This document shows positions 1 through 64,000 of a stretch of DNA of 64,000 nucleotides, piece by piece. Every line of letters begins with the position of its first letter. Positions within the stretch are counted from its first letter, which is position 1. The DNA comes from Yoonia rosea. GTDB lineage: Bacteria; Pseudomonadota; Alphaproteobacteria; Rhodobacterales; Rhodobacteraceae. The notes under the pieces were generated by a model, which worked only from the letters and a program-made list of their open reading frames with translations, was not told the DNA's origin and made no database searches. The DNA is taken from contig NZ_FTPR01000001.1 in NCBI RefSeq assembly GCF_900156505.1, forward strand, positions 248,001 through 312,000, in the 5' to 3' direction. Both the position numbers and the translations under genes were made by a program.

Positions 1-2
1 TT

Positions 3-1562
3 GAGGTGACGGGCGTCACATTGTTGCGTGCTGCCGAGACCGACGCGGCCCTTGCCCCCTTTCGCGGGCAGTGTCTGGACATAGACGGGATCAATGGCGC
101 GCTCGAGGCGATTACATTCCTCTATGTTGACAAGGGCTATGTTACCGCACGCGCCTATCTGCCCGAGCAAAACATTGCGGATCGGTCGCTGGATATCACG
201 GTGGTTGAGGGTGAATTGTCAGCTGTTACCTTTAATGGTGAGACCCGCCCCCTCTGGGAAGCGATTGTGTTTCCAGACCTGAGCGGTAAAGCGGCCAACC
301 TGCGCGAGATCGAGCAAGGATTGGAGATTATCCGCGCGATGCCATCTTACAACGCGACGATGGAGATCAGCGCGGGTGCGGAAGAAGGCCAGTCTGTGCT
401 TGAGGTGACAGCAGTGGCCGAGCGGCCCTGGACCGCGCGGATCGGGGCCAACAACGGCGGAACACCGGATAATGGCGAATATGTCGGCACCATTGATCTG
501 ACCTATGATCATCTGCTGGGGCTGAATGAGACATGGTCGCTCAACCTGTCGCGCGGGTCTGAGGAATACCCGTTTTCGCCAGACACAGGCGGCGCCGGAA
601 CCGAAGCCATCGGTGGGTCGCTCCGCTTGCCTTACGGGCGGTGGGCGCTGACGGGAAACTATCGGTATTCCAGCTATGAAACCGACACTTTGGGCCCGAT
701 TACCGCGATTGGCACCGATGGCTGGACAACGACGGCGGACATCGGCCTGAGCCGTGTCATGCACCGCAATCAGACCAGCAAAACAACTCTGTCCGGCAAC
801 GTCGAATACCGCGACAACGTGAACCGCATTGCAGAAATTGAGATCAACGCCTCAAGCCGGACACTGGCCAGCGCGCGCCTTGATCTTGAACATGAACGCA
901 GCGTCTGGGGCGGCAGCCTGACAACGCGGCTCGGATATGAGCAGGGGCTTTCGGCCTTTGGCGCCGAAGAAAAGGGCGATCCGTTTTCCTCGGCGAACCC
1001 GCAGTTTTCATTGAGTGATTTCGAAATCAGCTATTTCCGGCCGTGGCAGCCAGAGATTGGCACTCTGAGCCTGACATCCGCATTGCGCGGCCAATTCAGT
1101 GACGATGACCTTTATGGGGCCTATCGTTTTGGTCTGGGTGGCCAATCATCCGTGCGCGGCGTCAAAAGCTGGACGAATGAGGGCGAACCTGCACGGCCCG
1201 ACCCGGATGGTGGGCCCGATTTGGAACCGGTAGATGCCGTGAATGTCGGACTGTTCACAGGCAATACGGGTGTCGTGTGGCGCAACGATATGGCTTGGTC
1301 GCCTCAACTGGAACTCCCCAGCCAATTGGGGCGCTTTCAGGTCTATGGTGCGCTGGACGCCGGTGTTGTGGATTTTGATCGCTCGGGCGCGGGCAAGGCC
1401 TTGTCAGGGGGCGCCATTGGTATGCGGACCGTGGGCGGTCTTTATTCGTTTGATGTGGCATGGCAACGGTTGATCGCGATTGACGAGGAAACAACCTCGG
1501 CGCTTTCGCCCGTTCTCGACCCTGATGGTATTTTCATTGTTTCTCTTTCAGCCCGATTTTAA
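3..1562 (+). CDS. cdiB: TpsB/CdiB-family outer-membrane transporter (5' end cut by window)
   Basis: This is the C-terminal 519 codons or so of a ShlB/FhaC/HecB-type two-partner secretion transporter. The frame is open to the window edge, so the signal peptide and first POTRA are missing. Residues near the start (GYVTARAYLPEQ) match the POTRA region, and the rest is the alternating beta-strand pattern of a 16-strand barrel. The conserved lid-loop motif appears as GLGGQSSVRGV, followed by the barrel end, which terminates in an aromatic residue (SLSARF) as outer-membrane proteins do. Family members export the adjacent TpsA exoprotein across the outer membrane. The gene stops 12 bases before the cdiA start, so the two are probably one operon. 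The family call is secure; the CDI role is inferred from the neighbour's toxin tip and immunity gene. Confidence 0.9.
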   Translation, partial: EVTGVTLLRAAETDAALAPFRGQCLDIDGINGALEAITFLYVDKGYVTARAYLPEQNIADRSLDITVVEGELSAVTFNGETRPLWEAIVFPDLSGKAANLREIEQGLEIIRAMPSYNATMEISAGAEEGQSVLEVTAVAERPWTARIGANNGGTPDNGEYVGTIDLTYDHLLGLNETWSLNLSRGSEEYPFSPDTGGAGTEAIGGSLRLPYGRWALTGNYRYSSYETDTLGPITAIGTDGWTTTADIGLSRVMHRNQTSKTTLSGNVEYRDNVNRIAEIEINASSRTLASARLDLEHERSVWGGSLTTRLGYEQGLSAFGAEEKGDPFSSANPQFSLSDFEISYFRPWQPEIGTLSLTSALRGQFSDDDLYGAYRFGLGGQSSVRGVKSWTNEGEPARPDPDGGPDLEPVDAVNVGLFTGNTGVVWRNDMAWSPQLELPSQLGRFQVYGALDAGVVDFDRSGAGKALSGGAIGMRTVGGLYSFDVAWQRLIAIDEETTSALSPVLDPDGIFIVSLSARF

Positions 1563-1574
1563 GGTGATGATAAT

Positions 1575-4500
1575 ATGGCACGCACATTGAAGACATATGC
1601 AAAGAACGCGGTTTCTGTGCTGTGCATGACTTTGATCAGCACACAGCCGTTGCTGGCACAGTCGATCGTTGCTGATGGCAACGGCCCGCTCGTCATTCAG
1701 GCGCCAAATGGTACGCCGATGGTTATGATCGCAACGCCTGGTGCGAACGGGCTGTCGCACAATACCTATACCGAATTTGGCGTTGGGCCTGGCGGTGCGA
1801 TCCTGAACAACGCCGACAGCAACACGATCCTGACAGATCTTGCAGGACAAGTGCAGGGTAACAGTAATCTTTCCGGCGGTGCGGCAAGCATCATCCTCAA
1901 TGAGGTCACATCGACAAACCCGTCAGTTCTGAACGGGTTTTTAGAAGTTGCCGGCCAACAGGCTGATGTCATCGTTGCCAACCCCAACGGGATCACCTGC
2001 GACGGGTGCGGTTTTATCAATACCAACCGTGGCACACTGACGACAGGCACGCCGACAGTCGAAGCCGGCGCCTTGACTGGGTTTTCGGTTGACGGGGGTG
2101 CCATCCAGATCGGGACCGGGGGCCTTGATGCCTCGGATACAACAACATTCGATCTGATTTCGCGTCAGATCATGGTGGGCGGTGTCGTCAGCGGACAACG
2201 CATTCGTATCGTGGCGGGCCGCAATGATGTGCTTTATGCGACGGGCGAAGTGACCGAGAAGGCAAGTGACGGGTCCACGGCCCCTGCATTGGCCATCGAT
2301 TCCACCGCACTGGGTGGCATGTTTGCCAATGCCATCACCATCACATCAACAGAGGACGGGGTTGGCGTGCGTGCGCCGCAGAACATGGCGGCCAATGCGG
2401 GTGGCATGATGATCACCGCTGATGGCCGTTTGGTGATGAACAACGCAACCGCCAGTCAGAATATCGAGGTGCGCAGCAGCGACCGTGTTGAGGTGCAGGG
2501 CAATGTGGTCGCGCAAGAGATTGACGTTACGAGCGCCGATGATCTGGTGCTGGCTGCGAATGCAAATCTGGTTGCCGAAAGCGCGGCCATCCTGACCACA
2601 GGTGGCGATCTTGATGTCGGCGCAGGTGCCGAGATTGCCGCAACCCGTTTTGATTTTGACATTGCCCATGCCTTTCGTGTCGCCAACGGCGCTGATGTTG
2701 TTTCGGTTGAAACAGCCGAGATTGAAGCCGAGAGTCTGCTGAACTTTGGCACGCTTGCCTCAACCGACGGGGGCTTGCTGGTCACGACCAGTCTTGATCT
2801 GACGAACGCGGGGCTGATGTTCGGCGACACGGGCGTCACCCTGCGCAGCGATGAATCGATTTTTAACAATGGTGGCAGCATTGTCGCCAATGGCGATGTA
2901 ACGATCCGTGGCGACAGCAACGCCCGCGCGCTCGCCTTTACCAACCAGTTTGGCGGTGTGGTTGAGACAATCACCGGTGACATCAGCATTTCCGCTGTCA
3001 GCTTTGGCAATTTGCGCGATGAGATCGGACCGGAACTGGCCGATGGCGTGCGCACCGACGGCGATGCGAACGACGCGGTCTGCGAAGGCGACACCTGTTA
3101 CGAAGAGCTCTTTGCCGGTGACGCGATCAGCTATGAAAACGAGGCTTCCCGGATCATCTCGGCCGGTAACATCGTGATCAATGCCGATGCCGCGACGAAT
3201 GCCTACAGCACCATTTCGGCCTTTGGCAACATTACGATTGCAGGCGGTAGCCTGACCAACATCGGGCAGAACTACTACCGCGATAACGGTGTTGGCAGCC
3301 TTGAGTTCATCGGTGCGGATTTCGGCGTCATCGAAGCGGGCGGTGCGATCAATGGCACAGCCATCGCGGGATATGTTGTGAATGGCGCAACCACGGCGCT
3401 GGCTGCACCCGAAGATTTGACTGGGACAACAAATACCGACCTCAGCACTGTCGATGTCGCATCTATCGGCAACCCGGACCTGATGGTCGTGAACCAGGAC
3501 CCGGAAGCTGAGTTTCTTGTCGAAACACGCCCGGAATTTGTGGATCTGGATCAGTTCGTCTCGTCCGATTACTTTCTGGACGCGATCCAGTACGACCCGG
3601 AACTGAAACGCTTCGGCGATGCCTACGCGGAAGTGCAACTGATCCGCAAGCAATTGCAAGAGTTGCTCGGTCAGCTGATCCTGACCACCGGCATTGATGA
3701 ACGCGCGCAGATCGAGGCAATGTATAACAACGCGATCAATGCGCTTGAAAACCTTGATCTTACACCCGGTGTGGCCTTGACGCCTGACCAGATCGGCGCA
3801 CTGACCAGCGATATCATCTGGCTCGAAGAAACCGTGATTGATGGCCAGCGGGTGCTTGCACCGAAGGTCTACCTCGCCAATCCAGAAATTCGTTTTGCGG
3901 GTCTGAGCGGTGCGATGATCACCGGTCAGAACGTGAACTTCAACACCGGCAATTTTGACAACTCCGGCAGCATCCGCGCCACAGACACAATCAGCATCGC
4001 GGTCCGCGATACCTTCCGCTCGTCCAGCGGGACAATCTCGGCCGAGAACATCGCCGTGATCGGCAACAATATCGAAATCGTTACGGATGCGCGGACTGTC
4101 GTGACCGAGCGGGGCATAACATTGGTCAGATTGCCGTTGTTCCCCAGCACGAGCTGGACCGACCGCGAAGACCGCGCGCTGCAACCGGCGACTTTTGCGG
4201 CGGGCAGCACCATTGTGCTGACAGCGCGCGATTCCATCACAACAGCCGGGGCCCAGATTACCGCTGGCGACAATATCACTCTTCTGGCCGGTGGCGATAT
4301 TACGATCGGGGCTCTTGCGTTGGCATCCGAGCGGGGCAGGACGAGCGGCTCGAACCGCAACCGGATCGAACGCTTTGACCACCTTACCACCAGCCTGAGT
4401 GCCGAAGGTGACATCACCATTCTGTCGTCGGGCAATGTACCGGGGCAAAATGACATCGTGCTGGAAGGTGCGAGTGTCACCGCAGGCGGCAATGTCGGCC

Positions 4501-7500
4501 TGATCGCGCAAGACGGCGATTTGGTTCTTGCCGCTGTCACGGATGTGTACTTCCGCGATTACGCACGCAAAAGCGGCAACATCATTCGCAAGAAAATCAC
4601 CCGGTCACAGACCTTGAACGTAACCAACCGGACGACATCGATCACCGGGGCCTCTATTACCGGGGTTGCAGCCCGCAACATCTTTGTCGAAGGCAGCCGC
4701 TTTACGATACCCGGCGTTCCCAACAGCGATCTGGCACCGGGGCAACTGTCGCTTGTTTCGGTCAACGGCAGCACGACCTTCACGGCACCGACGGATATAA
4801 GGGCCAGATCAAGCTTCAGAAGTACGCGGTATCTGGGCGGGCTGATCACCAATTCTCGCGACAAACGGTCCCTTGTGACCGATAGCGTGGGCGCGGTCGC
4901 CAATACGGCAGGTGACATCGGTATCAATTCCGGCGCGGACCTGACGCTGACCGCCGTGGATTTCAACGCTGGCGGCGAATTTGTCACGCAGGTCACCGGC
5001 ACGACTTATCTGCTGGCTGCGATCAACGTCGAGTATGACTTCCTTGTCGAGCATAAAGACAACGGTGTCATCATGACCGATATCCGGTCCGAGGATCTGA
5101 CTGAAAACGTCACATTCAACGCGATCGAAGCGGCAGGCGGCGTCAATTTCGACATCACCTCGCAGATCGTTCTGGCCGGCGTACGCAATCCACTGATCGA
5201 CAGCATGCAAACCGGCGGCTGGGTGGCCGAGAGCGCAGACAGCGGGCGAATGAACATCGCGGACGTCTATCTGGACAAATCCGATGACGCTGCGGCAACA
5301 GATGAGGACGCAACCGACGAGGATCCACACTGGCGTGAGGGCGGGGAATGGTCCGAAGAGGGTGAATTCTTGGTGCGGCAGGTGGCCCTGCCCACAGGCG
5401 CGGATGGTGCCGAATACGCCTATCTGGCGGGCGTCCTGAGCCGCGAGAGCACGATCAATGAGCCGATCGAACTGGTCAGCTATAGCTTCTATGAAAAAGA
5501 ACAAGCCCTGAGCCCCGCGTTCAAGGCACTGCTGACGGTGGTGGTGACACAGGGTGTGGACCTGAGCGGTTTCCTCAACATCGCCGGAAATTTGCATGGC
5601 GTCGGCGGTGTTGCCCTGACGACAGGAACAGGTGCTGCCACACAACTGACCGCACTTGGAACAGCGGTGAATGCGATGGCCGCGAGTACGATCGTCGGCG
5701 TGATTGATGGCGCTGTCGCCGGTGACATCGACATGGGCGAGATTCTTGGCCAGGCCAGTTTCTCTGCGCTCTCGGCTGGTCTGACAGCAAAGATCGATCT
5801 CGCCACCTTTGGCGGTGACTGGGAGGGGATGGCCTGGGCCGAGGAATCCATTGGTTTTGGTAAAAACCTGACCTTTGCAAATCTGGTCGAGCACGGAATT
5901 GATGCAACGATCACTGCGGGGCTCAGTTCCGCGGTCTATGAAACCGATTTCCTCGATAGCTTCGAGAGCAGCTTGAAAGCCTCTGCTGTCAACATGGTCA
6001 TGGCTGACTTGCAGGCGGGTGTTGGTGACGGGGTCGAGCGCGAGCTTTATAGCGAGGGCAGCGTCCCCCACGCACTGCTCCACGGCGCGGTAGGCTGTGC
6101 GGCGGCAGAGGGGCTCGGGGGGAATTGCGCATCCGGCGCGGCGGCGGGCATCGCGCAATCGGTCTTTGCGGGGCTGCAGGAGGGTGAGCCGAAGCAGCAG
6201 CTGGGTCAGTCCGATGAGGACTACGCTGCCGTCTATGCCGCTTGGAAGAACGATGTCGCGGGGCAGGCCAAGCTGCTGGGGGCCGTTGTCGGCTACACGA
6301 CCTCCGGCGGGCAGGCTGTCAACGTCAGCAACGCGGCCAGCATCGCCGAAAGCGGGGCGCGGCATAATTACCTGAATCACACCCAGCGCGCCCGCGTCGA
6401 AAAACTAATCGATGAGTTGAACAGTTGTCGCGTCACGCGCGACTGCTCCCTTGCCGAACATGACGCGATGGTGACCGAGTTGCGTCAGTTGCAGGATGTG
6501 TCCTCGCAACAAACCATTGCAATGCTGGCGGCCTGCGAGAACGGCCCGTCACCGGCCTGCGCGGCCCATGTGGCGGCAGCTGCGGAGTTTGAGGAGTGGG
6601 CGTGGCACTCTGCCTACAACGATCTGGGCCGGGTCGTCGGCTTCACGCCATCGATGTTTCAGGCGCGGACGGCGGGTGCCGGTTATGATCTCGACAACGA
6701 TGTGAACCTAGATATGATTGCCCTGGAGCTCGCGCGCGGCATTCAGAGCGGCACGCTCGCCCCTGATGTGGCGGCCGCGCAGCTACTTGCAGCACTGCAA
6801 CGGCAGGATGGCGGGATGAAGGTTCTGGGGGGTGTCGGTCAGACCCTGAGCGCCGGGGCGTGCTTTGTGACAAAGCTGACCTGTGTGCTTGGCCTGGCCA
6901 ATGCGGCGGTGGGCGTCGATCGCACCTATGAGGGGACGGTCACGCTGATCTCGGGCGAAAACCAGCTTTCGGCGATCGAGGCCGGTCTGGTCGCGACAGG
7001 CTATTCTGCGACCGAAGCCGAGGCGTTGCGCGATGATATCGAAGCAGGGGTGGCCATCGTGACGGTCGGCGTCGGCGGCGCGTATTTCGTCTATCGCGGA
7101 GGCATCGCTGTCGCCCAACTGGGCAAGGTTGACGGGTTGCCGGGGGCGGGTGCTCCAAATAGGCTAGCGTTGATTGATGATCTGCAAGCGAGTGGTGCAA
7201 AAATCACGCCAGAGAATGTTGTAGACATTCAGAAACTACCTGATGGTCGGACGGTCTGGCTGGAAACGGGTAATAATTCGGCTGGTTTGCAGCACATTAA
7301 CCGTCATGCGGATGAGTTTGCACAGAAAGGCATTTTACAGGATCAAATCCCCGACGCTGTATTCTCGGCGCTACAACACAATAATGTGGTCGGGTACCAA
7401 GGTGCAGGAACTGGTCGCCCCATATATGAATATACATTCAATGGGCAGACACACCGCATGGCAATCACTGTAGGCGACAACGGGTTTATCGTTGGCGCAA

Positions 7501-7520
7501 ACCCCACATCGCTGCCGTAG
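1575..7520 (+). CDS. cdiA: CdiA-like filamentous haemagglutinin toxin, 1981 aa
   Basis: This is a TpsA exoprotein. It has an N-terminal signal peptide ending ...TQPLLAQS and a TPS secretion domain at about residues 30-180 with the VANPNGITCDGCGF signature (NPNG plus a Cys pair). A long beta-helix of haemagglutinin repeats follows. From about residue 1476 comes a pre-toxin region (MADLQAGVGDGV, ALLHGAVGCAA, LLGAVVGYTTSGG). At about residue 1595 the usual VENN is replaced by ARHN. The last ~90 residues form a compact tip with GLQHINRHADEF, PIYEYTFNGQ and VGDNGFIVGANP, a pattern I associate with small CDI ribonuclease tips of the BECR type; that fold call is tentative. The protein is short for CdiA (usually about 3000 residues or more). 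The start ATG has an AAGGTGATG Shine-Dalgarno. An immunity gene follows 11 bases downstream. Confidence 0.9.
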   Translation: MARTLKTYAKNAVSVLCMTLISTQPLLAQSIVADGNGPLVIQAPNGTPMVMIATPGANGLSHNTYTEFGVGPGGAILNNADSNTILTDLAGQVQGNSNLSGGAASIILNEVTSTNPSVLNGFLEVAGQQADVIVANPNGITCDGCGFINTNRGTLTTGTPTVEAGALTGFSVDGGAIQIGTGGLDASDTTTFDLISRQIMVGGVVSGQRIRIVAGRNDVLYATGEVTEKASDGSTAPALAIDSTALGGMFANAITITSTEDGVGVRAPQNMAANAGGMMITADGRLVMNNATASQNIEVRSSDRVEVQGNVVAQEIDVTSADDLVLAANANLVAESAAILTTGGDLDVGAGAEIAATRFDFDIAHAFRVANGADVVSVETAEIEAESLLNFGTLASTDGGLLVTTSLDLTNAGLMFGDTGVTLRSDESIFNNGGSIVANGDVTIRGDSNARALAFTNQFGGVVETITGDISISAVSFGNLRDEIGPELADGVRTDGDANDAVCEGDTCYEELFAGDAISYENEASRIISAGNIVINADAATNAYSTISAFGNITIAGGSLTNIGQNYYRDNGVGSLEFIGADFGVIEAGGAINGTAIAGYVVNGATTALAAPEDLTGTTNTDLSTVDVASIGNPDLMVVNQDPEAEFLVETRPEFVDLDQFVSSDYFLDAIQYDPELKRFGDAYAEVQLIRKQLQELLGQLILTTGIDERAQIEAMYNNAINALENLDLTPGVALTPDQIGALTSDIIWLEETVIDGQRVLAPKVYLANPEIRFAGLSGAMITGQNVNFNTGNFDNSGSIRATDTISIAVRDTFRSSSGTISAENIAVIGNNIEIVTDARTVVTERGITLVRLPLFPSTSWTDREDRALQPATFAAGSTIVLTARDSITTAGAQITAGDNITLLAGGDITIGALALASERGRTSGSNRNRIERFDHLTTSLSAEGDITILSSGNVPGQNDIVLEGASVTAGGNVGLIAQDGDLVLAAVTDVYFRDYARKSGNIIRKKITRSQTLNVTNRTTSITGASITGVAARNIFVEGSRFTIPGVPNSDLAPGQLSLVSVNGSTTFTAPTDIRARSSFRSTRYLGGLITNSRDKRSLVTDSVGAVANTAGDIGINSGADLTLTAVDFNAGGEFVTQVTGTTYLLAAINVEYDFLVEHKDNGVIMTDIRSEDLTENVTFNAIEAAGGVNFDITSQIVLAGVRNPLIDSMQTGGWVAESADSGRMNIADVYLDKSDDAAATDEDATDEDPHWREGGEWSEEGEFLVRQVALPTGADGAEYAYLAGVLSRESTINEPIELVSYSFYEKEQALSPAFKALLTVVVTQGVDLSGFLNIAGNLHGVGGVALTTGTGAATQLTALGTAVNAMAASTIVGVIDGAVAGDIDMGEILGQASFSALSAGLTAKIDLATFGGDWEGMAWAEESIGFGKNLTFANLVEHGIDATITAGLSSAVYETDFLDSFESSLKASAVNMVMADLQAGVGDGVERELYSEGSVPHALLHGAVGCAAAEGLGGNCASGAAAGIAQSVFAGLQEGEPKQQLGQSDEDYAAVYAAWKNDVAGQAKLLGAVVGYTTSGGQAVNVSNAASIAESGARHNYLNHTQRARVEKLIDELNSCRVTRDCSLAEHDAMVTELRQLQDVSSQQTIAMLAACENGPSPACAAHVAAAAEFEEWAWHSAYNDLGRVVGFTPSMFQARTAGAGYDLDNDVNLDMIALELARGIQSGTLAPDVAAAQLLAALQRQDGGMKVLGGVGQTLSAGACFVTKLTCVLGLANAAVGVDRTYEGTVTLISGENQLSAIEAGLVATGYSATEAEALRDDIEAGVAIVTVGVGGAYFVYRGGIAVAQLGKVDGLPGAGAPNRLALIDDLQASGAKITPENVVDIQKLPDGRTVWLETGNNSAGLQHINRHADEFAQKGILQDQIPDAVFSALQHNNVVGYQGAGTGRPIYEYTFNGQTHRMAITVGDNGFIVGANPTSLP
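6146..6381 (+). repeat. Pre-toxin direct repeat, copy A (inside cdiA)
   Basis: This 236-bp stretch of cdiA recurs ungapped at 8381-8616, exactly 2235 bp (745 codons) further on and in the same reading frame. I count about 45 mismatches by hand, roughly 81% identity, and most are third-position changes. It encodes the end of the pre-toxin domain (AGIAQSVFAGLQEG to SNAASIA). It is the obvious site for homologous exchange of toxin tips. Confidence 0.9.
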
Positions 7521-7531
7521 AGGGCTGAACA

Positions 7532-7870
7532 ATGGAAGATTTGCGCCCTAAAATTAAGTTGATGGCCGACTATGATTGTTGGCCACTTTGGGGGCTGTCA
7601 GAGGTCGGAAACATCGATCCTTGCACCCTCTCGTTGTCGCCAACCACTAAAGAGGCCTTGGCCAAATGGGCCCAAGACTACAGCAATACTTTGAATCGTT
7701 CTGACCCAATTCAATCTGGGTTTGAAACCCCGGAAGATGCTTTGGCCTTCAATGAAGAAGGGTGGCGGTTGTGGGAGTGCCTTCAGAGAGAATTGCCCGA
7801 ATTCAAAGTTCTCTACTTTGATAACGACCTAGGCCGACTATTTGATGAAAGGCCTATAGAAGCTTCTTAG
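7532..7870 (+). CDS. cdiI: CdiI-type immunity protein for the resident CdiA tip
   Basis: This is a small acidic 112-residue protein without a signal peptide. It begins 11 bases after cdiA and so probably neutralises the resident toxin tip in the cytoplasm. The visible pattern ADYDCWPLWG, GNIDPCTLSLS, WAQDYSNTLN and DPIQSGF resembles a family of immunity-like proteins encoded next to polymorphic toxins. The family assignment is from memory of the pattern, and the function rests mainly on position. The AT-rich start of the gene and the last ~350 bases of cdiA differ in base composition from the upstream haemagglutinin region, as is usual for exchangeable CDI tips. The stop codon lies inside the antisense remnant that follows. 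Confidence 0.8.
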   Translation: MEDLRPKIKLMADYDCWPLWGLSEVGNIDPCTLSLSPTTKEALAKWAQDYSNTLNRSDPIQSGFETPEDALAFNEEGWRLWECLQRELPEFKVLYFDNDLGRLFDERPIEAS

Positions 7871-8282
7871 TCACCTTCCGGTTCCGCGTCTTTGGCATCT
7901 GGATAGCGCAGTAGGAGAGGCCGTTGCGGTCTTGGATGATGGGCGCGTTTGCCCCGCCACACCAGTATGCGTCGTCGTCCCGGGTGGCGAGGTTGACGTA
8001 TCGCTGGAAGTCGGCTCTTTCGATGTTTGCCTTTGCGGCGAAGAACACGCCGCCGCCCGCGAGGAAGGTTGTTTCCTGCGTGAATTTTGCGGCGAGCGCT
8101 TGGAGTGTTTTGCTTGTGTTGCGCAGGTCGTGGTCGCGTTGGCGTCTGCGTTGGCGTTGAGGGCGCGGGCGAAGTTCTGTGTCATGTCGCGCATGACTGC
8201 GGCGTTGTCTTCTGACGTACTCTGAGCGCTGTGCGATGAGACCCAGATGGTCATCGGCCCATTGCTGTGCAACTATGCTCCC
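7854..8282 (-). pseudogene. Frameshifted antisense gene remnant between CDI cassettes
   Basis: On the minus strand three coding-looking pieces in different frames join into one plausible protein tail. The first is SIVAQQWADDHLGLIAQRSEY, just after the leader antisense. The second is EDNAAVMRDMTQNFARALN, and the third DLRNTSKTLQALAAKF continues to the stop at 7854. The last 80 codons have the GC-rich wobble of the neighbourhood and read as a natural protein ending (TFLAGGGVFFAAKANIERA, YCAIQMPKTRN). The frame changes fall near 8205 and 8140. I do not recognise the family. It ends overlapping the 3' end of cdiI and starts at the orphan leader, so it looks like debris of an older toxin or immunity module on the opposite strand. 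Confidence 0.5.
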
Positions 8283-10043
8283 ATGACTACCGCCCGCTTT
8301 TTCCTTGCGCACTGCCTGATCTGGCTGCTCACGCTGGCCAGTCCGGCGGGGGCGGGTCATCTTGTCGTGGACCTGCAGGAGGGCATCGCGCAGTCGGTCT
8401 TTGCGGGGCTGCAGGAGGGCGCGCCAGAGCGGCAGCCGGGGCAGTCGGATGACGACTACGCCGCCGTCTATAACGCCTGGAAAAACGATGTGGCAGGACA
8501 AGCGAACCTCTTGGGTGCAGTGGTGGGCTACACGACCTCGGGAGGGCAGGCGGTCAACGTCAGCAACGCCGCCAGCATCGCGCAGTCGGGTGCGCTGAAT
8601 AATTATCTCGGGCATACCGAGTTGCGGCAGTATCGCGATGCTTTGGCAGAGTGCGCCCCTAGTGATCGCGCTTGTTTCGATGCTGTGGCGGAAAGGTTTG
8701 AGCAGATCAGTCGCGATCTTGATGCAGAGTTTGCCGCCTGTGAGACCGAGCAGTACCGTCTCTACCATCTCTCCCGGATTGAAGCGGCCGAACAGTCCGG
8801 CGCCTTCGACGACATCATGCGGCTTCTAAGCCTCCAAGCTGTCAATTTCAGTGACGACTTCCGTGTTGATCTCATGGCGCTGCAATATGACCGGGCTGAA
8901 ACGCTTGATACTGCCTTGTTCACGAATCTGGACGAAGTTGGCCGCGCACAACTGCGCGAGGAAGTGACAAGCAGCATGTGCGCAGGCGCGCGCGTCAACG
9001 CATGCAGCATCGCTGTGCGTCAGGATTTGGCGGAATGGGGCGCGCTGACCGGTGACGAAAGGCAGGTTCTGAGCGGCGACATCTTCATCGCGCGCATGGA
9101 AGCGCATGAGCGGGTGCGCGAAAACATGCGCTCTGAACAATGTGGCAGTGCTCGCGGGGGCGCATGTGAGGCGCTGGTTGATGCTGAAATCGCGCGGCTA
9201 GAGGCGCGGGCGGCGCGCATCGGTGGTGTGCTCATGATCGTAGGCGGCGGTCTGGAAATTGTCGCTGGAGGTGCTGCCGCATCGTCATGTGCGACCGGGT
9301 TGGGTTGCATCGCAGCAGCGGGCCTTGCCACGCATGGGGCGGACATTGCCGGTCACGGTGTCGTGCAGCTTTGGACTGGCGAAGTGACAGACACATTTGG
9401 CGGTGGCTTGCTGCAGCAGGCAGGTCTCAGCCCAACGCAAGCCGAACTGGTCTACGGGTTCATGGGGGCCGGGATCGAGATCGCAGCCTTGCGGGCGATG
9501 CTGCATGCACCAGCGACAATCACACCGCAGGCCCTGGCCACTTACCAGCGCACTGGAGTCTTGCCGGAAGGGGTTGCACCAAATAGAACAGGAAGTGCTG
9601 TTGACGGCATCTATGGCGACATACGTCCAATGACGGACGAATTTCCTGAGCTTGCCGGTGTGAACCCGCATTATGTTGATGGTGCAGGACCGAGTGAGAA
9701 CACAAATTGCGTTTCGTGTGTCAATGCAACCGTTGATCGTCTTACTGGACGAAATCCAGATGCTGTAGCAGGTCCTTCCAATGGATATGGGGTCCCCAAT
9801 GATCTAAACCCATCAGCACCATGGGGGTTTCGGCAACCAACCAGCCCTGCAAATGTTACCAACGAACTTCTTTCCCAAGGAGATGGTGCAATTTCGGTGG
9901 TACGCATTCAACAAAGTGGCACTGATATTGAACATGTAATAGTTGGGGTAAATAGAGGTGGGACCGTACACTACATTGACCCACAGTTAGGGGCGATTGT
10001 TGATCTCCAACCTAATTTGACCGTAATTCCAGGTTATAACTGA
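8283..10043 (+). CDS. Orphan CdiA C-terminal cassette with leader and papain-like toxin tip
   Basis: This 586-residue protein opens with a Sec-signal-like leader (MTTARFFLAHCLIWLLTLA, then SPAGA as cleavage motif). It runs into CdiA pre-toxin sequence (EGIAQSVFAGLQEG, VVGYTTSGGQAVNV, ALNNYL in place of VENN). A variable middle follows, with a Gly/Ala-rich hydrophobic stretch near residues 315-350. The last ~125 residues resemble a papain-like (Tox-PL-type) domain: Cys in NCVSCV (about 475), His in EHVIVGV (about 550) and Asp in HYIDPQLG (about 564). Such tips act as proteases or deamidases; the exact activity is unknown. No Shine-Dalgarno is visible before this ATG or before the in-frame ATG at 8247, so the cassette may be a silent donor. 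It overlaps the next gene by one base. Confidence 0.75.
   Translation: MTTARFFLAHCLIWLLTLASPAGAGHLVVDLQEGIAQSVFAGLQEGAPERQPGQSDDDYAAVYNAWKNDVAGQANLLGAVVGYTTSGGQAVNVSNAASIAQSGALNNYLGHTELRQYRDALAECAPSDRACFDAVAERFEQISRDLDAEFAACETEQYRLYHLSRIEAAEQSGAFDDIMRLLSLQAVNFSDDFRVDLMALQYDRAETLDTALFTNLDEVGRAQLREEVTSSMCAGARVNACSIAVRQDLAEWGALTGDERQVLSGDIFIARMEAHERVRENMRSEQCGSARGGACEALVDAEIARLEARAARIGGVLMIVGGGLEIVAGGAAASSCATGLGCIAAAGLATHGADIAGHGVVQLWTGEVTDTFGGGLLQQAGLSPTQAELVYGFMGAGIEIAALRAMLHAPATITPQALATYQRTGVLPEGVAPNRTGSAVDGIYGDIRPMTDEFPELAGVNPHYVDGAGPSENTNCVSCVNATVDRLTGRNPDAVAGPSNGYGVPNDLNPSAPWGFRQPTSPANVTNELLSQGDGAISVVRIQQSGTDIEHVIVGVNRGGTVHYIDPQLGAIVDLQPNLTVIPGYN
8381..8616 (+). repeat. Pre-toxin direct repeat, copy B (inside orphan cassette 1)
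   Basis: This is the partner of 6146-6381. It is the same length, ungapped and in the same frame as the cdiA copy. Upstream of it the orphan lacks about 50 codons present in cdiA (the ALLHGAVGCAA part), and the leader is joined directly to the repeat. Downstream the two proteins diverge completely into different toxin tips. Confidence 0.9.
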
Positions 10044-10354
10044 TGCCTAGTGCGAAGCTTAAATTTGAAGAAATACGAAAACTTGCAGAAGATGCAGGCC
10101 GTGAACATTGGCAAGCCTTCATAGGCGAAGGGATGCCTCCTTTAATCGATGAATGCATAAACGATCGGCGAGCATGGATGTTCTTTCGTAACCCAGCTAT
10201 AGAAATACCTGATGAGGCTAATTTGAGAAAATGTGCTCTGGTAGTAAGTGAAAATGGTGAAGTGCGGTTCACCGCTGATTATTATCCGAACTTTGATGAG
10301 TGTCGCGCTTATTTGGCAAAAATGGCTGATCACTTTGAAGAGCGAGACCTTTAA
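10043..10354 (+). CDS. Probable immunity protein for the papain-like tip
   Basis: This 103-residue protein starts on the last base of the orphan toxin's stop codon (TGATG), the tight coupling typical of toxin-immunity pairs. It has no signal peptide. Visible sequence includes REHWQAFIGEGMPP, RRAWMFFRNP and ALVVSENGEVRF, and the fold looks alpha/beta. It may be related to YrhB/Imm35-like immunity proteins, but I cannot confirm that by eye. The gene is notably AT-rich compared with its flanks, a sign of recent transfer together with the toxin tip. Confidence 0.7.
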   Translation: MPSAKLKFEEIRKLAEDAGREHWQAFIGEGMPPLIDECINDRRAWMFFRNPAIEIPDEANLRKCALVVSENGEVRFTADYYPNFDECRAYLAKMADHFEERDL

Positions 10355-10363
10355 CTACCTTTC

Positions 10364-10531
10364 CTACTCCAGTGCCACAATCATCAGCTCGAGTTGGATA
10401 GTTACCCGTTCGACCACATCCTGTTGTTCTTCGTGTGCATGGTTCATGCTGGCGACATAGCTGGCGTAGTGCGGATTGCCAATGACGCCATCAGTATGGC
10501 CATGCGTCCCGCATCGTGCCACTCTGCCCGC
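10364..10531 (-). pseudogene. Antisense C-terminal gene fragment, unknown
   Basis: The minus strand carries a coding-looking tail (GVIGNPHYASYVASMNHAHE, then a Val/Glu-rich end ELMIVALE) that stops 10 bases after the end of the upstream immunity gene. It begins at the leader of the second orphan cassette. Its placement mirrors the remnant at 7854-8282, so each plus-strand cassette is preceded by a truncated minus-strand gene end. No start codon or family can be named. It could be a chance open frame. Confidence 0.3.
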
Positions 10532-11321
10532 ATGACCACCGCCCGCCTGTTTCTTGCCACCTGCCTGATCTGGTTGCTCACGCTCGCCAGCCCGGCGGGG
10601 GCGGGTGCCGTCACCATGGCCGATCTGCAGACCGGTATCGGTGATCTCAAAGACAACTCTGATCTGGTTGATGGCGGATTGGGGGCAGCGCTGCTTCATG
10701 GGGGTATTGGCTGCGCCGCAAATGCAGCGTTTGATGGCAGCTGCGCGTCCGGCTTTGCCGTCAGCTTTGGGACCGAACTGATCGCGGGCCAATTGTCGGC
10801 AAACTTTGAAGCGGATCCCAATATGGATGCCCGCGCACAAGAAGCCGCGCGGATGGCGTTTGAGCAGAACCGCGCCGCGCTCATCGGGGCGTTTGCCGGT
10901 TACATCACGTCTGGCGGCAATGCGGTGAACGTGAACCAGGGCGCGTCGGTGGCGCGATCCGCTGTTGCGAACAACCGGCAGCTGCATGTGCAAGAGGCAG
11001 AGCTGATTGGGCTTTATGCCGGTGTCTTTGCGCGAGAACAGGGGATCAGTGTTGAAGAGGCCACGGCACTGCTGACTGCCGAGACACTGATTGGCATCTC
11101 AGATGATTTTGCGCATCTTGAAAGCGATGCCGCAGCACGCGCGTTCCTCGATGGGCTGGAGCAGGCCGGTCAGGTTGTCGATGGGCAGACCCTGTTCGGT
11201 CAGCTTGACCGCGGGTCGGATGAATACCGCAATTCGACGATCAACATGGGCGATATGGTGCAGACTAGCGGGCTTCTGCTGATCGCTGATCAGGTGGCGT
11301 TCAATAGGGCGCTGGCGCTTT

Positions 11322-11392
11322 CTTTGGGGCTCCGACATTTACGTAGTAACTCCTATGGGAACCTCGTTGTATCGCCAAAGGTCGGTCGCCGG
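11322..11392 (-). repeat. Toxin-tail/immunity-start junction remnant (repeat of 13053-13124)
   Basis: On the minus strand this segment encodes a toxin ending FGDTTRFP-stop, a short spacer, and an immunity start MSEPQ. The region 13053-13124 has the same arrangement: FGHTTRFP-stop, a spacer, and MSDPQ. The two are clearly homologous at DNA level. After MSEPQ the minus frame runs into antisense of the plus-strand cassette, so this is the torn edge of a third toxin-immunity module. Confidence 0.75.
11323..11334 (+). repeat. 12-bp direct repeat, left copy
   Basis: The sequence TTTGGGGCTCCG recurs at 12094-12105, 771 bp away. The two copies flank the antisense segment that interrupts orphan cassette 2. 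They are consistent with insertion or short-homology recombination at this point. Confidence 0.7.
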
Positions 11393-11451
11393 TTGACTGC
11401 AAAAAACAGCGCAAGCTGACAAAGGCAAGTGTCTAGGAAACTAGGGGCGCG

Positions 11452-12093
11452 TCACTCACTGAGTTCAGGCTGCCGCATTAAGTATGAACGCAAGAGACCA
11501 CAGTAACGGAGCCACTCATCCGTCCAGTAGTAAAAATCGTCTTTTTGCACTACTTGGGCTCGGCGATAGTCCGAGAAGATCACACTGACTTGCCCTATTA
11601 TTCCAAGGCCAATCCTTACTTGAGCTCTAACTGAAGCAATTGGAGATGTCTCCCAGACTAACTCAAATCTTATAGGAGAACTATGGTCCAACGATCCAAT
11701 GGCAAAATCAAACCGACGCTTCCCCTGCTTCATCTCTAGAAGCCCAAAACCTGGAAGGTATTGAGTTACTTTCGCCTCCACAGTCTGCTTTGCCTCACTG
11801 GCGGTCACTTTTGGTAGATCATAGCTTCCAAGTATCGGATGCACCTTTTCTAGGTACCACGTGAATTTATTTCTTATCGACTGCTTCTTTTCCATTTGAA
11901 GTGGATTCTCATCGTAGTTTCCTGGGTGCAAAGCATCTCTTACTTCTTCCTCGGACACTCCTATCGCTAATGAGAATGCTCTCATGAGTTTTGCATGGTC
12001 GTCTGGTTCCGACCCCGCAAATTCCTCTCTGCGAGCTGCAATAGCTAACTTCATTCTATCGACAGCTGGCTGGAATTCTGGTCCGACTACCAT
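11452..12093 (-). CDS. Probable immunity protein, paralogue A (213 aa)
   Basis: This is a cytoplasmic-type protein without a signal or membrane segment. Its C-terminal half matches the layout of the protein at 12404-13069: a YLPGFG box (FLPDFG in the other), then KRRFDF, a beta-rich stretch, and a tail with aromatic YYWTDEWLRYCG (GYWLDEWFPYAA in the other). The N-terminal halves differ. It lies downstream of, and antisense to, CDI cassette 2, with Rhs-type toxin remnants on the same strand, so an immunity role is inferred. The ATG follows a CGGAGCCCC stretch that also precedes the paralogue's start region. The gene is AT-rich for this genome. Confidence 0.6.
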   Translation of the reverse strand: MVVGPEFQPAVDRMKLAIAARREEFAGSEPDDHAKLMRAFSLAIGVSEEEVRDALHPGNYDENPLQMEKKQSIRNKFTWYLEKVHPILGSYDLPKVTASEAKQTVEAKVTQYLPGFGLLEMKQGKRRFDFAIGSLDHSSPIRFELVWETSPIASVRAQVRIGLGIIGQVSVIFSDYRRAQVVQKDDFYYWTDEWLRYCGLLRSYLMRQPELSE

Positions 12094-12263
12094 TTTGGGG
12101 CTCCGGTCAATGGGGATCTCACTCTATCAGCTTTGTCGCAGGTGGGCGAGATGATGCTGGACGGAGTGGAGCGAGGCGAGGTTGAGTATCAGGGGGAACG
12201 TTTTGTGGTCAGGATGACAGAGGCTGCGACGCGAGACTGGTATAGTGTCGACATTCGGCGTTA
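12094..12263 (+). pseudogene. Displaced C-terminal tail of orphan cassette 2
   Basis: The plus frame starting at the right copy of the 12-bp repeat reads GAPVNGDLTLSALSQVGEMM, continues with GEVEYQGERFVVRM and ends WYSVDIRR-stop. It uses host-like codons and reads as a natural protein end. Joined to the last good codons of cassette 2 (RALALSLG at 11303-11329) it would give a seamless ...LSLGAPVNGD.... A one-base length difference in the G run is needed to keep frame. It has no start codon of its own. Confidence 0.5.
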
Positions 12264-12403
12264 ACAATTGCGGCGCTTCGCTCGCTCCGGTTACGTCGCT
12301 GGTTTGGGTAAAGGCATCGTGTGAGGAGCCTTCAAATTGCTCAAACGTTCGCCGCGGTTCACATCTGTTGTTCTTCAATCTCCGTGAATTGCGGACTCTG
12401 CTG

Positions 12404-13069
12404 TTACTCGACGATATTCCTCGGCGCGGCTGAAGGGGCGAAATACTTCGCCATAGCGGCAGCATATGGAAACCATTCATCCAGCCAATAGCCAAGCCCG
12501 TCGTAGTCTTCAAATTGGGCTCCGCGTTGATCTCCCATAAACATGGGGACATTTCCTTTCAGCTTGTCGTCGACCCCAACACTAAAGCTGACCCGCGGAA
12601 CAGATCGAAAATCAAGCACGAGGTTAAACCAAATGTGACTGTCTTTTGACGTATCTCTTAGAAAGTATTCCCTCCTCGTTCGGCTGCTAATCGTTTCCTC
12701 ATGTCCAAAGTCCGGCAGAAACTTACGTCTTGCAACTGTGATGGTTTCCTCCAAACCCTTCTTTGAGAATTTGAAGTCAGGTTTATCGGCAACATATTCT
12801 TTTTGACTTCTGCAAAACATAGAAAAACCCATCCGCAGCTTCTGCGACTTGCGGAGGCGCTCCAGATCCTCTGCAGTTATTTTTCCGGCGCGAAATTGTC
12901 GCCGCGATTCAGCAAGAACTTCGCAAAGTTCCTGTCGGTATCCTTCCCGACCCACTAAGAAGCGTTCTATTAGCGCTTCATTGTCTTTCGATCGCACCGA
13001 CGAGAAAAGTGGTGCATCGTCGTCAATAGCCGACAACATATCAAGAAACTGGCTTTGGGGGTCCGACAT
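12404..13069 (-). CDS. Probable Rhs-toxin immunity protein, paralogue B (221 aa)
   Basis: This protein starts MSDPQSQFLDML, 14 bases after the stop of an Rhs-type toxin fragment (13084-13536), which is the usual toxin-then-immunity order. It has a charged helical N-terminal half (RQELCEVLAESRRQFRAG). The C-terminal half shares FLPDFG, KGNVPMFMGDQRGAQF and the aromatic tail GYWLDEWFPYAAAM with paralogue A. There is no signal peptide. The immunity function is inferred from position and from the duplicated toxin-tail/immunity-start junction. The family is not recognised. The intergenic stretch 12264-12403 before cassette debris shows nothing further. Confidence 0.6.
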   Translation of the reverse strand: MSDPQSQFLDMLSAIDDDAPLFSSVRSKDNEALIERFLVGREGYRQELCEVLAESRRQFRAGKITAEDLERLRKSQKLRMGFSMFCRSQKEYVADKPDFKFSKKGLEETITVARRKFLPDFGHEETISSRTRREYFLRDTSKDSHIWFNLVLDFRSVPRVSFSVGVDDKLKGNVPMFMGDQRGAQFEDYDGLGYWLDEWFPYAAAMAKYFAPSAAPRNIVE

Positions 13070-13124
13070 TTGAGAATTCGCTCCTAGGGAAAACGAGTTG
13101 TATGGCCAAAGACTGGCGGAAGGA
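13053..13124 (-). repeat. Toxin-tail/immunity-start junction, intact copy
   Basis: Partner of 11322-11392. It contains the end of the toxin (FGHTTRFP-stop), a 14-base spacer with GGAGCGA serving as Shine-Dalgarno, and the immunity start MSDPQ. Its conservation with the torn copy shows that at least two related toxin-immunity modules existed on this strand. Confidence 0.75.
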
Positions 13125-13536
13125 ACATTTGGATTGTTGAGTTCATTACATCCGTCATGCCCTCCATCAGTCGGAGAGCATAGGCATCTGTGCGCCCGTA
13201 GTCGATGCGCTCATAGTGCATGAGACCCGCCGTCGTCGGGCTTGGATAAACGTATTTATTGTATGTGATGCCGTTGGTCCCCAAGATACGCCCACCATAC
13301 GTCCCGGCTGGTACAAGCGATTCCATTTCTGCAACTGACATCGGTGTAATAGTAGCACCTGCTTGGGCCACCGTTGCCATCCAGGCGTTTTGCTGTGCCA
13401 GCGCCCGGCCGTGACCAGCAGAACCCGGCGTCAAAGCAGTGATCGGCATATAATCGAAGAATTCGCCACTATTTGGATTGATAGCGTCTGGGCCCCCGTT
13501 AATAATCTCGGTTAGGGTGTTATCAATCGAAAACAC
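13084..13536 (-). pseudogene. Rhs-type toxin C-terminal fragment
   Basis: The readable frame begins upstream of the GTG at 13536 (RNEPLQNSGAWNKGVFSIDN) but is closed by a stop near 13580, so it has no own start. The polypeptide contains FFDYMPITALTPGSAGHG, ESLVPAGTYGGRILG and ends PPVFGHTTRFP. No known toxin family was recognised. It follows an Rhs core end (13608-13853) on the same strand in another frame. This suggests an Rhs protein broken by a stop or frameshift between core and tip. An intact putative immunity gene follows, a common state for displaced toxin tips. Confidence 0.5.
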
Positions 13537-13607
13537 TCCCTTGTTCCAAGCACCCGAATTTTGAAGAGGCTCGTTTCTGACTGCATGTTAGGTGCTCTTT
13601 GAGTTAC

Positions 13608-13853
13608 CTAGAGGGCCAGTTGTTGATGAGCATATGTCCCATTGATATGATTATATTCAAAGTACCCAAATTCAGGCAAATTCCCACTTGGATCGCTTAA
13701 GTTCAGGGGATCATTCGCCGAGGATGCATACCTATTCGTCCCGACATCTGATTCAGTGACCTTCCACCAGTCTGGCTGCAGGAACAGTCCCAACTCCGGA
13801 TCATAGTATCTTGCGTTGCCCCCATGACCACCGCTCGCCTTTTCCTTTCCCAC
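13608..13853 (-). pseudogene. Rhs core C-terminal fragment
   Basis: The translation NARYYDPELGLFLQPDWW and the next block, GVGTNRYASSANDPLNLSDP, is the hallmark end of an Rhs/YD-repeat core, just before the variable toxin tip. After SGNLPEFGYFEYNHING it stops at 13608 without a toxin. The rest of the core is missing: upstream the frame runs straight into antisense of the third cassette leader. The fragment is therefore a decapitated Rhs gene, probably cut when the CDI cassette leader was placed here. Identification of the motif is secure. Confidence 0.85.
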
Positions 13854-13969
13854 TGCCTGATCTGGCTGCGCACGCTGACGAGCCTGGCATCAGCGTGTGG
13901 CGGCGCATGGCGGACGCGCAGCACGGGATCGGGGAGCAGGTGCGTTCGTCCCGGTATGTTGCTGTATAG
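13824..13969 (+). pseudogene. Stub of a third orphan CDI cassette (leader plus pre-toxin start)
   Basis: The leader is recognisable (MTTARLFLSHCLIWLRTLTS). It is followed, one frame over, by MADAQHGIGEQV, the equivalent of MADLQAGVGDGV in cdiA, and then a stop at 13967-13969. An Arg inside the hydrophobic core, the frameshift and the stop mark it as dead. The next ~230 bases to 14201 hold no gene that I can support. Confidence 0.65.
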
Positions 13970-14201
13970 CGTTGTACGCGCTTGAGCCCGATATTGGTCG
14001 CACGGCAGGATTGCCGTGCCCTCAAATTTGCGGGACACAAAGCAGCGACAGTCAGAGACACAATGGGATTTCATCGTATCCTGATAAGTATTTAGTTACA
14101 GAACGGTAGGCGCTTTTCAGGTTGTCTGATCATGCGCCCTGACCGCACCAATCTTTATCCTGATTTTTAATCGGACATGCCCTGACAGTCCCACGTTTAC
14201 C

Positions 14202-14618
14202 TTATGCGTCACGTCCAGGTTCTTTTGGGTCGTTCGAGAATAACGCGATCTTGTTGCCATATGGGTCACGCAGGTAACCAACGTAGAAATGCGGACCATA
14301 GGACGCGCGAAAACCCGGTTTACCCTCATCGGTTCCGCCGGCGGCGACGGCTGCTGCGTGTAGGGCGCGTACCTGCGCCTGATTGCGCGCCGCGAATGCG
14401 ACCATTGTACCATTCCCGGCCGTGGCAGGCTGCCCGTCGAAGGGCGCTTTTACATAGAAGTCCGGTAGGGCAACAGACTGCCCCGGTTGTTTGGGCAAGA
14501 TGTAACTCAAGTCACCGTGAAATTCTTGCTGCGTATAACCGAGGTCAGGCAAAAAAGCTGCGTAAAACCGCGCAGCGCGCGCAATGTCGTCAGCACCAAC
14601 GGTAACATAGGCAATCAT
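14202..14618 (-). CDS. VOC-superfamily (glyoxalase/bleomycin-resistance-like) protein
   Basis: This 138-residue single-domain vicinal-oxygen-chelate protein contains YVTVGADDIARAARFYAAF at the start and a second half with GPHFYVGYLRDPYGNKIALF, the usual closing strand of the fold. The start at 14618 is preferred over an upstream in-frame ATG because AAAAGGAGCC lies just before it. Members include glyoxalases, dioxygenases and many proteins of unknown substrate. Nothing in the neighbourhood specifies one. It is the first ordinary chromosomal gene after the CDI/Rhs debris. Confidence 0.85.
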   Translation of the reverse strand: MIAYVTVGADDIARAARFYAAFLPDLGYTQQEFHGDLSYILPKQPGQSVALPDFYVKAPFDGQPATAGNGTMVAFAARNQAQVRALHAAAVAAGGTDEGKPGFRASYGPHFYVGYLRDPYGNKIALFSNDPKEPGRDA

Positions 14619-14705
14619 CCTGGGCTCCTTTTTGCGCCGTGGGGGTTTGCCGGTGGTTTGGCACAGCTGGTCATGCCCGATCAATCCTGTACGACGAACC
14701 GGCAC

Positions 14706-15257
14706 TTATGTCGGGTTGGCCTCGAGCCATGCCCCGCTTTCAATTCCGTCCAGCGTCCAGTTGCCGACACGCCATCGCACCAGCCGCAGTGTCGGAAAGC
14801 CGATATGCGCCGTCATCCGGCGTACCTGTCGGTTCCGCCCCTCGCTGATGGTCACCTCGATCCATGTATCGGGCACAGATTTGCGAAACCGCACTGGCGG
14901 ATCGCGCTCCCATAAAGCGGGGGGATCAATCAGGCGGACCTTCGCGGGGCGGGTCGGGCCGTCTTTGAGCGTGACGCCGTCCCGCAGCGGCGCGATGTCT
15001 TTGTCTGTTGGCGCGCCCTCGACCTGTACCAGATAGGTCTTGCTCATCTTGTTTTTGGGGTCCGCGATGCGGGCCTGCAACGTCCCGTCGTCGGTCAGCA
15101 CCAAGAGCCCCTCGCTGTCGCGGTCCAGCCGCCCCGCAGGATAGACCCCGGGCACGTCCACGAACGAAGAAAGCGTGGGCCGTGGTGTCGGGCTTTTGGC
15201 GTCAGTAAACTGCGACAGCACGCCAAAAGGTTTGTTCAGAAGGATCACACGCGACAT
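14706..15257 (-). CDS. rluE: rRNA large-subunit pseudouridine synthase, RluE type
   Basis: This 183-residue RsuA-family enzyme lacks the S4 domain, as RluE does. The catalytic motif is [17 protein letters not shown], with the Asp in RLDRD. The C-terminal block is [15 protein letters not shown]. The start near [13 protein letters not shown] matches the RluE length. In E. coli RluE makes a pseudouridine at 23S position 2457. An alternative upstream start at 15293 would add 12 residues. The gene is divergent from the DUF3422 gene, and the 218 bases between them show no element I can name. Confidence 0.88.
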
Positions 15258-15475
15258 GCGCCTGACTAACGCAAGCGGTGCCATGCCGTCCATGGTCTTG
15301 TGCGTTTCGGTTTTCTTTGTCAATTCGGTGCCGTCACGTGCGCTGTGCAAACGCCAAACCAGCCTGCGGTATACAGATGTACTCTGGTAACATATTATAA
15401 ATGAATAACTTTTTGATTTACTTGCGCGCAAACGCGACTAGATTGAAGTTCATTGATGAGTAAAAAGGCGCGCCA

Positions 15476-16756
15476 ATGCCCCCAATCGCCGACCACCCCT
15501 TGCGCTATGCGATGGCGAATGAGTTGCACGCCCGGCCGTTTCCCGCTGTCGGAGCACCCAGCCGTGCGGCCTTTCTTGCGATCAAACCGGCCAGCAACGC
15601 CGCGGGCCGTGATCGCGGGGCGGACCGTACCCATCTGATTGATCTGCTCGACAGATTTGGCGCGCAGCATCCCCAGCCGGATGCGACCCACTATTTCGGA
15701 AAGATCGGACGCCATCATCTGAAATGGGAAAGTCATACCGAGTTTGTGACCTACACGATCTTTGGTGAAGGTGTCGCGGATCAGCCTTTCGATGCCGCAA
15801 CCTTTTCTATTTTTCCCCAAGACTGGCTCGAGGCTGCACCTGGCGTGCGCGTCACCTCTGCGCTGATCCGCATCGAGGTGGCGGACGGAGATGAAGGGAT
15901 CATCGAGAAAGCACGCGAATGGTTTGTTCCCGAAAGCCTCGCCATCAGTCGGGTGATTGAGAATGATCTGGTTGTTGCGGGTGATTTTCGCATCGACCAT
16001 GCCGGACACACGCGTTTTGCCGTTTTCGCGCGGCCGCATGTCGGCAATCGTCGTGTGGGCCGCGTTGTCCAGCGTCTGTGCGAGATCGAGACCTATAAAT
16101 CCATGTCCATGCTTGGCCTGAGCCGCGCGCGTGAACTCGGCCCGCGGATGGCCGCCTTCGATGAAAAGCTCACAGGTCTTCTGGAAGATATGCGCGGATC
16201 AGACGGCGATCCTGCCAAGGTCCTGCAGTCTTTGCTCGAAGTGTCGGCCGAGATTGAGAATACGATCGCGCAAACCTCGTTTCGTTTTGGCGCTACAGTG
16301 GCCTACGAGAAGATCGTGAACCAGCGGATCGAAGTCCTGCGCGAAGCCCGCTTTGAGGGACGGCAGACCTTTAGCGAATTCATGATGCGCCGTTTTGACC
16401 CTGCGATGCGGACCGTGAATTCAACCAAAGGGCGGCTGAATGCGATGTCGGACCGTGCCCTGCGTGCCGGTGATCTTTTGCGTACACGGGTGGATGTGGA
16501 ACGTTCGGCCCAAAACCAGGAATTGCTGACCAGCATGGACAAACGCGCCGATCTGCAACTGCGTCTGCAGCGCACCGTTGAGGGGCTGTCGGTTGTGGCA
16601 ATCAGCTACTACGCCGTCAATCTGGTGCTCTATGTCATTGCCCCGATCAGCGAACCGCTGGGCATCAGTAAAGTGCTGATGGCCGCTCTTGCAACGCCGG
16701 TCGTGTTGCTTTTCGTCTGGCTGATGGTCAATCGCATCCGCAAACATATGGAATAA
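15476..16756 (+). CDS. DUF3422 family membrane-anchored protein
   Basis: This 426-residue protein matches the DUF3422 family, which is common in alphaproteobacteria. It opens with HPLRYAMANELHARPFPAV, has a long soluble alpha/beta region, and near residue 290 a helical segment with QRIEVLREARFEGRQTFSEF. Two C-terminal hydrophobic helices follow (LSVVAISYYAVNLVLYVIAP and VLMAALATPVVLLFVWLMV). The topology suggests an inner-membrane protein with a large cytoplasmic domain. No biochemical function is established that I know of. The family call is confident. Confidence 0.85.
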   Translation: MPPIADHPLRYAMANELHARPFPAVGAPSRAAFLAIKPASNAAGRDRGADRTHLIDLLDRFGAQHPQPDATHYFGKIGRHHLKWESHTEFVTYTIFGEGVADQPFDAATFSIFPQDWLEAAPGVRVTSALIRIEVADGDEGIIEKAREWFVPESLAISRVIENDLVVAGDFRIDHAGHTRFAVFARPHVGNRRVGRVVQRLCEIETYKSMSMLGLSRARELGPRMAAFDEKLTGLLEDMRGSDGDPAKVLQSLLEVSAEIENTIAQTSFRFGATVAYEKIVNQRIEVLREARFEGRQTFSEFMMRRFDPAMRTVNSTKGRLNAMSDRALRAGDLLRTRVDVERSAQNQELLTSMDKRADLQLRLQRTVEGLSVVAISYYAVNLVLYVIAPISEPLGISKVLMAALATPVVLLFVWLMVNRIRKHME

Positions 16757-16820
16757 TCCGTCGCACTTGTAAGCAATGGAAACCATGGTAACACTTTGCC
16801 AGGATACGGGTGGAGGTACT

Positions 16821-18131
16821 ATGCGCATAGTCTTGGGGTTAGCGGCAATCATCGTTGCGGATACCGCTTTTGGCGACGCGCTGCCCGCACCTTTGACAGA
16901 GGCGGATTTCGCCCCCGTACGTGAGATCGAGGCCCGTTTGGGCCAGCTTTTGTTCTACGATCCCATCCTGTCCGGCAACCGCAACGTCTCTTGCGGGACC
17001 TGCCACCATCCGGCCTTCGGCACAGGCGATGGTTTGTCACTGGGTATCGGTGACGGGGGGATCGGTCTGGGGCCGAAACGTGTGGCGGACCCCGACAATA
17101 TGCCGGAACAGCGGATACCGCGAAATGCACCGGCTCTCTTCAACCTCGGCGCATACGAGTTCACAGTGCTCTTCCATGATGGCCGGATCGAGGTAGACCC
17201 CGACCGCCCCGGTGGACTGCGGACACCGCTTGATGCGGATATGGTCACCGGTTTTGCCTCGCTTCTTTCTGCGCAAACCATGTTTCCGGTGCTCAGCCCC
17301 GACGAAATGGCAGGTCACTATAGCGAAAATGAAATTTCCCAAGCGGTGCGGCGTGGCGTGATCACGGGGCAGGGTGGTGCTTGGGACCTGATCTCGCAGC
17401 GCGTGCGCGACATCCCCGCCTATGCCGACAGCTTCATCGCGACCTATGACCATATCGACGCGCCCGATCAAATCACCTTCGCCGATATCTCGAACGCCAT
17501 CGCGGCCTTCATGGAATTCGAGTGGCGCTCTGACAATGCCCCGTTCGACGCGGTCCTGCGCGGCGAAGCCACGTTACCCGAACCCGCCGCCACCGGCATG
17601 AACCTGTTTTACGGTGACGCAGGATGTGCAAGCTGCCACAGCGGCCCGTTCCTGACGGATCATGAATTTCACGCAATGGGCGCCCCCCAGATCGGTCCCG
17701 GCAAGGCTGCGCGCTTTGAAAGCCACGCCCGCGACGAAGGCCGTTTCCGCGTGACAGGTGATCCTGCCGATCTCTACGCCTTCCGCACGCCATCCTTGCG
17801 CAACGTGGCCTTGACCGGCCCTTACGGTCACGCGGGCGGACATCGCGATTTGCGCAGCTTTATTGAAGCACATCTCGATCCGGTTGCGGCGCTGGAAACC
17901 TATGATCTGACCAATGCGGTCCTGCCCGCGCTTCCCGTTGATGACACGCGTGGCCTGGCGGATAGCGCTGCGATCGCGCAGGCCGTCACCTATGCCCCCC
18001 GCCGGATAACAGACGCGCAGATCACGTCCTTGGTGGCGTTTCTGGACGCGCTGACTGACCCCGCCGCGATTGATGGAAAACTGGGCATTCCTGACGCCGT
18101 GCCAAGCGGGCTGCCGATAGACCAGCCCTGA
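16821..18131 (+). CDS. MauG/di-haem cytochrome c peroxidase-family protein 1
   Basis: This is a periplasmic protein of 436 residues with a signal peptide (MRIVLGLAAIIVADTAFG). Two CXXCH haem-binding motifs are visible: CGTCH near residue 57 and CASCH near residue 270. The family catalyses peroxide reduction, or in MauG and MbnH oxidises protein residues such as Trp. The block LGQLLFYDPILSGNRNVSC and the spacer motifs closely match a second copy at 30466-31767. The start at 16821 is chosen because GGAGG precedes it and the signal peptide begins there. It is convergent with the CRTAC1-type gene downstream. Confidence 0.88.
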   Translation: MRIVLGLAAIIVADTAFGDALPAPLTEADFAPVREIEARLGQLLFYDPILSGNRNVSCGTCHHPAFGTGDGLSLGIGDGGIGLGPKRVADPDNMPEQRIPRNAPALFNLGAYEFTVLFHDGRIEVDPDRPGGLRTPLDADMVTGFASLLSAQTMFPVLSPDEMAGHYSENEISQAVRRGVITGQGGAWDLISQRVRDIPAYADSFIATYDHIDAPDQITFADISNAIAAFMEFEWRSDNAPFDAVLRGEATLPEPAATGMNLFYGDAGCASCHSGPFLTDHEFHAMGAPQIGPGKAARFESHARDEGRFRVTGDPADLYAFRTPSLRNVALTGPYGHAGGHRDLRSFIEAHLDPVAALETYDLTNAVLPALPVDDTRGLADSAAIAQAVTYAPRRITDAQITSLVAFLDALTDPAAIDGKLGIPDAVPSGLPIDQP

Positions 18132-18181
18132 CCCTTATTATCGGCCCGTAAATATCCCCGCCGCAGGCATCTTTCCGCGCG

Positions 18182-19648
18182 TCAGCGCACCAGCCGTAGC
18201 TGTTGATTTGCCTGGGCCTGATGGCTGGTTTGCTGCCCACCCGGCCAAACCACGGTCACATCGGCACTGTCGGCCGCACCCAACCCGAAGTGCAATGGCA
18301 ATGCTTTGCCGCCGCCATGCCCGCCACCGACGGTCAGTTGCTGGCTTTGACGGTTTCCTTCCGCTTCCACCACGACAGTCGCACCCACAGCATTCATATT
18401 GCCGCCGGGCTGGGTGAGCGCAATCTCAAGCCAGTTTCCGGTGTCCGGTGTGACATTGCGGTAAAGCTCCATCGGCGCACGCCGGTTGACAACCACCAGA
18501 TCAAGACGCCCGTCACCGTCAAAATCGGCCAATGCCGCGCCGCGCGCGCGCTCTTTGGTGGCAACACCTGCAATCGCTGCAGTTTCGCGAAAGGTGCCAT
18601 CGGCATTTTGCATCAACAGGTTATTGGGGTCCTGGATCGCCAGTCCCGGCATCTGGTCAACGTTTCCTTTGGCGATGAACAGATCCGCGCGCCCGTCATT
18701 GTCCACATCCGCAAATTCGGCATGCCAGCCCGTAGAGGGGCGCCCGTCATCGCCGGTATGGGGGCGCTGGGCATAGGTGCCGATCGTGAAAGGGGCTGCG
18801 GCATAGGTGCCGTCCTCTTGGGCCAATTGCATCAATTGATCGCCCATGGAGGTCAGCATTACTTCATCGCGCCCGTCACCGGTCAGATCACGGCTCGCGA
18901 TGCCCATGCCCCAGAGCGAGACGTTCTTCCAGCCGTCATCGGCGCCCAGAAAACGCTGCTCGGCGATATCCCACATCTGCTCATAGCCTTCACGGACATA
19001 GTAGTGCCGGTCATTCGAGAGCCGCAGGGTCGGGCGTTCGCGTGCATCATTGGCCGCCAATATCGACAGAGGGCAGAAACCCGGGGTCAGCGGGGTGCTC
19101 TGATAACCTGATGCGCCGGGACGCAGGATCATATTGTCATCGCAAGCCCCGAAAGGTCCCTCAGGATCGGCACGGTCTACATAATTGCCTACGGCCATGA
19201 CAGGTTTGCCGTCATCCTCCCACCAGGCGGTGAAAGCGGTCGACCACGCATCATCTTGAGGAAGCTCATTGCTGGCGGTAAAGCGGCAATTACCCCCTCC
19301 CATCAACAACTGGTTTTGGCCAACGCGCAGCACGAAGAGGTCCATTGCCCCATCTGCGTTTACATCCAGCGGATAGGCTCCGGTGACGCCTGTCAGTTCA
19401 GGTATCGCACCTTTGGCGAACGTAAAATCCCCGCGGTTGATCATTAATTGCGCGGGGTTTGCGCCGCCTGCGGCAAAGAGATCGGGCAGTGCATCGCCGT
19501 TACAGTCAAAGACTGCAACGCCACCGCCGACGAAATGCTCCCACTCTCCGCCATAGATATGTTCTGGCAACCCCGCCGAGCGATCCTCGAACAAAGGGTC
19601 TGCCGCAACCGGTGCGGCCGCGATAAGCAGCGCACAGAGCCGGATCAT
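18182..19648 (-). CDS. CRTAC1-type FG-GAP repeat protein with ASPIC/UnbV domain
   Basis: This is an exported protein of 488 residues with signal peptide MIRLCALLIAAAPVAADP. It carries several FG-GAP/VCBS beta-propeller repeats with calcium-binding-like loops (FDCNGDALPDLF, DVNADGAMDLF, DVDNDGRADLF, DFDGDGRLDLV). A C-terminal ASPIC/UnbV domain contains VGATVVVEA, GGGHGGGKALPLHFGLG and VVWPGG. Such proteins are extracellular or periplasmic and often act in adhesion or as partners of redox enzymes. Its start overlaps the stop of the ROK regulator (ATGA), so the two are co-transcribed. No xylose link is visible. Confidence 0.88.
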   Translation of the reverse strand: MIRLCALLIAAAPVAADPLFEDRSAGLPEHIYGGEWEHFVGGGVAVFDCNGDALPDLFAAGGANPAQLMINRGDFTFAKGAIPELTGVTGAYPLDVNADGAMDLFVLRVGQNQLLMGGGNCRFTASNELPQDDAWSTAFTAWWEDDGKPVMAVGNYVDRADPEGPFGACDDNMILRPGASGYQSTPLTPGFCPLSILAANDARERPTLRLSNDRHYYVREGYEQMWDIAEQRFLGADDGWKNVSLWGMGIASRDLTGDGRDEVMLTSMGDQLMQLAQEDGTYAAAPFTIGTYAQRPHTGDDGRPSTGWHAEFADVDNDGRADLFIAKGNVDQMPGLAIQDPNNLLMQNADGTFRETAAIAGVATKERARGAALADFDGDGRLDLVVVNRRAPMELYRNVTPDTGNWLEIALTQPGGNMNAVGATVVVEAEGNRQSQQLTVGGGHGGGKALPLHFGLGAADSADVTVVWPGGQQTSHQAQANQQLRLVR

Positions 19649-20910
19649 CCGCGGGCCTCTCCCAGAGCAGCTGCTGTCACGGCCTCAAGCGCCAGCGCCG
19701 TGGCGCCGCGCGCCCAGATCATGCCGCCCCATGCGTGAACTTCGACCTTGCAGGGCGTGCGCCCGTCGCTCAGGGTCAGTTTTTGCATCTCGGACAGCAC
19801 CTCTTTGGAATAAAGATAGTCATACTGCATCCGCTCACCCGACAGGATGATCAGGCCGGGATCGAAGAGCTGGATCACGTTCGAGAGCCCCAGCGACAGA
19901 TAGCGCCCTGCGCGGCGAAAGATCGTGCGCGCGGCCTCATTGCCGGATTTGGCCTGTGCGAAAAGCGCATCCAGCATCACATAGGGGCTTTGCGGGGTGC
20001 GCGGGTTGCGATCCAGTGCCGTTGCCGCCTCGCGCGCCAGTGCGTAATCCGCCAGATAGGCCTCAAGACAGCCGCGTTGCCCGCAGCGACAAAGTGCACC
20101 ATCCAGTTGCACCTTGGTGTGCCCCAGTTCCAGTCCCATGCCGCGCGCGCCACGGAAAAGCCGGTTGTCGAGAACAAGGCCCATACCCACGCCATTCTCG
20201 ATCGTGACGACCACGAAATCTGCAATCGTGCGACCGGCCCCGAACCACAATTCTGCAAGGCTGAGCACATTTGTGTCGTTGTCTACGTAAACCGGGACAC
20301 CAAACCGCGCCATGAACGCACTGCGCATATCAACATCGGTTTCGATCAGAAAGGGTGACCATGTCACGGTACCTGTATCGTGGTCTACAATTCCCGGGAT
20401 ACCCATACCAACCGCTGAAATTTCCGGCAGGGTCATATTCGCACCCTTCAGAATGCGGTCAATAAGGACATCAACCTCTTCCAGCACCGTATCAAGTGAC
20501 TTGCGCCCGGGCGAGGAGGGTATGGTCGTATCTGCAACAGGCCGGCCCGCAAAATCAGACAGCACGGCAGAGTGCGTTTCATCCGACAACTTAATTCCAA
20601 TGACATAACGCGCCTCTGGCACGACCTCGAGCGCGACAGGAGGGCGGCCGCGGCCACTTTCGCGGGGCAGGCCCTCGACTTCGCGCAAAAGCCCCGCGCA
20701 GATCAGGTCTGCGGTTAGCGTTGTTGCGGATCCGGCACTGATATTGAGCGCACGGGTGACATCAGAGCGCGCAGCACGACCAGTCGCGCGGACATGTTCG
20801 AACACCTGCTGACGCAACGGCTTGGCGTCGGGCGACCCTGTGGACAATAATGGGCCACAGCCGTTCGGATCCTCCGATTCGTCGTTCTGATCCACTATTC
20901 TGTCGTACAT
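19645..20910 (-). CDS. xylR: ROK-family transcriptional regulator, XylR type
   Basis: This 421-residue protein has an N-terminal winged helix (GRAARSDVTRALNISAGSAT) followed by a ROK sugar-kinase-like domain. The zinc motif is LGHTKVQ...CRCGQRGCLEAY. Divergent orientation from xylFHGBA with a 208-base AT-rich gap argues for xylose-responsive repression. ROK XylR proteins in other bacteria bind operators in such gaps and release them with xylose. It is followed, with a 4-base overlap, by the CRTAC1-type gene. Confidence 0.85.
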   Translation of the reverse strand: MYDRIVDQNDESEDPNGCGPLLSTGSPDAKPLRQQVFEHVRATGRAARSDVTRALNISAGSATTLTADLICAGLLREVEGLPRESGRGRPPVALEVVPEARYVIGIKLSDETHSAVLSDFAGRPVADTTIPSSPGRKSLDTVLEEVDVLIDRILKGANMTLPEISAVGMGIPGIVDHDTGTVTWSPFLIETDVDMRSAFMARFGVPVYVDNDTNVLSLAELWFGAGRTIADFVVVTIENGVGMGLVLDNRLFRGARGMGLELGHTKVQLDGALCRCGQRGCLEAYLADYALAREAATALDRNPRTPQSPYVMLDALFAQAKSGNEAARTIFRRAGRYLSLGLSNVIQLFDPGLIILSGERMQYDYLYSKEVLSEMQKLTLSDGRTPCKVEVHAWGGMIWARGATALALEAVTAAALGEARG

Positions 20911-21118
20911 AGTTCAATCTCTGAATTAATTTGTCCGCTGCGCATCCTGAAATTCGCCTCGTTTTCCAGACTGCCCAAAATATTTGCACGTTCAAAGCAT
21001 TATTTTCACATTTCGCGTCAATTTTTATTTTGACAACTGAATTTAATAAGTCATGCTGGCGAGCGTAGGGTCAAATGGCCCACGCCCCAATGCATGGGGC
21101 ACACTATGGGAGGAAAAC
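20911..21118. promoter_or_regulatory. Divergent xylR/xylF control region
   Basis: This is a markedly AT-rich gap. It contains the inverted repeat GTCAA-N8-TTGAC at 21017-21034; its right arm also reads as a TTGACA -35-like element (21030-21035). No well-spaced -10 was found. The strong Shine-Dalgarno GGGAGGAAAAC lies at the end, before xylF. Operator function is inferred only. Confidence 0.4.
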
Positions 21119-22147
21119 ATGCATAAATCCGTTGTTGCGGCAGCCATTGTTGTCGCTGGTCTAGGTACGACCGCTTTTGCTGATGGTCATGGAATTACAG
21201 TCGGCGTGAGCTGGTCAGACTTTCAGGAAGAGCGCTGGAAAACAGACGAAGCCGCCATGCTTGGCGCGCTTGAAGCCGCTGGCGCAAGCTACCTGTCTGC
21301 CGACGCGCAGTCATCCGCAACAAAGCAGCTGGCAGATGTCGAAAGCCTGATCACACAGGGTGTTGACGCCCTGATCATCCTTGCACAGGACGGCGCGTCC
21401 ATCGGCCCGGCACTTGATGCTGCCGAAGCTGCCGGCATTCCTGTCATCGGTTATGACCGTCTGATTGAAGACCCGCGTGCATTCTACCTGACATTTGACA
21501 ACGTCGAAGTTGGCCGGATGCAGGCGCGTGCCGTGTTCGATCTGGCACCTGAAGGCAACTACGTCATGATCAAAGGCTCGCCAACCGATCCGAACTCTGA
21601 CTTCCTGCGTGGCGGTCAGCAAGAGGTGCTGCAAGCCGCCATCGACAGCGGTGCGATCACCATTGTTGGTGAAGCTTACACTGACGGCTGGCAGCCTGCG
21701 AACGCGCAGCGCAACATGGAGCAGATCCTGACACAGACCAACAACGAAGTTGACGCTGTTGTGTCTTCCAACGACGGCATGGCCGGCGGTGTTGTTGCGG
21801 CGCTTGCTTCACAAGGCATGGACGGCATTCCTGTCTCCGGTCAGGACGGCGACCACGCAGCTCTGAACCGCGTCGCACTGGGTACACAGACCGTATCTGT
21901 CTGGAAAGACAGCCGCGCGCTGGGCCGCAATGCAGGCGAGATCGCAGTGGCACTGGCCAATGGTACAGCTTTGGCTGACATCGAAGGTTCCGCAACATTC
22001 ACATCACCCGGTGGTGTTGAAGTGAACTCCATGCTGCTGGCACCATTGCCAATCACACAGGACAACCTGAACGTCGTTCTGGAAGCCGGTTGGATTGAAA
22101 AAGACGTGCTTTGTCAGGGTGTCTCGGGCGTCGCCGCTTGCGAGTAA
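21119..22147 (+). CDS. xylF: D-xylose ABC transporter substrate-binding protein
   Basis: This 342-residue periplasmic sugar-binding protein has signal peptide MHKSVVAAAIVVAGLGTTAF. It has the two-lobed type-1 periplasmic binding fold: ITVGVSWSDFQEERWKTDE, IPVIGYDRLIED, YVMIKGSPTDPNSDFLRGGQ and SSNDGMAGGVVAAL. These match XylF and related xylose binders. The start is set at 21119 because GGGAGGAAAAC precedes it and the signal peptide begins there. It heads xylFHGBA. A hairpin after the gene may keep its expression above that of the permease and ATPase. Confidence 0.93.
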   Translation: MHKSVVAAAIVVAGLGTTAFADGHGITVGVSWSDFQEERWKTDEAAMLGALEAAGASYLSADAQSSATKQLADVESLITQGVDALIILAQDGASIGPALDAAEAAGIPVIGYDRLIEDPRAFYLTFDNVEVGRMQARAVFDLAPEGNYVMIKGSPTDPNSDFLRGGQQEVLQAAIDSGAITIVGEAYTDGWQPANAQRNMEQILTQTNNEVDAVVSSNDGMAGGVVAALASQGMDGIPVSGQDGDHAALNRVALGTQTVSVWKDSRALGRNAGEIAVALANGTALADIEGSATFTSPGGVEVNSMLLAPLPITQDNLNVVLEAGWIEKDVLCQGVSGVAACE

Positions 22148-22165
22148 ACTGACGCGAACCACGCA

Positions 22166-22193
22166 GGCCCCATCCGCATCTGCGGGTGGGGCC
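22166..22193 (+). terminator. Intra-operon hairpin between xylF and xylH
   Basis: This is a 12-bp stem with a four-base ATCT loop and one G-U pair (GGCCCCATCCGC paired with GCGGGTGGGGCC), followed by TTCTT. The U tract is weak, so partial termination or 3'-end stabilisation of xylF mRNA is more likely than full termination. That would give an excess of binding protein. Confidence 0.7.
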
Positions 22194-22238
22194 TTCTTAC
22201 AAGACAACCCTGCCACGGGTTGAAAGGGGAGGAAACCA

Positions 22239-23504
22239 ATGTCTGGCGGACTTGGTAAGCTAATCAAAACATTGCAAATCGACACACGGCTTTTGGGCAT
22301 GATCGGTGCCTTCGTGATCATTGCCTTGGTATTTCACGTCGCAACTGGGGGCACGTTTCTGACCCCCCGCAACCTGTTTACGCTGACATTGCAGACCGCA
22401 TCGGTCGCGGTAATGGCCACCGGGATGGTGTTTGTCATTGTCACCCGCAACATTGACCTGTCCATCGGGTCCCTGCTGGGGATCGTGGGCATGATCATGG
22501 GTGTCATTCAGGTGCAAATCCTGCCTGATTTCGTTGGTTTCGGCAGCCCCTCTATCTGGATTATTACTGTCATTGCAGGCCTTTTGCTTGGTGCTGCAAT
22601 TGGCGCATTCCAAGGCTGGTTGATCGGTTACCTTCTGATCCCGTCCTTTATCGTCACTTTGGGTGGCCTGTTGATCTGGCGCGGTGGCGCATGGTGGGTT
22701 TCCAAGGGCACAACCATTTCCCCGCTTGATCCGAATTTCATCATGCTTGGCGGTGCGACGGGGACAATTGGTGTGACCGCAAGCTGGGCACTGGCGCTCG
22801 TCGGCTCTGCACTGACCGTGCTGTTTTTGATCAATACGCGCCGCAAGCACATCAGCCACGGGTTTGCTGTCAAACCGATGTGGGCCGAGTATGCGCTGGG
22901 CGCGATCCTTGTGGGTGCGATTTGCGGGGTTACCGCGATCATGAACGCCTATATGGTCCCGACCCGTATTCTGGAGCGTCGTTTTGCTTCGGAAGGGCTG
23001 GAAATGCCCGAAGGCTACACCGAAGCTTACGGTTTCCCGATCTCGGTCCTGATCGTTTTGGCCGTCGCCATCGGTATGACCATCATCGCCAAGAAAACCC
23101 GCTTTGGCCGTTACATCTTTGCGATGGGAGGCAACCCTGACGCGGCAGAGCTGTCGGGTATCAACACACGTTTGCTGACGGTCAAGGTCTTTGCCCTGAT
23201 GGGCGCGCTGACAGCCATCGCTGCCGTCATCGCTTCGGCCCGTCTGGGATCTGCCGGATCATCCTTGGGTGAGCTGGACGAATTGCGCGTGATCGCGGCA
23301 GCCGTCATCGGCGGCACTGCACTGGCAGGCGGCGTCGGCACGATCTATGGCGCAATCCTTGGCGCATTGATCATGCAGGCACTCGTGTCCGGTATGGGCA
23401 TGGTGGGCGTTGATTCACCACTGCAAAACATGATCGTGGGTGGCGTGCTGATTATCGCTGTCTGGATCGACATTATCTACCGCCGTAAGACAGGAGACGC
23501 ATGA
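22239..23504 (+). CDS. xylH: Xylose ABC transporter permease
   Basis: This 421-residue inner-membrane permease of the RbsC/XylH family has about ten hydrophobic segments. Characteristic blocks are MVFVIVTRNIDLSIGSLLG in the N-terminal half and NPDAAELSGIN with AAAVIGGTALAGG in the C-terminal half. GGAGGAAACC lies just before the start. The stop overlaps the xylG start (ATGA). With XylF and XylG it forms the D-xylose importer. Confidence 0.92.
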   Translation: MSGGLGKLIKTLQIDTRLLGMIGAFVIIALVFHVATGGTFLTPRNLFTLTLQTASVAVMATGMVFVIVTRNIDLSIGSLLGIVGMIMGVIQVQILPDFVGFGSPSIWIITVIAGLLLGAAIGAFQGWLIGYLLIPSFIVTLGGLLIWRGGAWWVSKGTTISPLDPNFIMLGGATGTIGVTASWALALVGSALTVLFLINTRRKHISHGFAVKPMWAEYALGAILVGAICGVTAIMNAYMVPTRILERRFASEGLEMPEGYTEAYGFPISVLIVLAVAIGMTIIAKKTRFGRYIFAMGGNPDAAELSGINTRLLTVKVFALMGALTAIAAVIASARLGSAGSSLGELDELRVIAAAVIGGTALAGGVGTIYGAILGALIMQALVSGMGMVGVDSPLQNMIVGGVLIIAVWIDIIYRRKTGDA

Positions 23505-24253
23505 TGAGCACCCCACTTTTGGAAATGCGCAATATCTCGATCCATTTTGGCGGGATCAAAGCAGTTGATAATGTGTCGATCGACGTGATGCCGGGCGAAG
23601 TTGTGGGCCTTCTGGGCCACAACGGGGCCGGTAAATCTACGCTAATCAAAATTCTCTCGGGTGCGTACAAGAAGGACGCAGGCGAGATTTATGTCGACGG
23701 CAAGAAAGTTGAAATCAACAGCCCGATTGATGCGCGTACGCACAACATCGAGACGATTTATCAGACACTTGCCTTGTCGGATAACCTTGATGCGGCCTCG
23801 AACCTGTTCCTGGGGCGTGAGATCACAACCAAGTTCGGTTTGCTGGATGATACCGCCATGGAAGCGGAATCGCGCAAGATCATGGCGCGCCTGAACCCGA
23901 ACTTTCAGCGTTTCTCGGAACCTGTCCGTTCGCTGTCCGGTGGTCAGCGCCAGTCCGTGGCGATTGCGCGCGCGGTCTATTTCAACGCGCGTATCCTGAT
24001 CATGGACGAACCGACAGCGGCGCTTGGCGTGCATGAAACGGCGATGGTTGCGGACCTGATCAAAGAGCTGAAGGCCCAAGGTCTGGGCATCTTCCTGATC
24101 AGTCACGACACCCGTGAAATGATGGAACTCTGCGACCGTGTGTCGGTGATGAAGAACGGCCAGTTGATCGGGACGGAGCGCGTCGAGGACGTGACCGAGG
24201 ATGATATCCTGTCCATGATCATCATGGGCAAGAACCCCAAACAGGCCGCGTAA
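23501..24253 (+). CDS. xylG: Xylose ABC transporter ATP-binding protein, single-domain form
   Basis: This 250-residue ABC ATPase has Walker [10 protein letters not shown], signature [14 protein letters not shown], Walker [12 protein letters not shown] and H-loop LISHD. E. coli XylG is about twice as long, with two fused ABC domains. This protein has one domain and would work as a homodimer, as in several alphaproteobacterial pentose importers. It overlaps xylH by four bases and xylB by one (TAATG). Confidence 0.92.
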
Positions 24254-25692
24254 TGTTCATTGGCCTTGATCTGGGAACGTCGGGTCTCAAGGCTGTTTTG
24301 ATCAACGAAAGTCAGGCGATTGTCGCGGAAGCGACAGCGCCGCTTGCTGTGGTACGTCCGCAGCCCGGTTGGTCAGAGCAGGATCCTGCGGCATGGTTGG
24401 ATGCAGCAGATACCGTGATGCGGGCCCTCGCGGGGCAGGTCTCATTGGCACAGGTGCGCGGCATCGGTTTGTCGGGGCAAATGCATGGTGCGACCTTGCT
24501 GGACCGCGACGATGCGGTGCTGCGCCCGTGCATCCTGTGGAACGATACGCGGTCCGCAGAGGAGGCTGCCGCGCTGGACGCCGATTCAAGGTTCCGTGCG
24601 CTGACGGGCAATATTGTTTTTCCGGGTTTTACAGCACCGAAACTTGTCTGGGTGGCCAAACACGAGCCGGACATTTTTGCCAAAACGGCCCGCGTGCTCT
24701 TGCCCAAGGACTATCTGCGCCTGTGGCTGACGGGCGAGGCGGTGGCGGAGATGTCGGATGCCGCGGGCACAAGCTGGCTTGATGTCGGTAAACGCGACTG
24801 GTCGGATGATCTCTTGGCCGCGACCGGCATGTCGCGCGCGCAGATGCCACGCCTGGTTGAAGGCTCAGAGGTGTCAGGGCAGTTGCGCGATAAGCTGGCA
24901 GACCGCTGGGGCCTGCCCAAAGGTGTCGTCGTGGCAGGTGGCGGCGGTGACAATGCCGCGAGTGCCGTGGGCGTCGGTGTGGTCACCGCAGGCGATGCGT
25001 TTGTGTCGCTTGGCACCTCTGGCGTGTTGTTTGCGGCTTCGGATGCCTATCAGCCGGATGCGGCGACAGCCGTGCATACCTTTTGTCACGCGCTGCCGGA
25101 TACATGGCACCAGATGGGTGTGATCCTTGCCGCCGCCGATGCGCTGAACTGGTTTGCGAGGATCACGGATAAGCCCTCGGCCACCCTGACGGGTGTTCTC
25201 GGGGCGTTGCAGGCGCCGGGGCGCACATTGTTTTTGCCATACTTGGGCGGCGAGCGCACACCACATAATGATGCCAGTATCCGGGGATCGTTCCTGCATC
25301 TGGACCACGCCACCGATCAGTCTGGGATGACGCGGGCTGTGCTTGAAGGCGTGACCCATGCAATCCGTGACAGCTATGACGCGCTGTCGGCCACAGGCAC
25401 ACAGATCAACCGCCTGATCGCGGTCGGGGGCGGGTCGAAATCGGACTATTGGGTTCGGGCGATCGCCACTTCTTTGGATCTGCCCGTACACCTGCCTGTC
25501 GCAGGTGATTTTGGCGGGGCATTCGGCGCGGCCCGCCTTGGGATGATGGCTGCAACAGGCGCAGGGGTCGAGATTGCAACTGCCCCGCAGATTGCCCGCA
25601 CAATTGATCCTGAACCCTCACTCACCAGTGCCTTTGCAGAGGCGCACACAAGATACCGCGCAAGCTATGGCGCGTTGAAAGGACTGACATGA
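24253..25692 (+). CDS. xylB: Xylulokinase
   Basis: This 479-residue FGGY-family kinase phosphorylates D-xylulose to xylulose 5-phosphate. Visible blocks are [13 protein letters not shown] at the N-terminus (phosphate-binding loop), the substrate-region motif [13 protein letters not shown], and the C-terminal ATP-binding block [17 protein letters not shown]. Its length is usual for XylB. It starts on the last base of xylG and overlaps xylA by four bases, so kinase and isomerase are translated together. Confidence 0.95.
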
Positions 25693-26990
25693 CCGATTTT
25701 TTCAAGGGCATTCCCGCCATTACCTACGAAGGCCCGTCGACAGACAATGATTTTGCCTTCCGCCACTATAACCCCGACGAGATCGTGATGGGTAAGGCGA
25801 TGAAAGATCATCTGCGGTTTGCGGCCGCCTATTGGCATTCCTTTGCATGGCCCGGTGGCGACCCGTTCGGTGGACAGACCTTTGATCGTCCATGGTTTGG
25901 CGACACGATGGATGCTGCGCGGATGAAGGCCGATGTGGCCTTCGAGATGTTCCAGATCCTTGGCGTGCCGTATTTCTGCTTCCACGACGCTGATGTGCGG
26001 CCCGAAGGGGCGAGCTTTGCCGAGAGTACAAAGAACCTTGAGGCCATCGTCGATTACTTTGCCGAGAAGATGGAGGCGACCGGCGTCAAGCTCCTCTGGG
26101 GCACGGCGAACCTCTTTTCGCACCGCCGTTTCATGGCGGGGGCTGCCACGAACCCTGACCCTGATGTATTCGCCTACTCAGCGGCCACCATTAAGACCTG
26201 CATGGATGCGACCATGAAACTTGGTGGTGAAAACTACGTCCTTTGGGGCGGGCGGGAAGGCTATGAGACGCTGCTGAACACCGACATGGGCCGCGAACGC
26301 CAGCAGGCGGGGGCCATGTTGCAGATGGTCGTGGATTACAAACACAAGATGGGCTTCAAAGGCGCGATCCTGATCGAGCCAAAGCCGCAGGAACCGACCA
26401 AGCATCAGTATGATTATGATGTGGCGACAGTCTATGGCTTCCTGAAAGACTTTGGTCTTGAGGGCGAAGTGCAGATGAATATCGAGCAGGGCCATGCCAT
26501 TCTGGCGGGCCATTCTTTTGAACATGAACTGGCCCTGGCGCGCGAATTGGGGATTTTCGGGTCCATCGATATGAACCGAAATGATTACCAGTCCGGTTGG
26601 GACACCGACCAGTTTCCCAACAATGTGCCTGAAATGGCTTTAGCCTATTACGAAGTGCTGCGCGCCGGTGGTTTCATCACAGGTGGGACGAACTTTGACG
26701 CCAAACTGCGCCGGCAGTCGCTGGATGCAGAGGATCTGATCCTCGCGCATGTCGGCGGGATGGATGCCTGTGCGGCGGGCCTGAAGGCGGCCGCCGCGAT
26801 GTTGGAGGACGGCAAACTCGAGGCTGCGCGCAAGGCCCGTTATGCAGGTTGGGACACGGCCGAAGGCAAGGCGCTGCTGGCCAGTGATCTGGACAGCATC
26901 ACGGCCAAGGTGCAGGCCGAGGGCATCAACCCCGAACCCCGTTCCGGCCGTCAGGAGCGGTTGGAAAATCTGGTGAACCGCTACCTGTGA
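25689..26990 (+). CDS. xylA: Xylose isomerase
   Basis: This 433-residue metal-dependent isomerase interconverts D-xylose and D-xylulose. Motifs include the catalytic His region [11 protein letters not shown] and [13 protein letters not shown], the [16 protein letters not shown] block, the metal-binding [17 protein letters not shown] and [18 protein letters not shown]. Full-length for class II XylA. Last gene of the xylose operon; a GC-rich stem-loop follows. Confidence 0.96.
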
Positions 26991-27004
26991 TCCCGCGCTC
27001 TTGT

Positions 27005-27042
27005 GCCGCCCGCCGCCCGTGCCTAACGTGGCTGCGGGTGGC
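27005..27042 (+). terminator. Stem-loop after xylA
   Basis: GCCGCCCGCCGCC pairs with GGCTGCGGGTGGC (one mismatch, one wobble) around a 12-base loop. No U tract follows, so intrinsic termination is uncertain. It may act as a partial terminator or mRNA-stabilising hairpin between xylA and the next operon. Confidence 0.5.
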
Positions 27043-27056
27043 AGAGGTGTAACAGC

Positions 27057-28010
27057 GTGATCGGCACAATCTTCAGGACTTTCGGGCGCAGATACATGGA
27101 CGTGTCATTGCGTGCTGGTGCCGATTATGTCGTGCGGATTGTTGAGCGTCCGGGGCTGTGGATGGAGGACGCGGCCCTTGCCGCGCTGAGCGCTGATCTG
27201 CGCCAAGTGGCGGCGCGCACGCTCGATGCGGGCAGCCTGACTTATGGCGTGTTTTCAGGGGATAAGTCGCGGATGGAAGCGGTGATCATCACGCTGGTTT
27301 CCCGCCGCGATGGCACCCCCGTTGCATTCAACGCGCTGGCGGTGATGGCGTTGGATACCGCCCCTCACCCGACTGATGTCTTGCATCTTGGTCTGGTTAT
27401 GGTGGACCCCGACGAGCGATCCAAGAACCTGTCATGGGTGCTTTATGGCCTGACTTGTTTTTTGATCTTTTTCCGCCGCCAGTTCCGCCCTGTCTGGGTG
27501 TCCAACGTCACGCAAGTCCCCGCTGTCGTCGGCATGGTCAGCGAGATGTTTTCCGATGTCTGGCCCAGCCCGAACAAGGGGCGACGCACGCTGACCCATC
27601 TGCTGTTGGCGCGCGAGATCATGGCCACCCAGCGGCATATCTTCGGTGTGGGCGCAGATGCGGGCTTTGATGAACAGCGCTTTGTCATTACCGATGCCTA
27701 CACAGGCGGGTCCGATGATCTGAAAAAGACATGGGAGAGCGCGCCCAAGCACCGCGATGCGCGCTATAACGCTTTTTGCCAAGAGGCACTGGACTACACC
27801 CGTGGCGATGATGTGCTGCAATTGGGACAGATGGATGTGGCCGCGATGCGCACATACCTGACACGCGAAGTGCCGAAATCTGCGGTGATCGGATTGCTGC
27901 TGACAGGTGGGATCGTGGCGCTCAGACGAATTGTTCTGCCAGCGATCCATTGGGCGGATAGCACGCAGGAATGGGGGCACCTGCGCCCTTACATGCGGCG
28001 CAACAGATGA
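27057..28010 (+). CDS. Conserved hypothetical protein (317 aa)
   Basis: No family recognised. The protein starts at GTG 27057 or at ATG 27096 (MDVSLRAGADYVVRI). It has a mixed alpha/beta N-terminal half with strand-like repeats (VAFNALAVMALD, LHLGLVMVDPDERSKNLSW) faintly reminiscent of an acetyltransferase fold. A hydrophobic patch (YGLTCFLIFFRRQF) follows. Near the C-terminus is one probable membrane segment (SAVIGLLLTGGIVALRRIV). Its stop overlaps the next start (ATGA), so it belongs to an operon with a membrane protein and glycerate kinase. Function unknown. Confidence 0.7.
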   Translation: MIGTIFRTFGRRYMDVSLRAGADYVVRIVERPGLWMEDAALAALSADLRQVAARTLDAGSLTYGVFSGDKSRMEAVIITLVSRRDGTPVAFNALAVMALDTAPHPTDVLHLGLVMVDPDERSKNLSWVLYGLTCFLIFFRRQFRPVWVSNVTQVPAVVGMVSEMFSDVWPSPNKGRRTLTHLLLAREIMATQRHIFGVGADAGFDEQRFVITDAYTGGSDDLKKTWESAPKHRDARYNAFCQEALDYTRGDDVLQLGQMDVAAMRTYLTREVPKSAVIGLLLTGGIVALRRIVLPAIHWADSTQEWGHLRPYMRRNR

Positions 28011-29218
28011 TTGCTGCCGCCACGATCATGATGCAGCTTTTCCTGTCTGCGGCGGCGTTGACCGGGCTCTTTGTGTTGCAAACCGTGCTGACGCGCCGTG
28101 ACCGCGATGATCCGATCAACTGGCGCTTTCTGTTCGGTGTACGGGTCACGATGGTGCTTTTTGCGGGGCGCGCGTTGATGATACTCACCGGAATTGAGGC
28201 GTTTCGTATTCTCACCCTGCTTGGGGCCGCAATCATCCCTTTGGCGGTCTTGATCCTGACCGAGGGCTTGTTGCGCCGCCACGCGCCGCCATTGGTGAAG
28301 GCGGTGATCGGGGGCGGGGCGGTGGTCTTTGCGGTATCTTCCTTGTGGTATTCAGGGAGCATTGATCCCGCAAGGCTGTTTGCGCTGTTGGGGTTTCAGC
28401 TATTAGGCTTCGTGTTGTCGGGGTGGCTGATCATACGTCGTGACAAGGCCTCTCTATCAGTCACCGAAAACGCGATGGTCGTGCGTTTGGGGCTGTCGTT
28501 GATCCTGTTCATACCGCTTGCGGCAGGTGATTTTCTGCTGCTTTCCGTTGGGTTGCCGATCCAGTTTTCGGCGCTGGGGGTACTGATCCTGTGTTGGTTG
28601 GCCATCGGATTAGGGCGTCCACATATCGGGCATCGCGCAACGCTTGCGAACCTTGGCGTGATGGTTGCGGCGGCCTGTGGCGTGGGGGCGATGATCGCCA
28701 CTTTCGCACAGATGGGGCGTGATGGATATCTGCTTTCTATTGCCGCGATCATGACGACGCTCTTTGTCGTGGCGATCCTGAATGATGCGCGCGCGCTGCG
28801 TCTGGAAGAGCAGAGCGTTGGTCTGTTGCGCCAACTCGTGATGGCCCGCACCGATGATCCGATGACATTCTTGCGCGATCTGCAAGACCATCCGCTTGTG
28901 GAAGGCGCGGTTGTCGTCAGCGAAGAAAGCCTCCAGGGGTTGCAGGATGATGTGCTGGACCGGATTTTCGCAGTTGCCCCCGTTTTGCGCCGGAGTGATC
29001 CACCGGTGTTGGGGCCGGTCGCTGATGATCATATCGCCTATCTGTTCGCGCGCTATTCTGCGACCCATGTGATGTTGGCGGCTTCGCGCCCCAGGGTGCT
29101 GGTCGCATTGGCGATGCCTTCGCTTGGCGCGTCGCCTTCGGCAGAGCTGGAATTGCAGGTGGTGCAGCGGATGGCGGGTTTGATCGCCATGAGGAAAGGG
29201 GATCGCGATGAAGGATGA
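28007..29218 (+). CDS. Polytopic membrane protein with cytoplasmic C-terminal domain, unknown
   Basis: This 403-residue protein has about eight hydrophobic helices in its first 260 residues. Examples are LFLSAAALTGLFVLQTVL, TLLGAAIIPLAVLILTEGLL and LIAMI-like segments further on. A soluble tail of about 140 residues follows (RLEEQSVGLLRQLVMARTDD onward). The arrangement recalls membrane sensor proteins, but no kinase or other catalytic motif is visible. It overlaps its upstream neighbour by 4 bases and glycerate kinase by 11, so all three are one operon. No family name can be supported. Confidence 0.75.
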   Translation: MIAAATIMMQLFLSAAALTGLFVLQTVLTRRDRDDPINWRFLFGVRVTMVLFAGRALMILTGIEAFRILTLLGAAIIPLAVLILTEGLLRRHAPPLVKAVIGGGAVVFAVSSLWYSGSIDPARLFALLGFQLLGFVLSGWLIIRRDKASLSVTENAMVVRLGLSLILFIPLAAGDFLLLSVGLPIQFSALGVLILCWLAIGLGRPHIGHRATLANLGVMVAAACGVGAMIATFAQMGRDGYLLSIAAIMTTLFVVAILNDARALRLEEQSVGLLRQLVMARTDDPMTFLRDLQDHPLVEGAVVVSEESLQGLQDDVLDRIFAVAPVLRRSDPPVLGPVADDHIAYLFARYSATHVMLAASRPRVLVALAMPSLGASPSAELELQVVQRMAGLIAMRKGDRDEG

Positions 29219-30395
29219 CCGCGCAGAGGTGTTGCGGATTTTTCAGGCGGGCGTGAAGGCGGCCGATCCGTATCTGGCCGTTTCGGAGGCTTTGGAAGAT
29301 GTGCCTGCCCCTGCCTTGATCGTCGCGGTGGGCAAGGCGGCACGTTCGATGGCCAGGGCGGCCTTGGTGCGGTTTGCAGGTGTGAAATGCCTCGTTGTGA
29401 CGAACTATGAGAATGCCAGTGATCTGGATGGGGCAGTGGTGATGGCAGCGGGGCATCCCGTACCCGATGAACACGGCGCAGCGGCGGCGAAGGCCGTGAT
29501 CGCAGCCTTGGATGCGGTGGACGGCCCAGTGCTGGCGCTGATATCGGGGGGTGGGTCAGCTCTCTTACCTGCCCCCGCAGGGGCGCTGACCCTCGCGGAT
29601 AAAGCACGGGTGAATGACCTTTTGCTGGGATCAGGACTTGATATCGTGGCGATGAATCTGATCCGCCAGCAATTGTCTGACCTGAAAGGTGGCGGGTTTC
29701 TGCGCCATGCGACCCCTTCAAAAGTGACGGCGCTCATCCTGTCAGATGTGATCGGTGATGATCTTTCGGCCATTGCGAGCGGTCCGACGGTTGGACCGAT
29801 CGGGACAGCCGGGCAGGCAATGGCTTTGTTGCAGGCGCATGGGTTGTGGGAGGACCTGCCAGAGGTCGTGCGTGATCATCTACGTCAGGCAGTACCGCCC
29901 GCGCCATTGCCGGAGGCCCGCAACATATTGGTGGGGTCGAACGGGAAAAGCGTGGCAGCGATGCAAGATGCAGCCCCCGAAGCCCACGTGATTGCGACAC
30001 CCATCATCGGTGATGTGGCGGATGCAGCGCGGATCATTTGCGATCAGGCCGTTGTCGGCACGACCGTTTGGGGTGGCGAAACCACCGTCGTTTTGCGCGG
30101 TACGGGACGCGGTGGACGTAATCAGGAACTGGCGTTGCGGATCGCGCAAGAGGCTGCGCTGCGCGGCTGGACAGACTGGACCTGCCTGCAAGCGGGCAGT
30201 GATGGCCGTGACGGGCCGACCGATGCAGCGGGTGCTCTTGTTGATCAAGACACGCTTGCCAAGATCGCTGATCTGGACAGGCTGCTGGCAAATAACGACA
30301 GCTATGCCGCGCTGAATGCGGCGGGTGATCTTCTGATAACAGATGCGACCGGCACCAACGTGGCTGATCTCGGGGTGATGATCCGGCGGAGCTAG
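29208..30395 (+). CDS. gckA: Glycerate 2-kinase (DUF4147/MOFRL type)
   Basis: This 395-residue class II glycerate kinase has an N-terminal DUF4147 domain (ALIVAVGKAARSMARAAL, AAGHPVPDEHG, LALISGGGSALLPAP) and a C-terminal MOFRL domain (GGETTVVLRGTGRGGRNQEL, AGSDGRDGPTDAAGA). It phosphorylates D-glycerate to 2-phosphoglycerate, linking hydroxypyruvate, tartronate or serine-cycle intermediates to glycolysis. It is also known as TtuD. It is last in a three-gene operon with two unknown genes. Family certain; symbol by analogy. Confidence 0.9.
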   Translation: MKDDRAEVLRIFQAGVKAADPYLAVSEALEDVPAPALIVAVGKAARSMARAALVRFAGVKCLVVTNYENASDLDGAVVMAAGHPVPDEHGAAAAKAVIAALDAVDGPVLALISGGGSALLPAPAGALTLADKARVNDLLLGSGLDIVAMNLIRQQLSDLKGGGFLRHATPSKVTALILSDVIGDDLSAIASGPTVGPIGTAGQAMALLQAHGLWEDLPEVVRDHLRQAVPPAPLPEARNILVGSNGKSVAAMQDAAPEAHVIATPIIGDVADAARIICDQAVVGTTVWGGETTVVLRGTGRGGRNQELALRIAQEAALRGWTDWTCLQAGSDGRDGPTDAAGALVDQDTLAKIADLDRLLANNDSYAALNAAGDLLITDATGTNVADLGVMIRRS

Positions 30396-30409
30396 GCCCC
30401 CCATGGCGG

Positions 30410-30450
30410 TGTCGGAGCCTCCGGCGGGGATATTTTGAGGCCAATAATAA
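30410..30450. repeat. Rhodobacteraceae-type intergenic palindromic element
   Basis: GAGCCTCCGGCGGGGATATT followed by TTGAGGCCAATAATAACA resembles the GC-palindrome-plus-ATATTT element scattered between genes in Roseobacter-group genomes, recognised from memory. It lies in the 70-base gap between convergent gckA and the second MauG-type gene, where a terminator role is plausible. Confidence 0.5.
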
Positions 30451-30465
30451 CAGGGTGTTGTGAAT

Positions 30466-31767
30466 TCAATCGACGGGTAGGCCGCTGGGGACGGTGTCAG
30501 GGCGGCCCATCGGGCGGGTATGGGCGGTTTCGCCGGTCAGCGCGTTCAGGAAGGCGATGAGGTCTGTGATTTCGGTGTCGGTCAAAGCAATGGGGCGCAT
30601 GTCGATCGCGGCGGATTGACGGGCCAGTTCCAAACGGTCCTGGCGGATCGCGAAGTCAGCTGCGGCGAGCCAGGGCACTTCAGGCAGGTTGGCCTGTGCC
30701 GGTGTCCACGCCGCACCCGTGCCAATGGGGTCGGCGTGGTGGCGGATGATACCGTCCAATGTGGCATAGGCACCGTTGTGGCCGTAGGGCGCGGTCAGGG
30801 CCACATTGCGCAATGAGGGCGTCCTGAATTTATAGGCATCCTGTGGCAGGTTGGTTTCGGCCATACGGCCTACATCGCGTGAAATCTGGTCCCAGGGCCG
30901 CGTGCGCCCCGGGCCGAAGGCGGGCAGGCCGAGCGCATGGAAACTCTGATCAGTAAAAAGCGGCCCCGCGTGACAGGATGCGCAGCGACCCGTGAAGAAA
31001 AGTTGACGGCCCCGTTCGGCGTCCTCGGGCAGTGGCGTGCCCGCGAGCCATTTGTCGTAGGAACTATCGTAGGATTGCCATTCGCTGATGATGAAAGCGC
31101 CCAAAGCATTGCCGATTTCCACGATGGTCACATCAGCGGGTTCTTCAATGTGGTCAAAGGCTTGGACGAACATGCTCCCATAGGCAGGGATCGTACGCAC
31201 CCGTTTGGCGATGATGGGCCAGGCTACATCAATCCGGTCATGAGTGGCGCCTGCGATTTCGTTTTCGCGGGGGTTTCCGGCCATTTCGAATTGCGACACC
31301 ATGGGAAAAAGTGCCTGTGCAGCCACGAGGTTATCAAGGCCCGCCGGCAGCCATTCCTCGGCGGGGGAATCGTAGCCGTTGCCGTAGATCTCCGAGCGCG
31401 TCAGACGGCCGTCATGGAACAGCGTTTCAATGTCATTGTGTCCGAGATTCCAAAGGCTTGGTGCATTTCGGGGAATGCGTTTGCGGATCGCATCAGGGCC
31501 GGATCCGGCCGTGCGTTCGGGGCCAACGCCAACGCCGCCCTCGCCAATCCCGAGCGAGAGGCCGTCACCGCCTGCGTGATCGTGGTGGTGACAGGTCCCG
31601 CAGGAGATATTCTTGTTTCCTGACAGTATCTTATCGTAGAAAAGCAACTGCCCGATGCGGGCTTGATCCGGGTCAACCTGGATGTAATCATCAGGGTCTA
31701 TCCCCTGTGCCGTCGCCAGACTGGCCCCCAGAAAGAGCCAAAGGACCGCTGTATGGAACGCGTACAC
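30466..31767 (-). CDS. MauG/di-haem cytochrome c peroxidase-family protein 2
   Basis: This is a periplasmic protein of 433 residues. The GTG start at 31767 gives a good signal peptide (AFHTAVLWLFLGASLATAQG), and no other start codon gives one. Haem motifs are CGTCH (ISCGTCHHHDHAGG) and CASCH (GRCASCHAGPLFTD). Blocks IGQLLFYDKILSGNKNISC and FRTPSLRNVALTAPYGHNG match the copy at 16821-18131, so the two are paralogues. The first codons overlap the divergent Sel1 gene's start by 15 bases. The neighbouring Tat peptide and HPrK-PqqD genes make a protein-modifying role worth considering, though unproven. Confidence 0.85.
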   Translation of the reverse strand: MYAFHTAVLWLFLGASLATAQGIDPDDYIQVDPDQARIGQLLFYDKILSGNKNISCGTCHHHDHAGGDGLSLGIGEGGVGVGPERTAGSGPDAIRKRIPRNAPSLWNLGHNDIETLFHDGRLTRSEIYGNGYDSPAEEWLPAGLDNLVAAQALFPMVSQFEMAGNPRENEIAGATHDRIDVAWPIIAKRVRTIPAYGSMFVQAFDHIEEPADVTIVEIGNALGAFIISEWQSYDSSYDKWLAGTPLPEDAERGRQLFFTGRCASCHAGPLFTDQSFHALGLPAFGPGRTRPWDQISRDVGRMAETNLPQDAYKFRTPSLRNVALTAPYGHNGAYATLDGIIRHHADPIGTGAAWTPAQANLPEVPWLAAADFAIRQDRLELARQSAAIDMRPIALTDTEITDLIAFLNALTGETAHTRPMGRPDTVPSGLPVD

Positions 31768-32253
31768 AACCTGTACACAACCTGTACCTACATTTGTGCA
31801 GCCGTGTTGTTTTTTGCGGCACCTGCGCAGGCCGATATGGAAGTGGCGCGCGATCTGATGGAGGCGGGCGACTATGCCGAGGCGCGCGCGCTCTTTGAGG
31901 TTTATGCGCGGTCCGGCAACGCCGAGGCTGAAGAGTTGATCGGTGTCATGTACGCGCTTGGCCTGGGTGTTGCGCGCGACGATGAACGGGCGTTCGAGTG
32001 GTATCTGCGGGCATCTTTGAAAGGGCATCCTGGCGCACAATCCGGCTTGGGGTGGTACTATGAAGTGGGCCGGGGCATTCCCGCGCCTGATATGGTGAGA
32101 GCGTATCTTTGGTACGCATTATCGGCAATAGGCGGGGACCCTGATGCGCTGGATTCGCTGGAGTTGATCACCCCGCGCCTGACGCCGGAAGAACGCGCGC
32201 GGGCAGAGGTGCTGATTGATGACTACAAAGGCTGGATGTATCCGTTTCGCTGA
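31753..32253 (+). CDS. Exported Sel1-like repeat protein
   Basis: This 166-residue protein has a probable signal peptide (about residues 1-27, ending FFAAPAQA). Sel1/TPR-like helical repeats follow (DYAEARALFEVYARSGNAEA, LGLGVARDDERAFEWYLRAS, HPGAQSGLGWYYEVGRGI). Such repeats mediate protein-protein contacts. The ATG at 31753 lies inside the 5' end of the divergent MauG-type gene, in a tandem ACAACCTGTAC repeat. A later ATG at 31834 would avoid the overlap but lose the signal peptide. The 237 bases downstream, to the Tat peptide gene, hold nothing recognisable. Confidence 0.8.
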   Translation: MERVHNLYTTCTYICAAVLFFAAPAQADMEVARDLMEAGDYAEARALFEVYARSGNAEAEELIGVMYALGLGVARDDERAFEWYLRASLKGHPGAQSGLGWYYEVGRGIPAPDMVRAYLWYALSAIGGDPDALDSLELITPRLTPEERARAEVLIDDYKGWMYPFR

Positions 32254-32490
32254 ATAGGTGAATATTTCCCAATAAAAACGGGATTTGTGTTTATATTCAG
32301 TCGGGCAAAGACAATGAAAACCTGCGTATACCTTCGGTTTATTTCTGTGTTCTAAACCTTTGCTCGATTGAGAGACCGGGTGTCTTGGGGCCAATGTCGT
32401 CTTATTCACCTGCCGCATGTATGCGGCGACACCTTCAACCAAGGTACGTAAGACCGTATCAAAGGACACAAAAAAGAAAGACTGGATACG

Positions 32491-32838
32491 ATGACAGATA
32501 AGACAACCGCAGTTTCACGCCGTCAGCTTTTGACCCGCATCGGCGGTCTGGCCGCCGCTGCCTATACGGTGCCTGCATTTACAACGATGTCGATGGCACA
32601 CGCCTCGGATGGGGCTTCTGCAGCATCCGCTAACAGCCCGGCAAGCTCACCAAGCGAGCCAAGCGCACCAAGCGAGCCAAGCGCACCGAGCGAGCCAAGC
32701 GCACCAAGCACACCAAGCACACCCAGCACGCCAAGCACTCCGAGTGCGATCAGCGGTCCTTCGGACGCAACCGATCCCGGTTCCTGCGGCGAGTCGGGCG
32801 GTACCTGGAATTGGTCAAATAGTTCTTGTAACTCTTGA
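32491..32838 (+). CDS. Tat-signal Ser-Pro-repeat peptide, possible modification substrate
   Basis: This 115-residue protein starts with a twin-arginine signal (TAVSRRQLLTRIGGLAAAAY) ending near MAHAS. A low-complexity region of PSEPSA then PSTPST triplets covers residues 53-85. A compact C-terminus follows with two cysteines and two tryptophans (CGESGGTWNWSNSSCNS). No enzyme motif is seen. The next gene on the same strand is an HPr-kinase-like/PqqD fusion whose family modifies or chaperones peptides, so the Ser/Thr-rich repeat or the Cys/Trp tail may be the target; that is inference. Its Shine-Dalgarno is AAGAAAGA. Confidence 0.75.
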   Translation: MTDKTTAVSRRQLLTRIGGLAAAAYTVPAFTTMSMAHASDGASAASANSPASSPSEPSAPSEPSAPSEPSAPSTPSTPSTPSTPSAISGPSDATDPGSCGESGGTWNWSNSSCNS

Positions 32839-32935
32839 TAGCGGGTTACGTTGTTCCAGGTCGGTGATCTGATGCTTTTGCACCGTTCAGTTGATGAACA
32901 CGGTGACGTGGTCCCTTTGCAGGGGCTGCGTCCTT

Positions 32936-34180
32936 ATGGATAAAACTGCGGAGGTTTGTTTGAACTTCGCCGGTTTGGATGCGCCTCTAAGGGTTGCGCA
33001 GCCCGATGTGGTCCGCCCCTTGCTTGATCCTGTCATAGGCGGATGGCCCTTTTCGGCGGTGCCATGCGCTGATCTGCATGCCAAGCCTGCCTTCGCCACC
33101 CTTCGTCCGCGTGACGCCAAAAAATGGCGTCTTGAAGCCCCACTTGCTGGCAAGCCGGCGGCCGATCATAACCCTGTGAATGCGATCTGTGATCTTGTGG
33201 TTGAAATGTCGTGGGAACGCCTGCGCAGCCGCCCTGATCTTTTGTGCTTGCATGCCGCAGCGTTGACGTTTGATGACCGCCTTGTGATTTTTCCCAATGC
33301 CCGCCGTGCCGGCAAAAGCCTTTTATCCGCGACGTTGGCACACGCGGGGCATGAGGTGTTTTCGGATGATTTTGTGCCGCTGGCTGTTGACCCGCAAAGC
33401 GGTGTCATCAGTGGCATGGCCAACGGGATCGCGCCGCGTTTGCGCATGCCTTTGCCGGATAATCTCTCTGCCACATTGGACAGTTGGATCATGGACCGGA
33501 TTGCCGTGCGGAATAAGCAATACGGGTATCTGACGGGCATTGATTTGCCGCAATCGGGCACCGTGGCGCCGGTGGGGGCCATTGTTGTGCTTGAGGGCGA
33601 TCCGACAATGACGGCGCCTGCGTCATTGACCCCTGTCACCCAAGAAGAGGCGATGGCCTCGCTGGTCACACAGAATTTTGGCCGTCAGGTGCATGCCGGG
33701 GCCATTTTGCGGGTCGCGGATGCGCTCACCCGCACGGTGCCTGTATTACGGTTGCGCTATAACAGGGTTGAGGACGCAGCGGCGCTTTTGCATGAGACCC
33801 CGCTCTTGCGTGATCTGCCTGCGGCGCAGATGGCCAAGGCCGATTTATCTGGCACCTTGCCGCTGGCGCCGCTGGACCTTCCGGATGTGGTAGTGGACAG
33901 GCCGGTTGATCTTGATGGCTATTTTGCAAAACTGCCGGACTTTACAGCCCTAGAGACCGGCACAGCGATGTATCTTGCCGACGGCGACGGGTTCGCGATC
34001 CATCGGTTGAACTCTGTCTCTGCAATCATTTGGACACTGCTGGATGAGGGGCTGACCGGGGCCGAGATGGTTGAGGTCATGCAGGGATTATACGTTGAAA
34101 TCTCTGAGGAACAGCTGCGAGCAGATGTTGCGGGCGCATTGGCGTTCATGTGGCAACAACGGCTCATCGCGCCGTCCTGA
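32936..34180 (+). CDS. HPr-kinase-like domain fused to PqqD-like domain
   Basis: This 414-residue cytoplasmic protein has an N-terminal HprK-related domain. Its P-loop-like motif is FPNARRAGKSLLSATLAH, and SDDFVPLAV resembles the Asp pair of HPr kinases. The last ~85 residues read as a PqqD-type peptide-recognition domain (FAIHRLNSVSAIIWTLLDEG, MQGLYVEISEEQLRADVAGA, QQRLIAPS). Separate HprK-related and PqqD-related proteins occur in the HPr-rel-A gene sets; here they are one chain. The glycines usual before the P-loop Lys are partly replaced by Ala/Arg. Start 32936 is preferred, with an AGGGG site; ATG 32894 is an alternative. A bidirectional terminator follows. Confidence 0.78.
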   Translation: MDKTAEVCLNFAGLDAPLRVAQPDVVRPLLDPVIGGWPFSAVPCADLHAKPAFATLRPRDAKKWRLEAPLAGKPAADHNPVNAICDLVVEMSWERLRSRPDLLCLHAAALTFDDRLVIFPNARRAGKSLLSATLAHAGHEVFSDDFVPLAVDPQSGVISGMANGIAPRLRMPLPDNLSATLDSWIMDRIAVRNKQYGYLTGIDLPQSGTVAPVGAIVVLEGDPTMTAPASLTPVTQEEAMASLVTQNFGRQVHAGAILRVADALTRTVPVLRLRYNRVEDAAALLHETPLLRDLPAAQMAKADLSGTLPLAPLDLPDVVVDRPVDLDGYFAKLPDFTALETGTAMYLADGDGFAIHRLNSVSAIIWTLLDEGLTGAEMVEVMQGLYVEISEEQLRADVAGALAFMWQQRLIAPS

Positions 34181-34242
34181 CCCCGCTTGGCGGGGGCTTG
34201 GTGCAGGACATATATTAAACCTGTCTGTCTGCCCCATCCAAC

Positions 34243-34275
34243 AAAAAAGGCCGCCCTGAAGGAGCGGCCTTTTGT
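34243..34275. terminator. Bidirectional terminator between convergent genes
   Basis: AAAAGGCCGC pairs with GCGGCCTTTT around a short loop (CCTGAAGGA). It has an A tract on one side and a T tract on the other, so it can terminate both the HPrK-PqqD gene and the convergent TRAP operon. Confidence 0.88.
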
Positions 34276-34291
34276 CTTTGTGTAAGGACCC

Positions 34292-35347
34292 TTAGTTCAG
34301 GTCGCTGGCATAATCAGCGGCCAGTTCGGCCTCGACCTCGGCCGTGGCCGCGATCAGCGCGTCCAGCATCTCACTGCCGCCGTCCACGTTTTCACGGAAC
34401 CATGCATAGACGGGGGCTGCGGCTTCTGCGAAGGCCGCTTTCTCTTCTGGGCTTGGCACATAGATGTCGCCGCCACCTGCAACGAAGGCTTCATAGGCTT
34501 CGATGGATTTGCGCTTGGGTGAGGCGAAAGTTGCCTGCTGAAGGGCAGAGAAACCGTCAACGACAACGCGGCGCAGGTCTTCTGGCATGGCCATGAAGTT
34601 ATCGTTGTTCATCCACCACAGCGCACCCATGTAGGAGTGGCCGTCCAGTGTGAGGTATTGCAGACCCGCATCAGGGAACTTCATGCCCATGATGTCGGTA
34701 ATGCCGTTGGCGGTGCCTTCAACAACGCCGGTTTGCAGCGATGTGAACAGCTCTGGCCACGGGATCGGTGTCGCAGAGGCACCCATTGCTTCGACCAGCT
34801 GCACCGGCAGGTCCGCAACAACAGTGCGTAGTTTCAGGCCTTCCATGTCGGCAGGGCTGGTCACGCGGCGTTCGGTATTGGCAAAGTTGCGCCAGCCGCC
34901 GGTATTGCCCACGGTCATCAGGCGCACGGTATTGCCGCTGTCCTCAAGCGCCTTGTTGCGCAGGGTGCGGACGAAATCACCGGACAGAACGGCCTCGGCC
35001 ACGCGGTCAGATGACATCAGGTAGGGCAGGTCGAGCACTTGCACATAGGGGAAGATGCCGGCGGCACCACCTGATGTGGAAATGTAGACGTCAATCGAGC
35101 CTTCAGACACACCTTCAAGGCATTCCGCACCGGTCGCACAAAGCTGTGTGCCGATGAAAAGTTCAACGGCAATGCGCCCGTTCGAGGCCGCTTCGACGTA
35201 GTTTTTGAACACGACCAGACCGTCATAGTCCTCGTCGTTCTCGTTTGAGTTGGCCGTGGCGCGGATTGTGAAATCCTGTGCCCAGGCCGCCAGCGGGGTC
35301 GCCAGCAGTGCGGCGGTGGCCGCGATTTTTGTGAACTGTCTCAGCAT
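34292..35347 (-). CDS. TRAP transporter substrate-binding protein (DctP family), system 1
   Basis: This 351-residue periplasmic protein has signal peptide MLRQFTKIAATAALLATPLA. The DctP fold is visible in QDFTIRATANSNENDEDYDG, the GSIDVYISTSGGAAG region, and LKLRTVVADLPVQLVEAMGA with TPIPWPELFTSLQTGVVEG. The start follows GGGAG. The order dctQ-dctM-dctP on one strand, downstream of the monooxygenase set, suggests a sulfonate, carboxylate or similar substrate. The ligand cannot be read from the sequence. Confidence 0.9.
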   Translation of the reverse strand: MLRQFTKIAATAALLATPLAAWAQDFTIRATANSNENDEDYDGLVVFKNYVEAASNGRIAVELFIGTQLCATGAECLEGVSEGSIDVYISTSGGAAGIFPYVQVLDLPYLMSSDRVAEAVLSGDFVRTLRNKALEDSGNTVRLMTVGNTGGWRNFANTERRVTSPADMEGLKLRTVVADLPVQLVEAMGASATPIPWPELFTSLQTGVVEGTANGITDIMGMKFPDAGLQYLTLDGHSYMGALWWMNNDNFMAMPEDLRRVVVDGFSALQQATFASPKRKSIEAYEAFVAGGGDIYVPSPEEKAAFAEAAAPVYAWFRENVDGGSEMLDALIAATAEVEAELAADYASDLN

Positions 35348-35369
35348 TATTGTCTCCCTGTTGATGCTG

Positions 35370-36941
35370 TTAGTTGATGCCCGGTGGTGGGCTAATGCAG
35401 GCGCTAAACCCGACCTCTGGGCCGCAACCCAAGAAACCGGCAAGGTATGGCACTGTCATGGAAATGGCGGGGATATAGGTGATCAGGAAGATCACCAGAA
35501 TTTCCACCGCAAGAAATGGCAGGATCGCTTTGGCAATGGTCTCAACCCGTTCACCGGACACAGTACTGGCCACGAATAAGACAAGCCCCATGGGTGGCGT
35601 TGCCAGCCCCACGGTCAGGTTCACACTCATGATGATCGCGAAGTGCACGGGGTGCACGCCAAGATCCACGAAGATCGGCCCGAGGATTGGACCCAGAATG
35701 ATAATCGCAGGCCCCGCATCAAGGAACATGCCGACGATAAAGAGCAGGATGTTGATCAGGAACAATAGCATCAGCGGGTTTTCTGACAGCGACAGGATAT
35801 AGTCGCTGAGGATCTGCGGGGCATATGACAGCGATACGACAGTCTTGAAGGCAACCGCCGCGCCCACCAGCAATAGCACCGCCGAGGTGGCGAGTGCCGA
35901 GCGCGTCAGCACCTCGCCCAAGTCTTTGAGTTTCATGGACCGCAAGACAAAGAAGCTGACGATCAGCGCATAGGCGACCGCCACTGCCGAGGCCTCGGTC
36001 GGGGTGAAAACACCCACAAGGATGCCGCCCAGAATGATAATGGGGGTTTGCAACGGCGCGATGGCCTTCTTGCAGACCATGCGGAAATCGTGGGTCACGC
36101 GCTTGCGGTAGCCCATCAGCATGAAATGGGCGGCAACCAGCAGCAGGCCGAAGACGATCCAGAGGTTCAGGTTGTGCACCTTGTCGCCTGCTTCGTTGAT
36201 TGAAGACAGACCGACGAGGCCGGACAGCCCCGCGTAAAGCGCCATCAGCAAACCTGCGAGGTTGATCCGTACGAGCGCAAAGCTGACCCAGTATTCAATC
36301 GGGGTGATCGTCTGGTTCTTGGTAACGATCCGCTCTGCCTTGGGCAGGTCATAGCGGTCAGCCATCAGGCGGACCATCACCATCAACCCGACGCCCACCA
36401 TGATGCCCGGCACGATACCTGCAAGGAAGAGCGAGGCCACGCTTTCGCCCATCACATAGGCGTAGATGATCATGATGCCCGATGGCGGGATGATCGGGCC
36501 GATAACCGAGGATGCGGCGGTGATCGCGGCGGCGAATTTGCGGGTGTAGCCGTTCTTCTCCATCGCGGGGATCATGGTGGAGCCGATGGCAGAGGTATCT
36601 GCAACGGCAGAACCGGAAAGGCCCGCGAACAGCATGGATGACAGGATGTTCACATGGGCCAGACCGCCGCGCAAATGGCCCATGAAGGCCTGCGCGAATT
36701 CCACCAGCCGCAGGGTAATGCCGCCACGGTTCATGATCTCGCCTGCCAGCATGAAGAAAGGCAGTGCCATCAGTGGAAAGCTGTCCATGCCGTTGTAAAG
36801 GTTGCGGTAAAGCCCTGCGACGACATTGCGGGTGTCGCCTTCGAGCATGATCAGTGCGAAAGGCGAGGCCAGCAATGCAAAGACCACTGGCAGGCCGATC
36901 ATGATCAGCACAAGGAAGAGAGGGAGGAACCATAACAGCAT
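35370..36941 (-). CDS. TRAP transporter large permease (DctM family), system 1
   Basis: This 523-residue permease is longer than the usual ~430. Many hydrophobic helices are visible, with conserved blocks NRGGITLRLVEFAQAFMGHL, GLSGSAVADTSAIGSTMIP, IIPPSGIMIIYAYVMGESVA and GVFTPTEASAVAVAYAL. An extra helical insert lies in the middle (about residues 225-290: LAGLLMALYAGLSGLVGL, NLWIVFGLLLVAAHFML). It starts on the last base of dctQ (TGATG) and precedes dctP by 22 bases. Confidence 0.92.
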   Translation of the reverse strand: MLLWFLPLFLVLIMIGLPVVFALLASPFALIMLEGDTRNVVAGLYRNLYNGMDSFPLMALPFFMLAGEIMNRGGITLRLVEFAQAFMGHLRGGLAHVNILSSMLFAGLSGSAVADTSAIGSTMIPAMEKNGYTRKFAAAITAASSVIGPIIPPSGIMIIYAYVMGESVASLFLAGIVPGIMVGVGLMVMVRLMADRYDLPKAERIVTKNQTITPIEYWVSFALVRINLAGLLMALYAGLSGLVGLSSINEAGDKVHNLNLWIVFGLLLVAAHFMLMGYRKRVTHDFRMVCKKAIAPLQTPIIILGGILVGVFTPTEASAVAVAYALIVSFFVLRSMKLKDLGEVLTRSALATSAVLLLVGAAVAFKTVVSLSYAPQILSDYILSLSENPLMLLFLINILLFIVGMFLDAGPAIIILGPILGPIFVDLGVHPVHFAIIMSVNLTVGLATPPMGLVLFVASTVSGERVETIAKAILPFLAVEILVIFLITYIPAISMTVPYLAGFLGCGPEVGFSACISPPPGIN

Positions 36942-37537
36942 CAGTCGGCTCCCTGAAAGTCATCGGCATTGAGCGGTGTGAGGCGGTCGCCTTGGCCCAA
37001 GAGCTTGATGATCTGGCGGATGATCAGTTCCACATTCACAAGGATCAGCAGGTTCACCCCCACAAAGAGCGACGCGTATTGATAGTTGTTCTGGAACTTG
37101 GCACCGCATTTGCCGATCTCGATCCCGAAGGGCCAGCGCAGCGAGGACGAACACCCGCGCCCTGAAAGCGTCTGGACATGGTTGTTCAGCCCACGTTCCC
37201 ACGCGATGACAAGCACCCAAAGGGCGATGCCGAGGATCAGCAGCGTGAGCAGGCCGGAGACAACGCGGGGCAGGGCGCGTTCAAGCATGTCGATCGACAC
37301 AAAGCCGCCCATGCGGAATGCAAGCGGCGCCATCAGCCCTGTCATCCAAAGCATCCCGAAGCGCGCGCCTTCTTCCGTCCAGTTAGGGGCATCGCTGAGC
37401 ACATAGCGGAAGAAGACCTGCCCCAGGATCAGCGCGACCATGATGGCGAGTGCGATCACCGCGATGACCTTGCCGATGGCAAGGACCACGGTGTTGAACC
37501 GTTCAAGCGGCCATAAAAGACCAAACAGGACCGACAT
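36941..37537 (-). CDS. TRAP transporter small permease (DctQ family), system 1
   Basis: This 198-residue membrane protein has the four-helix DctQ layout: VIAVIALAIMVALILGQVFF, LMAPLAFRMGGFVSIDML and LLTLLILGIALWVLVIAWER. It is longer than most DctQ proteins. An insert with Cys residues (SGRGCSSSLRWPFGIEIGKC) lies between helices 3 and 4, just before QYASLFVGVNLLILVNVELI. It pairs with the adjacent DctM. Confidence 0.88.
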   Translation of the reverse strand: MSVLFGLLWPLERFNTVVLAIGKVIAVIALAIMVALILGQVFFRYVLSDAPNWTEEGARFGMLWMTGLMAPLAFRMGGFVSIDMLERALPRVVSGLLTLLILGIALWVLVIAWERGLNNHVQTLSGRGCSSSLRWPFGIEIGKCGAKFQNNYQYASLFVGVNLLILVNVELIIRQIIKLLGQGDRLTPLNADDFQGAD

Positions 37538-37574
37538 CGGCTCCTCCCCTGTTTATGTGCGGGCTTGCGCCCTA

Positions 37575-37635
37575 TTGTTCTTGGGGCTTTGCCCCCGCCG
37601 CATGCTGCGGCTGCCCCAGAATATTTAGGGCAAAA
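37575..37635. repeat. Rhodobacteraceae-type intergenic palindromic element, second copy
   Basis: A GC palindrome (GCCGCATGCTGCGGC) lies in GGCTTTGCCCC...GGGC context, followed by AGAATATTTAGGGCAAAAT. It resembles the 30410-30450 element in layout and lies in the 106-base gap between the flavin reductase gene and dctQ. The match to a known repeat family is from memory. Confidence 0.5.
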
Positions 37636-37643
37636 TGATAAGA

Positions 37644-38147
37644 TCAGGTCGCGCTGAACTCTCCGTATTTTCCCGCGTGAAAGACGAGCGGATCGCCGCC
37701 ACGGTGGTGGGCCTTGGTGACAAGGCCCACAACAATCACGTGGTCGCCAGCGTCATATGTGGCCTCGAGATTGCATTCGAACGTGGCCAGCGCGCCTTCG
37801 ATGATCGGCATGCCGCAGTGCGACAGATGCGTTGGTACGTCTTTGATCGCGGTCTTGGATTTGATGATGGCCGCACAGATATCGCGCTGGTCCGCCGCCA
37901 TGACATGGACGGCAAAGCGGCGCGAGCCTGCGAAATGTTCAAAGCGCTTGGATGATTTTGCAGGCGACCACAGCACCAGTGGCGGATCGAGCGACACGCT
38001 GGCAAAGCTGTTGGCGACGATAGCAACAGGTCCTTCAGGGCTATCGGTGGTGATGATGGTCACACCGGTGACGAAGGTGCCCAAGGCACCGCGAAAGCTG
38101 TCGCTGTCGGTGCTGGGGTCGAATGTGGCGATCGTGCCTGCGTCCAT
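37644..38147 (-). CDS. Flavin reductase-like (FMN-binding split-barrel) protein
   Basis: This 167-residue protein of the HpaC/SsuE-like flavin reductase family shows SFRGALGTFVTGVTIITT, IVANSFASVSLDPPLVLWSP, SRRFAVHVMAADQRDI and the C-terminal HVIVVGLVTKAHH. It supplies reduced flavin to a two-component monooxygenase, here probably the LLM enzyme two genes upstream. Its ATG overlaps the aldo/keto reductase stop (TAATG). Confidence 0.88.
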   Translation of the reverse strand: MDAGTIATFDPSTDSDSFRGALGTFVTGVTIITTDSPEGPVAIVANSFASVSLDPPLVLWSPAKSSKRFEHFAGSRRFAVHVMAADQRDICAAIIKSKTAIKDVPTHLSHCGMPIIEGALATFECNLEATYDAGDHVIVVGLVTKAHHRGGDPLVFHAGKYGEFSAT

Positions 38148-39037
38148 TATGGTACCTCTGTGCCGAGTGCGGCTGTGTAAAGTTCGAACCATGTTTCACG
38201 GTCCATATTCACCTTCAAAGCGTCTGAGAGTGATTTGATACGATTGATATTATTCGTGCCCATGACCGGCATGATGTTTGCCGGATGCGCCAGTAACCAT
38301 GCCACTGCGACGGCGGCATTGTCTACGCCATTCTCGGCCGCCACTTTGGCCAGCGCGTCCTGGGCTGCCCCTGTGCCTGTCATCAGGCTGCCACCGCCCA
38401 AGGGGGACCATGCCATAATGGGGATATTACGCTCTTGCAGGTAGGCCACATCGCCGTTGGTAAACCCTGCATGCGCGGTCAGCGACAGTTCGATCTGGTT
38501 GGTCACCAGCCGCGTTTTCATCGCAGATTGCAGCAGGGTCCAGTCGTGCAGTTTGAAGTTGGACACGCCGACCGAGCGGACTTTGCCGGAGGCCACGACC
38601 TCATCCAGTGCCGCACCCGTTTCATGGTGGTCCATCATTGGATCGGGGCGATGGATCAGCAGGGTGTCGATCTTGTCGATGTTCATCAGCCGCAGGGAAT
38701 GATCTACGGATGCGAGGATATGCGCGCGGCTGGTGTCATAGTATTTCACCCGTGCATCCGCATAGCGCCCTGCGGGGGCCACGATATCGCATTTCGTCAC
38801 GATCTCGATCTGGTCTTTCAGGGCAGGGGCTGCTTTGAGTGCCGCGCCCAGCACCTCTTCGGCCTCATAGCCGCCGTAGATATCGGCCTGATCCATCGTC
38901 GTGATGCCTTGTTCAAGGCAGGCCTCGATCTTGGCCTGAACGTGCGCCACGGACGTGTCGCTGTCATCGCCCAGACGCCACATGCCATAAACGATACGGC
39001 TAAAGGAAAGGTCGTTGGTGATCGAGATACGGGTCAT
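38147..39037 (-). CDS. Aldo/keto reductase, YdhF-like
   Basis: This 296-residue TIM-barrel NADPH-dependent oxidoreductase has catalytic tetrad elements visible: Asp and Tyr in MDQADIYGGYEAEEVLG, Lys in IEIVTKCDIVAP, and His in DTLLIHRPDPMMD. The cofactor end is VMGTNNINRI. It lies between the LLM monooxygenase and flavin reductase with one-base overlaps on both sides, so it probably reduces an aldehyde or ketone released by the monooxygenase. That role is inferred. Confidence 0.9.
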   Translation of the reverse strand: MTRISITNDLSFSRIVYGMWRLGDDSDTSVAHVQAKIEACLEQGITTMDQADIYGGYEAEEVLGAALKAAPALKDQIEIVTKCDIVAPAGRYADARVKYYDTSRAHILASVDHSLRLMNIDKIDTLLIHRPDPMMDHHETGAALDEVVASGKVRSVGVSNFKLHDWTLLQSAMKTRLVTNQIELSLTAHAGFTNGDVAYLQERNIPIMAWSPLGGGSLMTGTGAAQDALAKVAAENGVDNAAVAVAWLLAHPANIMPVMGTNNINRIKSLSDALKVNMDRETWFELYTAALGTEVP

Positions 39038-40194
39038 TAACGGCGGGGTCCTGTTCCTAGGGGTGTTGCGGGTGTTTCGGCCGGGACACGCCCGTAGGCG
39101 TGGGGCAGCGAGCAGGTCTTCAGATGCGGCATGACGCGGGCGCCGAAGTGTTCGGCCTCGTCGATATGCGGGTAGCCCGAGAAGATGAAAGCACGGATGC
39201 CCATCTTTTGATAGGCTTCGATTTTGGACATGACCTGATCGGTCGAGCCGACAAGGGCCGCACCACAGCCCGAGCGCGCGCGCCCGATGCCTGTCCAGAG
39301 ACCGGGTTCTGTATAGCCGAATTTATCGGCCAGTTCGCGGGCGCGGGATTGATGCGCCACCCCCAGAGAGATGCTGTCATGGGCGCGGTCGCGGATCAGT
39401 TGGCCGTATTCGTCGTCCAGCTTGGAGGCGATGTAGTCGGCGTATTCCTTTGCTTCGGCTTCGGTATCGCGCACGATCATGTGGACGCGCAGGCCGTAAT
39501 CCAGTGTCCGGTTGTGGGCGGCGGCGCGGGCGTGCACATCCTTCATGCGTTGTTCCAGCATGTCGGTCGTTTCGGGCCACATCAGATAGACATCGCATTG
39601 CGCGCCGCAAAGTTCGAGCGCATCGGGCGAGTAGCCACCGAAGTACAGCAGTGGGCCGCCGTTTTGTTGGTAAGGGCGGGCAGGGTCGGTGGTGAGTTTG
39701 GAGATCTGGTAGATGTCGCCGTCATAGCTGACCTCATCCTGCGTCCAGCACTGGCGCAGGATTTCAACAACCTCATGGCTGCGTTTATAGCGGTAGCTGC
39801 TTTCGGCCACTTCGCCGGGGAAATCGCTGCTGATCACATTCAGCGTCAGCCGGCCCTTGAGCATATGATCCAGCGTGGCGATGGTGCGCGCCAGCATGAT
39901 CGGCTGGACTTCACCGCAGCGGATGGCGGCGAGGAAATTGATCTTTTCGGTGAGTGGGGCCATGCCTGCCACGAAAGACAGCGTGTCTTGACCGACCTGA
40001 TAGGACGAGGGGGCGAGGATGTTGCGGAACCCTTGTTTTTCAGCCGTGAGTGCGATGTCGCGGCAATGCTCCCAAGACGAGCGCAGGTCGCCATCAGGAA
40101 CACCAAGGAACTGGTAATCATCCGAACAGAGCGCGGAAAACCATGACACTTCCGCAGCATCCAGATCAGGGCTGGTGATGGGCACGATTGTCAT
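39037..40194 (-). CDS. LLM-class flavin-dependent monooxygenase (SsuD-like)
   Basis: This 385-residue bacterial luciferase-like/alkanesulfonate monooxygenase-family enzyme contains GFRNILAPSSYQVGQDTLSF, INFLAAIRCGEVQPIMLART, LTLNVISSDFPGEVAE and GGPLLYFGGYSPDALELCG. It is first gene of an operon with an aldo/keto reductase and flavin reductase, and possibly the TRAP system downstream. Sulfonates, sulfones or another carbon-sulfur or carbon-nitrogen compound are the likely substrates. The exact one cannot be told. Divergent from a GntR regulator. Confidence 0.88.
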   Translation of the reverse strand: MTIVPITSPDLDAAEVSWFSALCSDDYQFLGVPDGDLRSSWEHCRDIALTAEKQGFRNILAPSSYQVGQDTLSFVAGMAPLTEKINFLAAIRCGEVQPIMLARTIATLDHMLKGRLTLNVISSDFPGEVAESSYRYKRSHEVVEILRQCWTQDEVSYDGDIYQISKLTTDPARPYQQNGGPLLYFGGYSPDALELCGAQCDVYLMWPETTDMLEQRMKDVHARAAAHNRTLDYGLRVHMIVRDTEAEAKEYADYIASKLDDEYGQLIRDRAHDSISLGVAHQSRARELADKFGYTEPGLWTGIGRARSGCGAALVGSTDQVMSKIEAYQKMGIRAFIFSGYPHIDEAEHFGARVMPHLKTCSLPHAYGRVPAETPATPLGTGPRR

Positions 40195-40298
40195 TGATTC
40201 TCCTCCCCAGAAGATCGTGTTTCCACTTGCCTAGCACGCAAATATCTGTGCAACAATAGTGTATCAATTTTCATGCGTCGGCTCGGGGAGGTGCCGCC

Positions 40299-41006
40299 AT
40301 GGCGACAACCTCTGCACTGCCGAAGTTCATTCAACTGAGTGAAATGCTGATCCGCGAGATTGCTGCGGGGCATCTGGCGGATGGTGCGCGATTGCCACCC
40401 GAGCGCGAGATGGCGGATGAATTGGGTGTGGCCGTGGGGACGTTGCGCAAGGCGCTTGCGGATGTCGAGGCCAAGGGATTGCTGGACCGCGTGCAGGGGT
40501 CAGGCAACTATGTGCGCCACCGCCCTGCGGTGAATTCGGTCTATGCGTTTTTCCGGCTCGAACTGCTCAAGGGGGGTGGTTTGCCGACCGCACAGGTGCT
40601 GTCTGTGGATCGCTTGGCCAAGCCTGCCGGCTTTGCGCGCTTGGGTGGTGATCCGCAGGGTCACCGGATCAGGCGTTTGCGGTCGCTGGATGGCGTGTTG
40701 GTCGCGCTCGAGGAGATCTGGCTGGATGGGGCGGCGCGTGACCGGATCGCTGTGTCGGATCTGTCAGACTCGCTCTATCACTTCTACCGCCATGAACTGG
40801 GTGTGGTGATTGCATCGGTCGAAGACCGGATCGGCGTGGATGTGGTGCCCGATTGGGCGCCAGCCGCTTTTCATCTGCGCCCCGGCGCACCGGTGGGCTA
40901 TATCGAGCGGGTCAGCCTGACCGCCGCCAAAGACCCCGCCGAATTTTCGCGCACTTGGTATGACGCCAAGCGCGCCAACTACATCTCTCGTATGGGCAAA
41001 GGTTAA
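40299..41006 (+). CDS. GntR-family regulator with UTRA domain
   Basis: This 235-residue HutC-subfamily repressor has an N-terminal GntR winged helix (IREIAAGHLADGARLPPERE, ADELGVAVGTLRKALADVEA, VQGSGNYVRHR). A C-terminal UTRA ligand domain follows (IRRLRSLDGVLVALEEIWLD, SLYHFYRHELGVVIASVEDR, PVGYIERVSL). It is divergent from the LLM operon with a 104-base gap and is followed by a dehydrogenase gene five bases later. It probably controls both directions. Ligand unknown. Confidence 0.88.
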   Translation: MATTSALPKFIQLSEMLIREIAAGHLADGARLPPEREMADELGVAVGTLRKALADVEAKGLLDRVQGSGNYVRHRPAVNSVYAFFRLELLKGGGLPTAQVLSVDRLAKPAGFARLGGDPQGHRIRRLRSLDGVLVALEEIWLDGAARDRIAVSDLSDSLYHFYRHELGVVIASVEDRIGVDVVPDWAPAAFHLRPGAPVGYIERVSLTAAKDPAEFSRTWYDAKRANYISRMGKG

Positions 41007-41011
41007 GCAAC

Positions 41012-42100
41012 GTGGATACGGTAAACTACGGCCTGATTGGCTGCGGCATGATGGGTCGCGAACATATCTTGAATATCAATCTGCTACCGCAGGGCCGCGT
41101 GTCGGTGGTTTATGATCCGGTGGCGGAACTGGCGGAATCAGCGGCGACCTTGGCGGAAAACGCCCATGTTGCGGGGTCGATTGAAGAGCTTTTGGCCTTC
41201 GAGAATCTGGATGCAGTGGTGATTGTCAGCCCCAATTATCTGCATGTGCAGCAGTTGCAGCAAATCGTGGCAAGGCGCCCGCTGCCGATCTTGTGTGAAA
41301 AGCCGCTTTACACCGACCCCGCGGATGCGCCCGTGCTTGAGGCGCTGTTCAAGGATTACCCCCATCCGGTCTGGGTGGCCATGGAATACCGCTATATGCC
41401 CCCCGTCGCGGCCTTGATTGCGCAGGCCGAGCAGGCCACCGGCGGCATCAAGATGCTGACCATCCGCGAACACCGTTTTCCGTTCCTGCCCAAGATTGGA
41501 GACTGGAACCGGTTCAACGCCAATACCGGTGGCACATTGGTCGAGAAATGCTGTCACTTCTTCGATCTGATGCGGGTCATATTGCAGGATGAACCGGTCC
41601 GCGTGATGGCGAGCGCGGGGCAATCGCTGAACCACATTGACGAGCGCTATGACGGCAAAGCCCCAGATATCTGGGACAACGGCTATGTGATCCTGGATTT
41701 CGCCAAGGGCGCGCGCGCGATGCTGGAACTGTGCATGTTCGCCGAAGGGTCAAAGTATCAAGAAGAGATCAGCGCTGTAGGGCCGAAAGGCAAGATCGAG
41801 GCGCTGGTGCCAGGTCCGGGGCGGTTCTGGCCGCAACTGTTGGGTGCGCCGCCGGTGCCGCAAATGATTATCAGCCCGCGTGCGCCCAAAGGCCCTTATG
41901 TGTCGGAAATTCCGGTTGATCCCACGTTGTTGGAAGCGGGCGATCACAACGGATCAACCTTTTATCAACATCAGCGCTTCAACGCGGTTGTGCGCGGTGA
42001 AGGTGAGGTCGAAGTCACCTTGGCCGATGGGGCCAAGGCGGTTGCGATCGGGATGGCCGCGCAGGAAAGCGCGCGGACAGGACAGGCGGTGACGCTCTAG
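41012..42100 (+). CDS. Gfo/Idh/MocA-family oxidoreductase
   Basis: This 362-residue NAD(P)-dependent dehydrogenase has a Rossmann start (YGLIGCGMMGREHILNI) and the family's EKP motif (PILCEKPLYTDP). The C-terminal alpha/beta domain includes EHRFPFLPKIGDWNRFN and TGGTLVEKCCHFFDLMR, with the catalytic-type Lys/His region. It typically oxidises sugars, inositols or related polyols. Co-transcribed with the GntR/UTRA regulator. Its 3' end overlaps the convergent small gene by four bases. Confidence 0.9.
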   Translation: MDTVNYGLIGCGMMGREHILNINLLPQGRVSVVYDPVAELAESAATLAENAHVAGSIEELLAFENLDAVVIVSPNYLHVQQLQQIVARRPLPILCEKPLYTDPADAPVLEALFKDYPHPVWVAMEYRYMPPVAALIAQAEQATGGIKMLTIREHRFPFLPKIGDWNRFNANTGGTLVEKCCHFFDLMRVILQDEPVRVMASAGQSLNHIDERYDGKAPDIWDNGYVILDFAKGARAMLELCMFAEGSKYQEEISAVGPKGKIEALVPGPGRFWPQLLGAPPVPQMIISPRAPKGPYVSEIPVDPTLLEAGDHNGSTFYQHQRFNAVVRGEGEVEVTLADGAKAVAIGMAAQESARTGQAVTL

Positions 42101-42372
42101 CTGTCTGCAATCATGTCGGAGGTGGCTGCCTCACAGGCGGCCCCTTCGCAGGACACCATCGCCGCAGGAACGTGCATTTCACCGTTTTCTGTCATGATGA
42201 TGTAGGCACCTTCGGCGAAGCCTATAAACTGCCCGACAACTGTGAAGTTTTGTGCCTTCAACGTCAGTGAGATTTGCTCTGCACTGACGCCTGAAGGGGA
42301 GATGAGTGCGATGGCACCCAACATCATCGTACCAATGATACCGTTTACTGATTTCAACATTTTACTCGCCAA
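42097..42372 (-). CDS. Small exported protein resembling the N-terminal domain of roseobacter OmpA/PstS-type proteins
   Basis: This 91-residue protein has signal peptide (SVNGIIGTMMLGAIALISPS, ending SAEQ). A single beta-rich domain follows (ISLTLKAQNFTVVGQFIGFA, GAYIIMTENGEMHVPAAMV, then CEGAAC). The pattern strand-G-x-hxGF-Y-hxT-GE-hxV-CxGxxC is what I recall at the N-terminus of larger substrate-binding/OmpA proteins in this group; here it stands alone. The function is unknown, and truncation of a larger ancestor is possible. The following ~235 bases to 42608 show no gene. Confidence 0.65.
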   Translation of the reverse strand: MASKMLKSVNGIIGTMMLGAIALISPSGVSAEQISLTLKAQNFTVVGQFIGFAEGAYIIMTENGEMHVPAAMVSCEGAACEAATSDMIADS

Positions 42373-42608
42373 TTTTTAAATTCTTGCACATCAACAAGTG
42401 TCACCTAGTGAACCCGCACTGACCGCGTCAATGAAATTATCCCAAAAAATATCATTCCCTTACCTAAAGGATAGCCGCATCACTTTTTGCACGAAAAACG
42501 GCCCGAATGCTGCCGCAATTGGGCATTGAAACGCCTTATTTTATTGGGTTTTGGGGTGTTTTCGGTGATCGGCCGCACAGGTGAGTCGCCGCCAAGGACC
42601 GGTGTAGT

Positions 42609-43012
42609 CTAGTCATGATCCAGCAGGTCGCGCCTGTGCCCGTCAGATCCGGCAAACGACGTCCTGTCGAAATGACCAGCCACAGCCTTGTGCCAGTCTT
42701 CAACGCGCGCGAAGTCCGCAAATGTTGCGATGGGCGCTGTATCGCCCGAGAACACGACATGGGTGTCGGCGGATTTGAGAAAGAAGGCAAAGCAATCAAT
42801 CAAACGCGGGTGGACTGTGCGCATCGCCGTGACTGTTGCGCCGCCTTGTTCCATGATGTGGCCTGCGTCGATATCGTGTAACTGCACTGGCGCGCGCAGG
42901 TCAGGGCGGCCCTCGTCTGCGATCCGCAGGTCGATGTGGGCTTTCAAAGAGGCTCAAAAGCTGTCCCAATTCGTTGCGATCCCTTGATCCATATCGAAGG
43001 GCAGGCGCCGTG
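42609..43012 (-). pseudogene. Metallo-beta-lactamase-fold hydrolase, degraded
   Basis: The minus frame carries a recognisable middle of an MBL-fold protein: DIDAGHIMEQGGATVTAMRT, HPRLIDCFAFFLKSADTHVV and FSGDTAP, the strand-metal-ligand pattern of RNase Z-like or arylsulfatase-like hydrolases. Upstream, LPFDMDQGIATNWDSF is cut from the rest by an in-frame TGA near 42951. The N-terminal HxHxDH metal motif is absent. Downstream, the sequence after EDWHKAVAGHF loses the family and ends. The gene is therefore dead. Confidence 0.7.
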
Positions 43013-43048
43013 AAGCAAGCAACGAAGCGCACGTTGCCTGCAAGTCTT

Positions 43049-43660
43049 TCAGGCTGCTACGGTCCGCCTGCCGGGGCGCAGGTACCAATACCAGACGCGG
43101 TAGGCCTCAAGTGCGATCAGCGGGCCGAAGTGGATCAGTGCCGGTGTCGTCCCGTGCCAGTCTTGCAGGGCCGCCCAGTGGATCAGGGTCAGCACGGCAG
43201 CGGCATAGGTCCAGCGTTGGAGCCATTTCCACCATGTGCCCATCTTGCGCACGAAGTAATCCATCGACGTCAAGGCAAGCGGAATGAAGACGATAAACGC
43301 GATCCAGCCTGTCCAGATGTAAAGCCGCGAGAGTTCGCCTGTTACGGTCGCAAGCGAGCCTTTGTCGATCAGGTAGAACACAGTATGCAAGAGCGCGTAA
43401 CCGAAGGCCGCAACACCCAGATAGCGGCGGTTCTTTTTGAGCCATTGCGGCCCGCGCCACCCTTTCAAGAGCATTGCCAGCGGTGTGGCCATCAGGGTGA
43501 CGATCAGAAAGCGGGCGGAAAACTCGCCCGTGGGATGGACCAGAATATGAAAGATCCGGGGATTATCCGAAGTGAGGGCCTCGTAGCTCATCAGCACGGC
43601 AGGCAGGGCAAAGAGCGCCCATAGCCAATAGGGATGCAGGGCAGAAAGGGTTTTGCGCAT
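43049..43660 (-). CDS. msrQ: Ferric-reductase-like transmembrane haem protein, MsrQ family
   Basis: This 203-residue inner-membrane b-type haem protein has about six helices, for example YWLWALFALPAVLMSYEALT, FGYALLHTVFYLIDKG, IWTGWIAFIVFIPLALTSMD and YAAAVLTLIHWAALQ. His residues in ALLHTVFY and TLIHWA are candidate haem ligands. MsrQ passes electrons to the periplasmic methionine-sulfoxide reductase MsrP; no msrP is seen beside it. The start follows GGATAAGATT. The 116 bases downstream of its start hold nothing obvious. Confidence 0.88.
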   Translation of the reverse strand: MRKTLSALHPYWLWALFALPAVLMSYEALTSDNPRIFHILVHPTGEFSARFLIVTLMATPLAMLLKGWRGPQWLKKNRRYLGVAAFGYALLHTVFYLIDKGSLATVTGELSRLYIWTGWIAFIVFIPLALTSMDYFVRKMGTWWKWLQRWTYAAAVLTLIHWAALQDWHGTTPALIHFGPLIALEAYRVWYWYLRPGRRTVAA

Positions 43661-43776
43661 AATCTTATCCTTGGAATGTCGTCTTCGCTGGGGATTACAC
43701 GCAAGGGTGCTGGCTTTCCGTCGCGGGAAAGTCCGAAAAATAAACTTTTTCACATTTGTAGAGGCTTAGGGCGGCC

Positions 43777-44826
43777 TTATCCGATCCGCGTGATGCGTGT
43801 TGCCAGATCATGCGCAACCGACAGGCTGCGCGCCGTGACTTCGGCCATTTGCGGCAGGATCATCCACTCCAGCACCCAGGCCGCGCCAGAGCGTTCCTGT
43901 TCATGGACCAACGCGTGGTGCATCCCGGCAAGCTGTGTCGCATTGAACCGCGCGTTGCTGACCAGCAGTTCGGCCAGCACTGGGTTTTGCTTGTGTGGCA
44001 TTGCAGATGACCCACCACCGCCTTCCAAGCCGATTTCTTCAATACCCTGTTGCGCCATCAGGCAAATGTCTTGCCCCATCTTGCCGAGGCTTCCGGTGAT
44101 CAGGGACAAGAGGTTGGCGTAATCGGCGATATGATCGCGCATCGCATGGGGCGCTTTGGACGGATTGTGCAGGCCAAGGTCTGTCGCCATGGCTGCGGCG
44201 ATGGCATCGCCATGATCGCCAAAGGCCGCCCGATCTCCGACGGCCCCGCCAAGGCTCAGAACCTCGATCTCGGGGCGCAGGCGCGATAGCCGCAGCGCGT
44301 GCCGCGCCATGGGTTGCGACCACGTCGCGAGCCGTTCCGAAAAGGTGATGGGCAAGGCTGCCTGCATGCGGGTGCGCCCCATGATGGTGCGGTCGCGAAA
44401 CTGGTCCGAGAGCGTGTCAAAGTCAGCGGCCAAGAACGTGAGCCTGTCGCCAAGCAGATCGTTGAAGGCTTTGATGGTCAGGGCCAGCGCTGTGTCGACC
44501 ACATCCTGCGAGGTGGTGCCTGTATGGACCGCACCGGCATCCGGACCCGCGGCGCGTTTCAGTTGCGCCACCAATTCGGGGACAGGTACACCGTCGCGCA
44601 TCGTGGCGGTATTGATCGCATCAAGATCGGGTTTGAAATCGGTAATCAGTGCGGCGACCTTTATCGCCTGATCCATGCATATCTGGCCTGTGTGCCCCAA
44701 GGCGCGCGTAAAGGCTGCCTCGCATGCCAGCATCTGCTGCATTTGCTGCTCGGGCCTCCAGATCGCTGCGGCTTCGCTGTCGCCAAGCAGCCCTTTGAGC
44801 CATGGATGGTGCGTGAACCCTGTCAT
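43777..44826 (-). CDS. pcaB: 3-carboxy-cis,cis-muconate cycloisomerase
   Basis: This 349-residue fumarase/aspartase-superfamily enzyme acts on the ring-cleavage product of protocatechuate. The superfamily signature is GSSAMPHKQNPVLAE, and other blocks are HTGTTSQDVVDTALALTIKA and LATWSQPMARHAL. It is about 100 residues shorter than Pseudomonas PcaB, lacking the C-terminal domain; this short form is, as I recall, usual in Rhodobacterales. It overlaps pcaD by four bases and is last in pobA-pcaCHG-BKACE-pcaDB. Confidence 0.93.
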   Translation of the reverse strand: MTGFTHHPWLKGLLGDSEAAAIWRPEQQMQQMLACEAAFTRALGHTGQICMDQAIKVAALITDFKPDLDAINTATMRDGVPVPELVAQLKRAAGPDAGAVHTGTTSQDVVDTALALTIKAFNDLLGDRLTFLAADFDTLSDQFRDRTIMGRTRMQAALPITFSERLATWSQPMARHALRLSRLRPEIEVLSLGGAVGDRAAFGDHGDAIAAAMATDLGLHNPSKAPHAMRDHIADYANLLSLITGSLGKMGQDICLMAQQGIEEIGLEGGGGSSAMPHKQNPVLAELLVSNARFNATQLAGMHHALVHEQERSGAAWVLEWMILPQMAEVTARSLSVAHDLATRITRIG

Positions 44827-45602
44827 TGGATCCTCTTATGCACCGCATTGATCGCTTGGGCCACCGTTTTGGGGGCCTCGATACAGGGCAGGTGGCCGCA
44901 GTCCGCGATCACCTCAAATGTTGCACCTTGGATCAGCGCGCTGAGGGCGCGCACAAGGTCAGGTGGCGTGGAAAGATCCGCGCTCCCTGCGATGCAGTGG
45001 GTGGGTACGGTGATGGTTCGGGTGGCCGCAGTTGAATCCGTGTCGCGCAGGGTGGCGCAGACGGCGGCATAGCCGTTGGCGGTGGTACGTGCCAGCATGT
45101 TGCGGTAAATCGCAAGGGCGGTGGGCTGTTCGGCTCTGAACTGCGCACTGAACCACCGCTCAAGGATGGCAGGTGCCATTGCGCCGATACCGTCGGTCTG
45201 GACCGCGGAAATCCGCGTGTTCCACATGGCCGCATCGCCGATTTTTGCGCCCGTACAGCACAAGACCAGCCCAGAAACGAGGTCGGGGCGCGTTGTCGCG
45301 AGCCCCTGTGCAATCAAACCGCCGACCGAGACACCGCAAACAAGGGCAGAGGTCAGACCGGTGTGATCCATCAGTGCGGCGACATCACCGACCAGATTTG
45401 GCATGGTGATATCATTGCCATCGCTCAGGCCGTGGCCGCGTTTGTCGATACACAGCACGGGCGTCTCTGCTGGGAGTTGGTCAATCACCGCGTCCCAAAT
45501 CCGGAAATCAGTTCCAAGCGAGTTGAGAAAGACGACCGCACGGCCTTGGCCCGCACGGAAGCGGTAGTGCAGGGTGGCCCCGTTGAGTGTTGCAAACATC
45601 AT
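44823..45602 (-). CDS. pcaD: 3-oxoadipate enol-lactonase
   Basis: This 259-residue alpha/beta hydrolase converts 3-oxoadipate enol-lactone to 3-oxoadipate. Visible are the nucleophile elbow ALVCGVSVGGLIAQ (Ser in GVSVGG), the oxyanion region GRAVVFLNSLGTDFRIWD, an acid-loop region CIAGSADLSTPPD and the catalytic His in VIADCGHLPCIEAP. Overlaps pcaB. Classification is strengthened by its place in the pca operon. Confidence 0.93.
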   Translation of the reverse strand: MMFATLNGATLHYRFRAGQGRAVVFLNSLGTDFRIWDAVIDQLPAETPVLCIDKRGHGLSDGNDITMPNLVGDVAALMDHTGLTSALVCGVSVGGLIAQGLATTRPDLVSGLVLCCTGAKIGDAAMWNTRISAVQTDGIGAMAPAILERWFSAQFRAEQPTALAIYRNMLARTTANGYAAVCATLRDTDSTAATRTITVPTHCIAGSADLSTPPDLVRALSALIQGATFEVIADCGHLPCIEAPKTVAQAINAVHKRIQ

Positions 45603-45624
45603 TGGCCGCAGTCCTGCGGGCTGA

Positions 45625-46461
45625 TCATGCAGCGCTCTTTTGCAGGCCGAGGATCGCGCGCGCCTCTTGCCATGTGGCGACGGGGCGTTCGTATTTTTCG
45701 CACAGGTCTACCGCACGCTGCACCAAAGCCGCGTTCGACGGGGCCAGCGTGTTGCGATCAAGGCGGATGTTGTCTTCAAGGCCGGTACGGGTATGCCCAC
45801 CCTTTGATATAGCCCATTCGTTGACCGTCAGTTGCGCAGGACCAATGCCAGCAGCGCACCACTGGGCGTCGGGGGCGAGCCGTTTCAGGGTCTCGATGTA
45901 AAAGTCAAAGATCGGTTCATCCGCAGGCATCGCGTTTTTGACGCCCATCACGAATTGCACGTAGAGCGGGCTTTTCAGCCGCCCGTCACTGGCCATGCGG
46001 GTGGCCTGGACAATATGGCTGAGGTCAAAGGCCTCGATTTCGGGTTTGACGTTATAGGCCAGCATTTCCGAAGCCAGCCAATCCACAAGATCGGGGCTGT
46101 TTTCATAGACCCGTGTCGGGAAATTGTTGGACCCGACCGAGAGTGACGCCATGTCGGGGGCCAAGGGTAGCATGCCGCCGCGTTCGCGCCCCGCGCCTGA
46201 GCGTCCGCCGGTAGACAGTTGCACGATCATGCCGGGGCAATGTGCCTCGATGCCCTCTTTCAGCCGTGCAAAGCGTTCGGGGTCGGAGGTGGGTTTGCCC
46301 GCGTCATCGCGGACATGACAATGGGCGATGGTGGCACCGGCCTCGAATGCGGCATGGGTGCTTTCGATCTGTTCGGCGATCGTCACGGGCACCGCCGGAT
46401 TATCGGCTTGTGTCGGGACAGAGCCGGTGATGGCGACGCAGATGATACAGGGGTTTGTCAT
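45625..46461 (-). CDS. BKACE-family beta-keto acid cleavage enzyme
   Basis: This 278-residue TIM-barrel enzyme of the 3-keto-5-aminohexanoate cleavage family uses zinc and acetyl-CoA to split beta-keto acids. Metal-ligand motif GATIAHCHVRDDAGKP; further blocks are MIVQLSTGGRSGAG and HTRTGLEDNIRLDRN. Sitting between pcaG and pcaD, with no pcaIJ or pcaF in view, it may cleave 3-oxoadipate or a related acid, replacing the CoA-transferase route. Cleavage of 3-oxoadipate by BKACE members is reported for the family as a possibility; here it is inference. Confidence 0.9.
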   Translation of the reverse strand: MTNPCIICVAITGSVPTQADNPAVPVTIAEQIESTHAAFEAGATIAHCHVRDDAGKPTSDPERFARLKEGIEAHCPGMIVQLSTGGRSGAGRERGGMLPLAPDMASLSVGSNNFPTRVYENSPDLVDWLASEMLAYNVKPEIEAFDLSHIVQATRMASDGRLKSPLYVQFVMGVKNAMPADEPIFDFYIETLKRLAPDAQWCAAGIGPAQLTVNEWAISKGGHTRTGLEDNIRLDRNTLAPSNAALVQRAVDLCEKYERPVATWQEARAILGLQKSAA

Positions 46462-46467
46462 GGTCGG

Positions 46468-47064
46468 TTATACATCCAAGAAGACGGTTTCATTCTCGCC
46501 CTGCAGGCTGATGTTGAACGTAAATGTGTTCGCATCACCCGTCGCGATCAGCGTGTCGCGGCGGTGTGCCTGCTCGATCAGGTTGAGCACCGGATCGCTG
46601 GCGTTGGCGGTCTCATCGTCAAAATACATCCGCGTGTTCAGGCCCACATTGATACCGCGTGCGACCAGCCAGAGGTTCAGGTGTGGTGCCGCCATGCGCC
46701 CGTCTGTGCCCGCAACGGGGCCGGGCTTGACGGTTTCAAAGGTGAATTTGCCGGTGTCAAAATCTGGGATCACACGGCCCCAGCCACGAAAGCCCTCTTC
46801 GACATCGCCCGCGCCGGCATAGATGCCCGCGGCATTGGCCTGCCAGATTTCAATCAGCACGTCCTTGACCGGCGCGCCGGTGCCGTCGGTGACTATGCCG
46901 GTGACGGTAATCCGCTGGCCCTTGGCGTTGGGTCCGGCGATATCGCGGCCCAGTTCCTGTGCGTAGATGTCAAACCCCGCATCACCGGGGGCGAGGCCGA
47001 TATGCACATAGGGGCCGGCCGTCTGCGAGGCGGTTTCTTTGAGGTAGTTGAGCGATTGGGTCAT
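46468..47064 (-). CDS. pcaG: Protocatechuate 3,4-dioxygenase alpha subunit
   Basis: This 198-residue intradiol dioxygenase subunit has typical strands: GQRITVTGIVTDGTGAPVKD, VLIEIWQANAAGIYAG, GWGRVIPDFDTGKFTFETVK, APHLNLWLVARGINVGLNTR and MYFDDE. It lacks the full iron-ligand set, as PcaG does, and pairs with PcaH. The start ATG lies one base after the pcaH stop, so subunits are translationally coupled. It opens the aromatic ring of protocatechuate to 3-carboxy-cis,cis-muconate. Confidence 0.94.
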   Translation of the reverse strand: MTQSLNYLKETASQTAGPYVHIGLAPGDAGFDIYAQELGRDIAGPNAKGQRITVTGIVTDGTGAPVKDVLIEIWQANAAGIYAGAGDVEEGFRGWGRVIPDFDTGKFTFETVKPGPVAGTDGRMAAPHLNLWLVARGINVGLNTRMYFDDETANASDPVLNLIEQAHRRDTLIATGDANTFTFNISLQGENETVFLDV

Positions 47065-47065
47065 A

Positions 47066-48165
<1,100 letters not shown>

Positions 48166-48207
48166 TTTGATCCTCCGTCGTGAGTGAATGTCAGACGCGC
48201 GCGTAAA

Positions 48208-49377
48208 TCAATACGGCAAGCCCACATAGTTTTCCGCCATCGCCTTTTGCGCGGCTTTGTTGGACCGCAGGAATGCGAGATCGGCAACCTGCATTTTCAG
48301 ATCAAACTCGGACTGATCAGGATAGCGGTGCATCAGGGACGAGAACCACCAGCTAAACCGCTCGGCCTTCCAGACACGGGCGAGGGCCTTTTGCGAATAG
48401 CTGTCGATGCCGTCAGTGCTGCCGTTAGCGTAGAATTCTGTCAGGCCGTTATAGAGGTAATGCACATCAGAGGCTGCGGTGTTCAGGCCTTTTGCCCCCG
48501 TGGGCGGCACGATATGGGCGGCGTCACCGCAAAGGAACAAGCGCCCCCAGCGCATCGGTTCGGTCACGAAGGACCGCAAAGGCGCGATGGATTTCTCAAT
48601 AGACGGGCCTGTGACCAGATTTGCCGCCTGATCGGCAGGGATGCGGCGCTTGAGTTCCTCCCAGAAGGCCTCATCCGTCCAGTCCTCTGGTTTGTCATCC
48701 AAAGAACACTGGATGTAATAGCGGCTGAGGTTTTCGTTGCGCATCGAACACAGCGCAAAGCCGCGCGGTGAATTGGCGTAGATCAGTTCATGGTTCACAG
48801 GCGGGGTTTCTGACAGGATGCCAAGCCAGCCGAACGGGTAGACCTTTTCATATTCGCGCCGCACATCCAGCGGAATTGTCTGGCGGCTGACACCGTGAAA
48901 ACCGTCACAGCCAGCGATGAAATCACACTCAAGCCGCCGCTCTTGGCCATCAACCTTATAGGTGATCGAGGGGGCGTCAGTGTCGGCGCCGTGGATCACC
49001 ACGTCTTCGACGTTGAATTCAATCTGCCCGCCTGCTTTTTCGCGCGCGTCATAGAGGTCCCGCGTCACTTCGGTCTGGCCGTAGACGATGACCGGCGTGC
49101 CTGTGTGTTCGGTAAAATCAACGCGGAACATCTCGTCGCCGTATGAGATCAGCGTGCCGTCATGCAGGATGCCTTCGGCAAGGAGCCGGTCGGCACAGCC
49201 TGCTTCTTCCATCAACTTGACCAGGCCTTGTTCCAGTACGCCTGCACGGATGCGCCCCAGCACATAGTCGCGCGTCTTGCGTTCCAACACGACGCTTTCA
49301 ATGCCGCGTGTGTGCAGCAATTGAGACAATAAAAGACCCGATGGTCCACCACCGATGATCGCCACCTGCGTTTTCAT
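48208..49377 (-). CDS. pobA: 4-hydroxybenzoate 3-monooxygenase
   Basis: This 389-residue FAD-dependent hydroxylase makes protocatechuate from 4-hydroxybenzoate. Rossmann motif VAIIGGGPSGLLLSQLLHTR, second FAD block CDFIAGCDGFHGVSRQTIPL, and GD motif LFLCGDAAHIVPPTGAKGLN are visible. The start at 49377 is fixed by GAAGGAGG upstream. It is first in the pca operon and divergent from pcaQ. No AraC- or IclR-type PobR is next to it, so PcaQ may control it too. Confidence 0.95.
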   Translation of the reverse strand: MKTQVAIIGGGPSGLLLSQLLHTRGIESVVLERKTRDYVLGRIRAGVLEQGLVKLMEEAGCADRLLAEGILHDGTLISYGDEMFRVDFTEHTGTPVIVYGQTEVTRDLYDAREKAGGQIEFNVEDVVIHGADTDAPSITYKVDGQERRLECDFIAGCDGFHGVSRQTIPLDVRREYEKVYPFGWLGILSETPPVNHELIYANSPRGFALCSMRNENLSRYYIQCSLDDKPEDWTDEAFWEELKRRIPADQAANLVTGPSIEKSIAPLRSFVTEPMRWGRLFLCGDAAHIVPPTGAKGLNTAASDVHYLYNGLTEFYANGSTDGIDSYSQKALARVWKAERFSWWFSSLMHRYPDQSEFDLKMQVADLAFLRSNKAAQKAMAENYVGLPY

Positions 49378-49470
49378 GTTTGAAGTGCCTCCTTCAAAAG
49401 GGAATGGCATATTGAAACGGTGATGAAAATTGATTATTCGCGTCATTTAGTTGCTATTTTGGGAAACTAA
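49378..49470. promoter_or_regulatory. Divergent pobA/pcaQ control region
   Basis: This 93-base gap separates pobA (minus) from pcaQ (plus). It is AT-rich toward pcaQ (TTAGTTGCTATTTTGGGAAA). I could not find a clean ATAACC-N4-GGTTAA site of the kind described for Sinorhizobium PcaQ. A LysR-type operator is expected here but not identified. Confidence 0.35.
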
Positions 49471-50373
49471 ATGGATCACAGGATCAAGTTTCGACATCTG
49501 AATGCCTTCAGCGCGATTGCACGGGCGGGCAGTCTGAAGGTCGCGGCTGAGCAGTTGCATCTGACGCAGCCTGCGATTTCCAAAGCCCTCAAGGAGCTGG
49601 AAGAAATCATCGGCGTTGTGTTGCTTGAACGGAGCCGTGCGGGCGTGAAGCTGACGGCAGAGGGTGACACATTCCTGCAATTTGCAGAGCAAAGCACCTC
49701 GGCCTTGCGGCACGGGTTGCGGAGCGTGCGGGCGACGGGGCTGTCAGCAGGGAAACTACGCATAGGGGCGTTGCCCAGCGTGGCCTCGCATTTGTTGCCG
49801 CAGGCCGTGACGGATTTCTGCGCGCGTAGTCCCGACACTTTGGTCGAGCTGCATGAAGGTCCGCATCAGGACCTGACGACGCGGTTGCGTAGCGGGGGGC
49901 TGGATCTGGTCGTGGGGCGGTTGGGGCGGCCCGAGACGATGACGGGGCTGGAGTTCTTGCAGCTTTATACCGAACGCGTGGTGGTCGTGGCCCATCCGGA
50001 CAGTCCTGCTGTGGCGGTGCGCCAGTTTGCGGAATTGGATGCCTTTCGCATTCTTTATCCGCCGCAGGATTCCGCCATCCGGTCGCTTGTCGCACGTTTG
50101 TTGATTTCGCAAGGTGTGCCGCTGTTTCGTGACCGGATTGAATCAGCCTCTTCTGCCTTCGGGCGGGCCGTCACGCTGGCCGATCCGAACACCGTGTGGG
50201 TGATCAGCTATGGTGTTGTGGCCGCTGATCTGGCCGAGGGGCGGTTGGTGGCGCTAGATCTTGATACATCTGCCACCGCAGGTGCGGTGGGCGTGATGTC
50301 GCGCGCCGAAGAGGTGCGTTCGGTCGCCGCGCGCGCGTTCATCAGTGCGCTGGTACGTGCAGTGCCGGCGTAG
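49471..50373 (+). CDS. pcaQ: LysR-family regulator of protocatechuate genes
   Basis: This 300-residue LysR-type regulator has an N-terminal helix-turn-helix (LNAFSAIARAGSLKVAAEQL, LTQPAISKALKELEEIIGVV). The effector domain includes GKLRIGALPSVASHLLPQAV and LDLVVGRLGRPETMTGLEFL, matching PcaQ proteins. Divergent position to pobA-pca supports activation of that operon, usually with a pathway intermediate as co-inducer. Its last 32 bases overlap the convergent FAD monooxygenase gene. Confidence 0.9.
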   Translation: MDHRIKFRHLNAFSAIARAGSLKVAAEQLHLTQPAISKALKELEEIIGVVLLERSRAGVKLTAEGDTFLQFAEQSTSALRHGLRSVRATGLSAGKLRIGALPSVASHLLPQAVTDFCARSPDTLVELHEGPHQDLTTRLRSGGLDLVVGRLGRPETMTGLEFLQLYTERVVVVAHPDSPAVAVRQFAELDAFRILYPPQDSAIRSLVARLLISQGVPLFRDRIESASSAFGRAVTLADPNTVWVISYGVVAADLAEGRLVALDLDTSATAGAVGVMSRAEEVRSVAARAFISALVRAVPA

Positions 50374-51631
50374 GCGCAATCGTTGGCGGGGCTGCGTTCA
50401 GGCGGTCGATGGCAAAGCCAGCGGCGGCTTTGTAATCGGCCATAAAGGCCGCACGCTCTGCGGCGGGGATCACATCGTCGATATTGTCGAACACACCGCC
50501 GCAGCGGTCATCCAGCAGATTGAGCAGTCCGAACGGCCCTGCGCCGCGGTTGCGCAGGATCAAAGCAGAAACAGGTGCGCAAAGCTGCGCGTCATAGGCC
50601 GCGAGTGCTGCAGGGGTCACACCATGCGCCAGCATTTGTGCGCCGATCACGCGGGCGTCGACGATGGCCTGGCTCGCCCCGTTGGACCCTGTGGGATACA
50701 TCGCGTGGGCCGCGTCACCCATCAGGCCGACGGGTCCATCGACCCACGTAGGGATCGGATCGCGGTCGATCATGGGGTTTTCATAGGCATTGTCGGTGCG
50801 CGCCAGCATGGCGGGCACATCAAGCCAATCATAGCGGAATTGATCGAAGTGATGCGCAAAGCTGTCCACATCGACAGGGCGGAACCAGCCTTGTTCCTGC
50901 CAGCCGCCCGCATTGTCGCGGGTCACTTCGGCGATCCAGTTGATCAGCGCTGTGCCATCTGCGGCAGGGGCCGAGATCGGATAGATCACCATGCGGTGTT
51001 CATGCGTGCCCAGCCCGATAAAGGATGAGTTCGTGCGCATCGGTTTGGCACGGATTGTGCCGCGCCACATGACAGCACCGCCCCAATGGATGGGCGGTTG
51101 GTCAGGGTGCATCTGGGCGCGGATGGCCGAGTGGATACCGTCCGCTCCGATAAGCAGCTTGGCTCTAAGGTCGCGTGTCGTGCCGTCGGCATCGCATAGT
51201 TCTGCGATCACGCCGTTTTCCGTCGTGCGATAGCCTGTGACCCGCGCGCCGAGGATCACGGCATCGGCCCCCAGCCGTTCCACGACCTTGCGGTACAGCA
51301 GCATATGGAATTCACCGCGATGGGCCGCGTATTGCGGCCATTTGTATCCGGCCTCGGTCCCGCGGGGTTCGGCGTAGACCTCCTTGCCGTTCAGCCCCAC
51401 CAAGGCCCATTCGCGTGGGGGCACGCCAACGGTATCCAGATCGGTGGCCGTGATGCCCAGATCGAAGAGTTCGCGCACGGCGTTGGGTTGAATGTTGATG
51501 CCCACGCCCAAAGGCTGCATGACGGGTGCGGCCTCGATCACGCGGCACGACACCCCGATCTGGTGCAGTGTCAGCGCCATGGTCAGCCCGCCGATGCCGC
51601 CGCCTGCGATAATGACGTCTGGGTTGGTCAT
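50342..51631 (-). CDS. FAD-dependent aromatic monooxygenase, salicylate-hydroxylase-like
   Basis: This 429-residue class A flavoprotein has Rossmann motif DVIIAGGGIGGLTMALTLHQ, the LLIGADGIHSAIRAQMHP block, and GD motif GPVGLMGDAAHAMYPTGSNG. The substrate probably is a hydroxylated aromatic acid. It is last of a tight four-gene set (amidohydrolase, P450, acyl-CoA dehydrogenase, this) with gaps of 26, 8 and 12 bases. Convergent overlap with pcaQ physically links the set to the pca cluster. Precise reaction unknown. Confidence 0.88.
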   Translation of the reverse strand: MTNPDVIIAGGGIGGLTMALTLHQIGVSCRVIEAAPVMQPLGVGINIQPNAVRELFDLGITATDLDTVGVPPREWALVGLNGKEVYAEPRGTEAGYKWPQYAAHRGEFHMLLYRKVVERLGADAVILGARVTGYRTTENGVIAELCDADGTTRDLRAKLLIGADGIHSAIRAQMHPDQPPIHWGGAVMWRGTIRAKPMRTNSSFIGLGTHEHRMVIYPISAPAADGTALINWIAEVTRDNAGGWQEQGWFRPVDVDSFAHHFDQFRYDWLDVPAMLARTDNAYENPMIDRDPIPTWVDGPVGLMGDAAHAMYPTGSNGASQAIVDARVIGAQMLAHGVTPAALAAYDAQLCAPVSALILRNRGAGPFGLLNLLDDRCGGVFDNIDDVIPAAERAAFMADYKAAAGFAIDRLNAAPPTIAPTPALHVPAH

Positions 51632-51643
51632 GGGATGATCCTT

Positions 51644-53170
51644 CTAGCGTGCTGTTTGCGCAAGGCGCAGCAACTCTTGGGGGGCGTGGTGGTGATCTGC
51701 CACATGGGCGATCCGCGCCCAAGAGGCTGCGCAAAACAATTGCGCTGTTTCCTGCGCAAAGGCGTGGGCTTGCGGCAGGGGATCGGCGGTTTCGGTCATG
51801 TCCGCGCGCCATGTTTGCCAAGCGTCGAGCCGCGCGAGTACCGCTTCTGAGCCTTGCGCGAGCTCAGTGATCAGGTCCGCGAATTCATCTGCGCCGCCAC
51901 CCGGGCGCAGGCCGCGTGTGGCGATGCTGCGTTCGTGAATGCCGTTTGCCCCTTCGTAGATCGCGCAGATGCGGGCGTCGCGCCAGATTTGGTCAAGCCC
52001 GTATTCTGTGAGGTACCCATAGCCGCCCAAGATCTGGATGCCGAGGTCAGCTGCGCGGATGCCTGCCTCGGAGCCGAAGACCTTGCACAGCGGGGTCAGG
52101 AAATCGCCAAGCGCAGGGCGGTCGTTGCGCGCAAGTTCTACCAGCGCGATATGGCACATGGCCCGCGCGCCCATGGCAAGCCTGCGCTGTTCGTCCAGCA
52201 TCCGCTGCACATCGGCATGATGATGCAATTGTGCGGGCGCGCCATCTGCTTGGCGGCCCTGTGTCCGCTCGGCGGCATAGGCGGCAGCAATATCGGCAGC
52301 GTGGCTGGCGTGTGCGACCCCTTGCAGCGCCACATCAATACGGGCGTGGTTCATCAGAGTGAACATCGCCTGTAGGCCTTGGCCCTCTGCGCCGATCAGT
52401 TCTGCCTCTGCGCCGTCAAAGCGCATCTGGCACGTGGGCGAGGCATGGAGGCCCATTTTTTCCTCGATCCGTGTGACGCTGACTTGTGCCTGTGCGGGGC
52501 AGAGGTAGAGGGACAGGCCTTTCATTCCGGAATGCGCGGGTCCGCTCCGCGCCAGCACCAGATGCAGGATATTGGCGGACATGTCCTGATCGCCGCCAGA
52601 GATGAAGATCTTTTCGCCGGTGATTTTCCAGCCATCGCCCGTGTCTTCCGCACGGCAGCGGATGGCGGAAAGATCAGAACCCGCCTGCGCCTCGGTCAGG
52701 CACATGGTCGAGAGTGTGTCGCCTGAGGTGAGTTTCGGTATCCAGTGGTCCTGCTGTGCGGGGCTGCCGTATTTCAGCAAGGTCGTGATCGCGCCGGGCA
52801 CCAGATTGCAGACCATTTGTAACGCGTGGTTAGCGCCAGAGAAAACCTCGGACACAGCGGCGGCGATCAGCGGGGATGCGTCCATGCCGCCAAAGTGTTC
52901 GGGCGCTGTCAGGCCTTGCCAGCCATCGCCCGCAAGCTGTGCATAGGCCGCGCCAAAGCCTTCCGGCATCCGCACGCGGCCATTGACCAATTGGGCGTGT
53001 TGCTGGTCGCCAATGGTGTTGAGCGGGGCGATGACGCCTTCGGCGAAGCCTGCGAAATGGCCTAGAATATCGCCTGCAAGCTCGGCGTCCCAGTCATCAA
53101 GCCTGTCGGCCTGCGCCACGTGGTTGAGTGAAAAGAGAATGTCTTCGGTGGGGGCTTTGAAGGTAGTCAT
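51644..53170 (-). CDS. Acyl-CoA dehydrogenase
   Basis: This 508-residue FAD enzyme is longer than classical acyl-CoA dehydrogenases and of the DmdC-like/FadE-like long type. Motifs are TMCLTEAQAGSDLSAIRCRA, WKITGEKIFISGGDQDMS, and the C-terminal LGGYGYLTEYGLDQIWRDAR with IYEGANGIHERSIATRGL, where the Glu of YEG is the likely base. It would desaturate an acyl- or arylpropanoyl-CoA. With the CoA ligase and crotonase nearby it fits beta-oxidation of an aromatic side chain. DMSP-type substrates are an alternative. Confidence 0.88.
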   Translation of the reverse strand: MTTFKAPTEDILFSLNHVAQADRLDDWDAELAGDILGHFAGFAEGVIAPLNTIGDQQHAQLVNGRVRMPEGFGAAYAQLAGDGWQGLTAPEHFGGMDASPLIAAAVSEVFSGANHALQMVCNLVPGAITTLLKYGSPAQQDHWIPKLTSGDTLSTMCLTEAQAGSDLSAIRCRAEDTGDGWKITGEKIFISGGDQDMSANILHLVLARSGPAHSGMKGLSLYLCPAQAQVSVTRIEEKMGLHASPTCQMRFDGAEAELIGAEGQGLQAMFTLMNHARIDVALQGVAHASHAADIAAAYAAERTQGRQADGAPAQLHHHADVQRMLDEQRRLAMGARAMCHIALVELARNDRPALGDFLTPLCKVFGSEAGIRAADLGIQILGGYGYLTEYGLDQIWRDARICAIYEGANGIHERSIATRGLRPGGGADEFADLITELAQGSEAVLARLDAWQTWRADMTETADPLPQAHAFAQETAQLFCAASWARIAHVADHHHAPQELLRLAQTAR

Positions 53171-53178
53171 GGGCGGCC

Positions 53179-54357
53179 CTATTTCAGCAACACAGGAATT
53201 TGTACGGCCCCGCGAAAGCCAAAACCGCGCCAGATGACGGCGTCAGTGTCGGGAATTTCCATGTCGGGGAACCGGTCAAACAGGATCGGCAGCATCACCT
53301 TGCCAACAGCGCGACGTGCGACATGCGTGCCTTGGCAGAAATGCGGGCCGTTTCCAAAGGATTGATGGGGGTTCTTGTCACGGTAGACCTGAAACTCCTC
53401 GCCGTTGTCATAGAGCTCTTCATCGCGGTTGGCGCTGGCTTGAATGGTCATGACCGTGTCACCCTTGGGGATCAGATAGCCGCGAATTTCCGTGTCTTCG
53501 GTGACGAGCCTTGATGAGGCCGAGATCGGTGCAACCCAGCGCACGCCTTCTTCAAAGGCTTTGTCCCAATCGTCGTTGCGCTTGACCTCTTCCAACTGGT
53601 CGGGGTTGGTCAGAAGGCCGTAGAGGATGGTGTTGAGCGCATCGCGTGGCTCATTGATCCCGCCCCCGATGGCGATTTTGATGTTGGCGTAGATTTGCGA
53701 CATCGCGATGGGATCATCGGCGTTGAGCATGACCGAAAAGGCCGAGTTGTTGGGTGCTGCGCGGTGGCGGTCCTGAATGCTGTCAAGCAACGCATCAATC
53801 GCGTCATTGGCGCGGTCGCTGCGCGCAAAAGGCGCGTCGCGCCAGCCGAAGTTGCCTGCCCCTTCGATCAGGGCTTGCGACCATTCGAGCATGTCCTCGT
53901 CGCTGGCCTCTTCCATCCCCAACAGGATTGCAAGGCCACGCGCGGCGTAGGCACCCGACAGGATCGAAAAGAGGTCAACCACCTCGCCGCGCGGCAGGCG
54001 GCCGACATAGTCACGGGCGATTTCCTCGTAACGTGGCATCCAGTCGTTCTGGATCACGCGTGCCGCAAAGGCGGGGGCCATCGCCATGCGTTCGCGGCGG
54101 TGTTCCTCGCCGTCCTTGCGCATCAGGGTATGGGCGCGGAAGGCGCGTTTCATGGGGGTGTTTGGGTCGTCCGAGCTGAAGATCTCGGGGTTGTCTTTGA
54201 CGTATTTGGTATCCGTGGCTTTGGTCAGAAGGGTGCGGCCGGCAGATTTGACGCGCAAGACGGGCGCTTCGGCGCGCAGGCGGCGGTAGATCGGAAATGG
54301 GTCGCGGTCCAATTGGTCCAGCGTGATCCGGTCATCGAGCGGTGCTTGCTTTGTCAT
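53179..54357 (-). CDS. Cytochrome P450
   Basis: This 392-residue soluble bacterial P450 has the haem-ligand loop SFGNGPHFCQGTHVARRAVG (Cys in HFCQG). The K-helix Glu/Arg pair is in FEEGVRWVAP, with PERF-region residues after. The I helix reads IAIGGGINEPRDALNTILYG: the usual acid-Thr pair (A-G-x-x-T) is replaced by GGINEPRD, so oxygen activation or substrate anchoring may differ. No ferredoxin or reductase gene is next to it. The operon context suggests hydroxylation or O-demethylation of an aromatic compound, as an inference. Confidence 0.9.
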   Translation of the reverse strand: MTKQAPLDDRITLDQLDRDPFPIYRRLRAEAPVLRVKSAGRTLLTKATDTKYVKDNPEIFSSDDPNTPMKRAFRAHTLMRKDGEEHRRERMAMAPAFAARVIQNDWMPRYEEIARDYVGRLPRGEVVDLFSILSGAYAARGLAILLGMEEASDEDMLEWSQALIEGAGNFGWRDAPFARSDRANDAIDALLDSIQDRHRAAPNNSAFSVMLNADDPIAMSQIYANIKIAIGGGINEPRDALNTILYGLLTNPDQLEEVKRNDDWDKAFEEGVRWVAPISASSRLVTEDTEIRGYLIPKGDTVMTIQASANRDEELYDNGEEFQVYRDKNPHQSFGNGPHFCQGTHVARRAVGKVMLPILFDRFPDMEIPDTDAVIWRGFGFRGAVQIPVLLK

Positions 54358-54383
54358 CGTCGCAACCTTTCCGGCCTGGGGGC

Positions 54384-55271
54384 CTAAACGGTTTCACCCA
54401 GGATCCGCAGGGCGTTTTCCTTAAGGATCAGAGGGCGGACCTCGTCTTTGAACGGAGCATTTTCAAAGTCGGCCAACCAGCGGTCCGGCGTGATCGCGGG
54501 CCAGTCGGACCCGAAGAGCATTTTCTTTTTGAGGATCGAATTGGCGTAGCGGACGAACGTCTCGGGGAAGTATTTGGGCGACCAGCCTGACATGTCGTAG
54601 TAGACATTGGGCTTGTGCTGGGCGACGGCAAGGCCTTCCTCGGTCCATGGAAAAGACGGGTGCGCCAGCACGATGGGCATGTCGGGGAAGTCGACCGCCA
54701 CATCATCAAGGTGCATCGGATTGGAATATTTCAGCCGCATTCCCATACCGCCGCGCATGCCGGACCCGACACCGGTCTGCCCGGTGTGGAAAAGCGTGAT
54801 CGCCCCTTCTTCGGCGCAGGCTTCAAGCACGGCATAGGCGGTGTCGCGATCGTTGGGAAAGAAGCCCTGCATCGTGGGATGGAATTTGAAACCGCGCACG
54901 CCGAATTCGCGTACCAGACGGCGGACTTCGCGCGCGCCGGCCTTCCCCTTATGCGGATCAACCGAGGCAAAAGGGATCAGGATGTCATCGTTCTCGGCGC
55001 AGAGTTGCGCGACTTCTTCGTTGGAATAGCGCCGGAATCCGGTTTCGCGTTCCGCATCGACGGGAAAGATCACGGCGGCGATATTGCGTTCGCGGTAGTA
55101 GTTGGCGGTGTCCTGTACCGTGGGCAACATGCCCTTCGCGCCTGCGGGGTTTTTGAAGTAGGCGGCCATGCCTGCCTGAAATTCATTGTACCCGTCATCG
55201 CGATGGTCACAGCAGGGCTCTTCTGCGTGGGTGTGAAAATCAATTGCTTTCACCGAGGCGAAATCGACCAT
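54384..55271 (-). CDS. Amidohydrolase-family metal-dependent hydrolase
   Basis: This 295-residue TIM-barrel hydrolase of the amidohydrolase-2 type (ACMSD/4-oxalomesaconate-hydratase-like) starts VKAIDFHTHAEEPCCDH. The HTH pair is the N-terminal metal motif. Further blocks are FKFHPTMQGFFPNDRDTAYA, LFHTGQTGVGSGMRGGMGMR, PIVLAHPSFPWTEEGLAVAQ and LFGSDWPAITPDRWLADFEN, where HTG, AHP and SDWP supply remaining ligands. Decarboxylation or C-C hydrolysis of an aromatic-derived acid is likely. The GGGAGG Shine-Dalgarno sets the start. First gene of its operon. Confidence 0.88.
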   Translation of the reverse strand: MVDFASVKAIDFHTHAEEPCCDHRDDGYNEFQAGMAAYFKNPAGAKGMLPTVQDTANYYRERNIAAVIFPVDAERETGFRRYSNEEVAQLCAENDDILIPFASVDPHKGKAGAREVRRLVREFGVRGFKFHPTMQGFFPNDRDTAYAVLEACAEEGAITLFHTGQTGVGSGMRGGMGMRLKYSNPMHLDDVAVDFPDMPIVLAHPSFPWTEEGLAVAQHKPNVYYDMSGWSPKYFPETFVRYANSILKKKMLFGSDWPAITPDRWLADFENAPFKDEVRPLILKENALRILGETV

Positions 55272-55321
55272 GTAAACCTCCCGCATGACCAGTCTGTGCA
55301 AAAAAAGATATACAGCAAAAC

Positions 55322-55338
55322 TGTTAACCTATACAACA
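55322..55338 (+). promoter_or_regulatory. Probable MarR operator, site 1
   Basis: The 17-mer TGTTAACCTATACAACA lies in the 96-base divergent gap between the amidohydrolase and crotonase genes and is preceded by GCAAAAC. The same extended sequence, with few changes and in reverse orientation, occurs at 62287-62303 upstream of the MarR gene. Ends TGTT/AACA are palindromic. Confidence 0.65.
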
Positions 55339-55367
55339 TTTTTCAGGAATGAGTTTTTACGGAGAGA

Positions 55368-56153
55368 ATGATGCGGTCTTCGGATCTGGATACCTCTGTC
55401 ACACGCGTTGACCTGGACGGCGATGTTGCGACCATCGTTTTCAACCGTCCTGACAAGCGCAATGCAATGAACGACGCGCTGGTCGATGCGCTTGACGCTT
55501 TCTTCTCCAACCCGCCAGAGGGTGTGAATGCCGTTATTCTACGCGGTGAGGGCGGGCATTTCTGTTCCGGTCTTGATCTGGCCGAACATGAAAGCCGCAA
55601 ACCAATCCCCGGCGTTTACCATTCGCGCAACTGGCACCGTGTGTCCGAGTTGATCGAGTTTGGCGGCTTGCCTGTCATCTCGGTTCTGACTGGTGCGGTG
55701 ATCGGTGGCGGGCTTGAGATTGCGACATCGACTCATGTGCGGATTGCAGAGCCATCGGTGCGGTTTCAACTGCCCGAAGGGCGGCGCGGTATCTTTGTTG
55801 GTGGCGGGGCGACCGTGCGGGTGGGCCGGATTCTCGGTGCTGACCGGATGCGCGAGATGATGTTGACGGGCCGCAGCTATGGCGCCGAAGATGGACTGGC
55901 GATGGGGTTGGCCCATTATGCTGTTGAAGAAGGCGAGGGTCTGGCCCTTGCGCAAAAGCTGGCGCGCCGTATCGCGGATAATGCGCCATTTTCAAATTAC
56001 CTGATGATCAATGCGATTTCGCGCATCGGGGATATGTCGCGCAGTGACGGGCTCTTCACCGAGAGCCTTGCGGCAGCAATGTCTCAGTCATCTGATGGCG
56101 CAAAAGAAGGGCTGCGCGCCTTTCTTGAGAAGCGGGAGCCAAAATTTAGGTGA
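55368..56153 (+). CDS. Enoyl-CoA hydratase/crotonase-family protein
   Basis: This 261-residue crotonase shows the oxyanion-hole block GGHFCSGLDLAEHE and GAVIGGGLEIATSTHVRIAE. The active-site loop is LPEGRRGIFVGGGATVRVGR: one Glu (LPEG) is present, but the second Glu position of classic hydratases is not Glu. It may be a hydratase-lyase or isomerase acting on the aryl-CoA made by the feruloyl-CoA-synthase-like ligase. Either ATG of the MM pair can start, with GGAGAG before it. It precedes a TRAP operon by 76 bases. Confidence 0.88.
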   Translation: MMRSSDLDTSVTRVDLDGDVATIVFNRPDKRNAMNDALVDALDAFFSNPPEGVNAVILRGEGGHFCSGLDLAEHESRKPIPGVYHSRNWHRVSELIEFGGLPVISVLTGAVIGGGLEIATSTHVRIAEPSVRFQLPEGRRGIFVGGGATVRVGRILGADRMREMMLTGRSYGAEDGLAMGLAHYAVEEGEGLALAQKLARRIADNAPFSNYLMINAISRIGDMSRSDGLFTESLAAAMSQSSDGAKEGLRAFLEKREPKFR

Positions 56154-56229
56154 CAAAAGGCTGAACTAGCGCGCAGTGTGAAAGACGCATTGCGCACGAA
56201 CACACAGATAATCTTTGGGAGGAGATATC

Positions 56230-57279
56230 ATGAAGAGAAGAGACTTTCTGAAAACGACGGCAGCCGGCGCACTTGCTGTTGGCGCGGCGCCACATATGGC
56301 CTTTGCGCAGGATGCAACCTTGCGGTTCCACCAGTTCCTGCCACCTGTTGCGCCGCTGCCTGCCGCTGCGTTCAAACCGTGGGGTGAGCGGCTTGAGGCC
56401 GCTTCGGGTGGCCGTTTGCGCATTCAGCACTTCGACGCAATGGCCCTTGGTGGGCGTCCGCCAGAGCTGCTTGATCAGGCGCGTGACGGTGTTGTCGATA
56501 TCGCGATGTCTGTTGTGGGCTACACCCCCGGACGTTTCCCGCGGACCGAGGTGTTCGAATTGCCTTTCATCATGAAGGATTCGATTGCCACTTCGTTGGC
56601 ATTCCAGCAGATGATCGAAGAAGACTTTGCGGAAAGCGAATACGGCGACTTCAAAGTCTTGGCCGGTTGGGTCCACGGACCTGGACTCATCCACTCGGAA
56701 GAGCCGATTGCGCGGCTGGAGGATATGGCGGGCAAGACCCTGCGTGGGCCGACCCGTATTATCAACGATCTGCTGTCCGAACTGGGTGCTGAACCTGTGG
56801 GCATGCCGTTGCCCGCGATCCCCGAGGCGCTGTCCAAAGGGGTCATCAACGGCACGGTCATTCCGTGGGAAGTGACACCGTCGATCCGTCTGACGGAACT
56901 TGTCAGCAACCACACTGCATTCGGTGGGCCAGAGGCGCTCTATACTGCCACGATCATCATGGTGATGAACAAGTCCGCCTACGAGGCGCTTCCGGATGAC
57001 TTGCGTGAAATCCTCGATGCCGAGAGCGGTGCTGCGATGGCGCAGGCCTTCTCTCAGGTGATGTTCGATTACGACGCGCCGGGTCGCGACATTGCGGTGA
57101 ATGCGGGCAACAACATCATCACATTGGATGAGGCAGAAGTGGCCCGTTGGAAGGAAGCAGCACAGCCGGTTATCGACAGATGGGTTGCTGAAATGGATGC
57201 CAAAGGCATCGACGGTCAGGCACTGATCGACCGCGCGAAACAGCTGATCGACGAGAAAACAGCGATGCTTGCGGGCTAG
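56230..57279 (+). CDS. TRAP transporter substrate-binding protein (DctP family), system 2
   Basis: This 349-residue protein has a twin-arginine-like leader (MKRRDFLKTTAAGALAVGAA, ending MAFAQD). DctP blocks are IQHFDAMALGGRPPELLDQA, DGVVDIAMSVVGYTPGRFPR, LEDMAGKTLRGPTRIINDLL and LPAIPEALSKGVINGTVIPW. The Shine-Dalgarno TGGGAGGAG fixes the start. By context it probably binds an aromatic acid such as a hydroxycinnamate. The ligand is inferred. Confidence 0.9.
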   Translation: MKRRDFLKTTAAGALAVGAAPHMAFAQDATLRFHQFLPPVAPLPAAAFKPWGERLEAASGGRLRIQHFDAMALGGRPPELLDQARDGVVDIAMSVVGYTPGRFPRTEVFELPFIMKDSIATSLAFQQMIEEDFAESEYGDFKVLAGWVHGPGLIHSEEPIARLEDMAGKTLRGPTRIINDLLSELGAEPVGMPLPAIPEALSKGVINGTVIPWEVTPSIRLTELVSNHTAFGGPEALYTATIIMVMNKSAYEALPDDLREILDAESGAAMAQAFSQVMFDYDAPGRDIAVNAGNNIITLDEAEVARWKEAAQPVIDRWVAEMDAKGIDGQALIDRAKQLIDEKTAMLAG

Positions 57280-57294
57280 CAGTTTTGGCGATTG

Positions 57295-57327
57295 ATCCGG
57301 GCGCCTGCAAAGACGCCCGGATTTTTG
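57295..57327 (+). terminator. Intra-operon terminator between dctP and dctQM (system 2)
   Basis: ATCCGGGCG pairs with CGCCCGGAT around a ten-base loop, directly followed by TTTTT. This is a good intrinsic terminator and probably lets only part of transcription continue into dctQM, giving excess binding protein. Confidence 0.85.
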
Positions 57328-57346
57328 CTGCGCTTGGGAGGGTGCA

Positions 57347-57877
57347 ATGTATCTGATGCTTTCACGAATGGCTGGAGGAGTGGCACGCCTTCTGGCGCTT
57401 GCGGGGGGTGCGTTGCTCTTGGCCATTGTGGTGCTGACGGTTGTGTCAATTGCCGGGCGCGCGTTGTTTTCGGCCGGTGTCTGCTGTGGCCCGATCCGTG
57501 GAATCTATGACTATACCGAGATTGCCGTCGGGGCCGCGATTTTTGCCTTTTTGCCGTGGTGTCAGTACATGAACTCCCATGCGGCTGTTGATCTGTTCAA
57601 ATCGACATTGCCCGATATCATGAACCGGTTTCTGAATGTTTTGATTGATGTGGGCATGCTGGTTCTGGCGACGCTGATTGCCCATCGGCTTTGGTTGGGC
57701 CTGCTGGATAAACAGCGTTATGGCGAAACCACCCTGATTGCCCAAATTCCTGTCTGGATCGGCTATGCCGCCTGTCTGGTGGGGGCTGTTGGATTTGTGC
57801 TTGTTGCCGCATTTTGTGTGATCCGGTCCGCACGCGGCCTGATCCGGAAAAACGCCCAAATGGAGCCCCAGTCATGA
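57347..57877 (+). CDS. TRAP transporter small permease (DctQ family), system 2
   Basis: This 176-residue membrane protein has four predicted helices (ALAGGALLLAIVVLTVVSIA, IAVGAAIFAFLPWCQYMNSH, VLIDVGMLVLATLIAHRLWL, AACLVGAVGFVLVAAFCVI). Typical DctQ size and layout. Its stop overlaps the dctM start (ATGA). Forms the membrane complex with the next gene. Confidence 0.9.
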   Translation: MYLMLSRMAGGVARLLALAGGALLLAIVVLTVVSIAGRALFSAGVCCGPIRGIYDYTEIAVGAAIFAFLPWCQYMNSHAAVDLFKSTLPDIMNRFLNVLIDVGMLVLATLIAHRLWLGLLDKQRYGETTLIAQIPVWIGYAACLVGAVGFVLVAAFCVIRSARGLIRKNAQMEPQS

Positions 57878-59202
57878 GCGATCTTGCGCTGGCCCTGTGG
57901 TCGTTTCCAGCCCTTTTGCTTTTGGTGTTTTTGCGGGTTCCGATTGCCTTGTCGATGATGGCTGTGGGCGTCTGCGGATCCTATCTGATTTACGGCACCT
58001 CGCTGCCGGTGCTGAATGCGTTCAAGAATGTGACCTATGGGACGTTCTCGAATTATTCGTATTCAATTATTCCGCTGTTTTTGCTGATGGGCCAGTTTGC
58101 GACCCTGTCCGGCATGTCGGCCTCGCTGTTCCGCGCGGCCGAAAGTTTTCTCGGGCACCGCCGCGGCGGTGTGGCGATGTCGGCGATCGGTGCCTGTGCC
58201 GGTTTTGGCGCGATTTGCGGAAGCTCACTGGCGACCGCCGCCACAATGGGGCAGGTGGCACTGCCAGAGTTGAAGCGCTACGGATATCCCGGATCCTTGG
58301 CAACGGGCGCTTTGGCAGCAGGGGGGACCTTGGGGATCCTGATCCCGCCGTCTGTGATCTTGGTGATCTACGCCATTCTGGCCGAGCAAAATATCGAAAA
58401 GCTGTTCGTGGCCGCTCTGGTGCCGGGCATTTTGGCTGCACTTGGCTATATCATCGCGATTTCCGTCTGGATGCGCGTGTCGCCCAATTCCGCGATGGTC
58501 AAAGACCGCGTGCCGTGGTCCGAGCGTCTGGTCGCGCTGGGCAAGGTCTGGCCTGTCCTGACGATCTTTGTGGTGGTCGTAGGGGGTATCTATATCGGTG
58601 TGTTTACGCCCACAGAGGCCGCAGCAGTGGGGGCCGCGGGCACGGGGTTGATCAGTATTTTGTCGGGGCAGATGACGTGGGCGAAACTGGGGCAGGCGAT
58701 CCTTGCGACCGCCAGTGCCTCGGCGATGATCTATCTGATTATTCTCGGTGCGGGGTTCTACAACAGCTTCTTGGCACTCAGCCAATTGCCACAGGTCGCC
58801 GCCGCATGGGTGGGAGAAGCGGGGCTTTCGCCTTGGGTCGTTTTGGCCGTGGTCCTGTTCATGTATCTGATTTTCGGCTGTGTGATGGACAGCCTGTCGA
58901 TGGTGCTTTTGACGGTGCCGATTATCTATCCGATTATGATCGTGCTGGATTTCGGCATGTCGCCGCAGGATTTCGGGCTGTGGTTCGGTATTCTGGTGCT
59001 GATCGTGGTCGAGGTCGGGCTCATCACGCCGCCTGTGGGTCTGAACCTGTTCATTATCAACGGGATGGCCAAAGATACGCCGATCAAAGAAACCTATAAG
59101 GGCGCGTTGCCATTCGTGATCACCGATCTGATCCGCGTCGTTATTCTGACGGCGTTTCCGGCGATCACGCTGTGGCTCGTCTGGTTTATCGACAGCTTTT
59201 AG
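57874..59202 (+). CDS. TRAP transporter large permease (DctM family), system 2
   Basis: This 442-residue permease has typical DctM blocks: IPLFLLMGQFATLSGMSASL, GFGAICGSSLATAATMGQVA, GTLGILIPPSVILVIYAILA, YIGVFTPTEAAAVGAAGTGL and EVGLITPPVGLNLFIING. The start is the ATG overlapping dctQ rather than an upstream one. It overlaps the convergent CoA-ligase gene by four bases. Confidence 0.93.
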   Translation: MSDLALALWSFPALLLLVFLRVPIALSMMAVGVCGSYLIYGTSLPVLNAFKNVTYGTFSNYSYSIIPLFLLMGQFATLSGMSASLFRAAESFLGHRRGGVAMSAIGACAGFGAICGSSLATAATMGQVALPELKRYGYPGSLATGALAAGGTLGILIPPSVILVIYAILAEQNIEKLFVAALVPGILAALGYIIAISVWMRVSPNSAMVKDRVPWSERLVALGKVWPVLTIFVVVVGGIYIGVFTPTEAAAVGAAGTGLISILSGQMTWAKLGQAILATASASAMIYLIILGAGFYNSFLALSQLPQVAAAWVGEAGLSPWVVLAVVLFMYLIFGCVMDSLSMVLLTVPIIYPIMIVLDFGMSPQDFGLWFGILVLIVVEVGLITPPVGLNLFIINGMAKDTPIKETYKGALPFVITDLIRVVILTAFPAITLWLVWFIDSF

Positions 59203-60983
59203 ACAGCGATGACCACAGGATCATCGCTGTAAAGACGGGCGAGTGTCTCTGCGCGGTTGCTGCGCAGGGCGCGCTGGTTGAGCGAACCTTTTTCGGTCAC
59301 CTCGCCTTTGTCGAAACTGGGCTGTTCCGTCAGCACAATAATCCGCCGCACGCGACTGGCAGATCCGGTGGCGGCCTTTGCTGCCGCTGCCAGTTTCTCG
59401 GACAAGGCGGCGCGGAGCGCGGTCGCATCCATCTGTGCGGCGGCGGGTGACAAAAGCACCATCGCGCCAAGTTGGGCCTGATCTTCACCGGTGATGACCG
59501 CGTCACGGATCAACCCGTCCATCGCATCGACCAATCCGGCGCGCACGGCACCGACGGCCACCCATGTGCCGGTTGAGAGCTTGAAGTTTTCCGCGATCCG
59601 CCCGTCAAAGAAGAACCCTTTCGAGAAATCATCGGGGTCAGCAGGGCGCAGGGCATCGCCCATGCAGTAGTAGCCCTCATCATCAAAGGCTTTGGCGGTC
59701 TGTGCGGCGTCGCCATAATAGCCCGGAAAGATTGTGGGGCCTTTGATGCGTGCCTCAAGCTTGCCGCCATTGGGCACAAGCTTTAGTGCCAGCCCGCGCG
59801 AAATCACACCGACATTGCCGGATTTTTCCTGTGGTTCGGTACAGGCCAGCGCGAAGGGTGCAGTTTCGGTCGCGCCCAGCCCTGTGGCCAGCAGCACCTC
59901 GTGCCCGGTGGTCGCTCGTCCGGCGGCGCGCAAACGGTCCCACGTGCGCTGGGCCATACCGGCCCCGGCGTAGAACATCATGCCAAGCTTGCCAAAGAAG
60001 GTCTGTGCAAGGGCAGGGTCCGTCTCAAGCTGCTCGACCAGCATGTCGTAGCCCATGGGCACGTTGAAGTACCATGTGCAGGAGATTTCGCGCAGGTTGC
60101 GCAGGGTTTCATCGAACTTGCCCGGCACGGGCCTTCCATCGTCGATGTAATAGCTGCCGCCATTCGTCATCACGAGATAAAACACCTTGTTGCCCGCCGC
60201 GGTGTGGTTCCACGGGCCCCAGTCCAGCACAACGGGCGGTTCTTTGGTCAGGAAGCGGTAGCAATCGCGCACGACGGCCTGCATGGCACAGATCATGCGG
60301 TTGGTATTGATCACCGCCTTGGGTGATCCGGTTGACCCTGAGGTGAAGAGGTACTTGACGACCGTATCGGGGGTAAGCGCGGCGCGGGCGGTGTCGGCGG
60401 GTGCGGGGTCTGTTTCAAGCAGGCTTTCGAAACTGACGGCCCCGTCGCCGAGGTTGCGCAGATTAATTACCTTGCGGTCGGGCGCGCTGATCGCTTTCAA
60501 CGCATCCGCAAACTGCGCTCCATCGTCTGCGAAAACGGCGCCCGGATTGAGCAATTCAGCGATATTGCGCAGCTTGGCGTGATCGGTCGAGACCAGCGAA
60601 TAGGCCGGTGAGAGCGGCGCATAGGGCACGCCCACGTAAGCGCAGGCCATGCCAAGAAGTGCGTGTTCAAGGCTGTTTTCGGACAGCACGAGAAGCGGGC
60701 GGTCTGGTCCGAGGCCCATGGCCAGCAGGCCCGCGCCAATCGCTTTGGCTTGCGTACGACCTTCGGCGTAGGCGATATGCCGCCAGTCACCCCCAGCCGC
60801 ACGCCGGGCAACCCACGTGGTGTCAGGGGTCTCGTCCGCCCATTTGTCAAGATAAGCAGCCAGCAATTGCGGGTGATCCGGTAAATCCCCTTGCTGCCGG
60901 ATGATCACGGTTCCGTCGTCGCGGCGTTCGTAATCGAAGGTGGGGTTCCAGAAATCGGCGGAGGCAGAGGTTTGTGCCGTCAT
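59199..60983 (-). CDS. fcs: AMP-forming acyl-CoA ligase, feruloyl-CoA-synthase-like
   Basis: This 594-residue ANL-superfamily enzyme has adenylation motif VKYLFTSGSTGSPKAVINTN, and further blocks PVVLDWGPWNHTAAGNKVFY, NGGSYYIDDGRPVPGKFDET and LLATGLGATETAPFALACTE. A hinge region with FFFDGRIAENFKLSTGTWV completes it. The WGPWNHT and YYIDDGRP blocks are what I recall from feruloyl-CoA synthases. It would activate a hydroxycinnamate-type acid with CoA. Start 60983 is chosen 13 bases after the SDR stop. Co-transcribed with SDR and MarR. Symbol by resemblance only. Confidence 0.85.
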   Translation of the reverse strand: MTAQTSASADFWNPTFDYERRDDGTVIIRQQGDLPDHPQLLAAYLDKWADETPDTTWVARRAAGGDWRHIAYAEGRTQAKAIGAGLLAMGLGPDRPLLVLSENSLEHALLGMACAYVGVPYAPLSPAYSLVSTDHAKLRNIAELLNPGAVFADDGAQFADALKAISAPDRKVINLRNLGDGAVSFESLLETDPAPADTARAALTPDTVVKYLFTSGSTGSPKAVINTNRMICAMQAVVRDCYRFLTKEPPVVLDWGPWNHTAAGNKVFYLVMTNGGSYYIDDGRPVPGKFDETLRNLREISCTWYFNVPMGYDMLVEQLETDPALAQTFFGKLGMMFYAGAGMAQRTWDRLRAAGRATTGHEVLLATGLGATETAPFALACTEPQEKSGNVGVISRGLALKLVPNGGKLEARIKGPTIFPGYYGDAAQTAKAFDDEGYYCMGDALRPADPDDFSKGFFFDGRIAENFKLSTGTWVAVGAVRAGLVDAMDGLIRDAVITGEDQAQLGAMVLLSPAAAQMDATALRAALSEKLAAAAKAATGSASRVRRIIVLTEQPSFDKGEVTEKGSLNQRALRSNRAETLARLYSDDPVVIAV

Positions 60984-60996
60984 GGCCTTTGTCTTT

Positions 60997-61764
60997 CTAG
61001 CGTGGTGCCATGCGGATTGCGCCATCCAGACGAATGACCTCTCCGTTGAGCATCGGGTTGCGGGTGATGTGATCGACCATTTCGCCGTATTCGACTGGAT
61101 CGCCCAGACGGGACGGGAAGGGCACCTGTGCGCCAAGCGAGGCCTGCACCTCCTCTGGTAATTCACGCAGAAGCGGGGTGAGGAAAAGACCCGGTGCAAT
61201 GCTGCAAACGCGGATGCCCTTGTCGGCCAGATCGCGGGCCATCGGCAGGGTCATGCCCACGATGCCGCCTTTGCTCGCAGAGTAAGCCAACTGCCCGATC
61301 TGCCCGTCGTAGGCTGCGACCGAGGCGGTGTTGATGATCACACCACGCGCGCCGTCGCTGTCAATCGGGTCCGCTGCCACCATGCGGGCCGCTGCCTGGC
61401 TGGCGCAGTTGAAACTGCCGATCAGGTTCACGCGGATTATGCGGTCAAACATGTCCGGGTCGTGGGCTTCGCCACGTGACACGGTTTTGGCTGCCGCGGC
61501 GATGCCTGCGCAATTGACCAGAACGCGGGTCGGGCCATGGGCGGTCTCGGCATTGGCAATTCCGTCAGCAACAGATTGAGGGTCTGAAACATCGACAGCG
61601 GCAAATATGCCGCCGATCTTGTCGGCCTGCGCCTGCCCTGCGGTCGTGTTCATATCAAAGATCGTGACCTTCAGCCCGCTTGCCGCAAGCCTTTCAGCGG
61701 TTGCGGCGCCAAGCCCCGAGGCCGCACCTGTGACGATTGCGCCATGTCCTGACCAATCTTGCAT
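60997..61764 (-). CDS. Short-chain dehydrogenase, 3-hydroxyacyl-CoA dehydrogenase type-2-like
   Basis: This 255-residue SDR has cofactor motif GAIVTGAASGLGAATAERLA, NAG-like LVNCAGIAAAAKTV, and catalytic YxxxK in LAYSASKGGIVGMTLPMARD. The C-terminus VIRLDGAIRMAPR is as in HSD17B10-type enzymes that oxidise 3-hydroxyacyl-CoA. It follows the marR stop with a one-base overlap (TAATG). It probably handles the hydrated aryl-CoA in side-chain shortening. Confidence 0.88.
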   Translation of the reverse strand: MQDWSGHGAIVTGAASGLGAATAERLAASGLKVTIFDMNTTAGQAQADKIGGIFAAVDVSDPQSVADGIANAETAHGPTRVLVNCAGIAAAAKTVSRGEAHDPDMFDRIIRVNLIGSFNCASQAAARMVAADPIDSDGARGVIINTASVAAYDGQIGQLAYSASKGGIVGMTLPMARDLADKGIRVCSIAPGLFLTPLLRELPEEVQASLGAQVPFPSRLGDPVEYGEMVDHITRNPMLNGEVIRLDGAIRMAPR

Positions 61765-62246
61765 TATGTGCTCTCCCTATCTGTCAGGCGGATTTTTTTC
61801 AAAAGCTTCATCAGCGTGTCTTTGTCCGACGCGGAGAGATCGGCCAAAAGACGATCTTCATGCGCCTGAACTGTCGCCAGAGTATCGTGATAGGCCAACT
61901 GCCCATCCGGCGTGGCCACAAGCGCCTGTATGCGCCGGTCATTGGGCACGACGCTGCGCGTTAACAAATTGCGGCGTTCAAGTTCATCAATGATGGCAAC
62001 CAGGCCCGAACGTTCGATGCCGAGCATCCTAGCCAGGCTGCTTTGGCTGATATTGGGATGGGCGACGACGAGGGACAGGGCGGAAAACGTGCGCGGCGAC
62101 AGACCGCCTTCGCCAAGTGCGGCGCGAAAATCCTTCTGGATCGCCACATAGGCCCGTTTCATATTGTAGCCAATCAGCGTTTCCAGATCCGGCACGACCC
62201 CTGTCGTATCAGTCTCTGTCTGTTTCGCAGCTGCGCGAGGTGCCAT
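61764..62246 (-). CDS. MarR-family regulator of the aromatic gene set
   Basis: This 160-residue winged-helix repressor has LSPRTFSALSLVVAHPNISQ, SSLARMLGIERSGLVAIIDE, LERRNLLTRSVVPNDRRIQA and a C-terminal dimerisation helix. It resembles CouR/FerR-type regulators that are released by hydroxycinnamoyl-CoA. It is first in the marR-SDR-fcs operon. A 17-bp site 41 bases upstream of its start recurs at the crotonase/amidohydrolase promoter, so both are probable targets. Confidence 0.88.
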   Translation of the reverse strand: MAPRAAAKQTETDTTGVVPDLETLIGYNMKRAYVAIQKDFRAALGEGGLSPRTFSALSLVVAHPNISQSSLARMLGIERSGLVAIIDELERRNLLTRSVVPNDRRIQALVATPDGQLAYHDTLATVQAHEDRLLADLSASDKDTLMKLLKKIRLTDREST

Positions 62247-62286
62247 AATATGCCTCCGTAGATCTATCGACAGGCATAGCGTATAT

Positions 62287-62303
62287 TGTTAAGTAGGTAA
62301 ACA
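62287..62303 (-). promoter_or_regulatory. Probable MarR operator, site 2
   Basis: TGTTAAGTAGGTAAACA on the plus strand, followed by GTTTTGC. Its reverse complement, GCAAAACTGTTTACCTAC, matches site 1 (GCAAAACTGTTAACCTAT) with only single changes. It lies between divergent marR and the DUF3237 gene. Confidence 0.65.
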
Positions 62304-62337
62304 GTTTTGCACGCGTGCCGCAGAAAGGATGACTGTG

Positions 62338-62802
62338 ATGGACTTACCCGAACCAAAGCTTGTCTGGGTCACCGATCTGACGGTTCATCTGGACCCGATC
62401 CGCGCGATGGGGCAGGGCCGTGCTGGTGCGCGCCGGATCATTCCGATTGTGGGCGGTACGATGGACGGTCCGAAACTGAAGGGCCGGGTTCTGGACGTCG
62501 GTGCGGATTGGCAGACCATCTTTGCGGACGGTCTGGCGGAACTGGACACACGCTATGCGCTGGAAACCCATGACGGCGCCACGATCGAGATCGTGAACTA
62601 CGGGTTTCGCCACGGCCCGCAAGAGGTGATCGCGGCCATTGCGCGTGGTGAGGATGTCGCGCCCGATAGCTATTACATGCGCACCCATGCAAGGCTGGAA
62701 ACGGGCGATAGCCGCTACGGCTGGGTGAACCGCACGCTCTTTGTCGGGGTCGGCGCGCGCAAAGAGCAAAGCGTGCTGATGCGGCTTTACGCGCTGATGT
62801 AG
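62338..62802 (+). CDS. DUF3237 family protein
   Basis: This 154-residue beta-barrel-type protein matches DUF3237: LVWVTDLTVHLDPIRAMGQG, RRIIPIVGGTMDGPKLKGRV, ADWQTIFADGLAELDTRYAL and GWVNRTLFVGVGAR. The family has no established activity but recurs next to aromatic-degradation genes. Start 62338 is preferred because AAAGG lies nine bases upstream; ATG 62329 would add three residues. Divergent from marR and probably under the same operator. Confidence 0.85.
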   Translation: MDLPEPKLVWVTDLTVHLDPIRAMGQGRAGARRIIPIVGGTMDGPKLKGRVLDVGADWQTIFADGLAELDTRYALETHDGATIEIVNYGFRHGPQEVIAAIARGEDVAPDSYYMRTHARLETGDSRYGWVNRTLFVGVGARKEQSVLMRLYALM

Positions 62803-62830
62803 GCCGCACTCTGACCGGATCAGAGGTGCG

Positions 62831-63835
62831 TTATTGCGCCGGAAGCGCGACCCGCGCATGAACAGCGTCATGGTCCGAGAGCGGGCGTCCGTTGGGATCG
62901 AGTGACGCCAGCACACCCTTTGACAGGCAAGTCACCCCACGCCCGCAGATCCAGTCGAGCTTCATTTGGCGCGTCGGGTGCAGTGTGATCAGACTGGGGC
63001 GGGTCGTCATCCCGTCGGCCGTGAAGGACCAGTCGTAGCCTCGCGCCTCGGCATTGGCAATGAGGGCCTCATCGCGCCAGTCAAAGTCGGGCGGCATGTG
63101 GTTGCCCGTGTTCAGGTCACCGCCGATCACAACCGGCAGACCGGGGGCGAAAGCATCGACTTTTGCCATCAGCAGGTCGAACTGTTTGGCGCGGTGCGCG
63201 CCATCCGCGTTGCTTTCAAGGTGGGTCGAGACAACGCATAACGGGCCGTTGATTGTCGGAACGACCGCTGCAATCGCATTGCGCCCACCCACACGGGGCT
63301 GGCCTGCATCACCGCCCGCGTCGGGGGTGAACCAATGGCCGTGATCATCAAGGCGGATCAGTGTTACCCTCTCAAAAGGGACTGCGCTGAGGATTGCGTT
63401 GCCGTGCCAGCCACGCGCGTTGAAATCATCATCGCAGAACGCTTGCTCGGTCGACCCCCCAAGATCCATCTCATAGAACTCCACCCCGAAGGCATAGGTC
63501 ATGCCAAGCGCCTGCGCCATATCGGCTGTGGTATGGCGCTGCTTGGTGCGGGCCATGCCGTGATCCATCTCGGACAGCAGAACGATTTGCGGCGCAATAC
63601 CGGACAGATGGGCGGCGCTGTCTTGCGGAAAGAGGCAGCGTTCGAGGTTCCATGCCACAATGGGAAAAGTACGAGGAAGCTGTTGCGCGCTGGCAGTCCC
63701 ACCCAGTTGCACCGCGTTGAGGCCCGGCAGACTTGCAAGTAGGGCGCGATGCGCCGCAGAGGTGCGCGGTGCGGCCATGATCCGGGTGCGATCCGCGGCG
63801 CTGACGATCTGCAATGTATCCACTGTGGGGGTCAT
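62831..63835 (-). CDS. Endonuclease/exonuclease/phosphatase-family protein
   Basis: This 334-residue EEP-fold protein shows FPIVAWNLERCLFPQ, IVLLSEMDHGMARTKQRHTT, GNAILSAVPFERVTLIRLDD, CVVSTHLESNADGAHRAKQF, VVIGGDLNTGNHMPPDFDWR and the C-terminal GRPLSDHDAVHARV. The metal and catalytic residues (N/E, H, DxN, SDH) are all visible. Substrate may be a phosphodiester or phosphoester; no signal peptide is seen. Its start overlaps the stop of an upstream ABC ATPase gene (ATGA), so it may belong to that transporter operon. Confidence 0.88.
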   Translation of the reverse strand: MTPTVDTLQIVSAADRTRIMAAPRTSAAHRALLASLPGLNAVQLGGTASAQQLPRTFPIVAWNLERCLFPQDSAAHLSGIAPQIVLLSEMDHGMARTKQRHTTADMAQALGMTYAFGVEFYEMDLGGSTEQAFCDDDFNARGWHGNAILSAVPFERVTLIRLDDHGHWFTPDAGGDAGQPRVGGRNAIAAVVPTINGPLCVVSTHLESNADGAHRAKQFDLLMAKVDAFAPGLPVVIGGDLNTGNHMPPDFDWRDEALIANAEARGYDWSFTADGMTTRPSLITLHPTRQMKLDWICGRGVTCLSKGVLASLDPNGRPLSDHDAVHARVALPAQ

Positions 63836-63999
63836 AGGCGTTTGCCGTCGATGGTGTTGAAAACGCAGACAGCATCAGGCCTGACCGACAGGTGCTGCGG
63901 GCCAGTTGCCGCTGTAATATCGTTGCTGACAAGCACCGTCACGGAATGCGTGCCAAGCGTGCCGTGCAGCAGCCGGTGCGCGCCAAGCTCTTCGATGAT
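63832..63999 (-). CDS. ABC transporter ATP-binding protein, C-terminal part (cut by window)
   Basis: Only the last 55 codons are present: IIEELGAHRLLHGTLGTHSV, ITAATGPQHLSVRPDAVCVF and NTIDGKRL. This is the closing TOBE-type domain seen in MalK/UgpC-like sugar or glycerol-phosphate importers, which usually end in VFDxxTGxRL. The gene enters from the right edge on the minus strand. Substrate unknown; coupling to an EEP-family protein hints at a phosphodiester or glycerophospho compound. Confidence 0.75.
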   Translation of the reverse strand: MIEELGAHRLLHGTLGTHSVTVLVSNDITAATGPQHLSVRPDAVCVFNTIDGKRL

Positions 64000-64000
64000 C

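Follow-up and report, generated by a model that had tools for sequence, protein, structure and literature searches.

The window, that is, the whole stretch of 64,000 nucleotides of Yoonia rosea DNA that was analysed, carries two adjacent genes on the forward strand, one for a small precursor-like protein with a Tat-type leader and one for a protein in which an HprK-type kinase domain is joined to a PqqD-like RRE domain. The features are as follows.

32491..32838, forward strand: precursor-like gene, 115 aa, with Tat leader and Ser/Thr repeat (ORF with ATG start)
32491..32607, forward strand: Tat-type leader, residues 1-39, with SRRQLL, a hydrophobic part, and AHA (sequence; conserved alignment columns)
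32563..32574, forward strand: YTVP, an instance of YxxP, residues 25-28, the proposed RRE docking site within the Tat hydrophobic part
32617..32763, forward strand: low-complexity repeat, residues 43-91, with Ser/Thr at each third residue, the proposed modification region
32785..32835, forward strand: C-terminal tail with two Cys (C99, C113)
32839..32935, forward strand: intergenic gap, 97 bp
32936..34180, forward strand: kinase-RRE fusion, 414 aa counted from the ATG
32936..33820, forward strand: HprK/PEPCK-fold kinase domain, about residues 1-295 (profile and model)
33251..33253, forward strand: His106, invariant, at the place of the HprK/lasso-kinase His (alignment; BsfK H148 spacing)
33296..33319, forward strand: P-loop NARRAGKS, residues 121-128, with Asn replacing the first Walker A Gly (sequence, alignment)
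33365..33370, forward strand: Asp144-Asp145, invariant (alignment; BsfK D186-D187 spacing)
33917..34177, forward strand: PqqD-like RRE domain, residues 328-414 (Pfam, profile, model)

The peptide consists of MTDKTTAVSRRQLLTRIGGLAAAAYTVPAFTTMSMAHAS, followed by a Ser/Thr/Pro repeat (PSEPSA/PSTPST) and the tail CGESGGTWNWSNSSCNS. A sequence-only reading of this DNA had described a 115-residue ORF with an RR leader and these repeats, with the fusion 97 bp downstream, and the ORF coordinates agree with it; the AGKS loop and SDD that it had named are read as RRAGKS and FSDD in the 414-aa protein. The ORF list starts the fusion at an upstream TTG (32891), and the coordinates used here are those of the ATG at 32936. 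The 97-bp gap holds one weak terminator-like site that does not rise above shuffled sequences, and a terminator or attenuator at this place was therefore rejected.

By both profile and model, the kinase domain has the PEPCK/HprK fold. Structure matches to HPr kinase/phosphorylase lie at 13-18% identity, and the PEPCK fold match spans more residues than the HprK match. The earlier description of the domain as HPrK-like is supported as a relationship by profile and model. To the HprK-related kinase A family (TIGR04352, NCBIfam) the fusion shows similarity without membership, with 47.1 bits against a curated cutoff of 200. In the databases the nearest protein, at 98% identity, is a hypothetical one from Loktanella sp. 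1ANDIMAR09, and some further relatives are annotated as PqqD family peptide modification chaperone. The genome from which the window comes also contains, apart from the fusion, a short HprK-like match (G000:C3).

The catalytic set is intact: all 29 rows of the alignment behind the fusion profile (A1) have His, GKS, and Asp-Asp at canonical spacing, and the distances between His106 and Asp144-Asp145 equal those between H148 and D186-D187 of BsfK as given in excerpts from PMC10368454. The first Walker A position is Gly in 7 of these rows, and the other 22 carry N, S, A, D, or E (by eye); in the window protein it is N121. This replacement, together with the location of YxxP in a section of the signal that has to be read by Tat, could be taken to mean that the fusion serves chiefly as a Tat chaperone. 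Its RRE and an inactive or weakly active HprK fold would then keep hold of the signal of a low-complexity protein that is hard to export until its synthesis is complete, with no covalent modification. We regard this as unlikely, given that the catalytic residues are invariant in every row and that, as set out below, the Ser/Thr period of 3 is maintained in divergent tails and one kinase that has lost its RRE retains GKS, DD, and a Ser-repeat partner.

At the other end of the fusion, PF05402 (PqqD) matches residues 355-411 at 33.2 bits, above its cutoff of 23.4, and is the sole Pfam family seen; the claim of a PqqD-like domain in a single chain with the HPrK-like domain was therefore correct. 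The domain has a winged-helix RRE fold like that of B1/PqqD, and its model is TbiB1-like. In a tethered AlphaFold model (L084 and 22 others), the leader has a pLDDT of 54-65 and forms a short strand over residues 31-36, so no docking contact is demonstrated by it; for L084, in blocks of ten, the repeat stands at 35 or below and the C-terminal tail at 53-84. The RRE of the fusion would be expected to bind the YxxP of the leader, judging from the motif.

The two genes travel together. In a sample of 295 genomes from the organism's own family, 23 match the fusion profile at E<1e-60. The leader profile (A6) is matched at E<1e-8 by 24, among them all 23; the further A6-positive genome (G196) has the first residues of the fusion at a contig end. 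The E<1e-60 cut was chosen after inspection of the list, in which the best piece from G123 stands at 7e-66 and the next genome at 1e-22. At E<=1e-3, A1 matches 228 of the 295 genomes, mostly over short stretches around the P-loop, and a single-sequence search finds 30 genomes, 24 of them with long matches (including the RRE-less G047). Outside the family, where class and phylum samples of 385 and 398 genomes were used, nine full-length fused relatives (L124-L127, L153-L157) all have a leader match at E<=2e-5. The sequence-only reading would have been refuted by a fusion occurring widely without the peptide gene; in the family sample the result favours that reading, since 23 of 23 fusion genomes have the leader, as do 9 of the 10 fused relatives examined outside the family. 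A collection of named genomes adds 62 loci, from MAGs assigned up to Pseudomonadota or from genera that we take to be Rhodobacteraceae-type. A leader gene is present at 61 of these and the upstream peptide at 60; L120 starts at the edge of its contig, and in L116, where 531 bp are available upstream, the sole leader gene lies downstream. Because the order is conserved over many genera, the gene pair is not a chance arrangement, and the window holds the minimal two-gene version of the module. In one locus (L286, G123:C1) the fusion may be interrupted, as it is read in two overlapping frames, and the peptide gene reads through.

The leaders follow the pattern of Tat substrates, that is, S/T-R-R, a hydrophobic stretch, and A-x-A, and the Tat model TIGR01409 gives no row for the window peptide at E<=1. 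Among 127 unique leader proteins, 126 carry YxxP (121 of them with a spacing of 13 residues after RR) and 125 carry YxxPx[LFMIV]. The sole miss is L008, where the script picked an internal RR; the identical protein in L082 reads SRRAALVRLGLGVGAAYCAPGL. Counted on the 126 with YxxP, where the constancy of Y and P is by construction, RR is at the expected place in 124-125 and Ala at +11 and +13 after Tyr in 116 each. All 20 rows of the A6 leader alignment share Y, P, and the two Arg alike, though the constancy of YxxP is partly selected because the seeds of the leader HMM contain it.

Matches to the Tat model in 19 related genomes served as controls, namely a first set of 30 and then 20 further places, added because 19 of the first 30 belonged to one Rieske-type family (by eye). 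YxxP lies within none of these 50 control Tat signals (0 of 30 in the first set and none in the signals of the added 20, two of which have a YxxP more than 30 residues behind RR). It is also absent from six leader look-alikes of other genomes, three of which carry AAY and then other residues. In section 7 of PMC12710340, YxxP is the characterised lasso RRE motif, and W/Y/LxxP/L/I is common to the FusE, McjB, PqqD, and StsC groups. The export signal of the peptide seems to double as a docking tag for the kinase.

Behind the leader, Ser/Thr at every third residue is a common trait of the tails. Ser/Thr autocorrelation exceeds permutation (z>2) at lag 3 in 83% of 94 tails and at lag 6 in 71%, the other lags (1, 2, 4, 5, and 7) giving 3 to 12%; for PepSY-type tails (n=27, first 50 residues) the lag-3 signal is present in 93%, with the sorting into peptide and PepSY types made by a text pattern that misplaced at least one row (L013). 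The residues between the repeat Ser/Thr shift from Pro/Glu/Ala to Gly, Arg, Lys, Tyr, or Asp, and in six close relatives S58, S61, S64, S67, S70, S73, S76, S79, and S82 never change, whereas most of the positions in between do. Of 116 arrays (127 leader proteins minus 11 that had no motif match, were masked, or lacked sufficient length), 90 contain 30 consecutive residues in which Ser/Thr makes up 80% or more of one phase, a percentage that is optimistic because the best phase was chosen, and 26 fall below this level. Since AGY and TCN Ser codons are both used in 77 of the 90 arrays, DNA slippage alone is disfavoured as the cause of the period. A few relatives (L147, L135) are almost without a Ser/Thr repeat.

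The Cys/Trp tail proposed from the window peptide survives in part: two Cys are found in many Rhodobacteraceae-type members, but Trp is not general. Recurrent two-Cys types among the upstream peptides of L061-L122 are C...GGtW....C, C..GGtvv...dGvkvC, CSGPTDDDAGC, and CGPENL..C. A link to the adjoining di-haem CCP/MauG gene through Trp modification was dropped for the same lack of a general Trp. The window has two such di-haem cytochrome c peroxidase/MauG genes (PF03150). One, at 16776-18131 on the forward strand (118 bits), has an FG-GAP/ASPIC-UnbV repeat gene next to it on the other strand; the other, at 30466-32040 on the reverse strand (111 bits), overlaps a Sel1-repeat ORF, and its true start is therefore probably further in.

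There are exceptions that one should keep in mind. A divergent fused kinase-RRE of 404 aa (G673:C9, L287:3045-4259; A1 E 9e-27) has, within 7.5 kb, neither a leader nor a Ser-repeat ORF. Of 25 further kinase and PqqD loci (L128-L152), mostly as two ORFs (L138 reads as one), 14 have a leader match at E<1e-4 and 11 have no leader within 1.5 kb. The longer flanks of those 11 and four more places (15 regions, L180-L194) gave no leader at E<=0.5; their neighbours, among those listed, are regulator-like, HlyD-like, ABC-like, and glycosyltransferase-like ORFs (by eye). Judged by these shared neighbours, the distant HprK and PqqD loci without a Tat peptide look like another system. These more distant pairs in separate ORFs without a peptide, 11 of the 25 loci and 6 more in the own family, count against a simple reading.

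Eleven weaker kinase places (E from the full-length group to about 1e-10), G673:C9 among them, were also scanned. In G388, G085, G154, G230, G132:C114, G048, and G221 (the last six from the own family), kinase and RRE are separate ORFs and no leader is found; G045 and G102 have the kinase only. The eleventh, G041:C87 (L289), has a kinase without a detectable RRE, with a Ser-repeat protein. Apart from these places, G047:C24 (L284) has a kinase relative, again without a detectable RRE, that keeps GKS, DD, and the Ser-repeat partner. In both, the Ser-repeat protein precedes the kinase and its signal lacks YxxP. The C-terminal ends of the two peptides are similar by eye, and the two cases may go back to one event. 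As they keep the repeat and lack YxxP, these few cases fit a pairing of YxxP with the RRE and of the repeat with the kinase.

We consider it probable that the module produces an exported, phosphorylated Ser/Thr-repeat protein by docking of the RRE on YxxP, action of the kinase, and export after release. This supports the sequence-only reading, in which the fusion recognises the peptide and phosphorylates or otherwise modifies its repeat ahead of Tat export, and adds to it a putative recognition element, YxxP. The PqqD-like RRE would bind this motif in the hydrophobic stretch of the Tat signal that the peptide carries, and the attached HprK-type kinase would phosphorylate the tail Ser/Thr spaced at every third position. 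The hold of the RRE on the signal would keep the Tat machinery from reading the leader, so that modification would come before export; upon release the protein would be exported by Tat and the leader removed by signal peptidase. We infer phosphorylation of the peptide, and its sites, from the family precedent of BsfK, ThcoK, and SyanK. These same enzymes suggest a different chemistry: in the portions of PMC8498205 and PMC10368454 used here, ThcoK, SyanK, and BsfK with precursor variants polyphosphorylate, and the phosphate of pseudomycoidin bears hexoses. The repeat could then be modified otherwise than by a simple Ser/Thr kinase, that is, by polyphosphorylation of single residues, nucleotidylation, or a sugar-capped phosphate as in pseudomycoidin, and the longer PEPCK fold match points the same way. 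There is, however, no sugar-transfer gene among the 15 larger and 2 smaller neighbours in the window (16.8-40.2 kb), and we think such a chemistry quite unlikely.

The neighbourhoods suggest further cargo. A second Tat leader gene lies downstream at 27 of the 62 named loci (one cut at a contig end), and the C-terminus of its protein is PepSY-like, below the Pfam cutoff (20.3 and 15.3 bits vs 24 for the two tested). When neighbour families were clustered at the 53 loci with flanks, with three types annotated by Pfam from one member each, this PepSY-like protein was present at 22, an OmpR-type response regulator at 21, and a histidine kinase at 21; neither of the latter two is present in the window. 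The PepSY-like and two-component genes that follow may indicate a role in envelope signalling. That a histidine kinase and a response regulator each follow in 21 of 53 neighbourhoods, behind peptides whose low-complexity tails are variable, would also suit a shared regulon, in which the repeat protein is an ordinary surface protein and the kinase targets another protein. The two-way co-occurrence over 295 genomes, the match of the leader YxxP to the RRE motif, and the two-gene minimal form in the window make this very improbable.

Two unlinked genes were also seen. G026:C11 (L283:2154-3536) is an S8 protease with a YxxP Tat leader and a Ser-Gly stretch, on a contig other than that of the fusion and adjoining a sigma-factor-like ORF (by eye); it is a possible in-trans substrate. 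G206:C6 (L282:2480-2929) is a leader paralogue with YVAT for YxxP and SSSGG-type repeats, beside an S26 signal-peptidase-like gene. A defence system was considered and rejected (one weak chance match only).

If phosphorylation and export are coupled in this way, RRE-guided peptide modification would extend beyond classic natural-product clusters, bacteria such as Loktanella, Aliiroseovarius, and Tabrizicola would secrete phospho-repeat proteins, and a docking motif inside an export signal would tie modification to Tat export in a simple way. The presence of YxxP in a Tat leader would, moreover, be a ready search key. The architecture is consistent with RiPP-like, leader-guided modification of a core peptide. 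More tentatively, though as a serious possibility, we propose a new class of ribosomal leader-guided modification in which one signal is read twice, by a kinase-fused RRE via YxxP and then by Tat, with export waiting for modification. Leader and repeat would form a portable tag on small Cys-tailed peptides, PepSY-like proteins, and the S8 protease of one genome, and a PepSY/two-component envelope signal may receive input from the phospho-form.

None of the three ingredients, RREs, HprK-type peptide kinases, and Tat export, is new. A kinase-RRE fusion that acts on a Tat leader is not described in the literature covered, outside which most subscription papers and preprints lie, and a word search of the main text of two RRE surveys (RRE-Finder and a 2025 paper) gives no instance of 'kinase'. 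The HprK-related kinase A system of TIGR04352 pairs a kinase with a PqqD-family protein, whereas the window kinase is fused and its partner is a Tat repeat peptide. The RRE belongs with PF05402 by its score and its TbiB1-like model, and differs in being fused C-terminally to a kinase. With HprK/P the fusion has the fold and the catalytic residue set in common, and differs in its extra N-terminal part, its fused RRE, and an identity of 13-18%. Closest are the lasso kinases (ThcoK/SyanK/BsfK and the paeninodin kinase) with B1/RRE, for which excerpts from PMC10368454 and PMC8498205 give an HprK-type kinase with the His-Lys-Asp spacing of the fusion, an RRE with a YxxP leader, and a Ser/Thr target in a ribosomal precursor. 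The window was judged not to hold a lasso peptide cluster, as a Pfam scan of its main ORFs at 16776-40194 gave neither a cyclase nor a B2 protease. In contrast to the lasso systems, the window has kinase and RRE in one chain, a leader that is a Tat signal, and a long many-Ser repeat where lasso peptides have one site. We therefore file the module as a variant of leader-guided peptide phosphorylation that is neither a lasso system nor a member of TIGR04352.
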